This document shows, piece after piece, positions 1-64,000 of a DNA stretch of 64,000 nt (position 1 is the stretch's first letter; each line of letters starts with the position of its first letter). Below the pieces are notes generated by a model. That model ran no database searches. It was not told where the DNA came from and saw nothing but the letters and a program-made list of their open reading frames with translations. A program made the translations under genes and the position numbers. The stretch is taken from positions 1 through 64,000 of the forward strand of contig CANMTP010000010.1 in the NCBI GenBank assembly GCA_947500845.1, given 5' to 3'. The stretch comes from an uncultured Aquimarina sp. (GTDB taxonomy: Bacteria > Bacteroidota > Bacteroidia > Flavobacteriales > Flavobacteriaceae).

Positions 1-156
1 GTTAGATACTTAAATATACTAATTCTCTGCTTTTTCTACAATAAATTATTAAAGTTTCTTATCCCGAACTCACGTTATTTAACAACTTACTTAAAACTGT
101 ATTACTTTTTAACAAATTTTGAATTGATAACGCTTTTTACTTTTATGAAAATAAAT

Positions 157-176
157 AAATCCCTAATTAGGGATTT
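157..176 (-). terminator. Probable terminator of clpS
   Basis: A perfect 20-bp palindrome (arm AAATCCCTAA) lies 24 bases past the clpS stop. On the minus strand it is followed by a T-rich stretch (TTATTTATTTT). This fits an intrinsic terminator closing the prmA-clpS unit. The 156 bases to its left hold no gene that I can see. Confidence 0.6.
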
Positions 177-200
177 ACATACTCTATAGATAATAAGCTC

Positions 201-476
201 TTATACAATTTCGGCACTAAGACCAGCCTGGAGTAATTTGGAACAACGAGGAACTAGCTCTTCATAGCTACCAGTTTTAACGGTACACTTACCTTTATAA
301 TGAACTAGTAAAGCGCATTGTTCTGCCTGTAAAGGGGTATGTTCACAACTATGAATTAAAGTCTCTATCACGTGATCAAAGGTGTTCACATCATCGTTAT
401 ATAATACAATCTCATTGTTACATTGATCTACGGATTTCTCAAGAACTTCTTCTAATACTTTTTCTTGTGTACTCAT
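201..476 (-). CDS. clpS: ATP-dependent Clp protease adaptor ClpS
   Basis: ClpS binds the N-domain of ClpA/ClpC and delivers N-degron substrates to the ClpP protease in the cytosol. The 91-residue product has the expected acidic, flexible N-terminus followed by the core motif NDDVNTFDHVI, which forms the N-degron pocket, and the later HYKGKC segment. A longer open frame exists, but the ATG at 476 gives the usual ClpS length and a normal MSTQEK start. It is the last gene of a minus-strand group, 56 bases after prmA, and a palindromic terminator follows it. Confidence 0.93.
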   Translation of the reverse strand: MSTQEKVLEEVLEKSVDQCNNEIVLYNDDVNTFDHVIETLIHSCEHTPLQAEQCALLVHYKGKCTVKTGSYEELVPRCSKLLQAGLSAEIV

Positions 477-532
477 GTCGAGAATTCTTTTATACAAATA
501 TAATAACTTAAGCTATTAAATTACCAATAGAC

Positions 533-1375
533 TTATAATTTTAACTCATAACAAGCTGCTATCCAATCATTTCTAATAAAATGATTCGTATAATCCAAAC
601 CATATTTCACACATTCCCTTGTGATCATTTCGAGATCCTTTTGATAAAAGCCGCTTAAAAGCAACTTACCTTTAGCATGTAAAGACTTAGCATAAGATTG
701 AATATCTTTAAGCAATATATTACGATTAATATTCGCAATGACTATGTCATAACTTCTTCCAGCCAAAAGAGAAACATCTCCTTGATAAGCAGTTATATGA
801 TGACAAGCATTACGCTCTATATTTTCGATAGTATTCAAATAACACCAGTTATCGATATCAATTGCATCTATCGGCCCTGCTCCTCTCATTTCTGATAAAA
901 TTGCTAACACACCAGTACCGCAGCCCATATCAAGCACCTTTTTCTCTTTAAGATCTATATTTAACAGGTGTTGAATCATCATATGCGTAGTTTCATGATG
1001 ACCTGTACCAAATGACATTTTCGGTTCTATAACAATATCGTATTGAGTATTTGGTTTTTCATGAAAAGGAGCTCTAATGCTACAACGATCATCAACTATA
1101 ATCGCATTAAAATTTTTCTCCCATTCGAGATTCCAATTCACCTGCTCTATTTCTTTAGAGGTATAATTTATAGTGAATTCATGAGAATTCAATACATGAA
1201 TATCATCAAATAAATTCTCATTCCAATCTTCTTTCTTGATATATGCATGAACACCGTCTTCGGTTTCGACAAAACTCTCAAAACCGACATATCCCAATTC
1301 TGCAATTAGGATTTCGGTTGCAGGTTGAAGTGGCGAAACTTTAAAATAATATCCAAGGTATATAGAGTTTGACAT
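533..1375 (-). CDS. prmA: Ribosomal protein L11 methyltransferase PrmA
   Basis: This SAM-dependent enzyme methylates ribosomal protein L11 on lysines and its N-terminus. The 280-residue product has an N-terminal substrate-recognition part and a C-terminal Rossmann methyltransferase fold. It shows the PrmA-specific MSFGTGHHETT loop, the SAM-binding motif VLDMGCGTGVLAIL and the catalytic-region motif ANINRN. The frame is open upstream to 1426, but that part overlaps the tpiA terminator; the ATG at 1375 (MSNSIYLGYYF) is the natural start. It lies between tpiA and clpS. Confidence 0.93.
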   Translation of the reverse strand: MSNSIYLGYYFKVSPLQPATEILIAELGYVGFESFVETEDGVHAYIKKEDWNENLFDDIHVLNSHEFTINYTSKEIEQVNWNLEWEKNFNAIIVDDRCSIRAPFHEKPNTQYDIVIEPKMSFGTGHHETTHMMIQHLLNIDLKEKKVLDMGCGTGVLAILSEMRGAGPIDAIDIDNWCYLNTIENIERNACHHITAYQGDVSLLAGRSYDIVIANINRNILLKDIQSYAKSLHAKGKLLLSGFYQKDLEMITRECVKYGLDYTNHFIRNDWIAACYELKL

Positions 1376-1417
1376 AGTTATTTTTATTGCGGTGCAAAGG
1401 TAACCTTTATTACAAAT

Positions 1418-1447
1418 AAAAAACATTCTATCGTAGGATAGAATGCT
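1418..1447 (-). terminator. Intrinsic terminator after tpiA
   Basis: On the minus strand the stem CATTCTATC / GATAGAATG with a CTAC loop is followed by TTTTTTATT. It sits just past the tpiA stop at 1476 and before the prmA start, so tpiA messages probably end here at least in part and prmA-clpS may have its own promoter. Confidence 0.75.
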
Positions 1448-1475
1448 TTTTATATTACTTATGTTTTTTTATTTA

Positions 1476-2228
1476 TCAGATAGCATTTGCAATGGCTGCA
1501 AAACTTTGGGCGTCTAGAGATGCACCACCAATTAATCCTCCATCAACATCGGGTTTTGCAAAAATCTCCTCGGCATTGTTTGGTTTTACACTTCCTCCGT
1601 ACAAAATAGAAACTTCATCTGCAATTTCTTGATTATAAGTTTTACGAATTGTTTCACGAATGAACGCGTGCATTTCCTGAGCTTGCTCTGGGCTCGCCGT
1701 TTCCCCTGTTCCTATTGCCCAAACAGGTTCGTAGGCAAGTACAATATTTTTCCAATCTGCCTCCATAATATGAAACAATCCATTTTTTAACTGGCTCTCT
1801 ACCAAAGAAAAATGAGTATTATCCTTACGATCTTGTAATTCTTCTCCAAAACAAAAAATAACAGTCATATCATGCTTTAAGGCTGTATTTACCTTTTTGG
1901 CCAACAATTCATCATTCTCTCCAAAATACGCTCTTCTCTCACTATGGCCCAAAATTACTGTATCTACACCAATACTTTTCAACATGTCGGCCGAAATCTC
2001 TCCTGTAAACGCTCCACTTTCTGCCTGGTGCATATTTTGAGCAGCTACTTTGATATCTAGTCCCTTCAACTCCTCAAAAGCATAATAAAGATTCGTAAAA
2101 GTAGGAGAAATAATAATCTCTGCTTCAGGTAAATTTTCAAAACTTCTTTTAATTTCGGCAATTAGCTCTCCGGTTTCTGCCAGATCTTTATTCATTTTCC
2201 AGTTTCCGGCTACAATTTTTTTTCTCAT
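1476..2228 (-). CDS. tpiA: Triosephosphate isomerase
   Basis: Interconverts dihydroxyacetone phosphate and glyceraldehyde 3-phosphate in glycolysis and gluconeogenesis. The 250-residue product is full length for a single TIM barrel. It carries the substrate lysine in AGNWKMNK (near residue 12), the catalytic histidine in GHSERR (near 95), the catalytic glutamate with the flexible loop in AYEPVWAIGTG (near 166), and the phosphate-binding LYGGSVKPNN and GGASL segments. It lies 67 bases after the permease gene and is followed by a strong terminator. Confidence 0.97.
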   Translation of the reverse strand: MRKKIVAGNWKMNKDLAETGELIAEIKRSFENLPEAEIIISPTFTNLYYAFEELKGLDIKVAAQNMHQAESGAFTGEISADMLKSIGVDTVILGHSERRAYFGENDELLAKKVNTALKHDMTVIFCFGEELQDRKDNTHFSLVESQLKNGLFHIMEADWKNIVLAYEPVWAIGTGETASPEQAQEMHAFIRETIRKTYNQEIADEVSILYGGSVKPNNAEEIFAKPDVDGGLIGGASLDAQSFAAIANAI

Positions 2229-2295
2229 TAATTTAGTATTTAGATTGTGGTTATAAGTATGGTTACTCTATTAGTAATTAAAAAGGCAAAGTACT

Positions 2296-3369
2296 TTAAA
2301 TTCCTATTCGTGGATCTAGCCATCTATAGATGATATCGACAAATATATTGATAAGTATAAACATTGTTGCTATGACCAAAACCGCACCCATAATTATAGG
2401 CAGATCTAACGTATTCAAGGCATCTACGATTTCTTTGCCCAATCCATTCCATCCAAAAATATACTCTACAAAAACAGCACCAGCAAGCATTGAAGCAAAC
2501 CATCCTGAAATTGCAGTCACCACAGGATTTAGGGAATTTTTCAAAGCATGCTTTCTTATAATTTGATACATGGAAAGTCCTTTGGACTTAGCTGTACGAA
2601 TATAATCTTGATTCATTACTTCTAATAGAGAATTACGCATAAGCTGTGTTACGACTGCCAATGGCCTTATTCCTAAAACTATGGCTGGTAATATCAGGTT
2701 TTTCCATTGAATATAACTTCCCTCTCCAAAATCATCTACTTCATAAAGACTGCCATTCATGTTGAGATTGGTAAATTCATGTAGGACGTAGCCAAACAAC
2801 CATGCAAAAATAATCGAGCTGAAAAAAGAAGGAACACTCATCCCCAATGTGCTTAATAGCTGAATGAGTTTATCAGCCCATTGATCTTTGGTCAAAGCAC
2901 TAATAATACCTAGTAAAATTCCCAAAAATATGGCTATGCATATTGCAGAAACAGCAAGTATGGCAGTATTGGGTAATGTTTCTTCAATCACGTCACTTAC
3001 TTTTTTGCCACTTTTTTGAAAAGAATCACGCAAATATGGGAACTTAATGACTACCGCTACGTTTACAATATTAAAAAATCGACTCGCAACATATTTATTT
3101 TTGTCTAAATATGAAAAATCTTCTGCATTTAAGCTATGAAAAGAGATTGGTGAAAGATCATTTATATAATATCTGTATTGCTTGGAGATTGGTTGATCAA
3201 AGCCGTATTTCTTTCTTACATTATTTAACTGCTCCTCATTTTCGTTTTGTCCCAGCATCATCTGTGCGGGATCTCCAGGAAGTAATGTAAAAAGTAAAAA
3301 AATTACAGTTATCACACCCCATAATGTAAGTAAAGCATAACCTAATTTATTAAAGAGGTACTCTAGCAT
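2296..3369 (-). CDS. OppB/DppB-type ABC transporter permease
   Basis: An inner-membrane permease subunit of the peptide/nickel importer family. The 357-residue product begins with the typical first helix and LLPGDPAQMMLG loop. It has about six membrane segments, and the cytoplasmic EAA loop that docks the ATPase (DYIRTAKSKGLSMYQIIRKH) is intact. Only seven bases separate it from the DoxX-fusion gene upstream, so the two are probably co-transcribed. No ATPase, second permease or binding-protein gene is nearby; partners must be encoded elsewhere. The substrate cannot be told from the sequence. Confidence 0.85.
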   Translation of the reverse strand: MLEYLFNKLGYALLTLWGVITVIFLLFTLLPGDPAQMMLGQNENEEQLNNVRKKYGFDQPISKQYRYYINDLSPISFHSLNAEDFSYLDKNKYVASRFFNIVNVAVVIKFPYLRDSFQKSGKKVSDVIEETLPNTAILAVSAICIAIFLGILLGIISALTKDQWADKLIQLLSTLGMSVPSFFSSIIFAWLFGYVLHEFTNLNMNGSLYEVDDFGEGSYIQWKNLILPAIVLGIRPLAVVTQLMRNSLLEVMNQDYIRTAKSKGLSMYQIIRKHALKNSLNPVVTAISGWFASMLAGAVFVEYIFGWNGLGKEIVDALNTLDLPIIMGAVLVIATMFILINIFVDIIYRWLDPRIGI

Positions 3370-3376
3370 AATACGC

Positions 3377-5038
3377 TTACTTAGATTTTTCTTTTAGCTT
3401 TTCTACCTCTTCAATAGTGTATATTTTATAAGGAACTCCCAAAAAGCGTTCACTATACTCTTCTACAGTTTCTTCAAATCCCAAATTTTGTCTTTTCTCA
3501 TTGACCATTTTAGGGTTTTTTATAGGCCATATTAACCGTATTGAATTTTTACTGTCTGAATTTAATGTGACTCCCTGAGTACCATATAGCTGTTCTTTAC
3601 CTTGTTGCATTAAAAATCGATCTTCCATCATGGCCACATAAACGTTATCTAACTCTTCTCTTTTTCCTGCTTCTTTAATAAGTGGCAGATATTGTTCAAT
3701 TTTATCAGAATGCTGAATGACTAACCAGGCAGCAATACTAGTGTCTTCTCCTACCAAGGATTTACCCGGATAACCGTGCTTCTCAAAAATTTGTTCAATA
3801 AATATGGTATTGGTACTATCTGCCCGTTTTTGTTCTTCCCAGGAAATATCTCCTCTATTTCTTCCTTCCTGATCAATTTTCATAATGCTATCCAATAGGA
3901 CTTTCAATCTCTCGTTAATACGAAGTTTTGAAGGTTCTACTTTTTCCAAAGAAAGTTTTGAGGCATCATTCCAGTGCAGTTTCTCTACTATAGTTCCTTT
4001 TTTAAGTTGTATTATTCCCGGATTAGATCTTAAAATGGTCTTTAACGCAGTTTCATCTGTAGTATAGAAATCGAAACCTAGATTATATTGCTCTTTTACT
4101 TCCATCATTTTTTCTGGTGTCGATGCTGTAAGCCCAATCACATCATATCCCAGAGAAATTGCATTATCGGTTACTTCTTTTATTGCAATTAATCCTTCTG
4201 CTTCACTTTTAGATAGATTATACGTGACTATCGCGATTACATTTTCTCTTCCCAGAAATTCTGAGGTATAATCAACACTGTCTTTCTCGATCGCAAAATC
4301 ATGAATAGGAGGTTCGTAACCTTCTTTTATCGTTTCTGTTTCTACATCTATAAACTTTCCATCTATTTTAGGATAGTCTCCATTAGTGCTTATAATTTTT
4401 TCCTCTCCATCAACATTAAATTTCCAGTGATAGGCGAACTCAGCTTTTGGTGCATCATCGGGAACCTGCATACCCTCCTCTATGTTTGTTCCTATTTTAT
4501 ATGCCCTAAAATCAAAAAGCGGTAGGTGCATCAATACATAGTAGGCGAACCCCAGACAAGCAGTAAAACCAGCAAAAACTATCCATTTGTGCATGGCCAC
4601 CGGATGAATTGGAGTAATAAACTTTCTACCAAAGAATAACACCAATATCAAGGTTAATAAAATTACATCTTTAGTAAAAGATTCCCAAGGCGTTAATGGT
4701 AAGGCATCTCCAAAACAACCACAATCGGTAACTTTATTAAAATATGCTGAATAGAACGTTAAAAAAGTAAAAAATACAATCATTAACAATAATGACCAAA
4801 CGGTAAATTTAGGTAAATAGCCTAGCAGTAATGTAATGCCTAAAATAATTTCAAAAATCACCAAAAAAATGGCAATCAACAGCGCGTACGGAATTAAAAA
4901 TTCCAGGTTAAGTACGCCTTCTCCAAAATACTCTTGTAGTTTATACGAAAAACCAAGGGGGTCATTAAGCTTTATAAATCCTGAAAACAGGAAAAGTGCC
5001 GCCACAAATATTCTTGAGAATGTAACTAGTATTTTCAT
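3377..5038 (-). CDS. DoxX/MauE-like membrane protein fused to a thioredoxin-like domain (BT_3928 type)
   Basis: A 553-residue two-part protein known as a family in Bacteroidota but without an established function. The first ~165 residues contain four membrane helices of DoxX/MauE type (LFLFSGFIKLNDP near the start) and a TDCGCFGD motif at the second loop. A further helix near residue 165 leads to a large soluble region. Around residues 255-370 this looks like a thioredoxin fold of TlpA/peroxiredoxin type but shows no CXXC pair. The last ~180 residues are unassigned. It sits between the DUF1599 gene and the permease gene. Confidence 0.75.
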   Translation of the reverse strand: MKILVTFSRIFVAALFLFSGFIKLNDPLGFSYKLQEYFGEGVLNLEFLIPYALLIAIFLVIFEIILGITLLLGYLPKFTVWSLLLMIVFFTFLTFYSAYFNKVTDCGCFGDALPLTPWESFTKDVILLTLILVLFFGRKFITPIHPVAMHKWIVFAGFTACLGFAYYVLMHLPLFDFRAYKIGTNIEEGMQVPDDAPKAEFAYHWKFNVDGEEKIISTNGDYPKIDGKFIDVETETIKEGYEPPIHDFAIEKDSVDYTSEFLGRENVIAIVTYNLSKSEAEGLIAIKEVTDNAISLGYDVIGLTASTPEKMMEVKEQYNLGFDFYTTDETALKTILRSNPGIIQLKKGTIVEKLHWNDASKLSLEKVEPSKLRINERLKVLLDSIMKIDQEGRNRGDISWEEQKRADSTNTIFIEQIFEKHGYPGKSLVGEDTSIAAWLVIQHSDKIEQYLPLIKEAGKREELDNVYVAMMEDRFLMQQGKEQLYGTQGVTLNSDSKNSIRLIWPIKNPKMVNEKRQNLGFEETVEEYSERFLGVPYKIYTIEEVEKLKEKSK

Positions 5039-5045
5039 CTATTTA

Positions 5046-5086
5046 AAAATTTTTATTTTGTTGTTATCCAAACAAATAAAAATTTT
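5046..5086. repeat. AT-rich inverted repeat upstream of the DoxX-fusion gene
   Basis: Perfect 13-bp arms (AAAATTTTTATTT and its complement) are separated by 15 bases and begin only eight bases upstream of the start codon at 5038. The hairpin would form in the 5' untranslated region. The rest of the 218-base gap (5039-5256) shows nothing else that I recognise. Confidence 0.5.
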
Positions 5087-5256
5087 CTGCTTAGATCAAC
5101 CGCTGTGCTTTCACACAAAAATTTAATTATTTCGATTGGCATGCAAAAAATTAAATTTGTTTATGCTCATTTCATAAATTGATGTTGTATTATAAATTTT
5201 CACAAGATAAGGAGTGTTTGAAGCTAATAATACTGGTTTAACAGCATTTTATACAT

Positions 5257-5805
5257 CTATTTCACATTTGCTTCACCCAAATGTATCATGGCAAATACTG
5301 CATAATTTATCATATCTTGATAATTTGCATCGACACCTTCGCTCACCAAAGTTTTTCCTTTATTATCTTCTATTTGTTTTACACGCAATATTTTCTGAAT
5401 AATTAGATCCGTTAGAGAACTCACCCTCATATCACGCCATGCTTCACCATAATCAAAGTTTTTATTCATCATTAACTCTTTGGTAATAGAAATATGTTTA
5501 TTATACAATTCTTCTGCTTCTCCAGCAGATAAATCAGGCTGATCTGCTATTCCCTTCTCTAATTGTATCAATGCCATAATACTGTAATTAATGATCCCTG
5601 TAAATTCTGAAGCTTCGCCTTCATCTACTTTTCTTACTTCATTTTCCTGGAGGCTTCTTATACGTTGTGCTTTAATAAAAATTTGATCTGTGAGCGATGG
5701 AAGTCTCAAGATTCTCCACGCACTTCCGTAGTCTTTCATTTTTTTAAGAAATAGGTCGCGACATGAGTTAATCACCGCATCATATTGTGCAGAAGTATCT
5801 TGCAT
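5257..5805 (-). CDS. DUF1599 protein with two tandem domain copies
   Basis: A 182-residue protein made of two copies of DUF1599, the domain also called nucleotide-modification-associated domain 1. Each copy has the pattern K-x-(M/N)-x-DYG-x-AWR followed by a SLTD segment and a closing INY helix: DYGSAWRILRLPSLTD at residues ~39-54 and DYGEAWRDMRVSSLTD at ~119-134. The biochemical role is unknown. It is the first gene of the minus-strand group and diverges from folP, with 69 bases between the two starts. Confidence 0.85.
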   Translation of the reverse strand: MQDTSAQYDAVINSCRDLFLKKMKDYGSAWRILRLPSLTDQIFIKAQRIRSLQENEVRKVDEGEASEFTGIINYSIMALIQLEKGIADQPDLSAGEAEELYNKHISITKELMMNKNFDYGEAWRDMRVSSLTDLIIQKILRVKQIEDNKGKTLVSEGVDANYQDMINYAVFAMIHLGEANVK

Positions 5806-5874
5806 AAACTGTTGAATTTTGCGTAAATTTCGCTTTAATATGGGAATTAAAAAAATTGAATATAAAAATAAATA

Positions 5875-6708
5875 ATGACAATTAACTGTAAAGGTTCTCT
5901 TATTGACCTATCAACGCCAAAGGCAATGGGGATTCTTAATGTGACTCCCGATTCCTTTTATGATGGAGGGAGATATAAAGATGAAAATCAAATTCTAATT
6001 CAGGTAGAGACCATGCTTAACGATGGTGCTACTTTTATTGATGTAGGAGCATATTCATCAAGACCAGGGGCTGATCATATTTCGGAAGAAGAAGAAAAAA
6101 GTAGAATTTTACCAATTGTTGAGCTACTGATAAATACATTTCCTGAAATTTTATTATCTATTGACACATTTAGAAGTAAAATTGCACAACATTGTATTAA
6201 TACCGGCGCTTCATTGGTTAATGATATTTCTGCAGGAAACCTAGACAAAAATATGATGACTACTGTGGGAGAATTAAAAGTACCCTATATCATGATGCAC
6301 ATGAGAGGAACTTCACAAACTATGAAATCTTTAAATCACTATGATGATCTAATACACGAAGTGAACATATACTTCGCTGAAAAAGTATCCGAAGCGAGAG
6401 AAAAAGGCATCAACGATATCATTATAGATCCTGGTTTTGGATTTGCAAAAAACATCGCCCAGAATTTTGAGCTTTTAAACAAATTAAATCTTCTGAGCAT
6501 TCACAACCTACCTTTGTTGGCCGGTTTATCAAGAAAATCAATGATTTATAAAACACTGAATATAGAACCAAAAGAAGCATTAAATGGAACTACATCATTA
6601 AATACTATTGCTTTGCTTAATGGAGCTTCTATTTTGAGAGTACACGATGTAAAAGAAGCTATGGAATGTATCAAATTAGTTAACGCCATTAAAGGAATTA
6701 CATCATAA
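5875..6708 (+). CDS. folP: Dihydropteroate synthase
   Basis: Condenses p-aminobenzoate with dihydropterin pyrophosphate in folate synthesis and is the target of sulfonamides. The 277-residue TIM-barrel protein shows the family signatures MGILNVTPDSFYDGG near the start, DVGAYSSRPGA (PABA/sulfonamide loop), DINDISAG-type strand SLVNDISAG, DPGFGFAK and the C-terminal GLSRKSMI. It diverges from the DUF1599 gene and is followed by a tandem intergenic repeat and cdaA. The start ATG gives the normal length. Confidence 0.96.
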   Translation: MTINCKGSLIDLSTPKAMGILNVTPDSFYDGGRYKDENQILIQVETMLNDGATFIDVGAYSSRPGADHISEEEEKSRILPIVELLINTFPEILLSIDTFRSKIAQHCINTGASLVNDISAGNLDKNMMTTVGELKVPYIMMHMRGTSQTMKSLNHYDDLIHEVNIYFAEKVSEAREKGINDIIIDPGFGFAKNIAQNFELLNKLNLLSIHNLPLLAGLSRKSMIYKTLNIEPKEALNGTTSLNTIALLNGASILRVHDVKEAMECIKLVNAIKGITS

Positions 6709-6780
6709 TAAAATATTATTTGGATTTGAACGTTTTTTCACATATTGATTTTCAATGAATACAATTACCAATACATTAGG

Positions 6781-6939
6781 CCCCATTCGGCAACGGGATT
6801 AGTTCAATTAATAGTTTCGAATGCGCTTTTTAAGCTTTTAGAAATAGCATTTTTACGATTTGGATCCCGTTCTACAACGGGATTAGTTCAACTATTAGTT
6901 TTGAATACGCTTTTTAAGCTTTTAGAAACCAAGTTTCAC
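6781..6939 (+). repeat. Two tandem copies of an ~80-bp dispersed intergenic repeat
   Basis: Two near-identical units start near 6781 and 6865 with a pitch of 84 bases. Each contains a CGGGAT-type stem end (in the second copy CCCGTTCTACAACGGG), then TTAGTTCAA, TAGTTTT/CGAAT and GCTTTTTAAGCTTTTAGAAA. Related single copies occur at about 11711-11780 and 29065-29152. The 263-base folP-cdaA gap is mostly made of this repeat. Confidence 0.8.
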
Positions 6940-6971
6940 TAATTTTTCTATTTTTACAAAAACTCCTGACA

Positions 6972-7748
6972 TTGGATTTAATCAACCTAAGAATACTTGA
7001 TGTACTAGATATTGTATTAGTAGCCGTTTTACTATACTACATCTATAAGTTGGTTAAAGGTACAGCCGCCATTAATATCTTCATTGGTATTGTAATGATT
7101 TATTTAGTTTGGAAACTTACCCAGTTTTTGGCTATGGAAATGCTAAGTAGTGTTTTGGGCGAGTTTATTGGTGTTGGAATGTTTGCTCTTATTGTAGTTT
7201 TCCAGCAAGAAATTCGAAAATTTTTGTTGATGATAGGCTCTACCAACTTTGGGAGAAGACGTAAATTCTTAAGACAATTGAAATTTATAAGAGATACGCC
7301 TGAAGATAGCATCAACAATGTAAAAGCAATCATAGATGCATGTATGAACATGGGAAAAACAAATACAGGTGCTTTGATCGTTATTAAACGAAACACATCG
7401 CTGGATTTTGTAAAAACTTCGGGTGACTCTATGGATATCATCGTAAACACCCCTATTCTTGAAAGTGTCTTTTATAAAAATAGTCCGCTTCATGATGGTG
7501 CCGTGATCATAGAAGATAATCATATAGTCGCTACACGTGTAATCTTACCTGTGAGCAATGATAACGATATGCCCTTGCGTTTTGGATTGCGACATAGAGC
7601 TGCCGTAGGAATTACCGAGAAAACTGATGCTCTGGCACTAGTCGTTAGTGAAGAAACCGGTAAACTTTCATATATTAAAAATGGTGAGTTCGTTATTTTT
7701 AAGACACAAGAAGAATTAGAGGAAAAAATAAAAAGGGATTTAGCTTAA
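6972..7748 (+). CDS. cdaA: Diadenylate cyclase CdaA (DacA)
   Basis: Makes cyclic di-AMP from two ATP at the membrane. The 258-residue product has about three N-terminal membrane helices (residues ~8-75), a coiled linker and the DAC domain. The catalytic motifs are present: SPLHDGAVIIE (DGA motif, near residue 174) and LRFGLRHRAAVG (RHR motif, near 206). Translation most likely begins at a TTG codon at 6972, giving MDLINLRILDVLDI, which matches the family N-terminus; no in-frame ATG is nearby. The next gene overlaps it by one base. No CdaR gene is seen. Confidence 0.92.
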   Translation: MDLINLRILDVLDIVLVAVLLYYIYKLVKGTAAINIFIGIVMIYLVWKLTQFLAMEMLSSVLGEFIGVGMFALIVVFQQEIRKFLLMIGSTNFGRRRKFLRQLKFIRDTPEDSINNVKAIIDACMNMGKTNTGALIVIKRNTSLDFVKTSGDSMDIIVNTPILESVFYKNSPLHDGAVIIEDNHIVATRVILPVSNDNDMPLRFGLRHRAAVGITEKTDALALVVSEETGKLSYIKNGEFVIFKTQEELEEKIKRDLA

Positions 7749-8545
7749 TGAATGGTTTAATTACTACTACCCATTGCAAAAATTGCGGACAACAAATAGA
7801 AACTTACAATTTTTGTCCAGATTGTGGAGCCAAAAAAATTACCAAAAGAATTACTTTTAAAAATTTGGTTTCAGATTTTATTGATCGCTTCTTTAACCTT
7901 GATAATTCTTTTATTCGAACTTTTCTACATTTATTCACTCAACCAGAAATGGTAATAGACGGTTATATTCATGGACTAAGAAAACGGTACATTAACGCCT
8001 TTGGATATTTTGCTATTTCTATTACCATTACGGGATTATATGCCTTTATAGTGAAAGATCGTTTATTAGAACTTATCGCCAGTGGAACGGAAACTACTCC
8101 CGATGCACAACTTGAAACTCAATTGATGCTAATAGAAAAGACATATCAACATCAATCCGTACTGAGTTTCTTATTAATACCAGTACTAGCAATTATATCA
8201 AGATTAGTGTTTTTAAATTACAAGAAGTTTAATCTTACCGAACATTTTGTTATTTATCTTTATGCCTATTCTCATATTGTAGGAATTGTTTCCTTAATTT
8301 CAATACCTTCTGTATTTTTAATTGACAATTACTTCATTGTTTCATTTGCTCCATTTCCCATATATGTATCTTATATAGCTTATGTGTTGAAGAGGCTCTA
8401 CGGAATCACCTTAAAGAAGATTCTAATTAAGACATTGTTGTTTTTTGTTATTGGTGGCATCTTTTATATAACAATTATTTTTGTTTCTGTAATTCTTGCG
8501 TTATTGTTCGGGATTCTTGAAATTCCAACCGTTCCAGTAAAGTAG
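7748..8545 (+). CDS. DUF3667 membrane protein with zinc ribbon
   Basis: A 265-residue protein of unknown function. It starts with a short zinc ribbon of two CXXC pairs (CKNCGQ and CPDCGA, residues ~8-28), then has a conserved amphipathic stretch and about five membrane helices from residue ~85 on. The DUF3667 family is common in Bacteroidota. The ATG shares its A with the cdaA stop codon (TAATG), so the two are probably translationally coupled, which suggests but does not prove a link with cyclic di-AMP signalling. It converges on the ABC exporter gene, 12 bases away. Confidence 0.8.
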   Translation: MNGLITTTHCKNCGQQIETYNFCPDCGAKKITKRITFKNLVSDFIDRFFNLDNSFIRTFLHLFTQPEMVIDGYIHGLRKRYINAFGYFAISITITGLYAFIVKDRLLELIASGTETTPDAQLETQLMLIEKTYQHQSVLSFLLIPVLAIISRLVFLNYKKFNLTEHFVIYLYAYSHIVGIVSLISIPSVFLIDNYFIVSFAPFPIYVSYIAYVLKRLYGITLKKILIKTLLFFVIGGIFYITIIFVSVILALLFGILEIPTVPVK

Positions 8546-8557
8546 AAAAGTACTAAT

Positions 8558-10321
8558 TTACTCTACCACAGCAGCAAACTGCACCTCGTATAAATTTCTA
8601 TAATATCCATCTTCAATTTCAAGAAGTTCATTATGACTTCCTTCTTCTACGATTTTTCCTTCATCCATCACAATAATTTTATCAGCATTTTTGATGGTTG
8701 CCAAACGATGCGCAATAACTATTGATGTTCTACCTTCTGTAATTTTATTCGTAGCATCTTGTATTAATTGTTCACTATGCGAATCTATAGAAGAGGTCGC
8801 TTCATCAAGCACCAAGATTTCAGGATTCGTTACAAATGCCCTCAAAAAAGAGATTAGTTGACGCTGGCCAGAAGATAACATCACTCCTCTTTCTTTAACA
8901 TTATACTGGTACCCATTAGGAAGACTCATTATAAAATCATGTATTCCTATTTCTTTCGCTGCTTTGTAAACCTGTTCTTCTGAAATATCAGGATTATTTA
9001 AAGTAATATTATTAAAAATGGTATCAGCAAACAAGAATACATCTTGCAATACAACAGCTATATGCTCGCGTAATGATGCTAATTGTATTTCCTCTATATT
9101 GTTGTCATCAATAGAGATCGATCCACTATCAATTTCATAAAATCTACTCAATAAATTAATGATGGTTGACTTTCCTGCACCGGTCGCACCAACAATAGCA
9201 ACTGTTTCGCCTTCATTTACATCTAGAGTAATTCCTTTTAATACTTCTTCGTCTTTCACATAACTAAATCTAACGTTATCAAACGAAATTCTACCTCGAA
9301 CACTCTCTAAACTCATCTTACCTTTATCTTCGATTTTAGAATTTGTATCCAAAACTCTAAATACACGTTGAGCAGCTACCATCCCCATCTGAAGCGTATT
9401 AAACTTATCTGCGATTTGTCGCAAAGGTCTAAACAACATTTGTGACAATTCAATAAAAGCGATCACAACTCCAAGTGTAAGAACATCTCCCTGAGCTGCT
9501 TTCAATCCTCCAAACCATACGATTAAACCGATCGTAATTGAACTTGACATTTCTGCAATCGGAAAAAATATAGAGTTATACCAAACAGTTTTGATCCATC
9601 CTTTTTTATGCTTCTCGTTAATCTCCTTGAAATTGGTAAATTCAGTTTCTTCTCTCGTAAATAACTGAACTATTTTCATTCCGGTAATACGCTCCTGAAC
9701 GAAGGAATTTAGATTGGAAACCTGAGTTCTAACTTCTTCAAAAGCAGCTTTCATCTTTTTTTGAAAAACTCGTGTTGCATACAAAATAAAAGGAAGGACC
9801 ACTAGAACCAACAAGGTAAGCTGCCAGCTTTGGTAAATCATATATCCTAAAATGACCAACATTTTTAAAAGATCACTAATGATCATAAAAAGACCCTGGC
9901 TAAAAATACTTGCAATAGTCTCAATATCGCTTACTGCCCTGGTTACCAAACGCCCAACTGCTGATTGATCATAATATTGCTTCTTAAAGCCTAGCATATG
10001 CTCAAATAGCTTTACTCTAATATCCCGAATTACTTCTTGACCTAACCAATTGGCAAAATAAATAAATAAAAATTGTGAAATAACCTCAAGAAATAACACG
10101 GTTAGCATCAAAAGAATAAAATTCAATAAAAGCTCATTATTTTTAGGAATTAAACTTTCATCAATTATTTGCTGTAAAAGATAAGGTTTTAGAACAGCGA
10201 ATACAGATAAAAGAATAGCCGAAAATGCCACGAAGTAAAATGTAAGCCTATAAGGATTGGTATACGTTATCAATCTCTTAAAAAGCTTAAAATCAAAAGC
10301 ACTACCACTCTTTTCAGCCAT
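8558..10321 (-). CDS. ABC exporter, fused permease/ATPase (MsbA-like half transporter)
   Basis: A 587-residue half transporter expected to work as a homodimer in the inner membrane. The first ~320 residues contain six membrane helices of the exporter fold. The ATPase domain has Walker A GATGAGKST (near residue 377), Q-loop VVLQDVFLF, signature LSSGQRQ, Walker B ILVLDEATSSID and the switch histidine in IVIAHRLAT. The exported substrate cannot be deduced; lipid or drug export is typical of the family. It follows truA by 15 bases and is probably in the same operon. Confidence 0.9.
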   Translation of the reverse strand: MAEKSGSAFDFKLFKRLITYTNPYRLTFYFVAFSAILLSVFAVLKPYLLQQIIDESLIPKNNELLLNFILLMLTVLFLEVISQFLFIYFANWLGQEVIRDIRVKLFEHMLGFKKQYYDQSAVGRLVTRAVSDIETIASIFSQGLFMIISDLLKMLVILGYMIYQSWQLTLLVLVVLPFILYATRVFQKKMKAAFEEVRTQVSNLNSFVQERITGMKIVQLFTREETEFTNFKEINEKHKKGWIKTVWYNSIFFPIAEMSSSITIGLIVWFGGLKAAQGDVLTLGVVIAFIELSQMLFRPLRQIADKFNTLQMGMVAAQRVFRVLDTNSKIEDKGKMSLESVRGRISFDNVRFSYVKDEEVLKGITLDVNEGETVAIVGATGAGKSTIINLLSRFYEIDSGSISIDDNNIEEIQLASLREHIAVVLQDVFLFADTIFNNITLNNPDISEEQVYKAAKEIGIHDFIMSLPNGYQYNVKERGVMLSSGQRQLISFLRAFVTNPEILVLDEATSSIDSHSEQLIQDATNKITEGRTSIVIAHRLATIKNADKIIVMDEGKIVEEGSHNELLEIEDGYYRNLYEVQFAAVVE

Positions 10322-10336
10322 TTATCTAATAAATTT

Positions 10337-11065
10337 TTATGGATACTCTACTTTTGTCAGATACAAACCATGAGCAGGAACTGAGTAGCCTGCACGACTG
10401 CGATCTTCACTTTTAATAATCTCTATTAAATCATTTACATCTAGCTTTTGTAAGCCAATTTCGACAAGAGTTCCCACGATAGCTCTCACCATATTTCGTA
10501 AAAAACGATTTGCTGTAATTTTAAAAACTAAATGATCTTCATTTCTTTCCCAAATCGCTTCTGTAATTGTACAATTATACGTTTTTACATCGGTTTTAGA
10601 CTTACTAAAACATTTAAAATTGGTATAGTTTAACAGTAATTTAGCAGCTTCATTCATAAGATCTACATCCAAAGGTTTCTTAAAATAATAAGATTTATTA
10701 CTAACAAAAGGATCTTTTTGCGTATGCATATAATACTCATATGATCTGCTAACGGCATCAAAACGGGCATGTGCATCATCTCGCACCTTATACAGACATT
10801 GTACGGCAATTTCTGCAGGTAGGATAGCGTTGAGCTTATATGTAAAATCATCATAATCCAAAGAATCATGGTAATCAAAATGCGCCATAATCTGTTTCGC
10901 ATGCACACCAGTATCTGTGCGCCCTGCTCCTACAATTTCTATCTTGACCCTTAAAATGGTAGATAGAGCATTTTCTAAAACTTCCTGAATTGAAACTGCA
11001 TTAGGTTGCCGCTGCCATCCGTGATATGGAGTTCCATCATAAGAAAGTTCTAAAAAGTATCTCAA
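10337..11065 (-). CDS. truA: tRNA pseudouridine synthase A
   Basis: Converts uridines 38-40 of the tRNA anticodon arm to pseudouridine. The 242-residue product is full length. It has the opening YDGTPYHGWQRQPN, the catalytic aspartate in GAGRTDTGVHA (near residue 52), the ARFDAVSRSYEY segment and the C-terminal NRFLRNMVRAIVG motif. It diverges from the phosphoesterase gene with 115 bases between starts, and leads into the ABC exporter gene. Confidence 0.96.
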   Translation of the reverse strand: MRYFLELSYDGTPYHGWQRQPNAVSIQEVLENALSTILRVKIEIVGAGRTDTGVHAKQIMAHFDYHDSLDYDDFTYKLNAILPAEIAVQCLYKVRDDAHARFDAVSRSYEYYMHTQKDPFVSNKSYYFKKPLDVDLMNEAAKLLLNYTNFKCFSKSKTDVKTYNCTITEAIWERNEDHLVFKITANRFLRNMVRAIVGTLVEIGLQKLDVNDLIEIIKSEDRSRAGYSVPAHGLYLTKVEYP

Positions 11066-11180
11066 AGTATTCTATTTTTGTAAAAAATCGAAAGCAAATA
11101 TACCTTTTATAATACAGATACATGTAACGCCACTATTTCTGTTTTCTTATTATTCTATAAATGATATTTATAATCTTATT

Positions 11181-11675
11181 GTGAAAAAAATTCTTCTACT
11201 TAGCGATACCCACAGTCATATTGACGATCGTATTTTATATTATGTTAATGAAGCCGATGAAGTTTGGCATGCAGGAGACATTGGAGATCTAAAAGTAACC
11301 GATGCTATTGAAGCCTTAAAGCCACTTAGGGCGGTATACGGAAACATAGATAATGATAAAGCACGAGCAACATTTCCTTTACACCAAAGGTTTATTTGTG
11401 AAGATGTTTCTGTTTGGATCACTCATATTGGAGGCTACCCGCCAAAATACAATAGTAATACCAGGGAGGAAATTAGGACTAACCCACCTGACTTATTTAT
11501 TTGTGGACACTCACATATTTTAAAGGTAATCCCTGATAATAAGAACAAAGTACTTCACATGAATCCAGGTGCCGCAGGAAAGCACGGTTTTCACAAGGTA
11601 AGAACCATGCTTAGATTTACCCTGGATACTGGAAAAATAGAAAATCTGGAAGTGATTGAGCTGGGTAAGAAATGA
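11181..11675 (+). CDS. YfcE/MJ0936-type metallophosphoesterase
   Basis: A small (164-residue) cytosolic calcineurin-like phosphodiesterase. All metal-binding motifs are visible: SDTHSH (residues ~8-13), AGDIGD, YGNIDND, ITHIGGYPP and CGHSHILK. Natural substrates of this family are poorly known. The start codon is GTG at 11181, giving MKKILLLSDTHSH; no alternative ATG would keep the first metal motif. A repeat copy and a hairpin terminator follow. Confidence 0.92.
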   Translation: MKKILLLSDTHSHIDDRILYYVNEADEVWHAGDIGDLKVTDAIEALKPLRAVYGNIDNDKARATFPLHQRFICEDVSVWITHIGGYPPKYNSNTREEIRTNPPDLFICGHSHILKVIPDNKNKVLHMNPGAAGKHGFHKVRTMLRFTLDTGKIENLEVIELGKK

Positions 11676-11710
11676 TTTTAAAGATTGTCTTTTGATCTAA
11701 TTGAAAAAAA

Positions 11711-11780
11711 ACTCCGCTTTACAACAGGATTAATTCAACCAGTAAATTTCAATAAAATATTGCTTTTTGAAACATAGGTT
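11711..11780 (+). repeat. Diverged copy of the dispersed ~80-bp repeat
   Basis: The stretch TTTACAACAGGATTAATTCAA followed by AATTTCAATA and GCTTTTTGAAAC matches the order of blocks in the tandem repeat at 6781-6939, with several substitutions and a broken stem. It lies between two convergent genes. Confidence 0.5.
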
Positions 11781-11790
11781 GCGTCAAAAT

Positions 11791-11820
11791 AAAACCCGAA
11801 GTTGGCACACTCCGGGTTTT
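11791..11820. terminator. Bidirectional terminator between convergent genes
   Basis: AAAACCCGAAGT and ACTCCGGGTTTT form a stem with one mismatch around a short loop, flanked by A- and T-tracts on the two sides. It lies between the phosphoesterase gene (plus) and the DUF4293 gene (minus) and could serve both. Confidence 0.75.
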
Positions 11821-11849
11821 AACGCACTAATACTACTAAGATGTTAGGT

Positions 11850-12260
11850 TTATCGTAATCGATCTACAGATTTTACGAGATTCTCATCCTTTCTTATGGC
11901 CTTGTTGGCCAGAACTAATAAAACGATAGAAATAATAGGTATGATCATCCCAATACCTTTCTCTGAAACCTTAGTCTCTCCAGATACCGTTAGTGACCAA
12001 TAAACAAATACTCCTAGTAAAATAAAGTTTAATAAGATATTGATACGCCCCAACACAAATTGAAGCTGTCTATTTTTAAATAAAAAAATTGCAACAAGCG
12101 ATAATACAGCTGAGCCCATAAACATTCCTAAGAGAAAAAAATCTTCTTTTGCGAATAACTCTAAATCATTCTTATCTATACCATAAGGTAAAAACAAGCA
12201 TAGCCCTCCTGAAACAGCAGCAGCCAATAAAAGATAAATAGTTTGTATTCTTTGTAACAT
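11850..12260 (-). CDS. DUF4293 family membrane protein
   Basis: A 136-residue inner-membrane protein with four predicted helices and the opening MLQRIQTIYLLLA that marks the DUF4293 family of Bacteroidota. Its function is unknown. Being next to rho is usual for the family as I recall it. It diverges from rho, with 200 bases between the start codons. Confidence 0.8.
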   Translation of the reverse strand: MLQRIQTIYLLLAAAVSGGLCLFLPYGIDKNDLELFAKEDFFLLGMFMGSAVLSLVAIFLFKNRQLQFVLGRINILLNFILLGVFVYWSLTVSGETKVSEKGIGMIIPIISIVLLVLANKAIRKDENLVKSVDRLR

Positions 12261-12336
12261 TACAGGTTTTTCTTAAGGAAAGCAAAAATAAGAGTTTCTT
12301 TTTATAAATATATGTAAAAGATTAAAAATAAAGTTG

Positions 12337-12345
12337 TATACTTGC
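12337..12345 (+). promoter_or_regulatory. Candidate rho promoter and structured leader
   Basis: TATACTTGC resembles the flavobacterial -7 element TANNTTTG; a clear -33 element is not seen. It would give a leader of roughly 110 bases before the rho ATG at 12461. That leader can form a 6-bp hairpin (TAACCC / GGGTTA, 12359-12379) and an 8-bp inverted repeat (AAATTTTC at 12395, GAAAATTT at 12421). Confidence 0.45.
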
Positions 12346-12460
12346 ATCACAAAATATGTAACCCATTCAATAGGGGTTATTTACCTTCAAAATAAAATTT
12401 TCCTAGATTTCTTTTCTTTAGAAAATTTATACCAAAACGTAAATTATATAACACATTTAA

Positions 12461-14104
12461 ATGTTAGAGATTTCTGAATTAAAAGCGAAAAAGCTTCCTG
12501 AATTGCAGGAGATTGCAAAAAACCTAAATGTACCAAAGTATCGTACACTTAAAAAGTTGGACTTAGTATACCAAATTTTAGATCACCAGGCCGCAAATCC
12601 TAATAAGCTAAAAGAAATTACAAAAGAGGATTCTTCGACAAAATCGAATCCTGAAACCAAAAATGCGAATCCTCGTCAAAGAAGACCACGCACCAGAAAA
12701 AATGAAAGCTCAAGCAATCCAGCTGGCAAAGATGCTAATGCATCCTCTGAGAGTGCTAAAGAAGAAACTTTATTCACTAAGACTGATACTCCTCCTAACG
12801 TTAATTCTGAAAATGCTTCGAAAAACGATGAGAGTAAAGATAATAGTAGACCTCAACAAAATAAAGATGACAAGAAAGATCATAGAACTAGAGGGAACGA
12901 CAAGTCGCAGCAGAATAAAAACAGAAGCAACAAAAAGGAAAACGGGAATAGAGACAATAGAAACCGTTACAAAGAACCTGATTTCGAGTTCGACGCGATT
13001 ATAGAAAGCGAAGGGGTATTAGACATCATGCAAGACGGTTATGGTTTCTTGCGCTCTAGTGATTACAATTACCTTTCTTCTCCAGATGATATTTACGTAT
13101 CTCAATCGCAAATCAGACTCTTTGGATTAAAAACCGGAGATACTGTATTAGGACAGGTTAGACCACCTAAAGAAGGAGAAAAATATTTTCCGTTAATAAA
13201 AGTAAATAAAATTAATGGTCTCGATCCACAAGTAGTTCGAGATAGAGTTTCTTTCGAGCACTTAACACCATTGTTTCCACAAGAAAAATTTAATATAGCA
13301 GAAAGACAAAGTACTATATCGACAAGGATAATGGATTTGTTTGCTCCAATTGGTAAAGGACAACGTGGTATGATAGTATCACAACCTAAAACTGGTAAGA
13401 CCATGTTGCTTAAGGACGTAGCCAATGCTATAGCAGCTAACCATCCAGAAGTATATCAGATGATCCTTCTTATCGATGAAAGACCAGAAGAGGTTACCGA
13501 TATGCAACGTAATGTTAAGGGAGAAGTTGTCGCTTCTACCTTTGATAAAGAAGCAAACGAGCATGTTAAGGTTGCTAATATTGTTTTGGAAAAGGCAAAA
13601 AGATTGGTAGAATGTGGTCATGATGTTGTAATATTATTAGATTCTATTACTCGATTGGCAAGAGCATACAATACAGTACAACCTGCCTCTGGTAAGATTT
13701 TAAGTGGAGGTGTGGATGCAAATGCATTACACAAACCAAAGCGTTTCTTTGGGGCTGCCCGTAATATAGAAAATGGAGGTTCTCTTACTATAATTGCCAC
13801 AGCATTAACAGAGACAGGATCAAAGATGGACGAAGTTATCTTTGAAGAATTCAAAGGAACTGGTAATATGGAACTGCAATTAGATCGTAAAATCTCTAAC
13901 CGTCGTATTTTCCCAGCCATAGATCTTACTTCGTCAAGTACGCGTCGTGATGACCTCTTACTTGATGACAATACAATTCAAAGAATGTGGGTGATGCGTA
14001 AATACCTAGCCGATATGAACCCTGTAGAAGCAATGGAGTTTATTAACGAGCGTTTTAAACAAACTCGGAATAATGATGAATTCTTAATCTCAATGAACGC
14101 ATAA
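12461..14104 (+). CDS. rho: Transcription termination factor Rho
   Basis: Hexameric RNA-dependent ATPase that ends transcription. The 547-residue product is much longer than the ~420 residues of E. coli Rho. Residues 1-45 form the Rho N-domain. Residues ~48-178 are a low-complexity insert rich in Asn, Lys, Arg, Asp and Ser. The RNA-binding cold-shock domain starts near 183 ([15 protein letters not shown]). The ATPase part has the P-loop [11 protein letters not shown] (near 311), [13 protein letters not shown], the Walker [15 protein letters not shown] and the Q/R-loop region [21 protein letters not shown] strong terminator follows. Confidence 0.96.
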
Positions 14105-14136
14105 GCTAAACGAAATATAATAATATAAAATATTTA

Positions 14137-14175
14137 TACAACGGCTATCAAAATTGATAGCCGTTGTATTTTTAT
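14137..14175 (+). terminator. Intrinsic terminator of rho
   Basis: A 15-bp stem (arm TACAACGGCTATCAA) with a two-base loop is followed by TTTTTAT. It starts 33 bases past the rho stop codon. Confidence 0.85.
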
Positions 14176-14280
14176 CTTTGTTTTAAGAAATACCTATCCT
14201 ATATCTTTCTAATTTTACTTTTTTATAATCTCCTGAAAGTTTTTTCAAAAAATATTGACTAAATAAAAAAATTTCAAGCT

Positions 14281-14949
14281 ATGAAAAGAATACCATATAT
14301 AATAGTAATAACAATCTCATTCGTTTTAATAAGTTGTCAAAGCAATGGACAATCTGCAAAAAATAAAAAAAAAACAACCGAAAATCTTAAACCTGTTCAA
14401 GTACCATCGGTAGATGGATTAGAACGAGCTTACTTTGCCAGTGGATGTTTTTGGTGTGTAGAAGCAATTTATGAAAGCGTAAAAGGTGTAAAAGAATCAA
14501 TCTCTGGATATTCTGGCGGACATACAGAAAATCCAACCTATGAATCAAGCAATACAGGACTTACTGGCCATGCAGAAGCCGTAGAAATATATTACGACCC
14601 TTCTATAGTATCTTTTCAAACGTTGGTTGATATCTACTTTGGTTCGCAAAATGTAACTCAAATAAATGGTCAAGGACCTGACCGCGGATCACAATATCGA
14701 TCTATTATTTTTTATCAAAATAAAGAACAGAAAGAAATCATAGAACAAAAAAAAGAAGCATTAAGCAAAAAGTTAAATAAAAGAATAGCTGCAGAGATAC
14801 TTCCCTTTCAAAAGTTCTGGAAAGGCGAAGCCTATCATCAAGATTACGAAAAAAGAAATCCCAATAATCCTTATATAAGAAATGTTTCTATTCCAAGATT
14901 AAAAAAATTTCAAGCTAAATTCCCAGAACTTATTAAAAAAAATCACTGA
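14281..14949 (+). CDS. msrA: Peptide methionine sulfoxide reductase MsrA, exported lipoprotein form
   Basis: Reduces methionine-S-sulfoxide in proteins. The 222-residue product starts with a lipoprotein signal: a hydrophobic segment ending in LISC with the lipidated Cys at residue 19, then a Gln/Lys-rich linker. The MsrA domain follows, with the active-site GCFWC at residues 55-59, GYSGGHTENPTY, TGHAEAVEI and the C-terminal YHQDYEKRNP. The protein should therefore repair proteins outside the cytosol, anchored in a membrane. It is a single gene with a 176-base gap after rho. Confidence 0.93.
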   Translation: MKRIPYIIVITISFVLISCQSNGQSAKNKKKTTENLKPVQVPSVDGLERAYFASGCFWCVEAIYESVKGVKESISGYSGGHTENPTYESSNTGLTGHAEAVEIYYDPSIVSFQTLVDIYFGSQNVTQINGQGPDRGSQYRSIIFYQNKEQKEIIEQKKEALSKKLNKRIAAEILPFQKFWKGEAYHQDYEKRNPNNPYIRNVSIPRLKKFQAKFPELIKKNH

Positions 14950-15531
14950 TCAATAAGTTTAAAAGGTAAGTTTAGCTAAATAGTAGTAAGCACCAAATAT
15001 AAAAAGATATACACTCCGACCATCTTTAAGGTCATAATTCAACATTTTTAATCGCTTATACTGCCAAAATATAGAAACCGACAGTGTATCTAAAAAAAGA
15101 AGTTAAAATCGGTTGTAATACAAAAAAGAATCGTTGAAAAACACAAAACGAAGAAAAAAAATTCATATTTTTATGCAAATAAAACTAAAAGATGTTGTGT
15201 TTTTAATATTAAAACATTACTTTTGAATCTGTTTTAATGGTTTTCTTATCAATATTTTAACACAAAGTATTGAAGTTTTAATATAAAAAAACTTTGTTAA
15301 ATTGTTGGAAAACAAAACATTAAGAAACAGAATGCTCTTTAAAAGTTAAATATTTTTTACGCTCTTGAAAATAGAGTTTGTAGGAAGAAATTGCTGTCAA
15401 ATTTACCTTGGCATTCGTTTTGAAAAGCATTTTTTGACGGTAAATTTGAGTATTTAATGCTTAAAATTTAAATTATAATAAAAATAATATTGAATAAAAA
15501 TTATAACCCAATCTACTTAAAAACAAGAGAT
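14950..15531 (+). other. 582-base gene-free stretch: msrA 3' side and leader of the SH3-protein gene
   Basis: No credible reading frame is present. The left half (to about 15190) is AT-rich and shows nothing I can name, apart from a short GACCATCTTTAAGGTC dyad. The right half begins with a promoter at 15195-15225 and is then a leader of about 300 bases. Within it TCAAATTTACC (15397-15407) and GGTAAATTTGA (15439-15449) form an 11-bp stem around a 31-base loop that contains further complementary blocks. Confidence 0.6.
15195..15225 (+). promoter_or_regulatory. Flavobacterial promoter of the SH3-protein gene
   Basis: TTG at 15195-15197, a 20-base spacer, then TACTTTTG at 15218-15225. This matches the TTG-N19/20-TANNTTTG consensus of Bacteroidota exactly. 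It implies a leader of about 300 bases before the ATG at 15532. Confidence 0.7.
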
Positions 15532-16686
15532 ATGAAATCTATTTTTACATTTATTCTACTTTTGGTGATTACTTTCTCGACAGCTCATGCACAAGATGGG
15601 CAATATTTAATGTCTTCTCAGAAACTAGAAGTACGTAGTGGTCCAGATTTAACTTTTAATACTATTGCCGAAGTTCCTCAAGGAACCCAAGTATATGTAA
15701 TGAGTTCTAATTATGGAGACTGGAGTGCAATACAGTACAAGAGTATGAACGGTTTTGTGCTTACTAGACTCCTAACAGAAGATAGTCGAATTGCAGACGC
15801 TGAAAGAGCGGCAAAAGAAGCAGCGGCAAAAAGAGAAGCTGCTAAGGCCGCAGCAGCAGCAGCAATTGCGCAGGCAGAAGCGGCAAAGAGAGCTGCAGAA
15901 GAAGCAGCTAGACAAGCAATTGCAAATGCAGAGCGTTTAAAAAGAGAAGCCGAAGCTAATGCAGCAAAGGCGATCGCAGATGCAGAAGCAGCAAAAAGAT
16001 CACAAGATGCAGCGGCCAGAAAAGCACTTGCTGATACAAAAGAAACACAAAAAGCGTTAGAAGAAGCGCGACGTAGAGCAGCCAAAGGCGGTGATGTAGC
16101 TTCTACTCCAATAGAATCTACTACTCCTTCTTATGGTTCAAGTTCGAATAATAATAGACCTACTGCCGCAACTATGACGGTTAGTAGAGAAGATAAGTAT
16201 TCTAGCTGGGAGAAAAAGACATATAAATCTGGTGCAACGCCAAAATCATTCAACTTTAAAGGGAAGTTTGACTATAAGTTAGACAATTACCTAAAAATTA
16301 AAGTTGGTAAAAATACTGAGGTAGTTGTTAAAATGTACAAAATGGGTAAAACTGAAAAAGATGATGAGCTAGTACGTGTTACTTACATCAATTCTAATAC
16401 TACCCAATTCATCAGAAATATTCCTGAAGGTGAGTACTACTTGAAAATTGCCTATGGTAAAGACTGGAGAGAGACTGTTGAAAATGGTAAGAAATTTGGT
16501 ACATTTACTAAAAATGCACTGTATGAAAAAAGTAAGTCAATCTTAGACTTTAATACTGTAAAAACATCTAAGGGAATCAATGTTCCTTCTTATAATCTAG
16601 CTTTAGACCTTCTTCCATCTAGTGGTGGATATACAACAGGTAATGATGATAACATTTCTGCAAAAGCTTTTAACGATGTTAACTAA
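15532..16686 (+). CDS. Exported SH3-domain protein with Ala-rich coiled coil
   Basis: A 384-residue secreted or periplasmic protein. Residues 1-20 are a signal peptide ending in AHAQ. A bacterial SH3 domain follows (YLMSSQKLEVRSGPDLTFNTI, W near 63, FVLTRLL). Residues ~88-195 are a long charged Ala/Glu/Lys/Arg-rich helix resembling the TolA linker. After a Ser/Asn/Thr-rich spacer, residues ~220-384 form a globular domain of unknown type, with FNFKGKFDYKLDNYLKIKVG. The frame opens at a TTG at 15490, but the ATG at 15532 directly precedes the signal peptide. Role unknown; peptidoglycan binding by the SH3 part is plausible. Confidence 0.8.
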   Translation: MKSIFTFILLLVITFSTAHAQDGQYLMSSQKLEVRSGPDLTFNTIAEVPQGTQVYVMSSNYGDWSAIQYKSMNGFVLTRLLTEDSRIADAERAAKEAAAKREAAKAAAAAAIAQAEAAKRAAEEAARQAIANAERLKREAEANAAKAIADAEAAKRSQDAAARKALADTKETQKALEEARRRAAKGGDVASTPIESTTPSYGSSSNNNRPTAATMTVSREDKYSSWEKKTYKSGATPKSFNFKGKFDYKLDNYLKIKVGKNTEVVVKMYKMGKTEKDDELVRVTYINSNTTQFIRNIPEGEYYLKIAYGKDWRETVENGKKFGTFTKNALYEKSKSILDFNTVKTSKGINVPSYNLALDLLPSSGGYTTGNDDNISAKAFNDVN

Positions 16687-16727
16687 ATAAAAATATAGTA
16701 TTCGAAGTCACCAAAATATAAATGTAG

Positions 16728-16762
16728 AAAAACGTTAGGACTCTGTCCTAACGTTTTTTTTT
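16728..16762 (+). terminator. Intrinsic terminator of the SH3-protein gene
   Basis: AAAAACGTTAGGA and TCCTAACGTTTTT form a 13-bp stem with a CTCTG loop, followed by a T-tract. It lies about 40 bases past the stop codon. Confidence 0.88.
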
Positions 16763-16849
16763 CTTCTAATCATGATATAATTTTGAATTTTTCATGTTGT
16801 GTGTTAATAATTGCGAAGGATTATCAGCAGAGATGAAATAGTAAATAAA

Positions 16850-16890
16850 CCAAAAAGCCTGAGTACTAACTAAGTACTCAGGCTTTTTGG
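16850..16890. terminator. Bidirectional terminator, mainly for folD
   Basis: A perfect 18-bp stem (arm CCAAAAAGCCTGAGTACT) with a five-base loop. It has A/T-rich arms on both outer sides and lies 30 bases past the folD stop on the minus strand. Confidence 0.88.
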
Positions 16891-16919
16891 TTTTTACGCT
16901 ATTAATATAATACTATTTG

Positions 16920-17801
16920 TTACCCTGCCCTATGTCTTTCTCTTGCCAATAATGTGTTTTTAAGTAACATTGCAATGGTCATAGGTCCTACACCACCAGG
17001 AACCGGAGTAATGTAAGATGCTTTTTTACTTACATTTTCAAAATCAACGTCACCTACAATTTTATATCCCTTGGGTCTGGAATCATCTGCAACCCTGGTG
17101 ATACCGACGTCTATGATTACAGCATCATCTTTTACCATCTCCGCTTTCAGAAAATTGGGTACACCTAGTGCAGAAATCACAATATCTGCCTGAGAAATTA
17201 TCTGTGTGATGTTTTTTGTATGACTATGAGTTAACGTTACTGTAGAGTTACCAGGCCAGCCTTTTCTTCCCATCAAAATACTCATAGGGCGTCCTACAAT
17301 ATGACTTCTCCCAATAACTACAGTATGTTTTCCTTTGGTATCAACATCATACCGCTCTAATAATTCTAGTATCCCGAACGGTGTCGCCGGAATAAAAGTA
17401 GACATATCCAGCGCCATCTTTCCAAAATTCATAGGGTGAAAACCATCAACATCTTTATCCGGATCTACTGCTAATAAAACTTTTTGGGTATCAATTTGTG
17501 GCGGTAATGGTAATTGAACAATAAACCCATCGATATCATCATTTTCATTGAGCTCTTTGATTTTAGCTAAAAGCTCGATTTCACTCGTAGTGCTAGGCAT
17601 TTTAACCAAAGTCGATTCGAAACCAACACGCTCACACGCTTTTACTTTACTACCAACATACGTTAAGCTAGCACCATCGTTCCCTACCAATACGGCAGCC
17701 AAATGTGGTACCTTCTCACCCCGTTCTTTCATTTTTTGAACTTCAGCAGCAATTTCATCTTTGATGTCATTACTTACTTTTTTTCCGTCTAATATTTCCA
17801 T
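16920..17801 (-). CDS. folD: Methylenetetrahydrofolate dehydrogenase/cyclohydrolase FolD
   Basis: Bifunctional enzyme that oxidises 5,10-methylene-THF and hydrolyses the product to 10-formyl-THF, supplying purine and fMet synthesis. The 293-residue protein has the catalytic lysine in TYVGSKVKACERVG, the VQLPLP substrate loop, DVDGFHPMNFG, the NADP-binding GRSHIVGRPM and the closing PVPGGVGPMTIAMLL signature. It follows ffh by 38 bases and is probably co-transcribed with it. Confidence 0.96.
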   Translation of the reverse strand: MEILDGKKVSNDIKDEIAAEVQKMKERGEKVPHLAAVLVGNDGASLTYVGSKVKACERVGFESTLVKMPSTTSEIELLAKIKELNENDDIDGFIVQLPLPPQIDTQKVLLAVDPDKDVDGFHPMNFGKMALDMSTFIPATPFGILELLERYDVDTKGKHTVVIGRSHIVGRPMSILMGRKGWPGNSTVTLTHSHTKNITQIISQADIVISALGVPNFLKAEMVKDDAVIIDVGITRVADDSRPKGYKIVGDVDFENVSKKASYITPVPGGVGPMTIAMLLKNTLLARERHRAG

Positions 17802-17839
17802 TCCCCCAAATTATCTTGTAAAAATTTATTTTTTATTTA

Positions 17840-19168
17840 TTATCGCATTTTTCCCATCATCTGCATCATTCTTTTACCACCACCACCTTGCATCATCTTC
17901 ATCATCTTACTCATTTGGTCAAATTGCTTAAGCAATTGATTTACTTGTTGAATAGAGGTACCAGACCCTTTACCAATTCGTTTTTTTCTACTTGCATTGA
18001 TAATTTGTGGTTTTGATCGCTCTGCCGGAGTCATAGAATGTATAATAGCTTCGATATGTTTAAAGGCATCATCATCGATATCCATATTCTTCATCATTTT
18101 TCCTGCTCCAGGAATCATTCCGACAAGATCTTTCATATTACCCATCTTCTTAATCTGCTGAATTTGCTTCAGGAAATCATCAAATCCAAATTGATTTTTC
18201 GCAATTTTCTTCTGAAGTTTTCTGGCTTCTTCTTCATCGAATTGCTCTTGAGCTCTCTCTACCAGAGATACGACATCCCCCATACCCAAGATACGATCTG
18301 CCATACGAGAAGGATAGAACACGTCAATCGCTTCCATCTTCTCTCCAGTACCAATAAACTTGATAGGCTTGTGAACAACAGATTTTATTGATATCGCCGC
18401 ACCACCTCTGGTATCACCATCTAATTTGGTAAGGATAACACCATCAAAATTTAACACATCGTTAAATGCTTTGGCGGTATTTACAGCATCCTGACCCGTC
18501 ATAGAATCAACCACAAATAATGTTTCATCTGGCGTAACTGCTTTATGAATATTTTCAATTTCAGTCATCATCACCTCATCAACCGCCAAACGACCAGCAG
18601 TATCGATAATCACCACATTAAACCCATTAGCCTTGGCATAATCAACCCCGGCTTTAGCAATTGCTACAGGATCATTATTGCCTCGATCACTAAAAACCTC
18701 TACATTAATCTGCTCTCCTACTACGTGTAACTGATCAATCGCAGCAGGTCTATAAACATCGCAAGCAACTAATAAAGGTTTTTTAGTTTTTTTATTTTTA
18801 AGGAAATTAGCAAGCTTTCCAGAAAAAGTAGTTTTACCAGAACCCTGGAGTCCCGACATTAAAATTACAGAAGGATTTCCTGACAAATTAATTCCTGCAG
18901 CATCTCCCCCCATCAACTCGGTAAGCTCATCTTTCACCAACTTTACCATAAGCTGGCCCGGTTTAAGACTTTTTAATACATCTTGACCAAGTGCTTTTTC
19001 TTTTACGGTAGCAGTAAACTCTTTGGCAATTTTATAATTAACATCGGCATCAACCAAAGCTCTACGCACCTCCTTTAATGTCTCTGCTACATTTATTTCT
19101 GTTATCTGACCATGACCTTTGAGAATATGTAAGGCCTTATCTAACTTATCACTTAAATTATCAAACAT
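17840..19168 (-). CDS. ffh: Signal recognition particle protein Ffh
   Basis: SRP54 GTPase that binds 4.5S RNA and signal sequences and directs ribosomes to the membrane. The 442-residue product has the helical N domain and then the G domain with GLQGSGKTTFSGKLA (near residue 109), DTAGRLAVD, the TKLDGDTRGG motif and GTGEKMEAID. The methionine-rich M domain from ~300 has the SGTSIQQVNQLLKQF RNA-binding region and a Met/Gly/Lys tail. It heads an operon with folD. A TAAATTTG promoter element is 48 bases upstream. Confidence 0.97.
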   Translation of the reverse strand: MFDNLSDKLDKALHILKGHGQITEINVAETLKEVRRALVDADVNYKIAKEFTATVKEKALGQDVLKSLKPGQLMVKLVKDELTELMGGDAAGINLSGNPSVILMSGLQGSGKTTFSGKLANFLKNKKTKKPLLVACDVYRPAAIDQLHVVGEQINVEVFSDRGNNDPVAIAKAGVDYAKANGFNVVIIDTAGRLAVDEVMMTEIENIHKAVTPDETLFVVDSMTGQDAVNTAKAFNDVLNFDGVILTKLDGDTRGGAAISIKSVVHKPIKFIGTGEKMEAIDVFYPSRMADRILGMGDVVSLVERAQEQFDEEEARKLQKKIAKNQFGFDDFLKQIQQIKKMGNMKDLVGMIPGAGKMMKNMDIDDDAFKHIEAIIHSMTPAERSKPQIINASRKKRIGKGSGTSIQQVNQLLKQFDQMSKMMKMMQGGGGKRMMQMMGKMR

Positions 19169-19215
19169 ATGCGTATTCTATTTTGAAAATAGCTACCTTA
19201 ATCGGTAGACAGGTG

Positions 19216-19246
19216 CAAATTTAAGGATTTGAAATGTATAAATAAA
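19216..19246 (-). promoter_or_regulatory. Candidate ffh-folD promoter
   Basis: On the minus strand TAAATTTG (19223 to 19216) matches the TANNTTTG -7 element, and 19 bases further upstream stands TTTA, one base off the TTTG -33 element. The inferred leader is about 40 bases. Confidence 0.6.
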
Positions 19247-19286
19247 AGAATGGTTATGTAGAATTTCGGACTGTATACATGAAATA

Positions 19287-19333
19287 AAAAAATCACCAAT
19301 TATTGTAAAAAAATGTAAAAATTGGTGATTTTT
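19287..19333 (-). terminator. Hairpin terminator downstream of the decayed fasciclin gene
   Basis: AAAAATCACCAATT and AATTGGTGATTTTT form a stem with an AT-rich loop and T/A-tracts on both sides. It lies past the end of the fasciclin remnant on the minus strand and upstream of ffh, so it may be what is left of that gene's terminator. Confidence 0.7.
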
Positions 19334-19375
19334 CATACATTGATTAAAGCAAATTAACTCTAATCCCTTTAAATT

Positions 19376-19690
19376 TTAAGAAACAGAAGGAATTAAAACT
19401 CCGGTAATCACATGTATAATCCCGTTAGAAGCTTCAATATCTAAAATACTTCCCCGAATAGATCATTAAAACCACTTTGTTATTAGTCAGTTACATTGTA
19501 ACTTCTTCTGTCTGGAGCGTAGTATTTATTTGTTTTTGAAGCAAACTTGCTGTTGCAAACTTTCTTTCATTTATATTTTAAGTCATTTACTCAATTTCGA
19601 CGAAACTAATAATTGGAGATTCTTTGTATCCGATAGCTTCTGGTTAGTTGTTGTTATGCTGTCATCATCTTGAGAGCCCGATACGACTGT
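19376..19690 (-). pseudogene. Remnant of a fasciclin-domain gene
   Basis: Reading the minus strand from 19462 down to 19376 gives an open stretch ending in the C-terminus of a FAS1 domain: DIEASNGIIHVITGVLIPS, then a stop. The intact neighbour ends DIQASNGVIHTIDRVLLPM. Upstream the frame is broken by stops. Near 19660-19640 another frame shows SQDDDSITTT, like the start of a lipoprotein linker, and between them is an ASLLQKQINTTLQ-like segment, as at the start of FAS1 domains. The gene seems to have lost most of its middle and frame. The first part is clear; the other two matches are weak. Confidence 0.65.
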
Positions 19691-19813
19691 AGCTTAAAAA
19701 AAAGGTTATAAGAATGATACGTTTAAACGTTTGATTAGCATTTTCATTACAAAAAAGTTTTTAACCCGGATTAAAAGTTAGCATGCAAAAGATAAACATA
19801 TGTGTGAAATAAA

Positions 19814-19853
19814 CCGAGCTGTTTACTAAAACATGGGAGAATAAACAGCCCGG
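19814..19853 (-). terminator. Terminator of the fasciclin lipoprotein gene
   Basis: CCGAGCTGTTTA and TAAACAGCCCGG form a 12-bp stem with one mismatch around a 16-base loop. On the minus strand it is followed by TTTATTT. It starts 27 bases past the stop codon at 19880. Confidence 0.75.
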
Positions 19854-19879
19854 ATTGTTGAGTCTGTGAAGACTATATA

Positions 19880-21715
19880 TTACATCGTTGTCATAGGTAA
19901 TAATACTCTATCGATGGTATGAATAACTCCGTTAGAGGCTTGAATATCTAAATCAGCAGTAATGTTACTTGCAGTTCCACCATTACCAGCACCTAACACA
20001 GTTGCAGGAGAGGCAGAAATTGTTACATTCTGTCCGTTAACTGTTGCAACTTCACCTTCGACATCTACTAATCCAGAAGATTGTACATTGGCTTCAGAAA
20101 TTACATGGTATGTTAATACAGCTGCCAATTCGTTAGGGTCGGTTGGCACTGTAATCGCACCAAATGCATCATTTGTAGGAGCAAAAATTGTAAAAGGAGC
20201 TTCAGGAGTTCCAGATCCATTAGCAGCTTGCAATACTGTAACCAGATTCGCATCAGTAAGTGCTCCAGCTAGCGAAGAAAAATTAGGATCAGCAACTACA
20301 AAAGTAGTAACATCTGGTAACCCGATTACAGCATCAACCTCATGAATCACTCCATTTCTGGTCTCGATGTTTGCAGCAGATACTGTAGCACCAGTATTGG
20401 CCGAACCCCCATTTAATACTACCCCACTATTAATATTAATATATATACTTAAGTTATTGTCTGTGTCTCCATAAGTTGCTAAAGTATTGGCATAAGAAGT
20501 GGTTAAATCTGTAGATAGTAATTTACCAGAAACAACATGATTCAATAATATTTGTGTTACTGTTTCTACAGGAAGATCTGTAAGAGCAGCTCCATCCAAC
20601 AATGTAGCAAAGGCATCATTTGTCGGTGCGAATACTGTACGCATCATAGCGTTGTCTAGAGCGTCATTAAGACCAGTATATCTAAGTGCAGCATATAGTG
20701 AAGAAAAATTACTATCTTCTCCATTATTGTAGGCTGCTGCTGTAATACTTCTTCCTAAAGCATCTAAAGCTGCAGCAGGTAATAACACTTTGTCGATAGC
20801 ATGAATTACTCCGTTAGTAGCTTTAACATCGGTAAGAATAATTTCAGAATCTACTCCGGTCTTATCTCTTAAGAAAGCTCCACCTTCAAGATTAAGTAAT
20901 AATGTTTCTCCTTGTAATGTTGCGGGAGTAACTCCATCGGTAATTCCAGGAAGATCTTCTGCAAGTACCCTAGCTCCGGCCAAAACATGGTAATTAAGTA
21001 CAATTTCTAATTGCGCTGCAGTCAAGTCTCCGATTTCTATATCAAATCTGGCTAAAAGATCTGCAAAGGCGTCATTTGTTGGCGCAAAAACCGTGAAAGG
21101 AGCAGAAGTCTCACCGCTAAGTGTTGCTGCATAATCTGTATCTGGTGTTAAATCTGTTAAAGCGGCTTGTAAAGTATCAAAGTTGGGGTCGGCTACTGCG
21201 AAAGTAGTTACTGTTGGTAGTGCAATAACTGCATTTACTGCATGAATCACTCCGTTAGATTGATCAAGATTTGCCGTAGTTACTGTTACATTACCGTTAA
21301 TTACTACATCACCGTCATTGCTAACATATGTGCTAAATCCTGCTAGGTTATCTCTATACCCTGTAGTCAATTGAGTAGAGGAAAACTCTTCTCCCAATAC
21401 ATGATTTAATAGTATAGGTTCTAATTGTTCTTTGGTTGCAGATTCTAACGTTAATCCATTTGCAGTTAAAAATGCATCAAAAGCTGCATTGTTAGGAGCA
21501 AAAACTGTAAAATTACCTGTACCTGATAAGGTAGTTACTAATTCTGCTTTCTGCAACGCAGCAAGAAGAGAACTGTAATCGGGGTTACTAGCGACAAATT
21601 CTGCAATGGTTGTAGTCGCCGGTGGAAAAGTCGTGTCATCGTCATCGCTACAAGAAGTAAAACTTATAACGATTAACCCTACTAAAAGTGTTTTAAAAAT
21701 GTGTTGAAATTTCAT
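19880..21715 (-). CDS. Surface lipoprotein with four fasciclin (FAS1) domains
   Basis: A 611-residue lipoprotein. The signal peptide ends in TSCSDDDD with lipidated Cys near residue 22; the acidic run after it is typical of surface-exported Bacteroidota lipoproteins. Four FAS1 domains follow at about 36-175, 178-320, 325-475 and 480-611. Each has an early TVFAPTNDAF-type (FAPxNxAF) motif and a late NGVIHxxDxVxxLP motif. FAS1 domains usually mediate adhesion. The frame is open to 21790, but the ATG at 21715 directly precedes the signal peptide. A decayed relative lies just downstream. Substrate or partner is unknown. Confidence 0.9.
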   Translation of the reverse strand: MKFQHIFKTLLVGLIVISFTSCSDDDDTTFPPATTTIAEFVASNPDYSSLLAALQKAELVTTLSGTGNFTVFAPNNAAFDAFLTANGLTLESATKEQLEPILLNHVLGEEFSSTQLTTGYRDNLAGFSTYVSNDGDVVINGNVTVTTANLDQSNGVIHAVNAVIALPTVTTFAVADPNFDTLQAALTDLTPDTDYAATLSGETSAPFTVFAPTNDAFADLLARFDIEIGDLTAAQLEIVLNYHVLAGARVLAEDLPGITDGVTPATLQGETLLLNLEGGAFLRDKTGVDSEIILTDVKATNGVIHAIDKVLLPAAALDALGRSITAAAYNNGEDSNFSSLYAALRYTGLNDALDNAMMRTVFAPTNDAFATLLDGAALTDLPVETVTQILLNHVVSGKLLSTDLTTSYANTLATYGDTDNNLSIYININSGVVLNGGSANTGATVSAANIETRNGVIHEVDAVIGLPDVTTFVVADPNFSSLAGALTDANLVTVLQAANGSGTPEAPFTIFAPTNDAFGAITVPTDPNELAAVLTYHVISEANVQSSGLVDVEGEVATVNGQNVTISASPATVLGAGNGGTASNITADLDIQASNGVIHTIDRVLLPMTTM

Positions 21716-21887
21716 GGTGTTTAAATTTATTGTTTGATGATTAAACAACTCATTCTTTAAAACTCTAACCCTCCCTATGCGTTTTAGCACTATTTTAACT
21801 TTTTGTCTACTATTTTTAAAAATATGTTAAACAAAAAATCCATCTCATTTAAGATGGATTTGAATAAAGAAAAGTTCTTAATACTCT

Positions 21888-22547
21888 TTATTTATCATTT
21901 TCATCACAAGCAGAAGCAACCCTTGAAATGGTTTCTAATAAACCGCTATTATGCTGGACATCTACGCTTTGACCATTATACAAAAGTAAACTTATAGGAT
22001 AGTTCATACTAACAGAGATATTATTATCCATTTTGGACATGAATAAATACATTTCAGAATCATGATTGAGAACTATTGAATTTAATTCATTTGATCTATT
22101 ATTGAATGTTGATACTTGTATAGGATATAAGAAATCAATACACTCAATATCCTCATCATCAATTTGACATTGTTCAATATATATCTTTAATTCGGTATCA
22201 TTACTAATGATTTCCTCACTGTAATCAAACATGGTTATCACTATCGGATATTGAATTTCAATAATATCCGTATTGGAAAGCTTTTGATAATCATTAATTT
22301 CATTTACTATAAATTCTTCTCCATTAACCAATAAACTATATGGCAAATTAATACTATAACAATTACCACTATCAACAATATCATCAAAAGATCCGTCGTG
22401 AATAACTACATTTCGCATGAGCTTTGCCAGTTGCGAATCCTTAGGGATAGTATTATCAATATTAGGATCGATTATCTCTCTCTCTTCTTCCTGGCAAGAA
22501 CTGAAAAAAATCATTCCGGCTATTAGTATATATAAAATCTTCTTCAT
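21888..22547 (-). CDS. Unrecognised lipoprotein with an internally duplicated domain
   Basis: A 219-residue lipoprotein; the signal peptide ends in FFSSCQEEE. I do not recognise a named family. The mature part looks like two copies of one domain. Copy 1 (about residues 65-135) starts NCYSINLPYSLLVNG and later has IEIQYPIVITMFDYS. Copy 2 (about 135-215) starts ECIDFLYPIQVSTFN and later has SVSMNYPISLLLYNG. Each copy begins with a cysteine, and a cysteine ends each. It diverges from the ECF sigma operon, with 101 bases between starts, so it may be that system's target or surface partner. The ATG at 22547 precedes the signal peptide; the longer frame is unlikely. Confidence 0.7.
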   Translation of the reverse strand: MKKILYILIAGMIFFSSCQEEEREIIDPNIDNTIPKDSQLAKLMRNVVIHDGSFDDIVDSGNCYSINLPYSLLVNGEEFIVNEINDYQKLSNTDIIEIQYPIVITMFDYSEEIISNDTELKIYIEQCQIDDEDIECIDFLYPIQVSTFNNRSNELNSIVLNHDSEMYLFMSKMDNNISVSMNYPISLLLYNGQSVDVQHNSGLLETISRVASACDENDK

Positions 22548-22648
22548 TTTTAGCAATTTTTCCTTCACTTTTGTAATTAAAACAATATACGAAACAAAAT
22601 TCCTACTTATCATTTCATTTTTTTTTAATTTTAACAAAAATCCCAAGG

Positions 22649-23164
22649 ATGCCCAAAGATTTATTTGAGAATGTTTGTGAGGAAAAATTGTTCTCAGAGC
22701 TTTTCATGAAACATTCCAAAGAGCTACACGATTTCATATATTATAAATATGGAGAACATATAGACCCTAAAGACAGAGTCCAGGAAGCCTTTATTAAACT
22801 TTGGGACAATTGTAAAAAAGTTCCTTTACAGAAAGCTCGCAGCTTTCTTTTTACAGTAGCCAATAACCTAACCTTAAATCAGTTAAAACATAATAAGGTA
22901 AAATTAAAATTTCAACAAACCGAACATCGATATAAAACGAATGAAAATCCTGAATTCGTTTTAGAGGAAAAAGAATATTTGCAGAAATATCAAAAAGCCC
23001 TTTCAAAACTTACAGAGCCTCAACGTGTCGCTTTCCTGCTTAATCGTATCGAAGGCAAAAAGCATCAGGAAATTGCCGATTTGCTGAATATCTCTAGAAA
23101 AGCGGTTGAAAAAAGAATTTATGGTGCTTTGGAAAAACTACGTAAAGAAATTGATGGGATTTAA
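22649..23164 (+). CDS. ECF RNA polymerase sigma factor, FecI-like
   Basis: A 171-residue extracytoplasmic-function sigma factor. Region 2 includes KELHDFIYYKYG and DRVQEAFIKLWDNC, which contact the -10 element. Region 4 is a helix-turn-helix, ALSKLTEPQRVAFLLNRIEGKK then EIADLLNISRKAVEKRIYGAL, which reads the -35 element. It is the first gene of a three-gene operon with a FecR anti-sigma and a TonB receptor, the classical layout for cell-surface signalling. The likely targets are its own operon and perhaps the divergent lipoprotein gene. Confidence 0.92.
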   Translation: MPKDLFENVCEEKLFSELFMKHSKELHDFIYYKYGEHIDPKDRVQEAFIKLWDNCKKVPLQKARSFLFTVANNLTLNQLKHNKVKLKFQQTEHRYKTNENPEFVLEEKEYLQKYQKALSKLTEPQRVAFLLNRIEGKKHQEIADLLNISRKAVEKRIYGALEKLRKEIDGI

Positions 23165-23220
23165 AGAGTGAAGGGTAGGAGTTTTTAAATCCAAGTTGTT
23201 ATATAAACAGAAATCTTGCT

Positions 23221-24126
23221 ATGAAAGAGAAAGATCTCATAAAAAAGTGGTTGGATCATAAGGAACTCACCACAGATGAATTAGAGGCGTTTAAGAATTT
23301 AGACGCCTATAATTCGTATATTAAAATATCTGAAGCTGCTCGAAAATTCGAATCCCCGGAATATAACATTCAAGAAGAATTAGAAGATACACAGAGGTTA
23401 TTATCAAAACATAAAAAGAGATCTTTTTTAAGCTCTCAAATCAATATTTTTATTAGAATTGCTGCAGTGTTTGTACTTGGAATAGGTACTTATTTTACAT
23501 TTTTCAATGAGAATACGATCACTGAAAACACCTTAGTTAGTGAAAAAATTTCTATTGAATTACCAGATCAAACCATCGTTACCCTAAATTCCCTTTCATC
23601 AATCAATTACAAGAATAAAGATTGGGATAACAATCGTAAGATTGAGCTTGATGGTGAAGCGTACTTCAAAGTTGCAAAAGGAAAAAAATTTGATGTTTTT
23701 ACTTCATCGGGAATGGTTAGTGTTTTAGGCACTCAGTTTAATGTAAAGCATCGAGGGGACTATTTTGAAGTAGTTTGTTATGAAGGGCTTGTAAGTGTAA
23801 TCCATAATAATAAAATAATCAAACTTCCAGCCGGTAAGTTTTTTAGAGTGATCGATAATGAAGTGTTGAATAGTAATACTTCATTAATAAAACCTGTTTG
23901 GATCGAAAATAGAAGCGCTTTTTCCAGCACACCTTATAAATATGTTCTTAGAGAGTTCGAAAGGCAATATAATGTAACAATTATTGCAAAAAATATAGAT
24001 CAGGATAAACTTTTTACGGGTAATTTTGTACATTCAGATATTCAAACAGCATTACAATCTATTACGATACCCATGCGTTTGAAATACGAAATGAATGGCA
24101 ACAACGTAACCCTAAACAAACAGTGA
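23221..24126 (+). CDS. FecR-type anti-sigma factor
   Basis: A 301-residue single-pass inner-membrane regulator. The cytosolic N-terminus (~75 residues) should hold the sigma factor. One membrane helix lies at about 76-97 (IRIAAVFVLGIGTYFTFF). The periplasmic FecR domain (~105-210) has ELPDQTIVTLNSLSSINY, GEAYFKVAKGKKFDV and VLGTQFNVK. A C-terminal STN-like domain (~225-301) follows, with FSSTPYKYVLREFERQYN. It follows the sigma gene by 56 bases and overlaps the receptor gene by four bases (GTGA). Confidence 0.92.
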   Translation: MKEKDLIKKWLDHKELTTDELEAFKNLDAYNSYIKISEAARKFESPEYNIQEELEDTQRLLSKHKKRSFLSSQINIFIRIAAVFVLGIGTYFTFFNENTITENTLVSEKISIELPDQTIVTLNSLSSINYKNKDWDNNRKIELDGEAYFKVAKGKKFDVFTSSGMVSVLGTQFNVKHRGDYFEVVCYEGLVSVIHNNKIIKLPAGKFFRVIDNEVLNSNTSLIKPVWIENRSAFSSTPYKYVLREFERQYNVTIIAKNIDQDKLFTGNFVHSDIQTALQSITIPMRLKYEMNGNNVTLNKQ

Positions 24127-26642
24127 TCAAAACCATTATCACAGTTTTATTTACTATTCTTTTTTTTATTCCCAAACAGACAAAATCTCAGCCTGAACAG
24201 GAATCTTTACCGCTTATCACAATATTAAATCAGCTTCAAGAAAAATTTGATTGTAGCTTTACCTATGCAGATGAAGATATCATCAAAATTAAACTCCAAA
24301 AGCCACTAGAGTCCCTTGATCTGAAAGAAACTATAGAATACTTAAAACTCAACACTCCCCTCGATTATACTTTTTTAAGCGAAAATAGTATTGTACTGAG
24401 TCTTAAGACTGAAGAAAAGAGAATATGTGGAGTCTTACAGTCTATAATCGATGGTGCGGTATTATCGAACGCCACAATTCGAGCAAAAAACGAGGATACC
24501 ATAAGTGATGCAAAAGGTGAGTTTTCAATAGTTGTAGAAGATATTGATGAATGGGTAAATATTAATTTTATAGGATACAGGACATTAAAACTGCCTGCCA
24601 AAGACTTTCTAGGGAAGCCTTGCAAAACCATTTTTTTAACTCCAGAAGTTCAATATTTAAGCGAAGTAATCCTAAACGATTATTTGGTCAAGGGTATCAA
24701 CAAAAGATCTGATGGATCAATCATCATTGACTATACAGATTTTGGAATACTCCCTGGTCTAATTGAACCGGATTTACTTCAAACAATTCAGGCTTTACCC
24801 GGTGTTTTAAGTGTAGAGGAAACAGTTTCAGATATTAACGTAAGAGGGGGAACTAACGATCAAAATCTAATTTTATGGGATGGTATAAAAATGTATCAAT
24901 CCGGTCACTTTTTTGGTCTTATTTCTGCTTTTAACCCTTATCTAACAAAAAACGTTCAGCTTATTAGAAATGGATCTAGTGCTAGCTATGGGGATGGAGT
25001 CTCTAGTGTTATCGCCATGAACACCTCAAACCTAGTAAATAAAAAACTAGATGCAAGTCTTGGCGTAAATATGATTAGTGCTGATGGTTATATTGACACA
25101 CCGCTTGGCAGAAAATCTTCACTTCAAGTATCTATTAGAAGATCAATTAGCGATCTAGTGGAAACACCTACCTACAATCAATTTTTTGATAAAGCGTTTC
25201 AAGATTCTGAGGTCACAAATGTTGCAGAAAACACCTCGAATACAGACCAAGAATTTTCTTTTTATGATACTAGTCTTCGTTGGCTCTATCGATTAAGCCC
25301 CAAAGATTTGCTTAAAGTAAACGCAATTTTAATGCGAAATGATCTTGTTTTTGAAGAAAACGCTCTGATTAATCAAATTAATGTCTCAAGGGAGAGTAGT
25401 GCAAAACAAAAAAATAGTGCAGGAAGTATTTCATACCAAAGGAGTTGGAATACCATTTTTAGGAGCGAAGTACTTATTTATGGTACCAACTATAATCTGG
25501 AAACTATAAATTCTGACATTCTGAATGATCAACGTTTATTACAAGAGAATGAGGTACTTGAAAGCGGAATTAAACTCAATACGCTGCTAAAACTAAACTC
25601 AAATTTTAATCTTAAAAGCGGTTATCAATTTAATGAGACTGGAATATCCAACCTTCGGGATGTTAATAATCCAACTTTTAGAGATTTTACCAAAGAAGTC
25701 ATTCGAACAAATAGTATTTTTTCTGAGGTTGAATTCAAGTCAAATAATAATAATACACATCTCAATCTTGGATTGCGACTCAATCATTTCGATAAGTTTG
25801 AAACCTTTCTTTTTGAACCTCGCGTAAGCATAAATCATAGATTCGACAATCGTTTTACCATAGAAGCATTAGGCGAATTGAAAAGTCAAGTTACCTCTCA
25901 GATTGTAGAATCACAAAATGACTTTTTAGGAGTAGAAAACAGAAAATGGGTCCTTTCTAATAATGACAGTATTCCTATACTAAAAAGTCAACAGGTATCA
26001 TTAGGACTTAATTATAATCATAATAATTGGCTAATTAGCACTGATTTTTATTACAAAAATGTAGATGGTATTAACACACAAAGTCAGGGATTCCAAAATC
26101 AACTTGAGTTTGAGCAAGATCATGGGAGTTATACCGTGAGAGGTATTGACTTTTTAATAAATAAAAGATTCAAAAACTTTGGTACATGGCTAAGCTACTC
26201 GTATGCAACCAATGAGTACACTTTTAACAATCTAAGCGAAACGGATTTTCCTAACAATATAGACATTCGACACAATATTAATTTTGCACTTACCTATTCC
26301 TTAGGAAACTTAAAATTTTCTAGTGGAATAAACTGGCATAGCGGTAAACCTACAACTCGTCCTATTTCAAGTAATGAGATAGATGCAAACGGAAATATCA
26401 ATTATCTGCATCCTAATAGCGATACTTTGGAGGATTACTTGAGATGGGATGCCTCTACCACCTATAACTTTAAGTTATCTAATAAAATTACCGGTATGGC
26501 AGGAGCATCTATTTGGAATATTCTAGATCAGGAAAATACAGTAAATAATTATTATAGAATAGCACCTAATAGTGCTGTTGAAGAAGTTCAAGAATTTGGT
26601 CTTGGATTTACTCCTAATGTAGTTTTTAGGATAAGTTTCTAG
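24123..26642 (+). CDS. TonB-dependent receptor with N-terminal STN signalling domain
   Basis: An 839-residue outer-membrane receptor. After a signal peptide (residues 1-23) comes an STN domain (~28-95, LPLITILNQLQEKFDCSFTY). Then there is a carboxypeptidase-regulatory-like domain (~98-180), a plug (~205-310, with IQALPGVLSVEE, INVRGGTNDQNLILWDG and GSSASYGDGVSSVI) and a beta barrel ending in the terminal aromatic of VVFRISF. The STN domain would signal to FecR when ligand binds. Translation starts at a GTG overlapping the fecR stop, so the two are coupled. The ligand is unknown. Its TAG stop shares the palindrome CTAG with the stop of the convergent gene. Confidence 0.9.
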   Translation: MIKTIITVLFTILFFIPKQTKSQPEQESLPLITILNQLQEKFDCSFTYADEDIIKIKLQKPLESLDLKETIEYLKLNTPLDYTFLSENSIVLSLKTEEKRICGVLQSIIDGAVLSNATIRAKNEDTISDAKGEFSIVVEDIDEWVNINFIGYRTLKLPAKDFLGKPCKTIFLTPEVQYLSEVILNDYLVKGINKRSDGSIIIDYTDFGILPGLIEPDLLQTIQALPGVLSVEETVSDINVRGGTNDQNLILWDGIKMYQSGHFFGLISAFNPYLTKNVQLIRNGSSASYGDGVSSVIAMNTSNLVNKKLDASLGVNMISADGYIDTPLGRKSSLQVSIRRSISDLVETPTYNQFFDKAFQDSEVTNVAENTSNTDQEFSFYDTSLRWLYRLSPKDLLKVNAILMRNDLVFEENALINQINVSRESSAKQKNSAGSISYQRSWNTIFRSEVLIYGTNYNLETINSDILNDQRLLQENEVLESGIKLNTLLKLNSNFNLKSGYQFNETGISNLRDVNNPTFRDFTKEVIRTNSIFSEVEFKSNNNNTHLNLGLRLNHFDKFETFLFEPRVSINHRFDNRFTIEALGELKSQVTSQIVESQNDFLGVENRKWVLSNNDSIPILKSQQVSLGLNYNHNNWLISTDFYYKNVDGINTQSQGFQNQLEFEQDHGSYTVRGIDFLINKRFKNFGTWLSYSYATNEYTFNNLSETDFPNNIDIRHNINFALTYSLGNLKFSSGINWHSGKPTTRPISSNEIDANGNINYLHPNSDTLEDYLRWDASTTYNFKLSNKITGMAGASIWNILDQENTVNNYYRIAPNSAVEEVQEFGLGFTPNVVFRISF

Positions 26643-27106
26643 AGTTTCTTAACGCCACTATAATTAGTGACCTCGTCGCCTCCGACTACTTTTACAGCAT
26701 TTTTCACAATTTCAAAACCATTTTTTTCAAAAAAAGCTCTCGTTGCCAAATGTATTTGAGTGGTAAGCGTGTTGATTTGCGATTCTACAGCTACTTCTTC
26801 CAGTACTTTGTAGAGCTCTTTTGCAATACCTCTACCTTGATAATGCATATGCACAAAAAAGTATTCTATTGTACCATTGGTATCCATAGAAAAAGAACCT
26901 ACGATTTCCCCATTCATTTTAGCATTATAAACATAGTCCTTTTTAAACTTCTTTTGCCAATATATTTTATTTGTAGCCAATCGTGAATAAATTTTTATCT
27001 CGGCTTTGGTAAATAACAAGGAGCCATAAGTAGTTACTGTTTGATAAAATAAACGCTGCATTAAGGGTAAATCATTATCTGTAGCTCTTGTAATTTTATA
27101 ATCCAT
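26639..27106 (-). CDS. GNAT-family N-acetyltransferase
   Basis: A 155-residue acetyltransferase of the GNAT fold. It has the opening YKITRATDNDLPLMQRLF, the acetyl-CoA motif VHMHYQGRGIAKELYKVLEE (a QGRGIA form of Q/RxxGxG/A), and the closing ATRAFFEKNGFEIVKNAVKV typical of small-molecule acetyltransferases. The substrate is unknown. It converges on the TonB receptor gene with a four-base overlap of stop codons. Confidence 0.88.
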   Translation of the reverse strand: MDYKITRATDNDLPLMQRLFYQTVTTYGSLLFTKAEIKIYSRLATNKIYWQKKFKKDYVYNAKMNGEIVGSFSMDTNGTIEYFFVHMHYQGRGIAKELYKVLEEVAVESQINTLTTQIHLATRAFFEKNGFEIVKNAVKVVGGDEVTNYSGVKKL

Positions 27107-27257
27107 GCCTTAAAATAAAAAAACTATTACGTATTTCACAAATTAACCTTAATTTTTCATTGATTTTTTTAGATAAAATGAAGGAAAAATCGATATCCAA
27201 CACGTTTAGTCATTCTATTGAAAGAATTCGTTACACAAAAGTGAATAAAGTATTGAA

Positions 27258-29036
27258 CTACATACGTTCAGGCACATTAATCCCCAATAGACTAAAGGCT
27301 GATTTAATAGTATTTCCTACCGAACCAGAAAGTTGTACTCTAAATTGTTTTTCTTCTTCAGAATCGGCTCCGAATATAGAGACATTCTGAAAAAATGAAT
27401 TATAGCTTTTCACCAGATCATATGTGTAATTTGCTATAAGAGCAGGGCTAAGCTCACTTGCTGCATTCTGAATAATTTCGGGATAAAGTTCTAGGTGTTT
27501 GATTAACTCTTTTTCTTTTTGATGTAACTTAATGCTACTGATTGGTTCGCTTTTACGGAAATCTGCTTTACGTAAAATAGCTTGAATTCTTGCATGAGTA
27601 TACTGAATAAACGGCCCAGTATTTCCTTGAAAATCTACAGATTCTTCAGGGTTAAATAATATTCTCTTTTTGGGATCTACTTTTAGAATATAATATTTTA
27701 AGGCTCCAAGACCTATTTTATTATATACTCCTGCTTTTTCTTCTTTGGTATATCCTTCTAATTTACCTAAGTCTTGGGATATTTCTTCGGCAGTCCTGGT
27801 CATTTCATCAATTAAATCATCAGCATCAACTACTGTACCTTCTCTACTTTTCATTTTACCGCTTGGCAGATCGACCATTCCATAACTAAGGTGATGTAGG
27901 TTCTTCGCCCATTCATATCCTAATTTCTTAAGAATCAAAAATAAAACTTTAAAATGGTAATCCTGCTCATTACCAACAGTGTATATCATTCCGCCGATAT
28001 CCGGATTATCTTTAACTCGTTGTATAGCAGTCCCTATATCCTGTGTCATGTACACCGCGGTACCATCACTACGTAACACTAATTTTTCATCAAGGCCATC
28101 CTCGGTTAAGTCGCACCAAACTGATCCATCTTCCTTCTTAAAAAAGACACCTCTAGACAACCCTTCTTCGATATTATCTTTCCCAAGAAGGTACGTATTA
28201 CTTTCATAGTAATAACTATCAAAATCTACACCAAGTGCGTTATAGGTTTGATCAAAACCATCATATACCCAACCATTCATCATTTTCCAGAGTGTGACAA
28301 CTTCAGTATCTCCTGACTCCCATTTACGCAGCATTTCCTGTGCTTCAATTAGAATTGGCGCTTCTTTTTTAGCATCTTCTTCAGACAAACCATCTTCTAT
28401 CAATCTTGCGATTTGCTCCTTATAAACCTGATCAAATTTTACATAATAATTACCCACTAATTTATCGCCCTTGAGACCAGTTGATTCTGGTGTTTCTCCT
28501 TCACCAAATTTATTCCAGGCAACCATTGATTTACAGATATGGATTCCTCGATCGTTTATAATTTGAGTCTTATACACCTTTTTACCGCTGGCTTTAATAA
28601 TTTCGGCGACAGAATACCCTAAAAGAATATTTCTGATGTGCCCCAGATGTAAAGGTTTGTTAGTATTAGGAGAAGAATATTCGACCATTACAGCCTTATT
28701 ATCCTTTAAAGAGTCTACAAAACCAAACCGTTCATTATCTTTTATACTTACAAAAAAATCGAGATAATAAGTATCAGAAATCACGAGGTTCAAGAATCCT
28801 TTTACCACATTATAATCTTCAACGTCTGTGATATTTTCTGACAGATATTTGCCTACAGCTTCGCCTATTTGTACTGGATCTCCTTTAACTACTCGAAGCA
28901 TTGGAAATACCACTACGGTTATATCGCCTTCGAATTCTTTACGGGTTGCCTGCAATTCAACAGATTCCAGAGTAACACCATACAAGGCGTGTATGGCTAT
29001 TTTCACATTTTCTGAAATGGTTCGTTGTAAACTCAT
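27258..29036 (-). CDS. argS: Arginyl-tRNA synthetase
   Basis: Class I synthetase that charges tRNA-Arg. The 592-residue product has the N-terminal tRNA-recognition domain (residues ~1-110), the nucleotide-binding HIGH-type motif in YSSPNTNKPLHLGHIRNILLG (HLGH, near 135), the GMVDLPSGKMKSREG segment in place of KMSKS, and the C-terminal anticodon-binding helical domain ending PERM. It stands alone. Its leader contains a copy of the dispersed repeat. Confidence 0.97.
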   Translation of the reverse strand: MSLQRTISENVKIAIHALYGVTLESVELQATRKEFEGDITVVVFPMLRVVKGDPVQIGEAVGKYLSENITDVEDYNVVKGFLNLVISDTYYLDFFVSIKDNERFGFVDSLKDNKAVMVEYSSPNTNKPLHLGHIRNILLGYSVAEIIKASGKKVYKTQIINDRGIHICKSMVAWNKFGEGETPESTGLKGDKLVGNYYVKFDQVYKEQIARLIEDGLSEEDAKKEAPILIEAQEMLRKWESGDTEVVTLWKMMNGWVYDGFDQTYNALGVDFDSYYYESNTYLLGKDNIEEGLSRGVFFKKEDGSVWCDLTEDGLDEKLVLRSDGTAVYMTQDIGTAIQRVKDNPDIGGMIYTVGNEQDYHFKVLFLILKKLGYEWAKNLHHLSYGMVDLPSGKMKSREGTVVDADDLIDEMTRTAEEISQDLGKLEGYTKEEKAGVYNKIGLGALKYYILKVDPKKRILFNPEESVDFQGNTGPFIQYTHARIQAILRKADFRKSEPISSIKLHQKEKELIKHLELYPEIIQNAASELSPALIANYTYDLVKSYNSFFQNVSIFGADSEEEKQFRVQLSGSVGNTIKSAFSLLGINVPERM

Positions 29037-29064
29037 CTTTATAAATAAAAGGTCATTAAAATAA

Positions 29065-29152
29065 GATCCCGCTATTCAGCGGGATAAGTTTAACTTATCA
29101 TTTTTGAATACTCGGTTTTAATGGATTTTCAAAAACGGTTTCACTTAATTAA
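29065..29152 (-). repeat. Copy of the dispersed ~80-bp repeat in the argS leader
   Basis: ATCCCGCTATTCAGCGGGAT forms a stem, followed by AAGTTTAACTTATC, TTTTTGAATAC and GGTTTCACTTAA. Block order and sequence match the second unit of the tandem repeat at 6781-6939. It lies between the argS start codon and the candidate argS promoter, so it would be transcribed as leader. Confidence 0.7.
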
Positions 29153-29156
29153 GCTG

Positions 29157-29164
29157 CAAAGATA
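29157..29164 (-). promoter_or_regulatory. Candidate argS promoter (-7 element)
   Basis: On the minus strand TATCTTTG fits TANNTTTG exactly; no clear -33 element is seen at the right spacing. It implies a leader of about 115 bases. Close by, GTCTGA (29177) and TCAGAC (29193) form a dyad between the divergent genes that could be an operator. Confidence 0.5.
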
Positions 29165-29227
29165 ATAGAAATTATAGTCTGACACTATGTCTTCAGACAT
29201 CATTTGACTATCTTGCTATAAAAAAGA

Positions 29228-29659
29228 ATGCTCATAAATAACTCATATAAAAATCCTGAGTTAATACAAAAAATTAATAATGAGGTTGGCCCACCATTTA
29301 CGCTAATAGAGCGTATTAAACTGGGAGGTATTGGATCACCAAAACTTCATATCACCGCAAGCAGTATTGAAATTCATAACCTTCTAATTTTTGATAATAA
29401 AATCAAAACATGTACTATAGAATTAAGGCCAAAAGGAATTTTGGTTGGTTTTGGAGTAGGGTTAGCAACATATGTATTGGTTATTCCTTTTTATAAATTA
29501 AATCTGTATAAAGGAAAAGCAGAAGAATACTCTATTTATAAAGATCAGTATTTTATAAAGTTTAAAGCAAATAAAACTGATACAGCAATCCATAAGTACA
29601 TGAAAAAGTTGCTTGATTATAAAGTAGATCATAAACCGACAGATATTCAAGATCTTTAG
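29228..29659 (+). CDS. Hypothetical protein, 143 residues
   Basis: I do not recognise this protein. It lacks a signal peptide. The middle contains a hydrophobic stretch, PKGILVGFGVGLATYVLVIPF (residues ~74-94), which could be one membrane helix or a buried strand-helix. The rest is charged, with a Lys-rich C-terminal helix. Codon use and the normal ATG after an A-rich leader suggest a real gene. It diverges from argS and precedes the SDR gene by 58 bases. Confidence 0.6.
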   Translation: MLINNSYKNPELIQKINNEVGPPFTLIERIKLGGIGSPKLHITASSIEIHNLLIFDNKIKTCTIELRPKGILVGFGVGLATYVLVIPFYKLNLYKGKAEEYSIYKDQYFIKFKANKTDTAIHKYMKKLLDYKVDHKPTDIQDL

Positions 29660-29717
29660 AAAGATAGCATTACTATTCTTTTGTTAAAATTAATTTCTTT
29701 GTAACTTATACAAAAAA

Positions 29718-31139
29718 ATGCGAATTCTTCTTACGGGAACCAATGGGTATATCGGCATGAGATTATTACCCTTATTATTAGAAGCTGGCCATGAAGTCAT
29801 ATGTTGTGTGAGAGATAAAAACAGGCTTTCAATAGATCAAGAAACTAAAGAAAGAGTTTCGATCATAGAAATTGATTTTTTGGACACTCCGGATCCATCC
29901 AAAATACCAAAAAATATTGATGCTGCCTATTATTTGATTCATTCAATGAGCACATCAACAACAGATTTCGACAAAAAAGAAGAAGTATCTGCTCAAAACT
30001 TCAATACTTATGTAAAAGACACCAATGTAAAACAAGTAATTTATTTAAGTGGTATTGTAAATGAAAAAAACCTATCTAAACATTTGTGGTCAAGAAAAAA
30101 TGTAGAAGAAACTTTATATAAAGGAAACTACAACCTTACCGTTTTACGATCAGGAATTATCGTTGGATCAGGCAGTTCTTCTTTTGAAATCATTCGTGAT
30201 TTATGTGAAAAATTGCCATTAATGATTACTCCAAAATGGGTAAATACTAAAACTCAACCGATAGCTATCAGGGATGTACTTAATTTTATGATTGGAGTGT
30301 TAGGGAATTCTGCTTGCTATAATGAATCTTATGATATTAGTGGCCCAGACATAATGACTTATAAGCAAATGCTTAAACAATATGCTAAAGCAAGGGGAAT
30401 ACGATTATTTATTATTACACTTCCTATCATGACCCCAAAATTATCATCATACTGGTTGTATTTTGTGACCTCAACATCATACAAACTGGCCCTTAACCTA
30501 GTTGATAGTATGACTGTTCCAGTAATTGCCAATGACAACCGCTTGCAAGAGCTATTGAACATTACTCCTATGAATTATAAGAAAGCTTTGGAATTGGCAT
30601 TTATAAAAATAGAACAAAATCAAGTAGTCTCTAGTTGGAAGGACTCTATGGTAAGCGGTAGGTTTAAAATGAATCTTCAAAAGTATATCACAGTCCCTAA
30701 ACACGGATGTTTTAAGGATCATAAAAAAATAGAATTGAAAGATTCTAAAAAGGCTTTGGAACGTATTTGGATGATAGGTGGTGAAACTGGTTGGTATTAT
30801 GGAAATTGGCTGTGGAAAATTAGAGGATATTTTGACAAGATTTTTGGTGGAGTTGGTTTACGACGCGGAAGAACAAATCCCGATGTCATATTCTCTGGTG
30901 ATGCCCTCGATTTTTGGAGGGTTTTGGTTGCCGACAAAAAAAACAAACGTTTATTATTATTTGCAGAAATGAAAGTGCCTGGAGAAGCCTGGTTAGAATT
31001 TGATATAGATGAAAATGGTATTTTACATCAGACAGCTACATTTAGACCAAAAGGAATATGGGGTCGCATTTATTGGTATATTATGGTTCCATTTCATTAT
31101 TTTATTTTTGGCGGTATGATTCGGAAAATTGCATCATAA
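29718..31139 (+). CDS. SDR-family NAD(P)-binding protein with C-terminal DUF2867
   Basis: A 473-residue fusion. Residues ~1-290 form an atypical short-chain dehydrogenase with the NAD(P)-binding motif LLTGTNGYIGMRLLP and the segment YLIHSMSTSTTDF. From ~320 a DUF2867 domain follows, with WKIRGYFDKIFGGVGLRRGR and RLLLFAEMKVPGEAWLEF. Such proteins occur in many bacteria, but the reaction is unknown. The C-terminal hydrophobic stretch IYWYIMVPFHYFIFGGM is typical of the family. Confidence 0.85.
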   Translation: MRILLTGTNGYIGMRLLPLLLEAGHEVICCVRDKNRLSIDQETKERVSIIEIDFLDTPDPSKIPKNIDAAYYLIHSMSTSTTDFDKKEEVSAQNFNTYVKDTNVKQVIYLSGIVNEKNLSKHLWSRKNVEETLYKGNYNLTVLRSGIIVGSGSSSFEIIRDLCEKLPLMITPKWVNTKTQPIAIRDVLNFMIGVLGNSACYNESYDISGPDIMTYKQMLKQYAKARGIRLFIITLPIMTPKLSSYWLYFVTSTSYKLALNLVDSMTVPVIANDNRLQELLNITPMNYKKALELAFIKIEQNQVVSSWKDSMVSGRFKMNLQKYITVPKHGCFKDHKKIELKDSKKALERIWMIGGETGWYYGNWLWKIRGYFDKIFGGVGLRRGRTNPDVIFSGDALDFWRVLVADKKNKRLLLFAEMKVPGEAWLEFDIDENGILHQTATFRPKGIWGRIYWYIMVPFHYFIFGGMIRKIAS

Positions 31140-31225
31140 AATAAATATAACTAGGACAAAACGCTTATTTTTATCGATAAATTACACTTTTTTTGTTTAT
31201 TTTCATATATTTAGTAAAAAACCGA

Positions 31226-31858
31226 ATGAGGCAACTTTTATTCATTCTTGTCCTATTTACGTTATTTTCGAGTTGTGGCTCTGAGAAGAAAAAAGATGTA
31301 GAATTGGATAATCTGATCACTTTATTAGAAGGTAAGTTTTCTAATGAGGAACAAGTGAAAAAGGATTCAGGTTTTGCTCATTTAAGTTTAATCAATGTTA
31401 GAATCTGGAAAGATAGACCAGAGTATTGGATATATTCTGAAGTATCGGGTGCAAATAAGGACGATTACGTTTATAGTCAACGTATTTTAACTTATCAAAG
31501 ATTGGATTCCTCTAATATTATAAGTACTGGTTATAAAATACCCAATTCTAAAGATTATCAAAGTGGTTGGGAGAATATAGAAATATTCGAAAATCTTACT
31601 CCCGAAAGTTTAGAGATTAGAAATGGATGTGAAGTATATTTCAAAAAAAAAACATCGACAATATATTCTGGAAAGACCAAAAAAGGATCATGTGAGAGTA
31701 GCATCAAGGAAATCGACTACATTACTAGCTCTTTTGTAGTTAGTAAAGATAAAATATCTATCTGGACCAGAGGATATAATAAAAAAGGCAATCAAGTATG
31801 GGGGAAAATAAAAGGCCCTTATAAATACAGAAGAATATCAACAAAATCTAATCAGTAA
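31226..31858 (+). CDS. CpcT/CpeT-family lipoprotein
   Basis: A 210-residue lipoprotein; the signal peptide MRQLLFILVLFTLFSSC carries the lipidated cysteine. The rest resembles the CpcT/CpeT chromophore-lyase fold: LITLLEGKFSNEEQ at the start, the ILTYQRL segment, a GCEVYFKK motif, CESS, and W-TRGYNKKGNQVWG near the end. In cyanobacteria the family attaches bilins to phycobiliproteins. No phycobiliprotein is expected here, so the true role is unknown. The frame opens at 31193, but the ATG at 31226 precedes the signal peptide. Its end overlaps the convergent Rrf2 gene by 11 bases. Confidence 0.8.
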   Translation: MRQLLFILVLFTLFSSCGSEKKKDVELDNLITLLEGKFSNEEQVKKDSGFAHLSLINVRIWKDRPEYWIYSEVSGANKDDYVYSQRILTYQRLDSSNIISTGYKIPNSKDYQSGWENIEIFENLTPESLEIRNGCEVYFKKKTSTIYSGKTKKGSCESSIKEIDYITSSFVVSKDKISIWTRGYNKKGNQVWGKIKGPYKYRRISTKSNQ

Positions 31859-32258
31859 AATCAGCCAGGGTTTTATTCTCTAAGACTTTCAAGGTACTAT
31901 CCCGTACTTCAATCATTAAACTATGTACTGCGCAACTATCCTCATCTGGACAATCATCGCATTTTTCATAAAAATTGAGACTAACACAGGGCAACATTGC
32001 AATAGGTCCTTCTAAAACCCTAATTATTGCAGCCATAACAATATCTTTTGGCTGTTTAATGAGATAGTATCCCCCTCCCTTACCTTTCTTAGAACCTAAG
32101 AAACCATTCTTTCGTAAAGTCAATAGAATACTTTCCAAGAATTTCTGAGAAATATTTTCACTTTCTGCAATCTCTGATATCTGAACGGGATGTTCGCATT
32201 TCTTTCTCGCAATATAGGTAAGTGCTTTTAGTCCATATTTTGTTTTCTTTGAAAGCAT
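31848..32258 (-). CDS. Rrf2-family transcriptional regulator
   Basis: A 136-residue winged-helix regulator. The DNA-binding part includes KYGLKALTYIARKK, QISEIAESENISQKFLESIL and the wing GSKKGKGGGYYL. The C-terminal loop has four cysteines, in CVSLNFYEKCDDCPDEDSC, which resembles the Fe-S-binding loop of IscR/NsrR-type members. It could therefore sense redox state, iron or nitric oxide. It is the last gene after two pentein hydrolases, seven bases away, and may control that operon. Confidence 0.9.
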   Translation of the reverse strand: MLSKKTKYGLKALTYIARKKCEHPVQISEIAESENISQKFLESILLTLRKNGFLGSKKGKGGGYYLIKQPKDIVMAAIIRVLEGPIAMLPCVSLNFYEKCDDCPDEDSCAVHSLMIEVRDSTLKVLENKTLADFTD

Positions 32259-32265
32259 AGTCTAA

Positions 32266-33192
32266 TTATTTACGCGGCAGAAATACTTCAGCCATCATAC
32301 ATCTTGCACTTCCTCCTCCTAAGGTTTCGATCGTAGTGAGGTCACTATGAAGAATTGCACAATGTCGTTCGATCATGGTTATTTGATCTTTGGTTAAACT
32401 ATGATAAGCTGCCGATGACATTACAAGATAACGCTTATCTCCCGAACCTACAACTTGCAGCACATTACCTGCAAAACTATTTACTTGATCTTCAGAAATC
32501 GCAATAATTTCTTTATCATCATTTTTTAAATGAGTCACTAAATTTTTTCTTTCCTTTTTGTCGTCTATACAATCCAGGCATACTACAGCAAATGTTTCAC
32601 CTACTCCCATCATAACGTTGGTATGATATATCGGTAACCTTTTATCTTCGACGGTTTGATACGCAGTAAAGATTATGGGGGTATATTCAAAATCTTCACA
32701 AAACTCTATGAGCAAATCTTCATCTGCCCTGGGCGAAAGCGCGCAGTATGCCTTTCTATTTACTCTATCTAAAACCAAACTACCGGTCCCTTCAAGAAAG
32801 ACCTCTTCGTCTTCGGCATTTGTATAATCAATAATGTTTTTTATCTCAAAACCAGATGACTCTATAATATCCAGAACTTCTGGCCTACGTTCTCTTCTTC
32901 TATTCACCGCAAACATAGGATACAACGCTACATCTCCATTTTCGTGAAAGGAGACCCAATTGTTTGGGAAAATTGAATCTGGAGTATTATTATCAGGGTC
33001 ATCATCTATTACAATTACATTTATCCCTACTTTTTTTAATACTTTCACGAATTCATCAAACTCCTTTTGCGCTTTTGTATTGGCATCAACTATATTAGTA
33101 TCTTCCTGATAATAATTATTTACTGCTGTCTCTTCATTCATCCTAAATCGTACCGGACGAATCATTACAATTGTATTTGTTATCTGTTGCAT
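32266..33192 (-). CDS. ctlX: Pentein-fold hydrolase, CtlX (citrulline utilisation) type
   Basis: A 308-residue member of the arginine deiminase / amidinotransferase superfamily. Visible motifs are the opening NTIVMIRPVRFRMNEETAVNN, the acidic pair in PDSIFPNNW, the substrate loop EEVFLEGTGSLVLDR, the histidine in YHTNVMMGVG and the nucleophilic cysteine in GGGSARCMMAE (near residue 296). These fit the family annotated as citrulline-utilisation hydrolase CtlX. The substrate is inferred from family only. It is three bases from the second pentein gene upstream and seven from the Rrf2 gene downstream. Confidence 0.82.
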   Translation of the reverse strand: MQQITNTIVMIRPVRFRMNEETAVNNYYQEDTNIVDANTKAQKEFDEFVKVLKKVGINVIVIDDDPDNNTPDSIFPNNWVSFHENGDVALYPMFAVNRRRERRPEVLDIIESSGFEIKNIIDYTNAEDEEVFLEGTGSLVLDRVNRKAYCALSPRADEDLLIEFCEDFEYTPIIFTAYQTVEDKRLPIYHTNVMMGVGETFAVVCLDCIDDKKERKNLVTHLKNDDKEIIAISEDQVNSFAGNVLQVVGSGDKRYLVMSSAAYHSLTKDQITMIERHCAILHSDLTTIETLGGGSARCMMAEVFLPRK

Positions 33193-33195
33193 TAC

Positions 33196-34110
33196 TTAAT
33201 CTCTAATTAATGGCATTGTTGAACAACGTAATAAACCTTCTTGTTTAGCGATTTCAGCATAGGGCACTTCTTCTACTGTAATATTAATACTTCGAAGCCA
33301 TGTGTTTAATCTTTTAAAATTTCTTTCTGAAATAACCACATCTTCAGCAATAGAAAAAATATTCGAATTCATATGGTACATTTCATCCTTATCAATATGG
33401 AAAAGATTTTCTTTTCCGAAGAAACTGACCAAATACTCATAATCTGATAGATTCTTGAAACCTTCTTTGTGAATGATCGCCTTGTTTTTGCCTACAGGCT
33501 GAAAACAACAATCTAAATGCAAAGCATTATCTTTTGGGTCTTTCATCGATTTATTAAGATCGAATTCTCTAACTGTTTTATTTGGAAAAAGTGATCTTAT
33601 ATAGGCTACTCCTTTCATGTTAGTACGAGCCACAATACAATCAGGATAATCTTCACCTTTATATGTCCCTATAAAAATATGATCATTGTGAATTATGATA
33701 TCTCCACCTTCAAAATGAATATTATCAGAGGGAGCTTTGTACACCTTATCTGGATCTATTTCATCTATAACATGCTGGATAGCTTTAATCTCTTTTTCAC
33801 GATGAGGAAGTATATTTGATTTTATAAATTTATCCTCGATTACTAAAGCAATATCCCTGGCAAAGATCTGATTATAATCTGTGATCACTTCTGGCCGATA
33901 TACTTTTACATCATATTTTTCAAAAACTTTTGCTACAGCTTCCATTTCTGCAATCATATCCTCTTCTTTAGGATAGGTCCCTGCTTTAATATGCTCTATG
34001 GACTTTGGATCATAGGCATCTTCTATTTTAGGAACAGGACCATTACTTTTGGCTGTACCCAAAACAACTGCCCTTAACCTAGACGTCTCGTTTTGTATGT
34101 TTAAGTTCAA
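33196..34110 (-). CDS. Arginine deiminase / dimethylarginine hydrolase-like pentein
   Basis: A 304-residue pentein-fold enzyme acting on guanidino or ureido compounds. It shows FARDIALVIED, the substrate loop NIHFEGGDIII, the catalytic histidine in ALHLDCCFQPVG and the nucleophilic cysteine in GLLRCSTMPLIRD (near residue 297). Candidates are dimethylarginine dimethylaminohydrolase, arginine deiminase or an amidinotransferase; the sequence alone does not decide. It is the first gene of a three-gene minus-strand operon with ctlX and an Rrf2 regulator. Confidence 0.8.
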   Translation of the reverse strand: MNLNIQNETSRLRAVVLGTAKSNGPVPKIEDAYDPKSIEHIKAGTYPKEEDMIAEMEAVAKVFEKYDVKVYRPEVITDYNQIFARDIALVIEDKFIKSNILPHREKEIKAIQHVIDEIDPDKVYKAPSDNIHFEGGDIIIHNDHIFIGTYKGEDYPDCIVARTNMKGVAYIRSLFPNKTVREFDLNKSMKDPKDNALHLDCCFQPVGKNKAIIHKEGFKNLSDYEYLVSFFGKENLFHIDKDEMYHMNSNIFSIAEDVVISERNFKRLNTWLRSINITVEEVPYAEIAKQEGLLRCSTMPLIRD

Positions 34111-34236
34111 AAATTGAGTTTTTAAGTGTAACTAATAATCTGAGTAGTTACGCAAATATATAAATAGACAATATTACAATACTAACTTTCTTTAAAAAAG
34201 TGGCTAGAATATTATTGAAAACAAAAAAAAATGATT

Positions 34237-34417
34237 GATTTAACCCAAAGTATGCATTAGAACTTCGTAATGAGGGTTTAAAATGCAATAAAACCTGATG
34301 TTTTCTAAGATTTGGCATAGCATCGCTATGGTAAAACTTAAGAACATAACGCAGTGTTAGGTTTTGCGGCAGTTTCAAGCCGTAATAGATTTTCTAATGC
34401 ATAATTCGGGTTTAACC
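34237..34417. repeat. 181-bp full-length imperfect palindrome, MITE-like
   Basis: The outer ends are inverted repeats of about 25 bp: GATTTAACCCAAAGTATGC at the left and the complement of GGTTAAACCCGAATTATGC at the right, both continuing ATTAGAA. Inside, AAAACCT (left) faces AGGTTTT (right). Nearer the middle TTCTAAGATTTGGCATAGC faces TTCTTAAGTTTTACCATAGC. The centre is CATAGC-ATC-GCTATG (34316-34330). The whole element can fold into one long hairpin. No transposase is encoded. Confidence 0.75.
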
Positions 34418-34437
34418 TTTACTAATTGAGAATTCAC

Positions 34438-34468
34438 AAAAAAAGCGTTGAATTTTTCAACGCTTTCC
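34438..34468 (-). terminator. Intrinsic terminator of gltA
   Basis: AAAGCGTTGAA and TTCAACGCTTT form an 11-bp stem with a short loop. On the minus strand it is followed by a T-tract. It lies 26 bases past the gltA stop. Confidence 0.88.
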
Positions 34469-34493
34469 TTTAATACATATCACAAATCTGATT

Positions 34494-35780
34494 TTAACGC
34501 TCAGAGATTGGTTTAAATACTCTATAATTTTCACCAATATAAATTTGCCTAGGTCTTCCTATAGGTTCTTTACGAAGACGCATCTCTCTCCATTGAGCAA
34601 TCCATCCAGGTAATCTACCCAACGCAAACATTACGGTAAACATATCTGTTGGAATCCCAAGAGCTCTATAAATTATACCAGAGTAGAAATCTACATTAGG
34701 ATACAATTTTCTTTGCACAAAATATTCATCTTTCAAGGCTACTTCTGCTAATCCTTTAGCAATGTCGAGAACAGGATCCTCTATTCCAAGGTCACCAAGT
34801 ACCTCTTCCGCAGATTTTTTAATAATCTTAGCCCTAGGATCAAAATTCTTGTATACCCTATGACCAAATCCCATTAAACGGAAAGAATCGTTTTTATCTT
34901 TTGCTTTGGCAATATATTTAGCCGTATCGCCCCCATCTTCTTTAATCGCTTCGAGCATTTCTATTACTGCCTGGTTAGCACCTCCGTGAAGTGGCCCCCA
35001 TAATGCAGAAATACCCGCAGAAAGGGATGCAAACAATCCTGCGTGCGAAGAACCTACTATTCTTACGGTAGATGTAGAACAGTTTTGCTCGTGATCGGCA
35101 TGGAGGATCAATAATTTATCGAGAGCATCATTTACAATTTTATTCGCCTCATAGGTTTGATTAGGCCTAGAAAACATCATTTTATGTAGGTTCTCAACAT
35201 ATCCAAGCGAATTGTCACCATAATCTAACGGAAGACTTTTCTTCTTTCTCATGGTCCAAGCAGCAAGTACAGGGAATTTTGCCAATATTTTTACGATCGC
35301 GCCATACATAGCTTCTTCAGAATCTACATCTACAGATCCCGGATTAAAAGCAATCAAAGCACTTGTAAGAGAAGATAGCACTCCCATTGGATGAGCACTT
35401 TTAGGAAAACCATCTAAGATTTTCTTCATATCCTCATCTACCTGAGATTCTTCTTTGATATCTTTGTCAAATTTTTCTAATTGTTCTGCGGTAGGTAATT
35501 CTCCAAAAATCAACAAGTAACAAACCTCTAAAAAATCTGCTTTATCAGCTAGTTCTTCAATAGAATATCCACGATATCTAAGAATTCCTTTTTCTCCATC
35601 TAAAAAAGTAATAGCACTCTCACAGCTTCCGGTGTTTTTATAACCAGGATCAATTGTGGTAATACCGCCTGTGACTGCTCTTAGCGTTTTAATATCAATT
35701 CCTAATTCATTTTCTGTTCCTTCTATAATGGGAAACTCATATTTATTACCGTCGATTTCTAACGTAGCTATTTTTGACAT
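34494..35780 (-). CDS. gltA: Citrate synthase
   Basis: Condenses acetyl-CoA with oxaloacetate at the entry of the TCA cycle. The 428-residue product is of the hexameric gram-negative type, with the ~35-residue N-terminal beta domain (IEGTENELGIDI). Catalytic residues sit in LHADHEQNCSTSTVR, GPLHGGANQAV and MGFGHRVYKNFDPR (His near 303). It is a single gene between two terminators. A TATATTTCG element at 35826-35834 is a possible promoter. Confidence 0.97.
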   Translation of the reverse strand: MSKIATLEIDGNKYEFPIIEGTENELGIDIKTLRAVTGGITTIDPGYKNTGSCESAITFLDGEKGILRYRGYSIEELADKADFLEVCYLLIFGELPTAEQLEKFDKDIKEESQVDEDMKKILDGFPKSAHPMGVLSSLTSALIAFNPGSVDVDSEEAMYGAIVKILAKFPVLAAWTMRKKKSLPLDYGDNSLGYVENLHKMMFSRPNQTYEANKIVNDALDKLLILHADHEQNCSTSTVRIVGSSHAGLFASLSAGISALWGPLHGGANQAVIEMLEAIKEDGGDTAKYIAKAKDKNDSFRLMGFGHRVYKNFDPRAKIIKKSAEEVLGDLGIEDPVLDIAKGLAEVALKDEYFVQRKLYPNVDFYSGIIYRALGIPTDMFTVMFALGRLPGWIAQWREMRLRKEPIGRPRQIYIGENYRVFKPISER

Positions 35781-35825
35781 ATGATTATTTAGAATTTTGC
35801 TGTTACATTAAGGGCTGCTAAAATA

Positions 35826-35834
35826 CGAAATATA
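35826..35834 (-). promoter_or_regulatory. Candidate gltA promoter (-7 element)
   Basis: On the minus strand TATATTTCG is one base off TANNTTTG. It lies 46 bases upstream of the gltA start in the short gap between the eno terminator and gltA. No firm -33 element is visible. Confidence 0.4.
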
Positions 35835-35900
35835 GTGTTAATATATTATTAATCATTATATCATTTTTAACCTTACGAAGCATTTTCAAAAAGATTCCCC

Positions 35901-35935
35901 AAAAAAATAGGCCATCCAAAAAGATAGCCTATTTT
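35901..35935 (-). terminator. Intrinsic terminator of eno
   Basis: AAAATAGGCTATC and GGATGGCCTATTTT pair on the minus strand around a T-rich loop and are followed by TTT. It lies about 20 bases past the eno stop at 35954. Confidence 0.8.
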
Positions 35936-35953
35936 CCTAATAAAAATATGATG

Positions 35954-37327
<1,374 letters not shown>

Positions 37328-37428
37328 TTATTACGGAAACCTCAATAATACTCTTAAGTTATCAACTATAACGTTTTAGATTAATGTATTGCCAAAACAT
37401 GCTGATCTAAACATCTAAAATTTCAATT

Positions 37429-38547
37429 TTATGCTGTGATTTTTACTTTTTTGATATTTTCTATAAACTGATCAAATAGATATGTAGAATCGTTCGGTCC
37501 AGGGCTGGCCTCGGGGTGATACTGTACAGAAAAACAGTTTTTGCTTTTTAGTCTAATTCCGGCTACAGTATTGTCATTAAGATGTAAATGTGTAATCTCT
37601 ACATCTGCGTGCTTTTCGGTTTCTTCTTTATTTATTGCAAAGCCATGATTCTGCGAAGTAATCTCACCTTTTCCAGTAAGCAAGTTTTTAACAGGATGAT
37701 TGATTCCTCTATGTCCATGATGCATCTTGTAAGTACTTATCCCGTTGGCCAATGCAATTACTTGATGACCAAGACAGATACCAAACAATGGTAAATCTCT
37801 TTTGAGAATTTCTTTTGCACTTTGTATTGCTTCAGTTAAAGGTTCTGGATCTCCTGGGCCATTTGATAAAAAGTATCCGTCTGGCCCCCATTCGCTCATT
37901 TCTTCAAACGAGGCATTATAAGGGAAAACTTTAATATACGCATCTCTATTAGCAAGGTTACGCAGTATATTTTTCTTTATTCCAATATCAAGTGCAGAGA
38001 TCTTATACGTTGCATTAGGATCTCCAAAAAAATATGGCTTAGTAGTTGAAACCTTAGAAGCCAATTCCAGCCCATTCATATCAGGCACGGCTGCTAACTG
38101 TTCTTTTAATTTTTCGATATCATCAACCTCGGTAGAGATAACAGCATTCATGGCTCCATTATCTCTTATATAACTTACCAAAGCACGTGTGTCCACATCT
38201 GAAATCGCCAAAAGATTATTTTTTTCTAAAAACTCTTGTAGTGAACTATGAGCACGATCTCTAGAATATTCATAACTAAAATTCTTCACAATGAGACCGG
38301 CAATTTTAATTGAGTCTGATTCTACCTCTTCATCATTTGCGCCATAATTCCCGATATGTGCATTAGTAGCTACCATCAATTGGCCATAGTACGAAGGGTC
38401 GGTAAAAATTTCCTGGTAACCTGTCATTCCAGTATTAAAACATACTTCACCAAAAGCACTACCTTCTCTTCCCACAGCTTTTCCGTGAAAAATTGTACCA
38501 TCAGCTAATAAAATAATTGCTTTTTTTCGAGATTGATATTTCATCAT
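37429..38547 (-). CDS. carA: Carbamoyl-phosphate synthase small subunit
   Basis: Glutamine amidotransferase subunit that feeds ammonia to CarB for arginine and pyrimidine synthesis. The 372-residue product has the N-terminal CPSase domain (FGEVCFNTGMTGYQEI, TDPSYYGQ) and a C-terminal class I glutaminase domain. The nucleophile lies in FGICLGHQVIALANG (near residue 260) and the His/Glu in QYHPEASPGPND. Two methionines open the frame, and the second (38544) is an equal choice. carB is not in this window. It follows the ribosomal operon after a terminator. Confidence 0.95.
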   Translation of the reverse strand: MMKYQSRKKAIILLADGTIFHGKAVGREGSAFGEVCFNTGMTGYQEIFTDPSYYGQLMVATNAHIGNYGANDEEVESDSIKIAGLIVKNFSYEYSRDRAHSSLQEFLEKNNLLAISDVDTRALVSYIRDNGAMNAVISTEVDDIEKLKEQLAAVPDMNGLELASKVSTTKPYFFGDPNATYKISALDIGIKKNILRNLANRDAYIKVFPYNASFEEMSEWGPDGYFLSNGPGDPEPLTEAIQSAKEILKRDLPLFGICLGHQVIALANGISTYKMHHGHRGINHPVKNLLTGKGEITSQNHGFAINKEETEKHADVEITHLHLNDNTVAGIRLKSKNCFSVQYHPEASPGPNDSTYLFDQFIENIKKVKITA

Positions 38548-38611
38548 TTTCTATTTTGTCTTTTTAGATAACAACACCTCAATTTAGAGGAAAAACTTTT
38601 TAAAATTATTC

Positions 38612-38647
38612 AAAAAAAAAGGATAAACGCCAAACGTTTATCCTTTT
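38612..38647 (-). terminator. Terminator at the end of the ribosomal superoperon
   Basis: On the minus strand AAAGGATAAACG and CGTTTATCCTTT form a 12-bp stem with a five-base loop, followed by a run of T. It lies 29 bases past the rplQ stop codon. Confidence 0.9.
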
Positions 38648-38675
38648 ATTATTATGTGTTATTCACACTTTTCAT

Positions 38676-39155
38676 TTACTCTTCTTCAGATTTTGAAGTT
38701 TCTGGAGTTGGAGTGACCGGAGCAGCTGCAGCTTTCTTTCCTTTACCTCCTCTTCTTCTAGCTTTCTTCTTAGCAGGTTTACCAGCGTTGTACAGCTCAT
38801 TATAATCTACTAATTCGATCATTGCCATGTCAGCGTTATCCCCAAGACGATTTCCAAGTTTAATAATTCTTGTATATCCTCCTGGTCTGTCACCCACTTT
38901 TGTAGCTACTTCTCTAAATAATTCAGTCACTGCATATTTGTTGCGCAATTTACTGAATACGATACGACGATTATGAGTTGTATCTTCCTTAGACTTGGTA
39001 ACTAATGGCTCTACAAATTGCTTAAGTGCCTTAGCTTTGGCCACAGTGGTATTGATTCTTTTGTGTTCTATTAGGGAACAAGCCATGTTCGCAAGCATAG
39101 CTTTACGATGCGCTGTCTTTCTTCCTAAATGGTTTACTTTTTTTCCGTGTCTCAT
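38676..39155 (-). CDS. rplQ: 50S ribosomal protein L17
   Basis: Large-subunit protein near the exit tunnel. The conserved core of ~115 residues opens [20 protein letters not shown]. The 159-residue product has an extra C-terminal tail, first Lys/Arg/Gly-rich ([13 protein letters not shown]) then Ala/Pro/Glu-rich and acidic, as often seen in Bacteroidota. It is the last gene of the superoperon, 63 bases after rpoA. Confidence 0.96.
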
Positions 39156-39218
39156 GACATTTAATTTTAATCATCATCTTGCTCAATCTGCCTCATGCAG
39201 AGAGCAAAATATGACAGA

Positions 39219-40211
39219 TTAGTCTTTGTCTAATTTATATTTTGAAAGATCCATTCCAAAGTTAAGCCCTTTTACATTTACAAGCTCTTCAAGCTCTGTT
39301 AAAGATTTCTTACCAAAGTTACGGAATTTCATTAAGTCATTTTTATTGTATGATACCAAGTCACCCAAGGTATCCACTTCTGCAGCTTTCAAACAGTTGA
39401 GTGCGCGTACAGAAAGATCCATATCGATCAACTTAGTTTTTAATAACTGTCTCATGTGAAGAGATTCTTCATCATAAGTTTCTGTTTGTGCAATCTCATC
39501 AGCTTCTAATGTAATACGCTCATCAGAGAATAACATAAAGTGATGAATCAGTATTTTTGCTGCTTCCGTTAGCGCATCCTTGGGATGAATAGATCCATCG
39601 GTTACAATTTCGAAAACTAACTTTTCGTAATCGGTTTTTTGCTCTACACGATAGTTCTCAATACTATACTTAACATTTTTGATTGGAGTGTAAATTGAAT
39701 CTGTAAAAATGGTTCCGATAGGAGCGTTTGCCTTTTTGTTTTCTTCAGCAGGAACATAACCTCTACCTTTTTCGATAGTAATTTCTAGGTTTAGCGCTAC
39801 TTTCTTATCCATATTACAGATTACCAAATCAGGATTTAGCACTTGAAATCCAGAAATAAATTTCTGAAAATCACCAGCTACTAACTGCTCCTGACCAGAG
39901 ATAGAGATAGTAACAGACTCATTATCTATATCTTCAATCTGACGCTTAAAACGCACTTGTTTAAGATTTAAGATAATTTCTGTAACATCCTCTACCACTC
40001 CAGAAATAGTTGAGAATTCGTGATCCACACCTTCTATTCTAAGAGAAGTAATAGCGAATCCCTCTAAAGAAGATAGCAAAACTCTTCGTAAAGCATTACC
40101 AACTGTTAATCCGTACCCTGGTTCTAATGGTCTAAATTCAAATTTACCATCGAACTCGGTGGAGTCGATCATGATAACTTTATCGGGCTTCTGAAAATTT
40201 AATATTGCCAT
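39219..40211 (-). CDS. rpoA: RNA polymerase alpha subunit
   Basis: Dimerises to start RNA polymerase assembly and contacts activators and UP elements. The 330-residue product has the N-terminal dimerisation domain ([25 protein letters not shown]), a linker, and the C-terminal domain with two helix-hairpin-helix motifs ([20 protein letters not shown] and [16 protein letters not shown]). It lies 23 bases after rpsD. Confidence 0.98.
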
Positions 40212-40234
40212 GTTATTGTTTCTTCTTAGAGTTA

Positions 40235-40840
40235 TTACTTAGAGTATAATTCGACGATGAATTGTTCATTAATGTTTTCCGGAATTTGGATTCTAGCCGG
40301 AACCGATACAAAAGTACCTTGCTTAGTATCATTATTAAAAGTAATCCACTCGTACACCTTGCTATTATTAGCCAAAGCATTTTGAATTACTTCTAGTGAT
40401 TTCGATTTTTCTCTTACCCCAACAACATCTCCTGCCTTTAATTGGTAAGATGGAATGTTTACTTGCTGTCCGTTTACAGTTATATGTCTGTGAGAAACCA
40501 ATTGTCTTGCTCCTCTTCTAGAGTTCGCCAATCCCATTCTAAATACAACATTATCCAAACGAGATTCACATAATTGAAGTAGTACCTCACCGGTAATACC
40601 TTGTGCGCGTGTTGCTTTTTCAAACATGTTTCTGAACTGACGTTCTAACACCCCGTAAGTGTATTTAGCTTTTTGCTTTTCCATTAACTGGATTGCATAT
40701 TCACTTTTTTTACCTCTTCTTCTGTTATTTCCGTGTTGCCCAGGAGGGTAATTTCTTCTTTCGAAAGACTTATCGTCTCCGAAAATCGCTTCTCCAAACT
40801 TACGAGCGATTTTTGTTTTTGGACCAGTATATCTTGCCAT
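40235..40840 (-). CDS. rpsD: 30S ribosomal protein S4
   Basis: Primary 16S-binding protein that starts small-subunit assembly. The 201-residue product has the basic N-terminus, NYPPGQHG, and the S4 RNA-binding domain ([30 protein letters not shown]). The N-terminus lacks the zinc-binding cysteines of some S4 proteins. A 148-base structured spacer precedes it, unlike most genes of the operon. Confidence 0.97.
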
Positions 40841-40988
40841 TATTAATAATTTAGTTATTGAGGTGATTATGAATTAAGGTCTCTTTCCTTCGATAATCAT
40901 TTTTCCCCATTTCGATTTACTTACTATCTTAAAAAGATCCTGAAACAACACTTGAACTCAACTCAATGTGACAGTTCAGGATTCTAAT
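40841..40988 (-). promoter_or_regulatory. Structured spacer upstream of rpsD, candidate S4 leader
   Basis: This 148-base gap between rpsK and rpsD contains a nested hairpin at 40937-40982. On the minus strand ATCCTGAA pairs with TTTCAGGAT, and inside that CACATTGA pairs imperfectly with TTCAAGTGT. S4 is a known autoregulator in other bacteria, so a binding site here is plausible, but it is inferred from position and folding only. Confidence 0.45.
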
Positions 40989-41372
40989 TTATACTCTACG
41001 TCTTTTAGGAGGACGACATCCATTATGCGGCATTGGGGTTACATCGATAATCTCTGAAACCTCGATACCTGAATTATGAATAGATCGTATTGCAGATTCT
41101 CTACCGTTACCTGGACCCTTAACGTATACTTTTACTTTTTTAAGTCCAGCCTCGATAGCTACTTTTGCAGCATCTTCTGCTGCTAATTGAGCAGCATAAG
41201 GAGTGTTCTTTTTAGATCCTCTGAATCCCATTTTACCAGCAGAAGACCATGAAATAACGTCTCCTTTTTTATTGGTCAACGAAATAATAATATTGTTAAA
41301 AGAAGCTGTTACGTGTGCTTCTCCTACAGATTCAACTATTACTTTACGTTTTTTTGAAGTTGACTTTGCCAT
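40989..41372 (-). CDS. rpsK: 30S ribosomal protein S11
   Basis: Platform protein of the small subunit near the mRNA exit. The 127-residue product shows the family core ([34 protein letters not shown]) and the C-terminal signature [12 protein letters not shown]. It lies eight bases after rpsM. Confidence 0.97.
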
Positions 41373-41380
41373 ACTACTTA

Positions 41381-41755
41381 TTATTTAGTTGCTTTTTTCT
41401 TGTTAGCAACTGTTTTTCTTCTTCCTTTACGTGTTCTTGAATTATTCTTAGTACGTTGTCCTCTTAGTGGTAAACCAGCTCTATGACGTATACCTCTATA
41501 ACATCCTATATCCATAAGACGTTTAATATTTAACTGTACTTCAGATCTTAATTCTCCTTCGATGGTATAGGCACCTACAGCTTCACGGATACGACCAATT
41601 TGATCATCATCCCAATCAGAAACCTTTATGTTTTCATCTACTTTGGCAGTATCTAGAATTTCTTTAGCTCTACTTCTACCAATTCCGAAGATATAGGTTA
41701 ATGCTATAACTCCTCGCTTTTGTTTGGGTATATCAACCCCTGCAATTCTTGCCAT
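41381..41755 (-). CDS. rpsM: 30S ribosomal protein S13
   Basis: Head protein that contacts P-site tRNA and bridges to the large subunit. The 124-residue product opens [20 protein letters not shown], has [10 protein letters not shown] and [18 protein letters not shown], and ends in a Lys/Arg tail. It lies two bases after rpmJ. Confidence 0.97.
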
Positions 41756-41757
41756 AA

Positions 41758-41874
41758 TTACCCTTGTCTTTGTTTAAATCTAGGATTCTTTTTATTAATC
41801 ACATAAAGTCGGCCTTTTCTACGCACAATCTTGCACTCGGCACTTCTCTTTTTTACTGATGCTCTAACTTTCAT
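41758..41874 (-). CDS. rpmJ: 50S ribosomal protein L36, zinc-free form
   Basis: A 38-residue protein read on the minus strand: it opens [20 protein letters not shown], continues [11 protein letters not shown] and ends RFKQRQG. Zinc-binding L36 has three Cys and one His; here a single Cys remains and the C-terminal His is Phe, so this is the zinc-independent type. It lies two bases before rpsM and follows a 177-base gap with candidate promoters. Confidence 0.93.
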
Positions 41875-41973
41875 CTGTTCTTTCTTAAAAGTTTTTTACA
41901 AACCAACAAATGGTTTTAATACTGCTGGTTTTATCTTTTTATTTAATTTCTGAAAAACGGTATTCTTGCTTTT

Positions 41974-42015
41974 CAAAAGTATACACTAACAGGATTTTTT
42001 CAGCGTGCAAAATTA
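41974..42015 (-). promoter_or_regulatory. Two candidate internal promoters upstream of rpmJ
   Basis: The 177-base gap between infA and rpmJ holds two exact TANNTTTG elements on the minus strand: TAATTTTG (42015 to 42008) and TACTTTTG (41981 to 41974). Each has only an approximate -33 element (TTAG, CTG). They could drive rpmJ-rpsM-rpsK-rpsD-rpoA-rplQ independently. Confidence 0.5.
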
Positions 42016-42051
42016 CGGAAAAAATCTTAATAAACTAATATTACTAAACTA

Positions 42052-42267
42052 TTAATATCTATATGTAATACGAGCCTTTGATAAATCATAAGGACTCATC
42101 TCTAACTTCACTTTGTCCCCTGGTAACAATTTAATGTAATGCATACGCATTTTACCAGAGATATGAGCCGTTACAACATGGCCATTTTCAAGCTCTACAC
42201 GAAACATTGCATTTGACAACGCTTCTATAATACTTCCATCTTGTTCTATTGCCGGTTGTTTTGCCAT
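42052..42267 (-). CDS. infA: Translation initiation factor IF-1
   Basis: Binds the A site of the 30S subunit during initiation. The 71-residue protein is one OB fold, with [28 protein letters not shown] and [24 protein letters not shown]. Its ATG overlaps the secY stop by one base (TAATG), so the two are coupled. Confidence 0.97.
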
Positions 42268-43604
42268 TATGCTACTGCTTTACGGTTTTTACCAGATTTC
42301 ATTAACCCATCATAATGTCTATTCAACAAATATGAATTTACTTGTTGCATTGTATCAATCGCGACACCTACCATAATAAGTAAAGATGTTCCACCAAAAA
42401 ACAATGCCCAACCCTGCTGTACATTAAGAAGTTTAACTGCTATAGCAGGAAATATTGCTATTAATGCTAAAAATATTGATCCTGGTAATGTTATTTGTGA
42501 CATAATCTTATCTAAATATTCAGAAGTTTCGCTCCCTGGGCGTATACCAGGGATAAAGCCACCACTACGCTTTAAATCATCAGCCATCTTATTTGTTGGA
42601 ACTGTAATTGCCGTATAGAAATAGGTAAATACAATAATCAATAAAGCAAATACTACATTGTACCAAAATCCAAAGATATCACTAAATGCTGCAGCCACTC
42701 CTTGTGAGGCCTCTGAATCTGAAAGACCTGCTACCGCGGCAGGAACAAACATAATCGCCTGTGCAAAAATGATAGGCATAACCCCAGAAGCATTTAATTT
42801 CAAGGGAATATATTGGCGCGATCCGAAAACATTTTTCTCATATCCACCTCCAGCAGTTCTTCTAGCATATTGTACAGGAATTTGACGAACAGCCATGACC
42901 AACAATACCGATGCTAATATGATCACAAACCAGATAACCAATTCAATTAATACCATAATCATTCCGCCTCCATCTCCAGAAACTCTTGAAGAGAAGTTCT
43001 GCACAAATGATTGAGGTAAAGTTGCTATGATACCCACCATAATCAATAACGATATACCGTTTCCGATTCCTTTATCAGTTATTTTTTCACCTAACCACAT
43101 TGCAAAAATACATCCTGTAGTAAGGATAATTACAGAAGATACAACAAAAACGGTTTGATTTGGAAGTACAAAAGCTTCACCAGGGAGTGTGGCAAACAAA
43201 TTATAAATATAACCTGGTCCTTGTACTAAAGTAATAGCAATAGTTAACCAGCGTGTAATTTGGTTGATTTTCTTTCTACCACTTTCACCTTCTTTTTGAA
43301 GTTTTTGTAAATATGGTATCGCAATACCCATCAATTGAACTACAATAGAAGCCGAGATGTAAGGCATGATACCCAATGCGAACACAGACGCGTTAGCAAA
43401 AGCTCCACCCGTAAATGCATTAAGCAATCCAAGTAGACCATCCTGAGTCTGGGTTCCTAAGTTTGCCAATTCTGCTGCATCTACTCCTGGCAGTACAACT
43501 TGCGCTCCAAAACGATATACTAAAAGTAACCCTAAAGTAACTAGGATTCTATTTTTTAGTTCTTCGATTTTCCAAATGTTCTTTATTGTATCAATAAATT
43601 TCAT
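42267..43604 (-). CDS. secY: Protein translocase subunit SecY
   Basis: Pore subunit of the SecYEG channel in the inner membrane. The 445-residue product has ten membrane helices, the plug region after helix 1 ([30 protein letters not shown]), the cytoplasmic loop [11 protein letters not shown], and the late [15 protein letters not shown] loop that contacts ribosome and SecA. It lies ten bases after rplO, as in most bacteria. Confidence 0.98.
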
Positions 43605-43614
43605 GAATTGTCTA

Positions 43615-44067
43615 TTATAAGGTTACTGCTTCACCACCGGCTGCTTCAATAGCTGCTTTTGCTGTTGCTGTAAATTTGTGAGCTGAGACTTTCAGTTTTG
43701 CCTTCAATTCACCTCTCCCCAGTATCTTAACCAAATCATTTTTTCCAGCAAGACGAGTCGCCAAGATCACATCAAGATCTACAGTATCTTTGATTTTTCC
43801 TTCATCAACTAATTTTTGAAGTGTATCTAGGTTAATCCCTTGATATTCTTTCCTGTTGATATTTTTGAAGCCAAATTTAGGAACCCTTCTTTGAAGTGGC
43901 ATTTGCCCTCCTTCAAAACCAATTTTCTTAGAATACCCAGAACGTGATTTTGCTCCTTTATGGCCACGAGTAGACGTTCCGCCCTTACCAGAGCCTTGTC
44001 CACGACCAACTCGCTTACCGTTACTTTTTACCGAACCTGCAGCAGGTTTTAAGTTACTTAAATCCAT
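43615..44067 (-). CDS. rplO: 50S ribosomal protein L15
   Basis: Late-assembly protein of the large subunit. The 150-residue product opens MDLSNLKPAAGSVKSNGKRV, has the Gly/Lys-rich GQGSGKGGTSTRGHKGAKSR stretch that threads through 23S rRNA, and FEGGQMPLQRRVPKFGF. It lies nine bases after rpmD. Confidence 0.97.
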   Translation of the reverse strand: MDLSNLKPAAGSVKSNGKRVGRGQGSGKGGTSTRGHKGAKSRSGYSKKIGFEGGQMPLQRRVPKFGFKNINRKEYQGINLDTLQKLVDEGKIKDTVDLDVILATRLAGKNDLVKILGRGELKAKLKVSAHKFTATAKAAIEAAGGEAVTL

Positions 44068-44076
44068 GTGCTATTA

Positions 44077-44256
44077 TTATTTTGTTTCTACCGAAACTAA
44101 ATGTTTAACTTTATTTACCATCCCAAGGATATTAGGAGTATCTTCATGCTCCACAACCTGACCGATCTTTTTAAGACCTAAAGCCTCTAGAGTTCTTTTT
44201 TGTCTCTGAGTGCGGTTAATTGCACTTTTTACTTTAGTTATTTTAATCTTTGCCAT
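44077..44256 (-). CDS. rpmD: 50S ribosomal protein L30
   Basis: A 59-residue protein on the minus strand: it opens MAKIKITKVKSAINRTQRQK, continues RTLEALGLKKIGQVVEHEDT and ends KHLVSVETK. This is the normal bacterial L30 length and pattern. It fills the gap between rpsE (11 bases upstream) and rplO (nine bases downstream). Confidence 0.95.
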   Translation of the reverse strand: MAKIKITKVKSAINRTQRQKRTLEALGLKKIGQVVEHEDTPNILGMVNKVKHLVSVETK

Positions 44257-44267
44257 CGTTCTTCTAT

Positions 44268-44792
44268 TTATCCTTTAAACACTTTTTCAAGTGAAACACC
44301 ACGTTGTACTGCTACTTGCTGTGCACTTCGCATTTGCAATAACGCATCAAATGTAGCTTTCACCACGTTGTGTGGGTTAGACGATCCTTGATTCTTCGAC
44401 AGTACATCATGTACTCCTACCGCTTCTAATACTGCACGTATAGCTCCACCAGCGATTACTCCGGTACCTGTTGCGGCAGGCATTAATAATACTCTAGCCC
44501 CACCATACTTGCCTTTTTGTTCATGAGGTAAAGTACCTTTATGCAAAGGAATACGGACTAAATTCTTTTTTGCATCTTCTACTGCTTTAGCAATAGCTTC
44601 AGCTACTTCTTTAGATTTACCTAAACCGTGACCTACTACTCCGTTTTCATCACCTACAACCACGATAGCAGAGAATCCGAATGCTCTACCTCCTTTAGTT
44701 ACTTTAGTCACACGTTGAACACCAACTAAACGGTCTTTAAGCTCAAGCCCACTTGGTTTTACTAATTCTGCGTTTTTATATTTTTGATACAT
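44268..44792 (-). CDS. rpsE: 30S ribosomal protein S5
   Basis: Small-subunit protein at the mRNA entry, involved in helicase activity and accuracy. The 174-residue product has the double-stranded-RNA-binding domain ([40 protein letters not shown]) and the C-terminal domain with [21 protein letters not shown]. It lies six bases after rplR. Confidence 0.97.
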
Positions 44793-44798
44793 AATTTC

Positions 44799-45155
44799 TT
44801 AGAATTTAAGTCCTGCTTCTCTAGCTCCTTCTGCTAATGATTTTACTCTTCCGTGATACAAATATCCTCCTCTATCGAAAGATACTGTTTCAACTCCCGC
44901 TTTCTTAGCTTTTTCAGCAAGTGCTTTTCCAACCAAGTTTGCTTTTTCAACTTTATTTCCAGATGCCGAAGCAATGTCTTTATCTCTTGAAGAAGCTGCA
45001 CTGATAGTTTTACCAGTAACATCATCTATGATTTGACCATAGATTTCTTTGTTACTTCTATAAACAGATAACCTAGGACGTTGTTCTGTTCCGCTCATGT
45101 TTCCGCGGATTCGCTTTCTTATTTTTAATCTTCTTGATTCTTTTGAGAATGCCAT
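44799..45155 (-). CDS. rplR: 50S ribosomal protein L18
   Basis: Binds 5S rRNA in the central protuberance. The 118-residue product has [36 protein letters not shown] and the closing [20 protein letters not shown]. It lies 11 bases after rplF. Confidence 0.97.
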
Positions 45156-45166
45156 AACACTAGTTA

Positions 45167-45709
45167 TTATGCAGATTTACCTGCTTTTCTTCTTAATTGT
45201 TCTCCTACGAATTTAATTCCTTTTCCTTTATAAGGTTCTGGTTTACGGAAGCTTCTAATTTTAGCAGCTATTTGCCCAACCAATTGCTTATCATGAGAAG
45301 TTAATTTCACAATAGGATTCTTACCTTTTTCCGAAATAGTTTCAACCTTAACTTCTGGTGCCAGGTCTAAAACTATGTTGTGAGAGAATCCTAAAGCCAA
45401 ATCTAATTTTTGACCTTGATTAGAAGCTCTATAACCAACTCCTACCAACTCTAATTCTTTAGTAAAACCTTCAGAAACACCTATAACCATGTTATTGATT
45501 AAAGCTCTGTACAAACCGTGCTTTGCTTTATGATCTTTGGCCTCAGTTGGTCTTTCTAGAACCACTTGACCTTCTTCAACTTTGACATCGATACTATCTA
45601 TCTCCTGAGAAAGCTCTCCTAATTTTCCTTTAACAGTAACAACATTACCTGTCACTTCTACAGTGACACCAGACGGAATAGTTACTGGATTTTTTCCTAT
45701 TCTTGACAT
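45167..45709 (-). CDS. rplF: 50S ribosomal protein L6
   Basis: Large-subunit protein near the sarcin-ricin loop. The 180-residue product has two similar domains and the C-terminal signature [20 protein letters not shown]. It opens [15 protein letters not shown], and lies 20 bases after rpsH. Confidence 0.97.
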
Positions 45710-45729
45710 TTCTTTTGTCTTTTATACTG

Positions 45730-46128
45730 TTAATATACGTAACAAAGTAATTCACCTCCTACATTCTCTTGTTTTGCCTGTTTACCAGTCATTACGCCAT
45801 GAGAAGTGGATACAATTGCAACACCCAACCCGTTAAGAATTCTAGGAATATCAGAAGACCCTGCATACTTACGTAAACCAGGCTTACTAATTCTCTGCAA
45901 TTCTTTTATTACAGGTTCTTTGGTCATTTTATCATATTTAAGGGCTATCTTGATAGTACCTTGAGTTGTATTATCTTCAAACTTATAACTTAAAATATAT
46001 CCTTGATCGAATAATATTTTAGTGATCTCTTTTTTAACCTTTGATGCAGGAATCTCAACTACTCTATGTTGAGCACTATTTGCATTACGAATTCGGGTTA
46101 AATAATCTGCTATAGGATCTGTATTCAT
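45730..46128 (-). CDS. rpsH: 30S ribosomal protein S8
   Basis: Binds 16S rRNA helix 21 early in assembly and represses the spc operon in E. coli. The 132-residue product opens MNTDPIADYLTRIRNANSAQ and ends with the STSHGVMTGKQAKQENVGGE signature. A 69-base spacer with a hairpin separates it from rpsN, while neighbouring gaps are much shorter. Confidence 0.97.
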   Translation of the reverse strand: MNTDPIADYLTRIRNANSAQHRVVEIPASKVKKEITKILFDQGYILSYKFEDNTTQGTIKIALKYDKMTKEPVIKELQRISKPGLRKYAGSSDIPRILNGLGVAIVSTSHGVMTGKQAKQENVGGELLCYVY

Positions 46129-46146
46129 TATTTATTATTTATGGTA

Positions 46147-46181
46147 TTGGTTTTCGATAATATCATCGAACCTGAGACCAA
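46147..46181 (-). promoter_or_regulatory. Hairpin in the rpsN-rpsH spacer
   Basis: On the minus strand TTGGT and ACCAA close an outer stem and TTCGAT / ATCGAA an inner one, with an unpaired CTCAGG on one side. A regulatory role (for instance S8 binding) is possible but rests only on position and folding. Confidence 0.35.
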
Positions 46182-46197
46182 TTAATTTATTTTATTA

Positions 46198-46467
46198 TTA
46201 CCAACTGGCTTTTGTTACACCGGGTATTAATCCTTGATTTGCCATCTCTCTAAAAGTAACACGAGAAATTCCAAATTGACGCATATACCCTTTTGGTCTA
46301 CCAGTTAGTTTACAACGATTATGTTGACGAACCGGTGAAGCATTTTTTGGTAACTTTTGTAATGCCTCATAATCTCCAGCTTCTTTTAAAGCTTTTCTTT
46401 TTTCAGCATACTTAGCTACAGTTTTAGCTCTTTTCACCTCACGGGCTTTCATTGATTCTTTAGCCAT
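46198..46467 (-). CDS. rpsN: 30S ribosomal protein S14
   Basis: Head protein of the small subunit. The 89-residue product is the longer, zinc-free type: only one cysteine, in [20 protein letters not shown], and no CXXC pairs. It ends [18 protein letters not shown]. It lies two bases after rplE. Confidence 0.97.
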
Positions 46468-46469
46468 AA

Positions 46470-47021
46470 TTAATTCTTTTTAAAAGGTAATCCTAGTTCG
46501 GTTAACAATGATTTTGCTTCCTTATCGGTCTTAGCTGAAGTCTCGAATGTAATATTCATCCCTGAAATTTTATTCACCTTATCGATATCAATTTCCGGGA
46601 AAATAATCTGTTCAGTAATACCTAAAGAGTAATTGCCTCTACCATCAAAACCTGTAACTTTAATTCCGTTAAAATCTCTAACACGTGGAAGTGCAGAAGT
46701 AATTAAACGGTCTAAAAATTCATACATCCTTTCTCCTCTCAACGTAACTTTTGCTCCAATTGGCATTCCCTTACGTAATTTGAAAGATGCAACATCCTTT
46801 TTAGAAATCGTTGATATAGCTTTCTGACCAGTGATTGTTGTTAATTCATCTACTGCATAGTCAATTAACTTCTTATCGGCTACTGCTGCACCAACACCTC
46901 TACTTAGAACAATTTTTTTAAGTTTAGGTACCTGCATTACATTATCATAGCTGAATTCTTCTGTAAGAGCAGACACTACTCTGTCTTTATACTCTTGTTT
47001 TAATCTTGGGATATAAGCCAT
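46470..47021 (-). CDS. rplE: 50S ribosomal protein L5
   Basis: Binds 5S rRNA and contacts P-site tRNA. The 183-residue product has [17 protein letters not shown], the [21 protein letters not shown] stretch split over the tRNA-facing loop, and [20 protein letters not shown]. It lies two bases after rplX. Confidence 0.97.
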
Positions 47022-47023
47022 AA

Positions 47024-47335
47024 TTATATTACTTCATTAGATTTTTTAGAAAATCTCACTTTCTTATCTCCTTCTATCCTATATCCAACTCTTGTAGTTT
47101 CTCCTTTAGAGGTTAACAATGATAAGTTAGAAATATGAATAGGAGCTTCTTGCTTTACAATACCACCTTGTGGATTAGCCGCACTAGGCTTTTGGTGCTT
47201 AGAAACTAAATTTACACCTTCTACGATTGCCTTATTATTATCTTTTAATACTTTTTGCACTGTGCCTTCCTGACCTTTATTGTCTCCGGCAATAACACGT
47301 ACCGTATCTCCTGCTTTAATTTTTAGCTTTGTCAT
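47024..47335 (-). CDS. rplX: 50S ribosomal protein L24
   Basis: Assembly-initiating protein near the exit tunnel. The 103-residue product opens with the KOW motif ([20 protein letters not shown]) and has [20 protein letters not shown]. It lies 13 bases after rplN. Confidence 0.97.
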
Positions 47336-47348
47336 CTTTACAAATGTT

Positions 47349-47717
47349 TTAAAGCACTTCTGGCGCTAGTGAAACAATCTTCATGAATTGCTTATCACGA
47401 AGCTCTCTTGCAACAGGACCAAAAACACGTGTCCCTCTCATTTCTCCTGCAGGGTTCAACAGAACACATGCATTATCATCGAAACGAATATAAGAACCAT
47501 CTGGCCTGCGCACTTCTTTCTTGGTACGAACTACAACTGCAGTTGAAACCGCTCCTTTTTTGATATTTCCATTTGGAGTTGCTTCTTTTACACTGACAAC
47601 GATTTTGTCTCCTACAGAGGCGTATCTTCTTTTTGTACCACCTAAAACACGGATAACTAAAACTTCTTTACCACCTGTGTTGTCTGCTACTTTTAATCTA
47701 GACTCTTGTTGTACCAT
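47349..47717 (-). CDS. rplN: 50S ribosomal protein L14
   Basis: Subunit-interface protein. The 122-residue product opens [20 protein letters not shown] and has [20 protein letters not shown], the family signature. It lies two bases after rpsQ. Confidence 0.97.
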
Positions 47718-47719
47718 AA

Positions 47720-47977
47720 TTACTTCGCTCTTTCAATTACTTCTACTAATCTCCAGCATTTGGTTTTACTCATAGGTCTTGTTTCCATGATCTTTACAGT
47801 ATCACCAATATTGCAGTCATTTTTCTCGTCGTGCGCAACGTACTTTTTTGTTTTTAACACGAACTTTCCGTACATAGGATGTTTTACTTTTTTAACTTCA
47901 GAAACCACGATTGATTTCTGCATTTTGTTACTAGTAACAACTCCTATACGTTCTTTTCTTAAATTTCTTTTTTCCAT
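47720..47977 (-). CDS. rpsQ: 30S ribosomal protein S17
   Basis: Small OB-fold protein that binds 16S rRNA early. The 85-residue product has [39 protein letters not shown] and [20 protein letters not shown]. It lies 12 bases after rpmC. Confidence 0.97.
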
Positions 47978-47989
47978 CTTTCAGCAGAA

Positions 47990-48184
47990 TTAACCGTTTA
48001 ATTCTCTTTTTGTAAGCTCTGTAGCCATTCTTGCAATAGATCTTCTTACCTTACGTAATTGTAGAGGATTCTCTAATGGAGACATAGCATGAGCCATTCT
48101 TAAATCTGAATATGCTTTTTGCGATTTACTAAGTTCTTCTTGTAATTCAGCTGTAGATAATTCTTTAACTTCTGATTGCTTCAT
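47990..48184 (-). CDS. rpmC: 50S ribosomal protein L29
   Basis: Helical protein at the tunnel exit that helps dock SRP and trigger factor. I place the start at the second Met (48184, MKQSEVKELSTAEL), giving 64 residues, the usual length, with 11 bases after rplP; the earlier in-frame ATG at 48193 would leave only two bases. The C-terminal half has PLQLRKVRRSIARMATEL. Confidence 0.95.
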   Translation of the reverse strand: MKQSEVKELSTAELQEELSKSQKAYSDLRMAHAMSPLENPLQLRKVRRSIARMATELTKRELNG

Positions 48185-48195
48185 AATTCTCAATT

Positions 48196-48615
48196 TTAAG
48201 CTTGATAATCTCTAGCTACGATAAACTTAGTTCTTACAGGAAGCTTTTGTGCTGCCAAACGTAAAGCCTCTTTAGCTACGTCAAGTGGCACACCTCCTAT
48301 TTCAAATAATATTCTTCCTGGTTTTACTACCGCCGCCCAATATTCTACAGCACCTTTACCTTTACCCATACGTACTTCAAGAGGCTTTTTAGTAATTGGT
48401 TTGTCTGGGAAAATTTTTATCCACATCGAACCCTCTCTTTTCATATAACGAGTTGCTGCGATACGTGCTGCTTCAATTTGTCTAGCTGTAACAAAACTTG
48501 AATCTAATGATTTAATTCCGAAAGTACCGTTTGAAAGGGTATGTCCTCTTTGAGAAAGACCCTTCATACGTCCTTTTTGTTGTTTACGGAATTTTGTTCT
48601 TTTAGGCTGTAACAT
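48196..48615 (-). CDS. rplP: 50S ribosomal protein L16
   Basis: Near the A-site tRNA elbow. The 139-residue product opens [19 protein letters not shown], has [20 protein letters not shown] and [20 protein letters not shown]. It lies 20 bases after rpsC. Confidence 0.97.
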
Positions 48616-48635
48616 TGTTAATTTACTTTAAAAAA

Positions 48636-49361
48636 TTACTTTCTACGACGTGATTTGTTATTTCCACCACTTCGTCCACCTCTGTCACCTTTTCCTTGTT
48701 TTTTGGATAAACCAACTAAAGGAGAAAGCTCTCTTTTACCATATACTTCGCCTTTCATGATCCATACTTTCACACCCAATCTACCATAAGTAGTATGAGC
48801 TTCTACCAAAGCATAATCTATGTCAGCTCTAAATGTTGATAAAGGAATACGACCTTCTTTATAGGATTCTGAACGCGCCATTTCTGCACCGTTCAAACGT
48901 CCTGAAATCTGAATTTTGATACCCTCAGCATTCATTCTCATTGCAGCCGCAATAGCCATCTTGATAGCACGACGATATGAAATACGACTTTCGATTTGTC
49001 TTGCTACGCTGGATCCGACTAAAAATGCATCGAGTTCTGGTCTTTTAATTTCAAAAATATTGATCTGAACTTCCTTTTCGGTAATTTTCTTAAGCTCTTC
49101 TTTCAACTTGTCTACCTCTTGACCACCTTTACCGATAATAATACCAGGTCTGGCGGTAGTGATAGTAACGGTTACAAGTTTAAGCGTACGCTCAATTATC
49201 ACCCTTGATACACTAGCTTTTGATAAACGTGCGTGTACATACTTTCTAATCTTATCGTCTTCGGCAAGTTTATCACCGTAGTCATTGCCTCCGTACCAGT
49301 TGGATTCCCATCCTCTGATTATACCAAGGCGATTTCCGATTGGATTTGTCTTCTGTCCCAT
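48636..49361 (-). CDS. rpsC: 30S ribosomal protein S3
   Basis: Lines the mRNA entry of the small subunit. The 241-residue product opens [20 protein letters not shown], has a KH domain with [15 protein letters not shown], and a C-terminal domain with [20 protein letters not shown] and [20 protein letters not shown]. The tail is Gly/Lys/Arg-rich. It lies eight bases after rplV. Confidence 0.97.
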
Positions 49362-49369
49362 AGTTTATA

Positions 49370-49777
49370 TTAGCTTTGTGTATTATTGTTTGCTGCAACC
49401 ACGATCGTAACGTGATTAGAGCGTTTTCTTATTCTGTGTGCGCGACCCTGTGGAGCAGGACGAAGTCTTTTTAACATGCTTCCTCCATCTACACGAATCT
49501 CTTTTACAAAAAGATCTGCATCTTCGATGCTTGCGTCTTCATTTTTCGCCTGCCAATTTGCTATTGCAGAAAGCAATAATTTCTCTAAACGACGTGATGC
49601 TTCTTTAGGACTAAATCTAAGAATCTGAAGCGCCTTTTCAACTTTTTCACCACGAACCAAATCCGCCACTAAACGCATCTTGCGAGGTGATGTCGGGCAG
49701 TTATTAAGTTTAGCAAAAGCGAGTTGCTTTTTCTCTTCCTTAATTCTTTCTGCCATTTCTCTTTTACGAACTCCCAT
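49370..49777 (-). CDS. rplV: 50S ribosomal protein L22
   Basis: Its long beta hairpin lines the nascent-chain tunnel and is a site of macrolide resistance. The 135-residue product has a short N-terminal Lys/Glu-rich extension before [20 protein letters not shown]. The hairpin [20 protein letters not shown] looks like the ordinary form, without the deletion known from resistant strains. It lies eight bases after rpsS. Confidence 0.97.
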
Positions 49778-49785
49778 GACTTAAA

Positions 49786-50064
49786 TTATTTTTTACCTTT
49801 ATTTTTAGCACCAGCGTGTCCTCTAAAGGAACGTGTTGGCGAAAATTCTCCTAATTTATGACCTACCATGTTCTCTGTGATATACACAGGAACAAATTGT
49901 CGACCATTATGAACTGCAATTGTTTGCCCTACAAAGTCAGGAGTAATCATAGATGCTCTTGACCAAGTCTTAATAACAGACTTTTTATTAGCTTCTACAT
50001 TTGCAGCTACTTTTTTCTCTAACTTATAGTGAACGTAAGGTCCTTTTTTTAATGAACGTGCCAT
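49786..50064 (-). CDS. rpsS: 30S ribosomal protein S19
   Basis: Head protein paired with S13. The 92-residue product opens [19 protein letters not shown] and has [19 protein letters not shown]. It lies six bases after rplB. Confidence 0.97.
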
Positions 50065-50070
50065 ATCTTA

Positions 50071-50895
<825 letters not shown>

Positions 50896-50904
50896 TTTCT
50901 AGTC

Positions 50905-51195
50905 TTAAAGATTACTATATAAATCAATTACTTCACCTTCCGCCACCTGTACAATTGCCTTTTTATAAGCACCTGTTTTACCAGTGACCATTCCCGTTTT
51001 TGTATAACGAGTTTTACGATCTGGGCGAACATTTATTGTGCGAACTTTAGTAACAGAAACACCATAAGCAGACTCAACTGCTTTTTTGATCTCTACCTTA
51101 TTCGCTTTCTTATCTACTACAAAACCATAGCGGTTAAACACCTCACTATCAGCAGTAGCCTTTTCCGTAATAATAGGTTTTATTAAGATACTCAT
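50905..51195 (-). CDS. rplW: 50S ribosomal protein L23
   Basis: Docking site for trigger factor and SRP at the tunnel exit. The 96-residue product opens MSILIKPIITEKATADSEVF and has NKVEIKKAVESAYGVSVTKV. It lies five bases after rplD. Confidence 0.97.
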   Translation of the reverse strand: MSILIKPIITEKATADSEVFNRYGFVVDKKANKVEIKKAVESAYGVSVTKVRTINVRPDRKTRYTKTGMVTGKTGAYKKAIVQVAEGEVIDLYSNL

Positions 51196-51200
51196 GGCTT

Positions 51201-51830
51201 CTATTTACTTAAATTCATTTCAATTCCTTTCAAAGAACCTTCTAAAAGTATAACACTATTTGCATTAAGTATTTTGTAAGTACTTAATTCTGAAGCAGTT
51301 ACAACTTCCGAACCGTTCAAATTGCGTGACGACAAATATACATTTTTATTTGACTCATCCAACACAAACAAAGATTTTTTATTTTCAAGCCCTAAGGACT
51401 TCAAAATAGCCGTAAAATTCTTTGTTTTTGGCGCATCAAAACTAAAGTCTTCAATAACTTGTATTGCCTTATCATTTGCCTTGATACTTAACGCCGATTT
51501 ACGTGCTAATCTCTTCAAATTCTTATTTAATTTAAAAGAGTAGTTTCGTGGTCTTGGACCAAAAATTCTACCACCACCTTTAAAAATAGGAGACTTAATA
51601 CTACCTGCTCTGGCTGTACCAGTCCCTTTTTGCTTCTTTATTTTTCTTGTACTACCAACAATCTCAGCACGCTCTTTCGCTTTGTGAGTACCTTGACGCT
51701 GATTAGCCAAGTACTGTTTCACATCAAGATATACAGCGTGCTTATTTGGTTCAATACTATAAACAGCATCAGAAAGGTCTACCTTTCTTCCTGTTTCTTT
51801 TCCGTTAATATCAATTACCGCTACTTTCAT
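51201..51830 (-). CDS. rplD: 50S ribosomal protein L4
   Basis: Tunnel protein that in E. coli also attenuates its own operon. The 209-residue product starts [19 protein letters not shown]. It has the rRNA-threading loop ([39 protein letters not shown]). The frame extends to 51875 inside rplC, but the ATG at 51830 shares a base with the rplC stop (TAATG) and gives the normal start. Confidence 0.97.
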
Positions 51831-52447
51831 TACTTCTGAATCGTTACATAAGCGTTTTTGTGTCCAGGAACACATCCTTTTACCACAAGTAAATTCTTTT
51901 CAGGAACTACTTTTAACACTCTTAAGTTTTGAACTTTAATTTGATCTCCACCCATTCTTCCTGCCATTTTCATTCCTTTGAATACTCTTGCAGGATAAGA
52001 TGCAGCACCTATAGAACCAGGAGCTCTTAAACGGTTATGTTGACCATGAGTTGCTTGTCCAACACCGCCAAAGTTATGTCTCTTAACTACTCCTTGAAAA
52101 CCTTTTCCTTTTGAAGTTGCCGAAACATCAACAAATTCACCTTCTACAAAATGCTCTACTGTTACAGTATCACCTAATTTGTACTCCTCCTCAAAACCTT
52201 TAAATTCGACAACTTTACGTTTAGCAACAGTTCCTGCTTTTTTAAAGTGACCTAAGGCCGCTTTAGTAGCATTTTTGTCTGCTTTGTCATCGAAACCTAG
52301 CTGAACAGCTTCATAACCATCAACCTCTTCGGTTCTGACTTGGGTAACCACGCATGGCCCAGCTTCGATTACAGTACATGGAATATTTTTTCCATTCTCA
52401 TCGAAAATGCTGGTCATACCGATCTTTTTTCCTATTAACCCAGACAT
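51830..52447 (-). CDS. rplC: 50S ribosomal protein L3
   Basis: Assembly initiator whose loop reaches the peptidyl-transferase centre. The 205-residue product has [39 protein letters not shown] and [20 protein letters not shown]. It follows rpsJ only after a 230-base structured spacer, and overlaps rplD by one base. Confidence 0.97.
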
Positions 52448-52677
52448 ATTTAAATTATTTATTAATTACTTGTTTATTAATTGAAGATCGACCTTCAATA
52501 TTTTCTTTTATCATTTTGCAAAAAAACAGGGTCAAAATACTTCAACCCTGAATGTATTTTTTTGCCGCTTTTCCCTTGCACCAAGCTTGGGACATGTTAC
52601 TTTATGGATCCCGAAACAACTTCGGGATGGATACTTCTAAACTTTCAATTTGTTTTACTCTTGAAAGCTAAGAATTA
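52448..52677 (-). promoter_or_regulatory. Structured 230-base spacer between rpsJ and rplC, candidate attenuator
   Basis: On the minus strand, in order: a stem ATCCCGAA-GTTGT-TTCGGGAT (52628 to 52608); a stretch where CCAAGCTTGG (52590 to 52581) can pair with itself or let CTTG pair with CAAG (CTTGGTGCAAG); a hairpin CAGGGT/ACCCTG followed by seven T (52550 to 52520), as in an intrinsic terminator; and TTGAAGGTCGATCTTCAA close to the rplC start. All other gaps between rpsL and secY are 69 bases or less. No TANNTTTG promoter was found inside. Confidence 0.6.
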
Positions 52678-52983
52678 TCACACCTTGATTTCAACCTCTA
52701 CTCCGCTTGGTAATTCCAACTTCATCAACGCATCAATAGTTTTTGAAGAAGAGCTGTAAATATCCAATAGTCTTTTGTAAGAACTTAATTGAAACTGCTC
52801 TCTGGATTTTTTATTTACATGTGGAGAACGAAGCACTGTAAAAATCTTCTTATGTGTTGGTAAAGGAATTGGCCCAGTTACTACAGCTCCTGTGCTCTTT
52901 ACCGTCTTTACGATTTTCTCAGCAGACTTATCTACTAAATTGTGATCGTAAGATTTTAGTTTTATTCTAATTTTTTGACTCAT
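52678..52983 (-). CDS. rpsJ: 30S ribosomal protein S10
   Basis: Small-subunit head protein, also the NusE partner of NusB in antitermination. The 101-residue product has [40 protein letters not shown] and [17 protein letters not shown]. It lies 11 bases after fusA and is cut off from rplC by the spacer above. Confidence 0.97.
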
Positions 52984-52994
52984 TTCTGTAATAA

Positions 52995-55121
52995 TTAAGC
53001 GTTAACTCCTTTTGCAGCTGCAATTACTTCTTCTGAAATATTAGAAGGAGTCTCGGCATAGTGAGAAAATTCCATGGTTGACGTTGCTCTACCAGAAGAT
53101 AATGTTCTTAATGTTGTTACATATCCAAACATTTCAGAAAGTGGCACGGTAGCTTTTACAGTCTTTGCTCCTGCACGATCTCCCATATCACTTACCTGTC
53201 CTCTACGACGGTTAAGGTCACCTACGATATCACCCATGTTTTCTTCAGGAGTAATAACTTCTAGTTTCATAATTGGCTCCAGAATTACAGCTTTAGCAGC
53301 TTTAGCAGCAGCTTTAAAACCTAATTTGGCAGCTAATTCGAATGACAATTGATCAGAATCCACATCGTGGTAAGATCCATCAGTAAGTGTAACCTTCATT
53401 GCATCTACCTCGTATCCGGCCAAAGGACCATTTACCATAGCCATTTTAAATCCTTTCTCAACCGAAGGAACAAATTCTTTAGGAACGTTACCTCCTTTGA
53501 TTGTAGATTCAAACTGAAGCCCAACCTGACCTTCGTCAGCAGGTTCAAGTGTAAATACAATATCAGCAAATTTACCACGACCACCAGATTGTTTCTTATA
53601 CACCTCTCTGTGTTCAGCTCTTTGGGTAATAGCCTCTTTATACTCCACTTGAGGCTGACCTTGATTAACTTCTACTTTAAACTCTCGCCTTAAACGATCT
53701 ACAATAATATCCAAGTGAAGTTCTCCCATTCCAGAAATTATAGTCTGTCCTGAAGCTTCATCCGTTCTTACAGTAAATGTTGGATCTTCTTCAGCTAACT
53801 TCGCTAAAGCCATACCTAATTTATCGACATCAGCCTTGGTTTTTGGCTCAACCGCAATACCAATTACCGGATCAGGGAAGTCCATTGACTCTAAAACAAT
53901 AGGATGTTTTTCATCAGACATTGTATCTCCGGTCTTAATATCTTTAAAACCTACGGCAGCTCCAATATCTCCTGCTTCGATATAATCAATAGCGTTTTGC
54001 TTATTGGAGTGCATTTGATAGATACGTGAAATACGCTCTTTTTTACCCGAACGGTTGTTCAAAATATAAGAACCAGCATCCAAACGTCCAGAATATGCTC
54101 TAAAGAATGCTAAACGACCTACAAAAGGATCAGTAGCAATTTTAAATGCTAAAGCTGAAAACGGCTCCTTAACATCTGGTTTACGCATTTCCTCTTTATC
54201 TGTATTAGGATTCACCCCTACAATACCTTCTTTATCAGTTGGAGAAGGCAAATAACGGCAAACAGCATCTAAAAGGAATTGAACTCCTTTGTTTTTAAAT
54301 GCAGATCCACAAATCATAGGAATGATAGACATATCCATCACAGCAGCTCTGAGTGCAGCATGCACTTCTTCTTCTGTGATTGAATCTTCATCCTCCATAA
54401 ATTTCTCTAACAGATCTTCATCATAAGCGGCAACCTCTTCAATAAGCTTACCTCTTAATTCTGCAGCTTCAGCCTTCAACTCCTCAGGAATATCGACAAC
54501 ATCAAATGTAGAACCCTGTGTTTCATCGTGCCATATAATCGCACGGTTTTTCACTAAGTCTACAATACCTTTAAAATCTGCTTCATCACCAATATTCATA
54601 ACGATTGGCACTGCATTAGATCCTAACATATCTTTAACTTGCTGACAGACCGCCATAAAGTTAGATCCTTGACGATCCATTTTGTTGACAAAACCTATGC
54701 GTGGCACTTTATAATTATCAGCAAGTCTCCAGTTAGTTTCTGATTGTGGCTCTACGCCATCAACCGCACTAAATAAGAACACTAACCCATCAAGGACACG
54801 CAAAGAACGATTTACCTCTACGGTAAAATCTACGTGACCCGGGGTATCAATAATATTGAAATGATATGCTTTTGTATCCGCTACTGGTTGTCCATTTTCT
54901 GTTGGGAATTTCCATTCACATGTCGTTGCAGCAGAAGTAATGGTGATACCACGTTCTTGCTCTTGCTCCATCCAGTCCATAGTAGCTGCACCATCATGCA
55001 CCTCACCAATTTTATGACTTACCCCCGTATAATAAAGGATACGCTCGGTAGTTGTAGTTTTTCCTGCGTCAATATGCGCAGCAATTCCTATATTTCTTGT
55101 ATATTTTAAATCTCTAGCCAT
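52995..55121 (-). CDS. fusA: Translation elongation factor G
   Basis: GTPase that drives translocation and, with RRF, ribosome recycling. The 708-residue product has five domains. G motifs are [29 protein letters not shown] and NKMD; domain IV carries [16 protein letters not shown], and the C-terminal part [20 protein letters not shown]. It lies 11 bases before rpsJ and ten after rpsG. No tuf gene follows, as is common in Bacteroidota. Confidence 0.98.
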
Positions 55122-55131
55122 TTCTTAAGGA

Positions 55132-55608
55132 TTAAAATCTAAAGTGTGAGAATGCTTTATTTGCTTCAGCCATTTTATGAGTATCTACTCTTTTCTTGAC
55201 AGCGGCTCCTTCTTCTTTTTCTGCAGCTATTATTTCTGCAGCAAGTTTCTGAGCCATAGATTTCTCATTTCTTTTACGCGAAAATTGAATTAACCACTTC
55301 ATAGCAGTTGAAATCTTACGATCTGGCCTGATTGGATTAGGAATTTGAAAAGTAGCTCCACCTACTCTACGGCTTCGCACTTCAACGTGAGGCATTACAT
55401 TAGACAATGCATCTTTCCACATTTCTAGTGCTGTCTTCTCATCGTTTTGTTTTTTCTCATCTACGATATCAATTGCATCGTAAAAAATTCTAAAAGCAGT
55501 CGACTTCTTTCCGTCCCACATCATCATATTTACAAAACGTGTCACTAACTGATCGTTAAAACGTGGATCCGGGAGGATTGGTCTTTTTTTAGCCTTTCTT
55601 TTTCTCAT
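55132..55608 (-). CDS. rpsG: 30S ribosomal protein S7
   Basis: Nucleates assembly of the 30S head. The 158-residue product opens [20 protein letters not shown], has the [20 protein letters not shown] loop and [12 protein letters not shown]-like [18 protein letters not shown] at the end. It lies 23 bases after rpsL. Confidence 0.97.
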
Positions 55609-55631
55609 GTCTTCTTCTTAAAGTTTTTTGA

Positions 55632-56006
55632 TTACTTCTTAGGGCGTTTTGCACCGTACTTAGATCTACGTTGCGTTCTACCTTCGACACCTGCGGTATC
55701 CAAAGCTCCACGAACAATGTGATATCTAACTCCTGGTAAATCTTTTACCCTCCCACCTCTAACTAATACTATCGAGTGCTCTTGGAGGTTATGACCTTCA
55801 CCACCGATGTATGCGTTTACTTCTTTACCATTAGTTAACCTAACACGAGCTACTTTACGCATAGCTGAATTTGGTTTTTTTGGTGTAGTAGTATAAACAC
55901 GCGTACAAACACCGCGGCGTTGCGGGCACGAATCCAAAGCAGCCGATTTACTCTTCTTAGTTATTTTGGCTCTACCTTTTCTTACTAATTGTGAAATTGT
56001 TGGCAT
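55632..56006 (-). CDS. rpsL: 30S ribosomal protein S12
   Basis: Decoding-centre protein. The 124-residue product starts [20 protein letters not shown]; the frame extends to 56039, but this ATG is the standard start. The streptomycin-site lysines are wild type, in [20 protein letters not shown] and [13 protein letters not shown]. It is the first gene of the superoperon; a canonical promoter lies 54 bases upstream. Confidence 0.97.
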
Positions 56007-56697
56007 AATTTGCTTTACACTATTATTAAAATTTTTCAAATATCCCTTTTAAAGGGCTGCAAAGGTAGAAATATTTTTCAGTAAATCAAATCCTACCATA
56101 TTAATTTTTAAATATTTAAAAATTAACTATTTTGAGTCTTGAAAGAATAAGTGACCTCATCATAGAAACTTTATCTACCCTAAATTTGAGAAGAGATCGG
56201 ATTTTTAAAAATGATGTGCTAAATTTCTATTAAATTGCCCATAAAAAACTAAACAACCGGTAATTGTTTATGCTATCAAAAAAATCATCTTTAATAAAAG
56301 GTTCAGAAACGATGGCAATATTATAACATTTCGGCACTGCTTGAAAATCAAAAGATAATTTAAACAAAACGTTTTTAACAAACAGAACAAATCAAAAAAA
56401 ATGGTTTTGGTACAATAATATACCGATGGGGTTACTGAAAGAAATAAAGCAACATTCAGCCAAACATCAATACCTAGTGCATAAATGAATGACACTGACC
56501 CTAATAACAAATTAATCGCAAGGAAACAATAATTTTAAATTGCGTTATTAGCTGTTTTTTTAGTTTAATACAATGTTAAACAAAGTATGATATTCTTATT
56601 AAATTATATTAAATTAACAAATTATCTTCTCTTAAAGTTGTTTAAGTTAAATCTTTTATAGATTTTTGGAATTGGCTAATTCTAATAATTAAAATAA
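56007..56697. other. 691-base gene-free stretch between rpsL and the susC-like gene
   Basis: The first ~90 bases hold the rpsL promoter and leader, with a CCCTTTTAAAGGG palindrome at 56044-56056. The middle (about 56100-56600) is AT-rich; I see nothing in it that I can support. Near the right end TTG (56638-56640) and TAGATTTT, 18 bases apart, may be the promoter of the susC-like gene. Confidence 0.6.
56060..56090 (-). promoter_or_regulatory. Main promoter of the ribosomal superoperon
   Basis: On the minus strand TTTG (56090 to 56087), a 19-base spacer, then TACCTTTG (56067 to 56060). This is a perfect match to the Bacteroidota vegetative promoter. The start point would be about 47 bases upstream of the rpsL ATG. 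Confidence 0.85.
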
Positions 56698-59600
56698 ATG
56701 AAATCACCAACAAAGCAAATTCTAATGCTATTTCTAGCATTAGTTGTGCAAGTCTCATTTGCACAAGAACAAACAATAACCGGTAAAATAACGGATTCAG
56801 GAGGACTGCCTTTACCAGGAGTAAACATTGTGATTAGAGGAACTTCTACAGGAACACAATCAGATTTTGACGGATTGTATTCCATTGATGCTTCCTCAAA
56901 TGACATACTAGTGTACAGTTTTCTTGGCTTTAAAACCAAAGAGATACCGGTAGGAGCTAGCAGTACTATTAATGTTCAATTAGAAGAATCTGCTTCTGAA
57001 TTAGAAGAAGTGATAGTAACAGCGCAGGGTATTAGAAAAGAAAAGAAAGCACTGGGCTATGCAGTCAGTACAGTAGCTAGTGAAGATATTGAACAGAAAG
57101 CCGACACGGATATAGGAAAAATTCTTAGAGGTAAAGCTGCTGGAGTAAGGATAACCGGTACGGGTGGGGTTTCTGGTTCGGGAGCTAACATTATTATTAG
57201 AGGTTTATCTTCCGTTACGGGAAGCAATCAGCCTTTATTCATTGTTGATGGAGTTCCATTCGACGGATCCGCCGGAGGCGCAAATCAAGATGATTCGAAC
57301 GCAAATAGTTCTGCTAGTTTCCAGTCTGGGAATGTAAGTAGCCGATTTGCCGATATTGATCCTAATAATATTGAAAGCGTTAATATACTTAAAGGACTAA
57401 GTGCAACTGCCTTATACGGAAGTTTAGGGAAAAATGGAGTTATACTGATTACTACTAAGACTGGTGCTAATATTCAAAAGAAATTTGAATTTACTATAAA
57501 CCAATCCTTCTTTTTCAATGATATAGTTTTACCAGATTATCAGGATACTTGGGGTAATGGTTTCCAAAATGTATACGGAGCATTCTTTAGCAATTGGGGT
57601 GCACGATTCGACAGCCAAGAAACTATCCCTAATGCATTTAGAACAATGCTTACAAGAAATTTTGGTGTAGAGCCATCCGAGCTTTTTCCAAATCGAGCAG
57701 ATCTTGATGCAAGTGATGTAGTTTATAGACCATATGATTCTCAAGAAGATTTTTTTAGAACAGGTACTATTTCCACGACTTCAATAAATGCATCTGGTTC
57801 TTTGGGCGATAAAGGATCTATAACCGCTTCTTACGCATATACCGATGATCAAGGATTCATTCCCAATAACTTTTTGAGAAGAAATAACATATCTTTTGGA
57901 GGAAATTACAAATTTGATAACAAAATTAGTCTCTCGGGTAAATTTAGCTATGCTAAAACAGAAATCGAATCTCCATTTACTGATGCCTCAACAGGAAGTG
58001 ATGTAGTAATTGCAGATAATGGCACAGGAGCAATAGCTTCTATTTGGAACGTATTATACCTACCTAGAAGTGTAGATATTAATGACCCCTTTCAACATCC
58101 AATTACTGGAGAAAGTTTATGGTATCGAGGAGGAAATGATCGTACAAATCCTCGCTGGGTTTTAAACAATACTAAAGACAGTAATTCAACAGATAGATTA
58201 TTTGGTAATTTTAACATTTCTCTTCCTTTATTAGATTGGCTGGATGTTAGGTATAGAGTTGGTTTAGACAATCAAAATGTGCGTAACACGAGAGCTATAA
58301 ACAGGGGTGGAAACGATGGAATACACCCGTTAGGCTATCTGCAAATTTCAAATGAACGTTTTACAATTTGGGACCATTCCATATTAGTAGGTATAGATAA
58401 GCAATTAACTGAGGATTTAAGCCTGCAATCAACTCTAGGAACCACGTTGCAGAATAGAATTCGTTTCAGAGATGGAGTCGAAGGTAGAGATCAAATCATC
58501 TTTGGTTTGCAAAATTTAGGTAATTATAGAACTAATAGTGCGATCATAGAAGGAACAGTTTTTCCGGGTAATATTTTTCCTTATCAAAGGCAAACCGAAG
58601 AAAACAACCTTTCTTTATATGCCACCGCTACTTTTGCATATAAAGACTATTTGTATGCTAATGGTGCTATCAGAAACGAATGGACTTCTACATTAGAACC
58701 TGAAAATCGATCTCAATTCTCCCCTGGTGTAAGTTTATCATTTATACCTACTTCGGCCTTTAAAGACATAGTCTCAACAAATGGACTTAATTTCTTGAAG
58801 TTGAGAATGGGGTATGGAACATCTCCAGGCTTTCCGAGTCCCTATAATACTAGAAATATTTTAGCATTGACACCCAATGCTTTTCAAGGATCAGGAACAG
58901 GATTAACAACTACTGGAATAAACAATTTTCTTGCAAATCCTGATTTGAAACCCGAATTAACCAAAGAAATTGAAGCAGGTATAGAAGCTAGGTTACTTAA
59001 TAATAGATTAGGATTTGAAGTTACTGCATACAGAAGAGATACCGAAGATTTAATTATTCAAAGACCTTTAAGTCCGGAAACTGGTTATAATCTAACATTT
59101 ACAAATATTGGAAATGTAATCAATGAAGGTATTGAAGCTACTTTTAACATAGATGCAATTAGAACGGATAATTTCAAATGGAAAATATCAGGTATTTATA
59201 CAACCAACTTCAGTGAAGTAGAAGGTCTGAATGAAGGAGAACAAATACTATACGGAGGATTATTCAATGTTCCGAGAAATGCTGCGATTAATGGAAGACA
59301 ACTAGGAGTTATTTTTGGTGGTAGATTTGAACGTGACGAAGATGGAAATATCCTAGTTGATGAAGATGGTTATTGGAAACAAGACTCTGAAAATGGTATT
59401 ATTGGAGACCCAAATCCCAATTGGTTTATGACCCTGAATAATAGTATAAGTTGGAAAAATCTAACGCTTGATATGCAATGGGAATATCAGCATGGAGGAG
59501 ATATTTACGCTACTACTGTAGGAGCGTTAGTAGGCCGAGGACTGGTTGAAGATACAGATTTTGATAGAACTCAGGGTATTGTACTTCCAGGAATTAGAGA

Positions 59601-59949
59601 AAGCACAGGAGAACCTAATGACATTCAAATTACTGCGACTGAAGCTTATTTTAACAATATAGGTTTTGGTATCGATGAAGCTTTAATTTATGATGCTACA
59701 CATATTAGATTACGAGAAGCCTCTCTTACTTACAATTTGGATAAAAAATGGTTAGAGAAAACTCCATTTGGCTCTTTAAGTCTTTCCCTAGTAGGACAAA
59801 ACTTATTTGTACATGCGTTTAATGTGCCTAGCAGTGTTAATTATGATCCTGAATTAAATAGCTTAGGGGTAGGTAATTCCCAAGGTTTTGATTACCTAAC
59901 CTCTTGGAATTCAAGAAGGTATGGTTTTAGTGTAAAATTATCATTTTAA
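56698..59949 (+). CDS. SusC/RagA-type TonB-linked outer-membrane transporter
   Basis: A 1083-residue outer-membrane importer. After the signal peptide (cleaved near FAQE, residue ~23) comes a carboxypeptidase-regulatory-like domain (TITGKITDSGGLPLPGVNIV). The TonB-contact segment ELEEVIVTAQGIRKEKKALG follows, then a plug (RGKAAGVRITGTGGVSGSGA, ILKGLSATALYGSLGKNGVI) and a long beta barrel ending YGFSVKLSF. It works with the SusD-like lipoprotein encoded 13 bases downstream. No glycosidase, peptidase or regulator lies next to it, so the nutrient cannot be inferred. Confidence 0.93.
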   Translation: MKSPTKQILMLFLALVVQVSFAQEQTITGKITDSGGLPLPGVNIVIRGTSTGTQSDFDGLYSIDASSNDILVYSFLGFKTKEIPVGASSTINVQLEESASELEEVIVTAQGIRKEKKALGYAVSTVASEDIEQKADTDIGKILRGKAAGVRITGTGGVSGSGANIIIRGLSSVTGSNQPLFIVDGVPFDGSAGGANQDDSNANSSASFQSGNVSSRFADIDPNNIESVNILKGLSATALYGSLGKNGVILITTKTGANIQKKFEFTINQSFFFNDIVLPDYQDTWGNGFQNVYGAFFSNWGARFDSQETIPNAFRTMLTRNFGVEPSELFPNRADLDASDVVYRPYDSQEDFFRTGTISTTSINASGSLGDKGSITASYAYTDDQGFIPNNFLRRNNISFGGNYKFDNKISLSGKFSYAKTEIESPFTDASTGSDVVIADNGTGAIASIWNVLYLPRSVDINDPFQHPITGESLWYRGGNDRTNPRWVLNNTKDSNSTDRLFGNFNISLPLLDWLDVRYRVGLDNQNVRNTRAINRGGNDGIHPLGYLQISNERFTIWDHSILVGIDKQLTEDLSLQSTLGTTLQNRIRFRDGVEGRDQIIFGLQNLGNYRTNSAIIEGTVFPGNIFPYQRQTEENNLSLYATATFAYKDYLYANGAIRNEWTSTLEPENRSQFSPGVSLSFIPTSAFKDIVSTNGLNFLKLRMGYGTSPGFPSPYNTRNILALTPNAFQGSGTGLTTTGINNFLANPDLKPELTKEIEAGIEARLLNNRLGFEVTAYRRDTEDLIIQRPLSPETGYNLTFTNIGNVINEGIEATFNIDAIRTDNFKWKISGIYTTNFSEVEGLNEGEQILYGGLFNVPRNAAINGRQLGVIFGGRFERDEDGNILVDEDGYWKQDSENGIIGDPNPNWFMTLNNSISWKNLTLDMQWEYQHGGDIYATTVGALVGRGLVEDTDFDRTQGIVLPGIRESTGEPNDIQITATEAYFNNIGFGIDEALIYDATHIRLREASLTYNLDKKWLEKTPFGSLSLSLVGQNLFVHAFNVPSSVNYDPELNSLGVGNSQGFDYLTSWNSRRYGFSVKLSF

Positions 59950-59962
59950 TTGATATATAAAG

Positions 59963-61720
59963 ATGAAAAAAATAGTTAAAAATATTATAGCCGTCATTAT
60001 AATAGTGTCGTCTATCGTTTCCTGTGAAACAACTGAGTTGGACCTTAATGTAGATCCTAATTCGCCACCTGTACAATTAGACCCTGATTTCTTTCTAAAT
60101 CAGATACAATTTGATTTTTCAGAATTTTTCGAAAATGTAACTTCGGCTGGAGCTGAAACCGTGCGTTTAGAATATATGTTTAATCAATACGAGTTTCGAT
60201 TCATAAATACAAATACAGATCTAACAAATGCATGGACTATTGCCTATGCAGACATTTTAAAAGATATAGACACCATTCTTCCAGTTTATGAAGAAGAACA
60301 ATTGCTTATACATTCTGGTATTGCAAAATCCTTGCGAGCATATACCGTTATGACTCTGGTAGATTATTTTGGCGATGTACCCTTCAATGATGCTCTTAAT
60401 GGTGATAGTGGAACAATTTTCCCCATTGCTAACGATTCGCGAGAAGTTTATGAGAATGCTTTAATTGATATCAATGGAGCTCTAGCTGATTTTGCATCGG
60501 TTACTAGTGATACAGACGCACCGGCTCAAGATTTGTTTTATGGAGGAAATCCTTCGCAATGGATTAAGTTTACAAATACTTTGAAATTAAAATATTTTTT
60601 AAACCTTCGCTTAGTTGATGAAGCAACCGCTGCTTCTGAAATTCAATCGCTGATCTCTGAAAATAATTTAATCGACACTAGTTCTGATAATTTTTATTGG
60701 AGAGCATCAAATGTTGAACTTCCACAAAGTAGGAACCAATATTATGTAAATGAATATTTGGCAGCCACCACTGGAGATTATATCTCTAATTACTTAATGT
60801 GGTCGTTAGCGGTAGAAAAAGGACTAGAAGACCCTAGATTAAGATATTATGTTTACAGGCAAACTGATGAATTTCCTACTAGTGTTGCCGATCTAAATAA
60901 TGAAATAGATTGCTGGAATAATCCCCGACCAGGCTCTTATACTCCAATAGATTCTGAAAATGCGAACAGATCGTTACCCCCACTACCATTTTGTGCTTTG
61001 TTTGGAAGAGGAGATGGTTATTGGGGCAGGGATCATGCTAATCGAGAAGGGATCCCACCAGATAATGCTTTAAGAAGTACTTATGGAGTTTATCCTGTTG
61101 GAGGTAGATTTGATGACAACAGTGCAACTAGAATTGGAGCTAACGATGGCTTAGACGGTGCTGGTATATGGCCGATCATGAGTGATTCATTTACCTATTT
61201 CATGAGAGCCGAAGCCTCGCTTTATCTTGGAACCGGTGAGAATACAAGAGAATTATTAGAAACTGCTATTAGAAAATCTATTAATAATGTTCAAGAACTA
61301 GGAGGAAGCTATATGGCAGATTTAGCTGCTGAAATCGCAATTCCAGATGATCCAAATACACCTGCAGATGAAACCAGAACTAAAGGAGAACTTTTTGTAC
61401 CGGATCAAAATGATATTAATGACTATGTAGATTATGTTTTAGATAGATATGATAATGCTGCTTCAATTGATTTAAGAATGGCAATAGTAGGAAAGGAATA
61501 CTGGATATCATTATTTGGAAACGGAGTAGAAGCTTACAACTTATATAAAAGAACAGGAACTCCAATTAATCTACAACCTACCTTATTGGGAACAGGTAAT
61601 TTCCCTCGAACTTTTTTATATCCAGCAGTTTCTGCAGATAGAAATATTAATATAAGTAATGAAAATAGATCTCTTACCGATAAAACGTTTTGGGATACTA
61701 ATCCATTAGAAATTCAATAA
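59963..61720 (+). CDS. SusD/RagB-type nutrient-binding lipoprotein
   Basis: A 585-residue surface lipoprotein that caps the SusC-type barrel and captures substrate. The signal peptide ends in VSSIVSCETTELDLNVDPNS, with the lipidated Cys near residue 21 and the DPN motif common in SusD_like proteins. TPR-like helices are visible (NAWTIAYADILKDIDTI, YTVMTLVDYFGDVPFNDAL), and the C-terminal part has EYWISLFGNGVEAYNLYKRT. It fits the SusD-like_2 group rather than classical starch SusD. It lies between the transporter and a third lipoprotein gene. Confidence 0.92.
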   Translation: MKKIVKNIIAVIIIVSSIVSCETTELDLNVDPNSPPVQLDPDFFLNQIQFDFSEFFENVTSAGAETVRLEYMFNQYEFRFINTNTDLTNAWTIAYADILKDIDTILPVYEEEQLLIHSGIAKSLRAYTVMTLVDYFGDVPFNDALNGDSGTIFPIANDSREVYENALIDINGALADFASVTSDTDAPAQDLFYGGNPSQWIKFTNTLKLKYFLNLRLVDEATAASEIQSLISENNLIDTSSDNFYWRASNVELPQSRNQYYVNEYLAATTGDYISNYLMWSLAVEKGLEDPRLRYYVYRQTDEFPTSVADLNNEIDCWNNPRPGSYTPIDSENANRSLPPLPFCALFGRGDGYWGRDHANREGIPPDNALRSTYGVYPVGGRFDDNSATRIGANDGLDGAGIWPIMSDSFTYFMRAEASLYLGTGENTRELLETAIRKSINNVQELGGSYMADLAAEIAIPDDPNTPADETRTKGELFVPDQNDINDYVDYVLDRYDNAASIDLRMAIVGKEYWISLFGNGVEAYNLYKRTGTPINLQPTLLGTGNFPRTFLYPAVSADRNINISNENRSLTDKTFWDTNPLEIQ

Positions 61721-61732
61721 AAGTAATTAAAT

Positions 61733-62707
61733 ATGAAATTTAAGTATAAATATATAATGAGTATATTGTTGGTAGCACTAACAATTGCATGTTCAGATGA
61801 TGATAAATTGCCAGTAGATTTTGATGAATTAATTAATAGCGGGCTACCATTTGCATCTAGAACAGATTTTGAAAGCGAATTCAAACCCATTGAAGGAGAA
61901 CTTTTTTTAAAAGAAGCCGATCTTGAAGATTATAACATTTCTATTACATTTGAATTAAATTCGCCAGAAGACGGAGCCAATGTAAACGCAATTAAGATTG
62001 TAGGAAGCTTCAAGGATAATAACGTCGAAATAGTTGGAAATGACACTATTGATGTATCGAAAAGCAATATTTTATTAAAAGAAATTTCGTCCTCTCAGTT
62101 TTCAACATCTTCTAATGATTTGCCTGAAGTAACTTTTACTATCACCGGACAAGAATTGCTTCAAGCTTTTGATTATACAGCTGTTGACATTAAAGGATTA
62201 GATGTTTTCACCTACAGAGTGATATTAGTTACTGATGAAGGTGAATTTACAGATGTAAGTTCAAATTTTGATAATCAATCTGCTGATCACAGCTTTGACG
62301 CACAAGTACTATGCCCCTCAGACTTTAGCGCTCAATTCACTTATCTTAGTACCAATCTATCTACTCCTGAAATAGATGAACCTGATGGAGGTTGGCCCAA
62401 TCAAAGCGGATCTGGTGAGTTTAGAGAAATAAGAGAAGGTGTTTACGAAATCACGCCAGGAGTTACGTTTGGAGCATTAGAGTTATGGAATCGAGGTGTA
62501 ACGGCTGGTCCAGATAGTGTGTTTTTAAGGGATAATTGTGGAACTTTTAGCTTTATTGGTGAGGATAGTGATGACAATGGATACCAAATATCACCTTTTG
62601 TAATCGATGGCAATCAACTTACTTTTACATGGGAAAATGATGAAGATGAATCGGGAACAGTAACGTTGACAAGAACAGACGGACAAATATGGCCGGATCT
62701 AAACTAA
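61733..62707 (+). CDS. Lipoprotein linked to the SusCD pair, family unclear
   Basis: A 324-residue lipoprotein; the signal peptide ends in LTIACSDDDK, with an acidic export-type sequence after the cysteine. The N-terminal half (~25-190) looks like beta-sandwich domains with ISITFELNSPEDGANVNAIK and TFTITGQELLQAFDY. The C-terminal half (~190-324) has two cysteines (LCPSDFSAQF, RDNCGTFSF), with Gly/Asp-rich strands. It follows susD by 12 bases and probably forms part of the surface complex. The ligand is unknown. Confidence 0.75.
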   Translation: MKFKYKYIMSILLVALTIACSDDDKLPVDFDELINSGLPFASRTDFESEFKPIEGELFLKEADLEDYNISITFELNSPEDGANVNAIKIVGSFKDNNVEIVGNDTIDVSKSNILLKEISSSQFSTSSNDLPEVTFTITGQELLQAFDYTAVDIKGLDVFTYRVILVTDEGEFTDVSSNFDNQSADHSFDAQVLCPSDFSAQFTYLSTNLSTPEIDEPDGGWPNQSGSGEFREIREGVYEITPGVTFGALELWNRGVTAGPDSVFLRDNCGTFSFIGEDSDDNGYQISPFVIDGNQLTFTWENDEDESGTVTLTRTDGQIWPDLN

Positions 62708-62727
62708 AAAATAAAAAATATTAAAAT

Positions 62728-62770
62728 AAAAACAAGGGGTTTCCAATAGGGAATTCCTTGTTTTTATTTT
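62728..62770 (+). terminator. Terminator of the SusCD operon
   Basis: AAAAACAAGG and CCTTGTTTTT form the outer stem, TTTCC / GGGAA an inner one, followed by a T-rich tail. It starts about 20 bases past the stop of the third lipoprotein gene. Confidence 0.85.
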
Positions 62771-62824
62771 ATATATTAAGAGTACTTATTCTTTAATTAT
62801 ATTGATCTTCTCTAAAAGTATTTT

Positions 62825-63577
62825 ATGATGTATAAATGTGTAAATAAAATAAAGACCGTTTTTTTAAGCTTAGTCGCTTTTAGCATTTTACCAATGAAAG
62901 CGCAACAGCCCAGACCTACTAGTAGTGGAGCGCCAAGGCAATATATGAACACAATGCACGCCTTCCAAGAATTTAGAAAACTTTTAAATAAAGAAATAAA
63001 AGATAACCCAATAAGTTTAGAAGATATAAAAGGCAGTCCTTATATGGATGATAAATTTAAATTAGGTAGTATTTTTGTTAATGATTCACTAATCGAAAAG
63101 AGTTTGATTAGATACAATATTTATTCTGACGAAATTGAAATTAAAGAAAATAATGAACTGTTTAGCCTCTTAAAAATTGATAATTCTTCAGTTATTATAA
63201 ATGAACAAAAAATAACGTATCGAAAATATTTGACTGACTCTGGCAAAATCGAAGGCGGATACTTCGTTTTGCTTTTTAAAGGAGAATTTTTGAATTTATA
63301 TAAAAAACTTAGATGTAAACTCTCTTCACCAATAAAGGCTCCTACTCCCAACCAGAAGAATAGAGCAGCTAAATTTCTCACATACACGGATTATTATGTA
63401 AAATTTAATGAAAAAAGTAAATTCAAAAAAATAAAGAGTAAGCAAAAATTTATTTTAGAATTAATGAATGACAGAAAAGATGTCATTAAAAAATTAATAC
63501 AAGAAGAAAAAATTGATTTCAAAAAAGAAAACGATTTGATTTCGATATTCAAGGAATACAACAATTTGAATATATAG
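62825..63577 (+). CDS. Exported hypothetical protein
   Basis: A 250-residue protein that I do not recognise. Residues 1-26 form a signal peptide ending in LPMKAQ. After a Pro/Ser-rich start (QQPRPTSSGAPRQYM) come a helical segment, a likely beta part (KFKLGSIFVNDSLIEKSLIR, YRKYLTDSGKIEGGYFVLLF) and a very Lys-rich C-terminal helix (KSKQKFILELMNDRKDVIKK). Its start may be 62825 or the next ATG at 62828. It follows the SusCD terminator by 54 bases, so a shared function is uncertain. Confidence 0.65.
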   Translation: MMYKCVNKIKTVFLSLVAFSILPMKAQQPRPTSSGAPRQYMNTMHAFQEFRKLLNKEIKDNPISLEDIKGSPYMDDKFKLGSIFVNDSLIEKSLIRYNIYSDEIEIKENNELFSLLKIDNSSVIINEQKITYRKYLTDSGKIEGGYFVLLFKGEFLNLYKKLRCKLSSPIKAPTPNQKNRAAKFLTYTDYYVKFNEKSKFKKIKSKQKFILELMNDRKDVIKKLIQEEKIDFKKENDLISIFKEYNNLNI

Positions 63578-64000
63578 AGATCTATACTTAGTTATTTGTA
63601 ATTCCTTTTTGATATACCTTGCAAATATCGATTATCTTAGCCATTACATTATTGAAAATCGTGTTATATTCCGGGAGCGATTGTTTCTAAAACGAAACTC
63701 ATTAAAAGATCGATTTAGATTAAAACTACTTACCCATTGATAGATAGCCTTACACAGACTTTAATACGATGTAATCAATCATTGTATGCTTTTAACAATC
63801 GGCACTATATCCATTTCATTTACCTTTACTTACTTTCGCTTTTCAACTAATATCACCGATGAATTTAATAAAACACCTAGCGAAAAAATCTTCTATTTTT
63901 TTTAGACCTACATTTGTTTGATTTTAGAACTATATGGCACTCTTAGAATTAAGCGATATTTTAAAAGAATGGTTTATACTCGGGGTCAAAAATTGACAAT
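63578..64000. other. 423-base stretch without a recognisable gene
   Basis: AT-rich sequence with stops in all frames at short intervals. A 20-codon open frame at 63934-63996 is too short to support. A short frame near 63856-63890 reads EFNKTPSEK, which recalls the end of AraC-type regulators, but nothing upstream supports such a gene. No RNA gene or terminator was seen. Confidence 0.5.

Follow-up and report, generated by a model that had tools for sequence, protein, structure and literature searches.

The element lying beyond the 3' end of gltA in the window (the whole stretch of DNA that was analyzed, 64,000 nucleotides of a contig from an uncultured Aquimarina sp.) is a MITE and belongs to a family found in marine Bacteroidota: it is short and non-coding, has terminal inverted repeats and target duplications, occurs in dispersed copies, has an empty site in a congener, and has an autonomous partner in congeners. 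We consider it probable that this MITE of about 167 bp was moved in trans by an IS1380-family transposase and that its interior is a folded module under selection. The initial annotation had offered a MITE or a structured RNA as alternatives; this opposition is a false one, as the element looks like both.

The stretch at 34237-34417 (181 nt) had been described as one long imperfect palindrome, and this description was borne out by its predicted fold. The stretch folds at -58.6 kcal/mol, compared with -34.3 +/- 3.6 kcal/mol in 200 dinucleotide-preserving shuffles (z -6.7), none of which was equally stable. Its inverted arms of 24 nt (34239-34262 and 34392-34415) are 88% complementary, and the centre CATAGC-ATC-GCTATG (34316-34330) consists of two 6-bp halves that are inverted repeats without mismatch, 3 bp apart. 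The inverted-repeat ends proposed in the initial annotation stood, and the extent was corrected: the element proper is 167 bp long and runs from CCC to GGG, and the TTTAA on either side of it is a direct target duplication located outside the inverted repeat (Table 1). It is also no plain palindrome, because it contains conserved internal loops and a one-sided mini-hairpin. No ORF of at least 80 aa overlaps the element, in agreement with the claimed lack of coding capacity, and since it contains no transposase ORF it is not itself an IS1380-family insertion sequence (IS). The neighbouring genes, identified by Pfam, are gltA and the pentein genes, as had been stated; the distance from the gltA 3' end to the pentein gene start is 383 bases with the element inside. 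Past gltA, at 34438-34470 of the window, there is a terminator-like hairpin (AAAGCGTTGAA-TTCAACGCTTT) that is conserved in kind in the congeners compared.

Table 1. Coordinates of the MITE, its parts, and the neighbouring genes in the window.
Feature	Position	Strand	Remarks
Left target-site duplication TTTAA	34239..34243	.	flanks ...GATTTAA then CCC
MITE proper, 167 bp, CCC...GGG	34244..34410	+	+ is the sense with the best-scoring conserved fold
Left terminal inverted repeat, 19 nt compared with IS1380-type ends	34244..34262	+	
Right terminal inverted repeat CCCGAATTATGCATTAGAA (on - strand)	34392..34410	-	identical to one IS end in locus L108
Apical hairpin GCATAGCATCGCTATGG	34315..34331	+	common to IS5-type MITE of another genus
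One-sided mini-hairpin, 2 bp + 3-nt loop	34349..34355	+	helix 6 of alignment A2; two-sided changes in both pairs
Right target-site duplication TTTAA	34411..34415	.	
Upstream neighbour gltA, citrate synthase	34494..35780	-	PF00285; element beyond gltA 3' end
Downstream neighbour, arginine-deiminase-like pentein gene	33196..34110	-	PF02274, PF19420 (Pfam, with DDAH-like gene)
DDAH-like gene, after pentein gene	32266-33192		

Several copies with flanking target duplications, as proposed earlier as a check for a MITE, were found in the own genome (G000; 4.70 Mb, 59 contigs). It contains 7 complete copies including that of the window (L001-L006 and L009), all 7 with exact 5-bp direct duplications, plus fragments, and a covariance model detected 3 further degenerate copies (C2:244742, C8:92415, and C8:150417). 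Copies L003, L004, and L006 are mutually 96-98% alike and the remaining ones 63-94%. The terminal-inverted-repeat pattern matched 7+6 times in this genome and 0 times when read backward as a control. When relatives were searched, 22 of 56 genomes matched (own included), corresponding to 22 of 33 Aquimarina genomes and 0 of 23 from other genera of the order. A. agarilytica ZC1 is rich in copies, with 57 end matches. Among 47 end pairs located 140-210 bp apart, 26 had exact direct 5-mers and 1 an exact inverted one, compared with a mean of 12.2 matches and a maximum of 21 when flanks were paired at random (1000 rounds), an expectation that is high because nearly all flanks are TTTAA or TTAAA. 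Considering all fetched loci (148 end pairs), exact direct 5-bp duplications were present in 78, duplications with 4 of 5 bases in 19 more, and an exact inverted one in 1. Two 202-bp copies of the own genome, as well as 92-288 bp forms of an Ignavibacteriae MAG, were left out by the length filters used (155-175 bp or 158-174 bp). In addition, L005 and L006, copies of different MITE subfamilies, carry in the same place the same 35-bp palindromic insert (CCTGCCCGCC...GGCAGGCGGG; C3:7096-7130 and C14:100700-100734), which occurs nowhere else in the genome at 3 mismatches or fewer.

The insertion site was compared in 29 congener gltA loci, in 24 of which the pentein gene is adjacent. The gap at the gltA 3' end measures 202-223 bp in 22 of these 24 congeners and 387 bp in the window, and the two longer congener gaps (L251 and L270) contain different sequence. 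In congener G015 the window site is empty: the flanks, joined with a single TTTAA, align straight through. A single copy conserved in position, which the initial annotation had named as the case against a MITE, was thus not seen, given the short gaps in 22 of 24 congeners and the empty site.

IS1380-family transposases were identified in 6 of 30 Aquimarina genomes. The IS of G015 is 1394 bp long, has ends CCTGAATTATGCGATAGGA / CCCGCATTATGCAATAGAA, and encodes an ORF of 434 aa that meets the NF033539 model (253.7 bits, cut-off 180); relatives of this transposase were found in 12 of 66 genomes, several of them as weak matches. The same ends are present on IS in G078 and G079 and on contig-end pieces in G066 and G085. 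TTTAA is found on both sides of the G079 IS and the G085 IS end is identical to the MITE consensus; the flanks of the G015 IS match in 4 of 5 bases, and those of the G078 IS do not match. IS and MITEs occur together in G015. A complete IS copy with a 72% identical transposase is present in MAG OLB9, and the nearest plasmid relative is an Aliarcobacter cibarius IS with a 59% identical transposase; its ends are of the same kind, and ATAAT is duplicated exactly at its flanks. Hence, a full-length transposon with ends matching those of the MITE, as had been predicted, does exist in other Aquimarina species, and none was found in the own genome. There, we identified no two intact ends of this type at a spacing of 1-2 kb, and the sole IS1380 transposase found (C4:2375-3637) was discarded as partner because it is 28% identical to the partner of the congeners and no such ends were seen alongside. 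Because the partner IS was not found in this genome, the copies there look orphaned, and the gltA-side copy is probably an inert relic with local effects at most. We also discarded the idea that the MITE interior is what an internally deleted IS left behind, since by eye the terminal ~19 nt alone agree. A degenerate relative of the IS1380 partner with 40% identity and 11 stops (L107, G007 C39:14035-14613) lies in the species richest in MITE ends and was perhaps the former driver there.

The exact end pattern was detected in at least 119 stretches of named genomes. The matches listed include Aquimarina, Algoriphagus, Maribacter, Galbibacter, Flavivirga, Labilibacter, Thermophagus, Saprospiraceae, Chitinophagales, an Ignavibacteriae MAG, and others; among them, many are MITEs of 163-171 bp and many others stop at contig borders, as IS copies do. 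The right-end pattern matched 1 of 395 genomes in a sample of the phylum, namely the own one, and the covariance model, run with lossy filters, matched 3 of 148 in a sample of the order, which indicates that the family is patchy outside the genus. In the Ignavibacteriae MAG IGN16 (L141, L168, L220, L236, L239, and L240) the same end sequence occurs on elements of 92-288 bp, several of which have exact 5-bp duplications. The exact end pattern was also present in contigs assigned to other phyla (L162 and L176, Nitratifractor MAG; L213, Omnitrophota MAG); the L162 and L176 matches lie close to a contig border, and the matches in these two phyla could be binning errors or transfer.

The analysis of fold conservation began with 80 elements, each 155-175 bp long and with duplications that agree in at least 4 of 5 bases. 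Once 2 elements with N and near-duplicates had been dropped (78 to 48), 48 elements differing by more than 10% were left, and removal of 4 poorly alignable ones (L081, L151, L163, and L167) produced an alignment of 44 elements (A2). In a 67-pair structure, 91.1% of the 2924 cells of these 44 elements were paired, compared with 78.9% in shuffled and 36.0-43.8% in slid controls; this version was obtained with ribosum scoring, and default RNAalifold gave 37 of the 67 pairs. Between genera, the arms have diverged in sequence and still pair with each other. Both-sided changes were present in 384 cells (107 in shuffles), two-sided changes occurred in 44 of the 67 pairs (28.6 in shuffles), covariation was 0.386 (0.168 in shuffles), and 0 of 500 shuffles reached any fold measure, although these statistics ignore relatedness. 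For that reason, we applied a covariation test that re-deals substitutions along a tree (our own R-scape-like procedure, 48 elements, 40 nulls). Six of 13,366 column pairs were significant at E <=0.05, and all 6 lie within the predicted pairs and beyond the terminal repeats, so that 6 of the 67 structure pairs are individually significant. In all or nearly all of the 44 aligned elements, the internal loops with their conserved letters and the one-sided mini-hairpin are present. Rfam returned 3 matches for the window stretch (best E 0.68), all far under the gathering score, and 1 match for 5 related copies (28.3 bits vs 144), and a known RNA family was discarded because no match came near the gathering score.

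A wider set comprised 133 elements, 131 of them distinct and 93 with exact duplications; on a tree of the distinct ones we then scored 46 inner pairs. Pairing was kept:broken 161:64 on internal branches and 142:138 on tips (p = 2e-6 with random tie-breaking), where the counts come from Fitch parsimony on one FastTree tree, which is coarse, and tips include pre-insertion history. Slid pairs showed no internal-versus-tip difference. The simplest reading is selection on the fold during spread and decay after insertion.

An RNA strand can be told apart from DNA by comparing G-U with A-C changes. Folding of either strand predicted 37 common pairs outside the ends, and at these 108 G-U and 43 A-C were counted. 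As events on the tree, GU:AC was 51:13 on internal branches (66:42 for slid pairs, p = 0.012) and 83:46 on tips (72:46 for slid pairs, p = 0.60), and unpaired columns were without mutational bias (C>T 12, G>A 13). The + strand folds better in 129 of 131 elements (45 of 48 in an earlier set). We rejected this energy difference as a decisive sign of the + strand, because a composition control accounts for over half of it (-6.5 of -11.9 kcal/mol). Altogether, the sequences suggest that + strand RNA is the likely selected form, and they moderately support selection on RNA rather than DNA. With respect to neighbouring genes, called with a simple ORF caller for the 75 of 80 elements that were usable, no orientation bias was observed (++ 22, -- 26), and 19 elements were between convergent and 8 between divergent genes. 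Over-representation between convergent genes, which the source consulted in part reports for pneumococcal repeats (PMC3049150), seems to occur here too (19 vs 8).

Weak covariance-model matches in G144, which belongs to another genus of the same family, turned out to be a different MITE of about 160 bp with ends GAACTCATCTTGACTTTTT and variants. These ends matched 69+69 times (13+17 in the backward control), and 19 of 24 end pairs had exact 3-bp duplications (17 of 22 short and 2 of 2 long elements). The two long elements are 928-929 bp, and the one examined (L425) encodes an IS5-family transposase (NF033580, 118.9 bits, cut-off 110). The apical core was present in 21 of 22 short elements; 18 distinct copies have a common apical GCAUAGCAUCGCUACGG and a 3'-sided bulge at the corresponding place, with 67 G-U and 16 A-C. 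Local alignment of the interiors of the two MITE families scored 54, compared with at most 39 in 300 shuffles, and in one G144 locus (L298) a chimera was found whose left half is the IS1380-type MITE and whose right half is the IS5-type MITE. The exact core occurred in 5 of 395 genomes of the class (own included; 1 in the backward control), and by eye all 18 listed places are such elements; 13 stretches of viral contigs contain the core word, none of them by eye in MITE-like surroundings. The common core could stem from either recombination exchange or two independent origins. The kept fold, together with the same core in an element that is moved differently, indicates that the fold itself seems to do something. 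Within the longer gltA gap of L270 (G084), an apparent independent insertion of an IS5-type MITE was seen by eye (GAAGTGGTTTAAACTTTTT start, CACTTC end, CTATAGCGTAGCTATGC inside).

The explanation that we favour, a MITE moved in trans with a selected interior, would work as follows. The IS1380-family transposase would recognise the 19-bp ends CCCGNATTATGCATTARAA and insert the element at TTWAA with a 5-bp duplication; mobilisation of this type is backed by the ends, duplications, copies, empty site, and partner elements, from which we infer the movement itself. The interior would be a folded module of its own and no IS leftover, made up of a long bulged hairpin, an apical GCATAGC-AYC-GCTAYGG stem, and the one-sided mini-hairpin. 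Judging from the branch statistics, this fold would be kept by selection in spreading lineages and lost after insertion, and the acting form would most likely be the + strand transcript, which may aid propagation or host tolerance. Long palindromes get corrected by copying of one arm onto the other through hairpin-templated repair or template switching, and the element could instead be an ordinary MITE in which the ends alone matter, with the fold as a side effect of descent from a palindrome and the arms copied in this way. Covariation alone is no proof of RNA selection and the strand polarity is modest, and in the portions of the reviews consulted stable stem-loop transcripts are general among MITEs (PMC10969869, PMC2229807). 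Arm copying should remove mismatches, however, yet the conserved internal loops and the one-sided mini-hairpin recur; moreover, internal branches preserve the fold better than tips do, and the apical core is common to MITEs with unrelated ends. We thus consider a by-product fold unlikely.

Less probable still, and in our opinion a poor fit, is that the core CATAGC-NNN-GCTATG is a two-fold DNA site for a host protein, like the IHF site in Correia elements, with the rest of the element as spacing. The core does have the symmetry of such a site, with 6-bp inverted repeats free of mismatches around a gap of 3 bp, and both MITE families have this part in common, and IHF sites in MITEs appear in the partial sources consulted (PMC2229807, PMC10969869), but two-sided changes also affect helices far from it, among the 44 of 67 pairs that have them. 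Furthermore, at the apical pair of columns 83/91, G-C is replaced by G-U in 7 of 44 elements and by a mismatch in 1 of 44, and the G-U change counts against a DNA site because it breaks the DNA palindrome and leaves the RNA stem intact. We give almost no credence to an RNA with a fixed place between gltA and the pentein gene, acting there as a regulator or attenuator, in spite of the position of the element between these genes and close to the terminator-like hairpin: by gap length it is absent from 22 of 24 congeners, the other two gaps hold other sequence, and many copies lie elsewhere. Empty gaps and copies elsewhere rule out such an RNA at gltA and refute it as the origin of the element, which may nevertheless affect expression locally. 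Finally, a rather doubtful reading, which we hold as tentative, is that the selfish unit is a structured RNA and not two transposon ends. A single module, made up of the apical GCATAGC-AYC-GCTAYGG hairpin and the one-sided mini-hairpin, would carry ends taken from unrelated transposons, IS1380 in Aquimarina and further Bacteroidota and IS5 in a different genus of this family, and its RNA would aid its own spread, for which it might recruit a host factor or the transposase. If true, bacteria would possess something that functions like a short interspersed element formed around a small RNA, although not necessarily with the same ancestry.

The element resembles members of the IS1380 family (ISEcp1, IS1247), here in a Bacteroidota branch, in that its ends begin with CC and its duplications are 5 bp long, like the direct repeat given for IS1247 in the part of the report consulted (PMC3281130), and differs from them in lacking a transposase. 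According to a source likewise consulted in part (PMC9330008), IS1380 elements take adjacent DNA along when an incorrect right end is used, although not as a folded 167-bp unit like the one in the window. The available descriptions of ERIC, NEMIS (Correia), RUP, and YPAL repeats present similar elements, 100-200 bp long (YPAL about 168 bp), intergenic and palindromic, with a stable stem-loop RNA (PMC2229807, PMC3049150); their termini are mostly TA, whereas the window element has CCC/GGG with 5-bp duplications at TTWAA, and it is by these ends that it is set apart from them. As far as the portions consulted go, stable stem-loops are a common feature of bacterial MITEs, and RNases cleave the RNAs of NEMIS and ERIC (PMC10969869, PMC2229807, PMC3049150). 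In the consulted parts of the literature on such repeats we found neither a covariation-tested fold across genera nor a fold common to two transposase systems. Two other multicopy intergenic MITEs of Bacteroidota differ, in the partial descriptions, from this one: MITECca01 of Cardinium (PMC9769881) is about 240 bp and derived from an IS982-family element, and BrickBuilt of Porphyromonas (PMC4596501) consists of tandem repeats with a 23-nt unit. Titles and abstract starts of the open-access papers listed by literature searches yielded no IS1380-driven MITE and no Aquimarina MITE. The element is ordinary in kind; the surprise is a selected fold with a core that crosses transposase families.

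Bacterial MITEs are usually taken as transposon ends plus filler. Here, changes in the filler compensate one another across genera, lineages that spread preserve it better than settled copies do, and its core recurs under a different transposase. If confirmed, this would be a testable case of selection on the RNA (or hairpin DNA) of a mobile element without genes, for which IS1380- and IS5-type partners with defined ends are now identified. For annotation, the finding names a repeat family, uncurated in Rfam, that adjoins many genes in Aquimarina, Algoriphagus, and their relatives.
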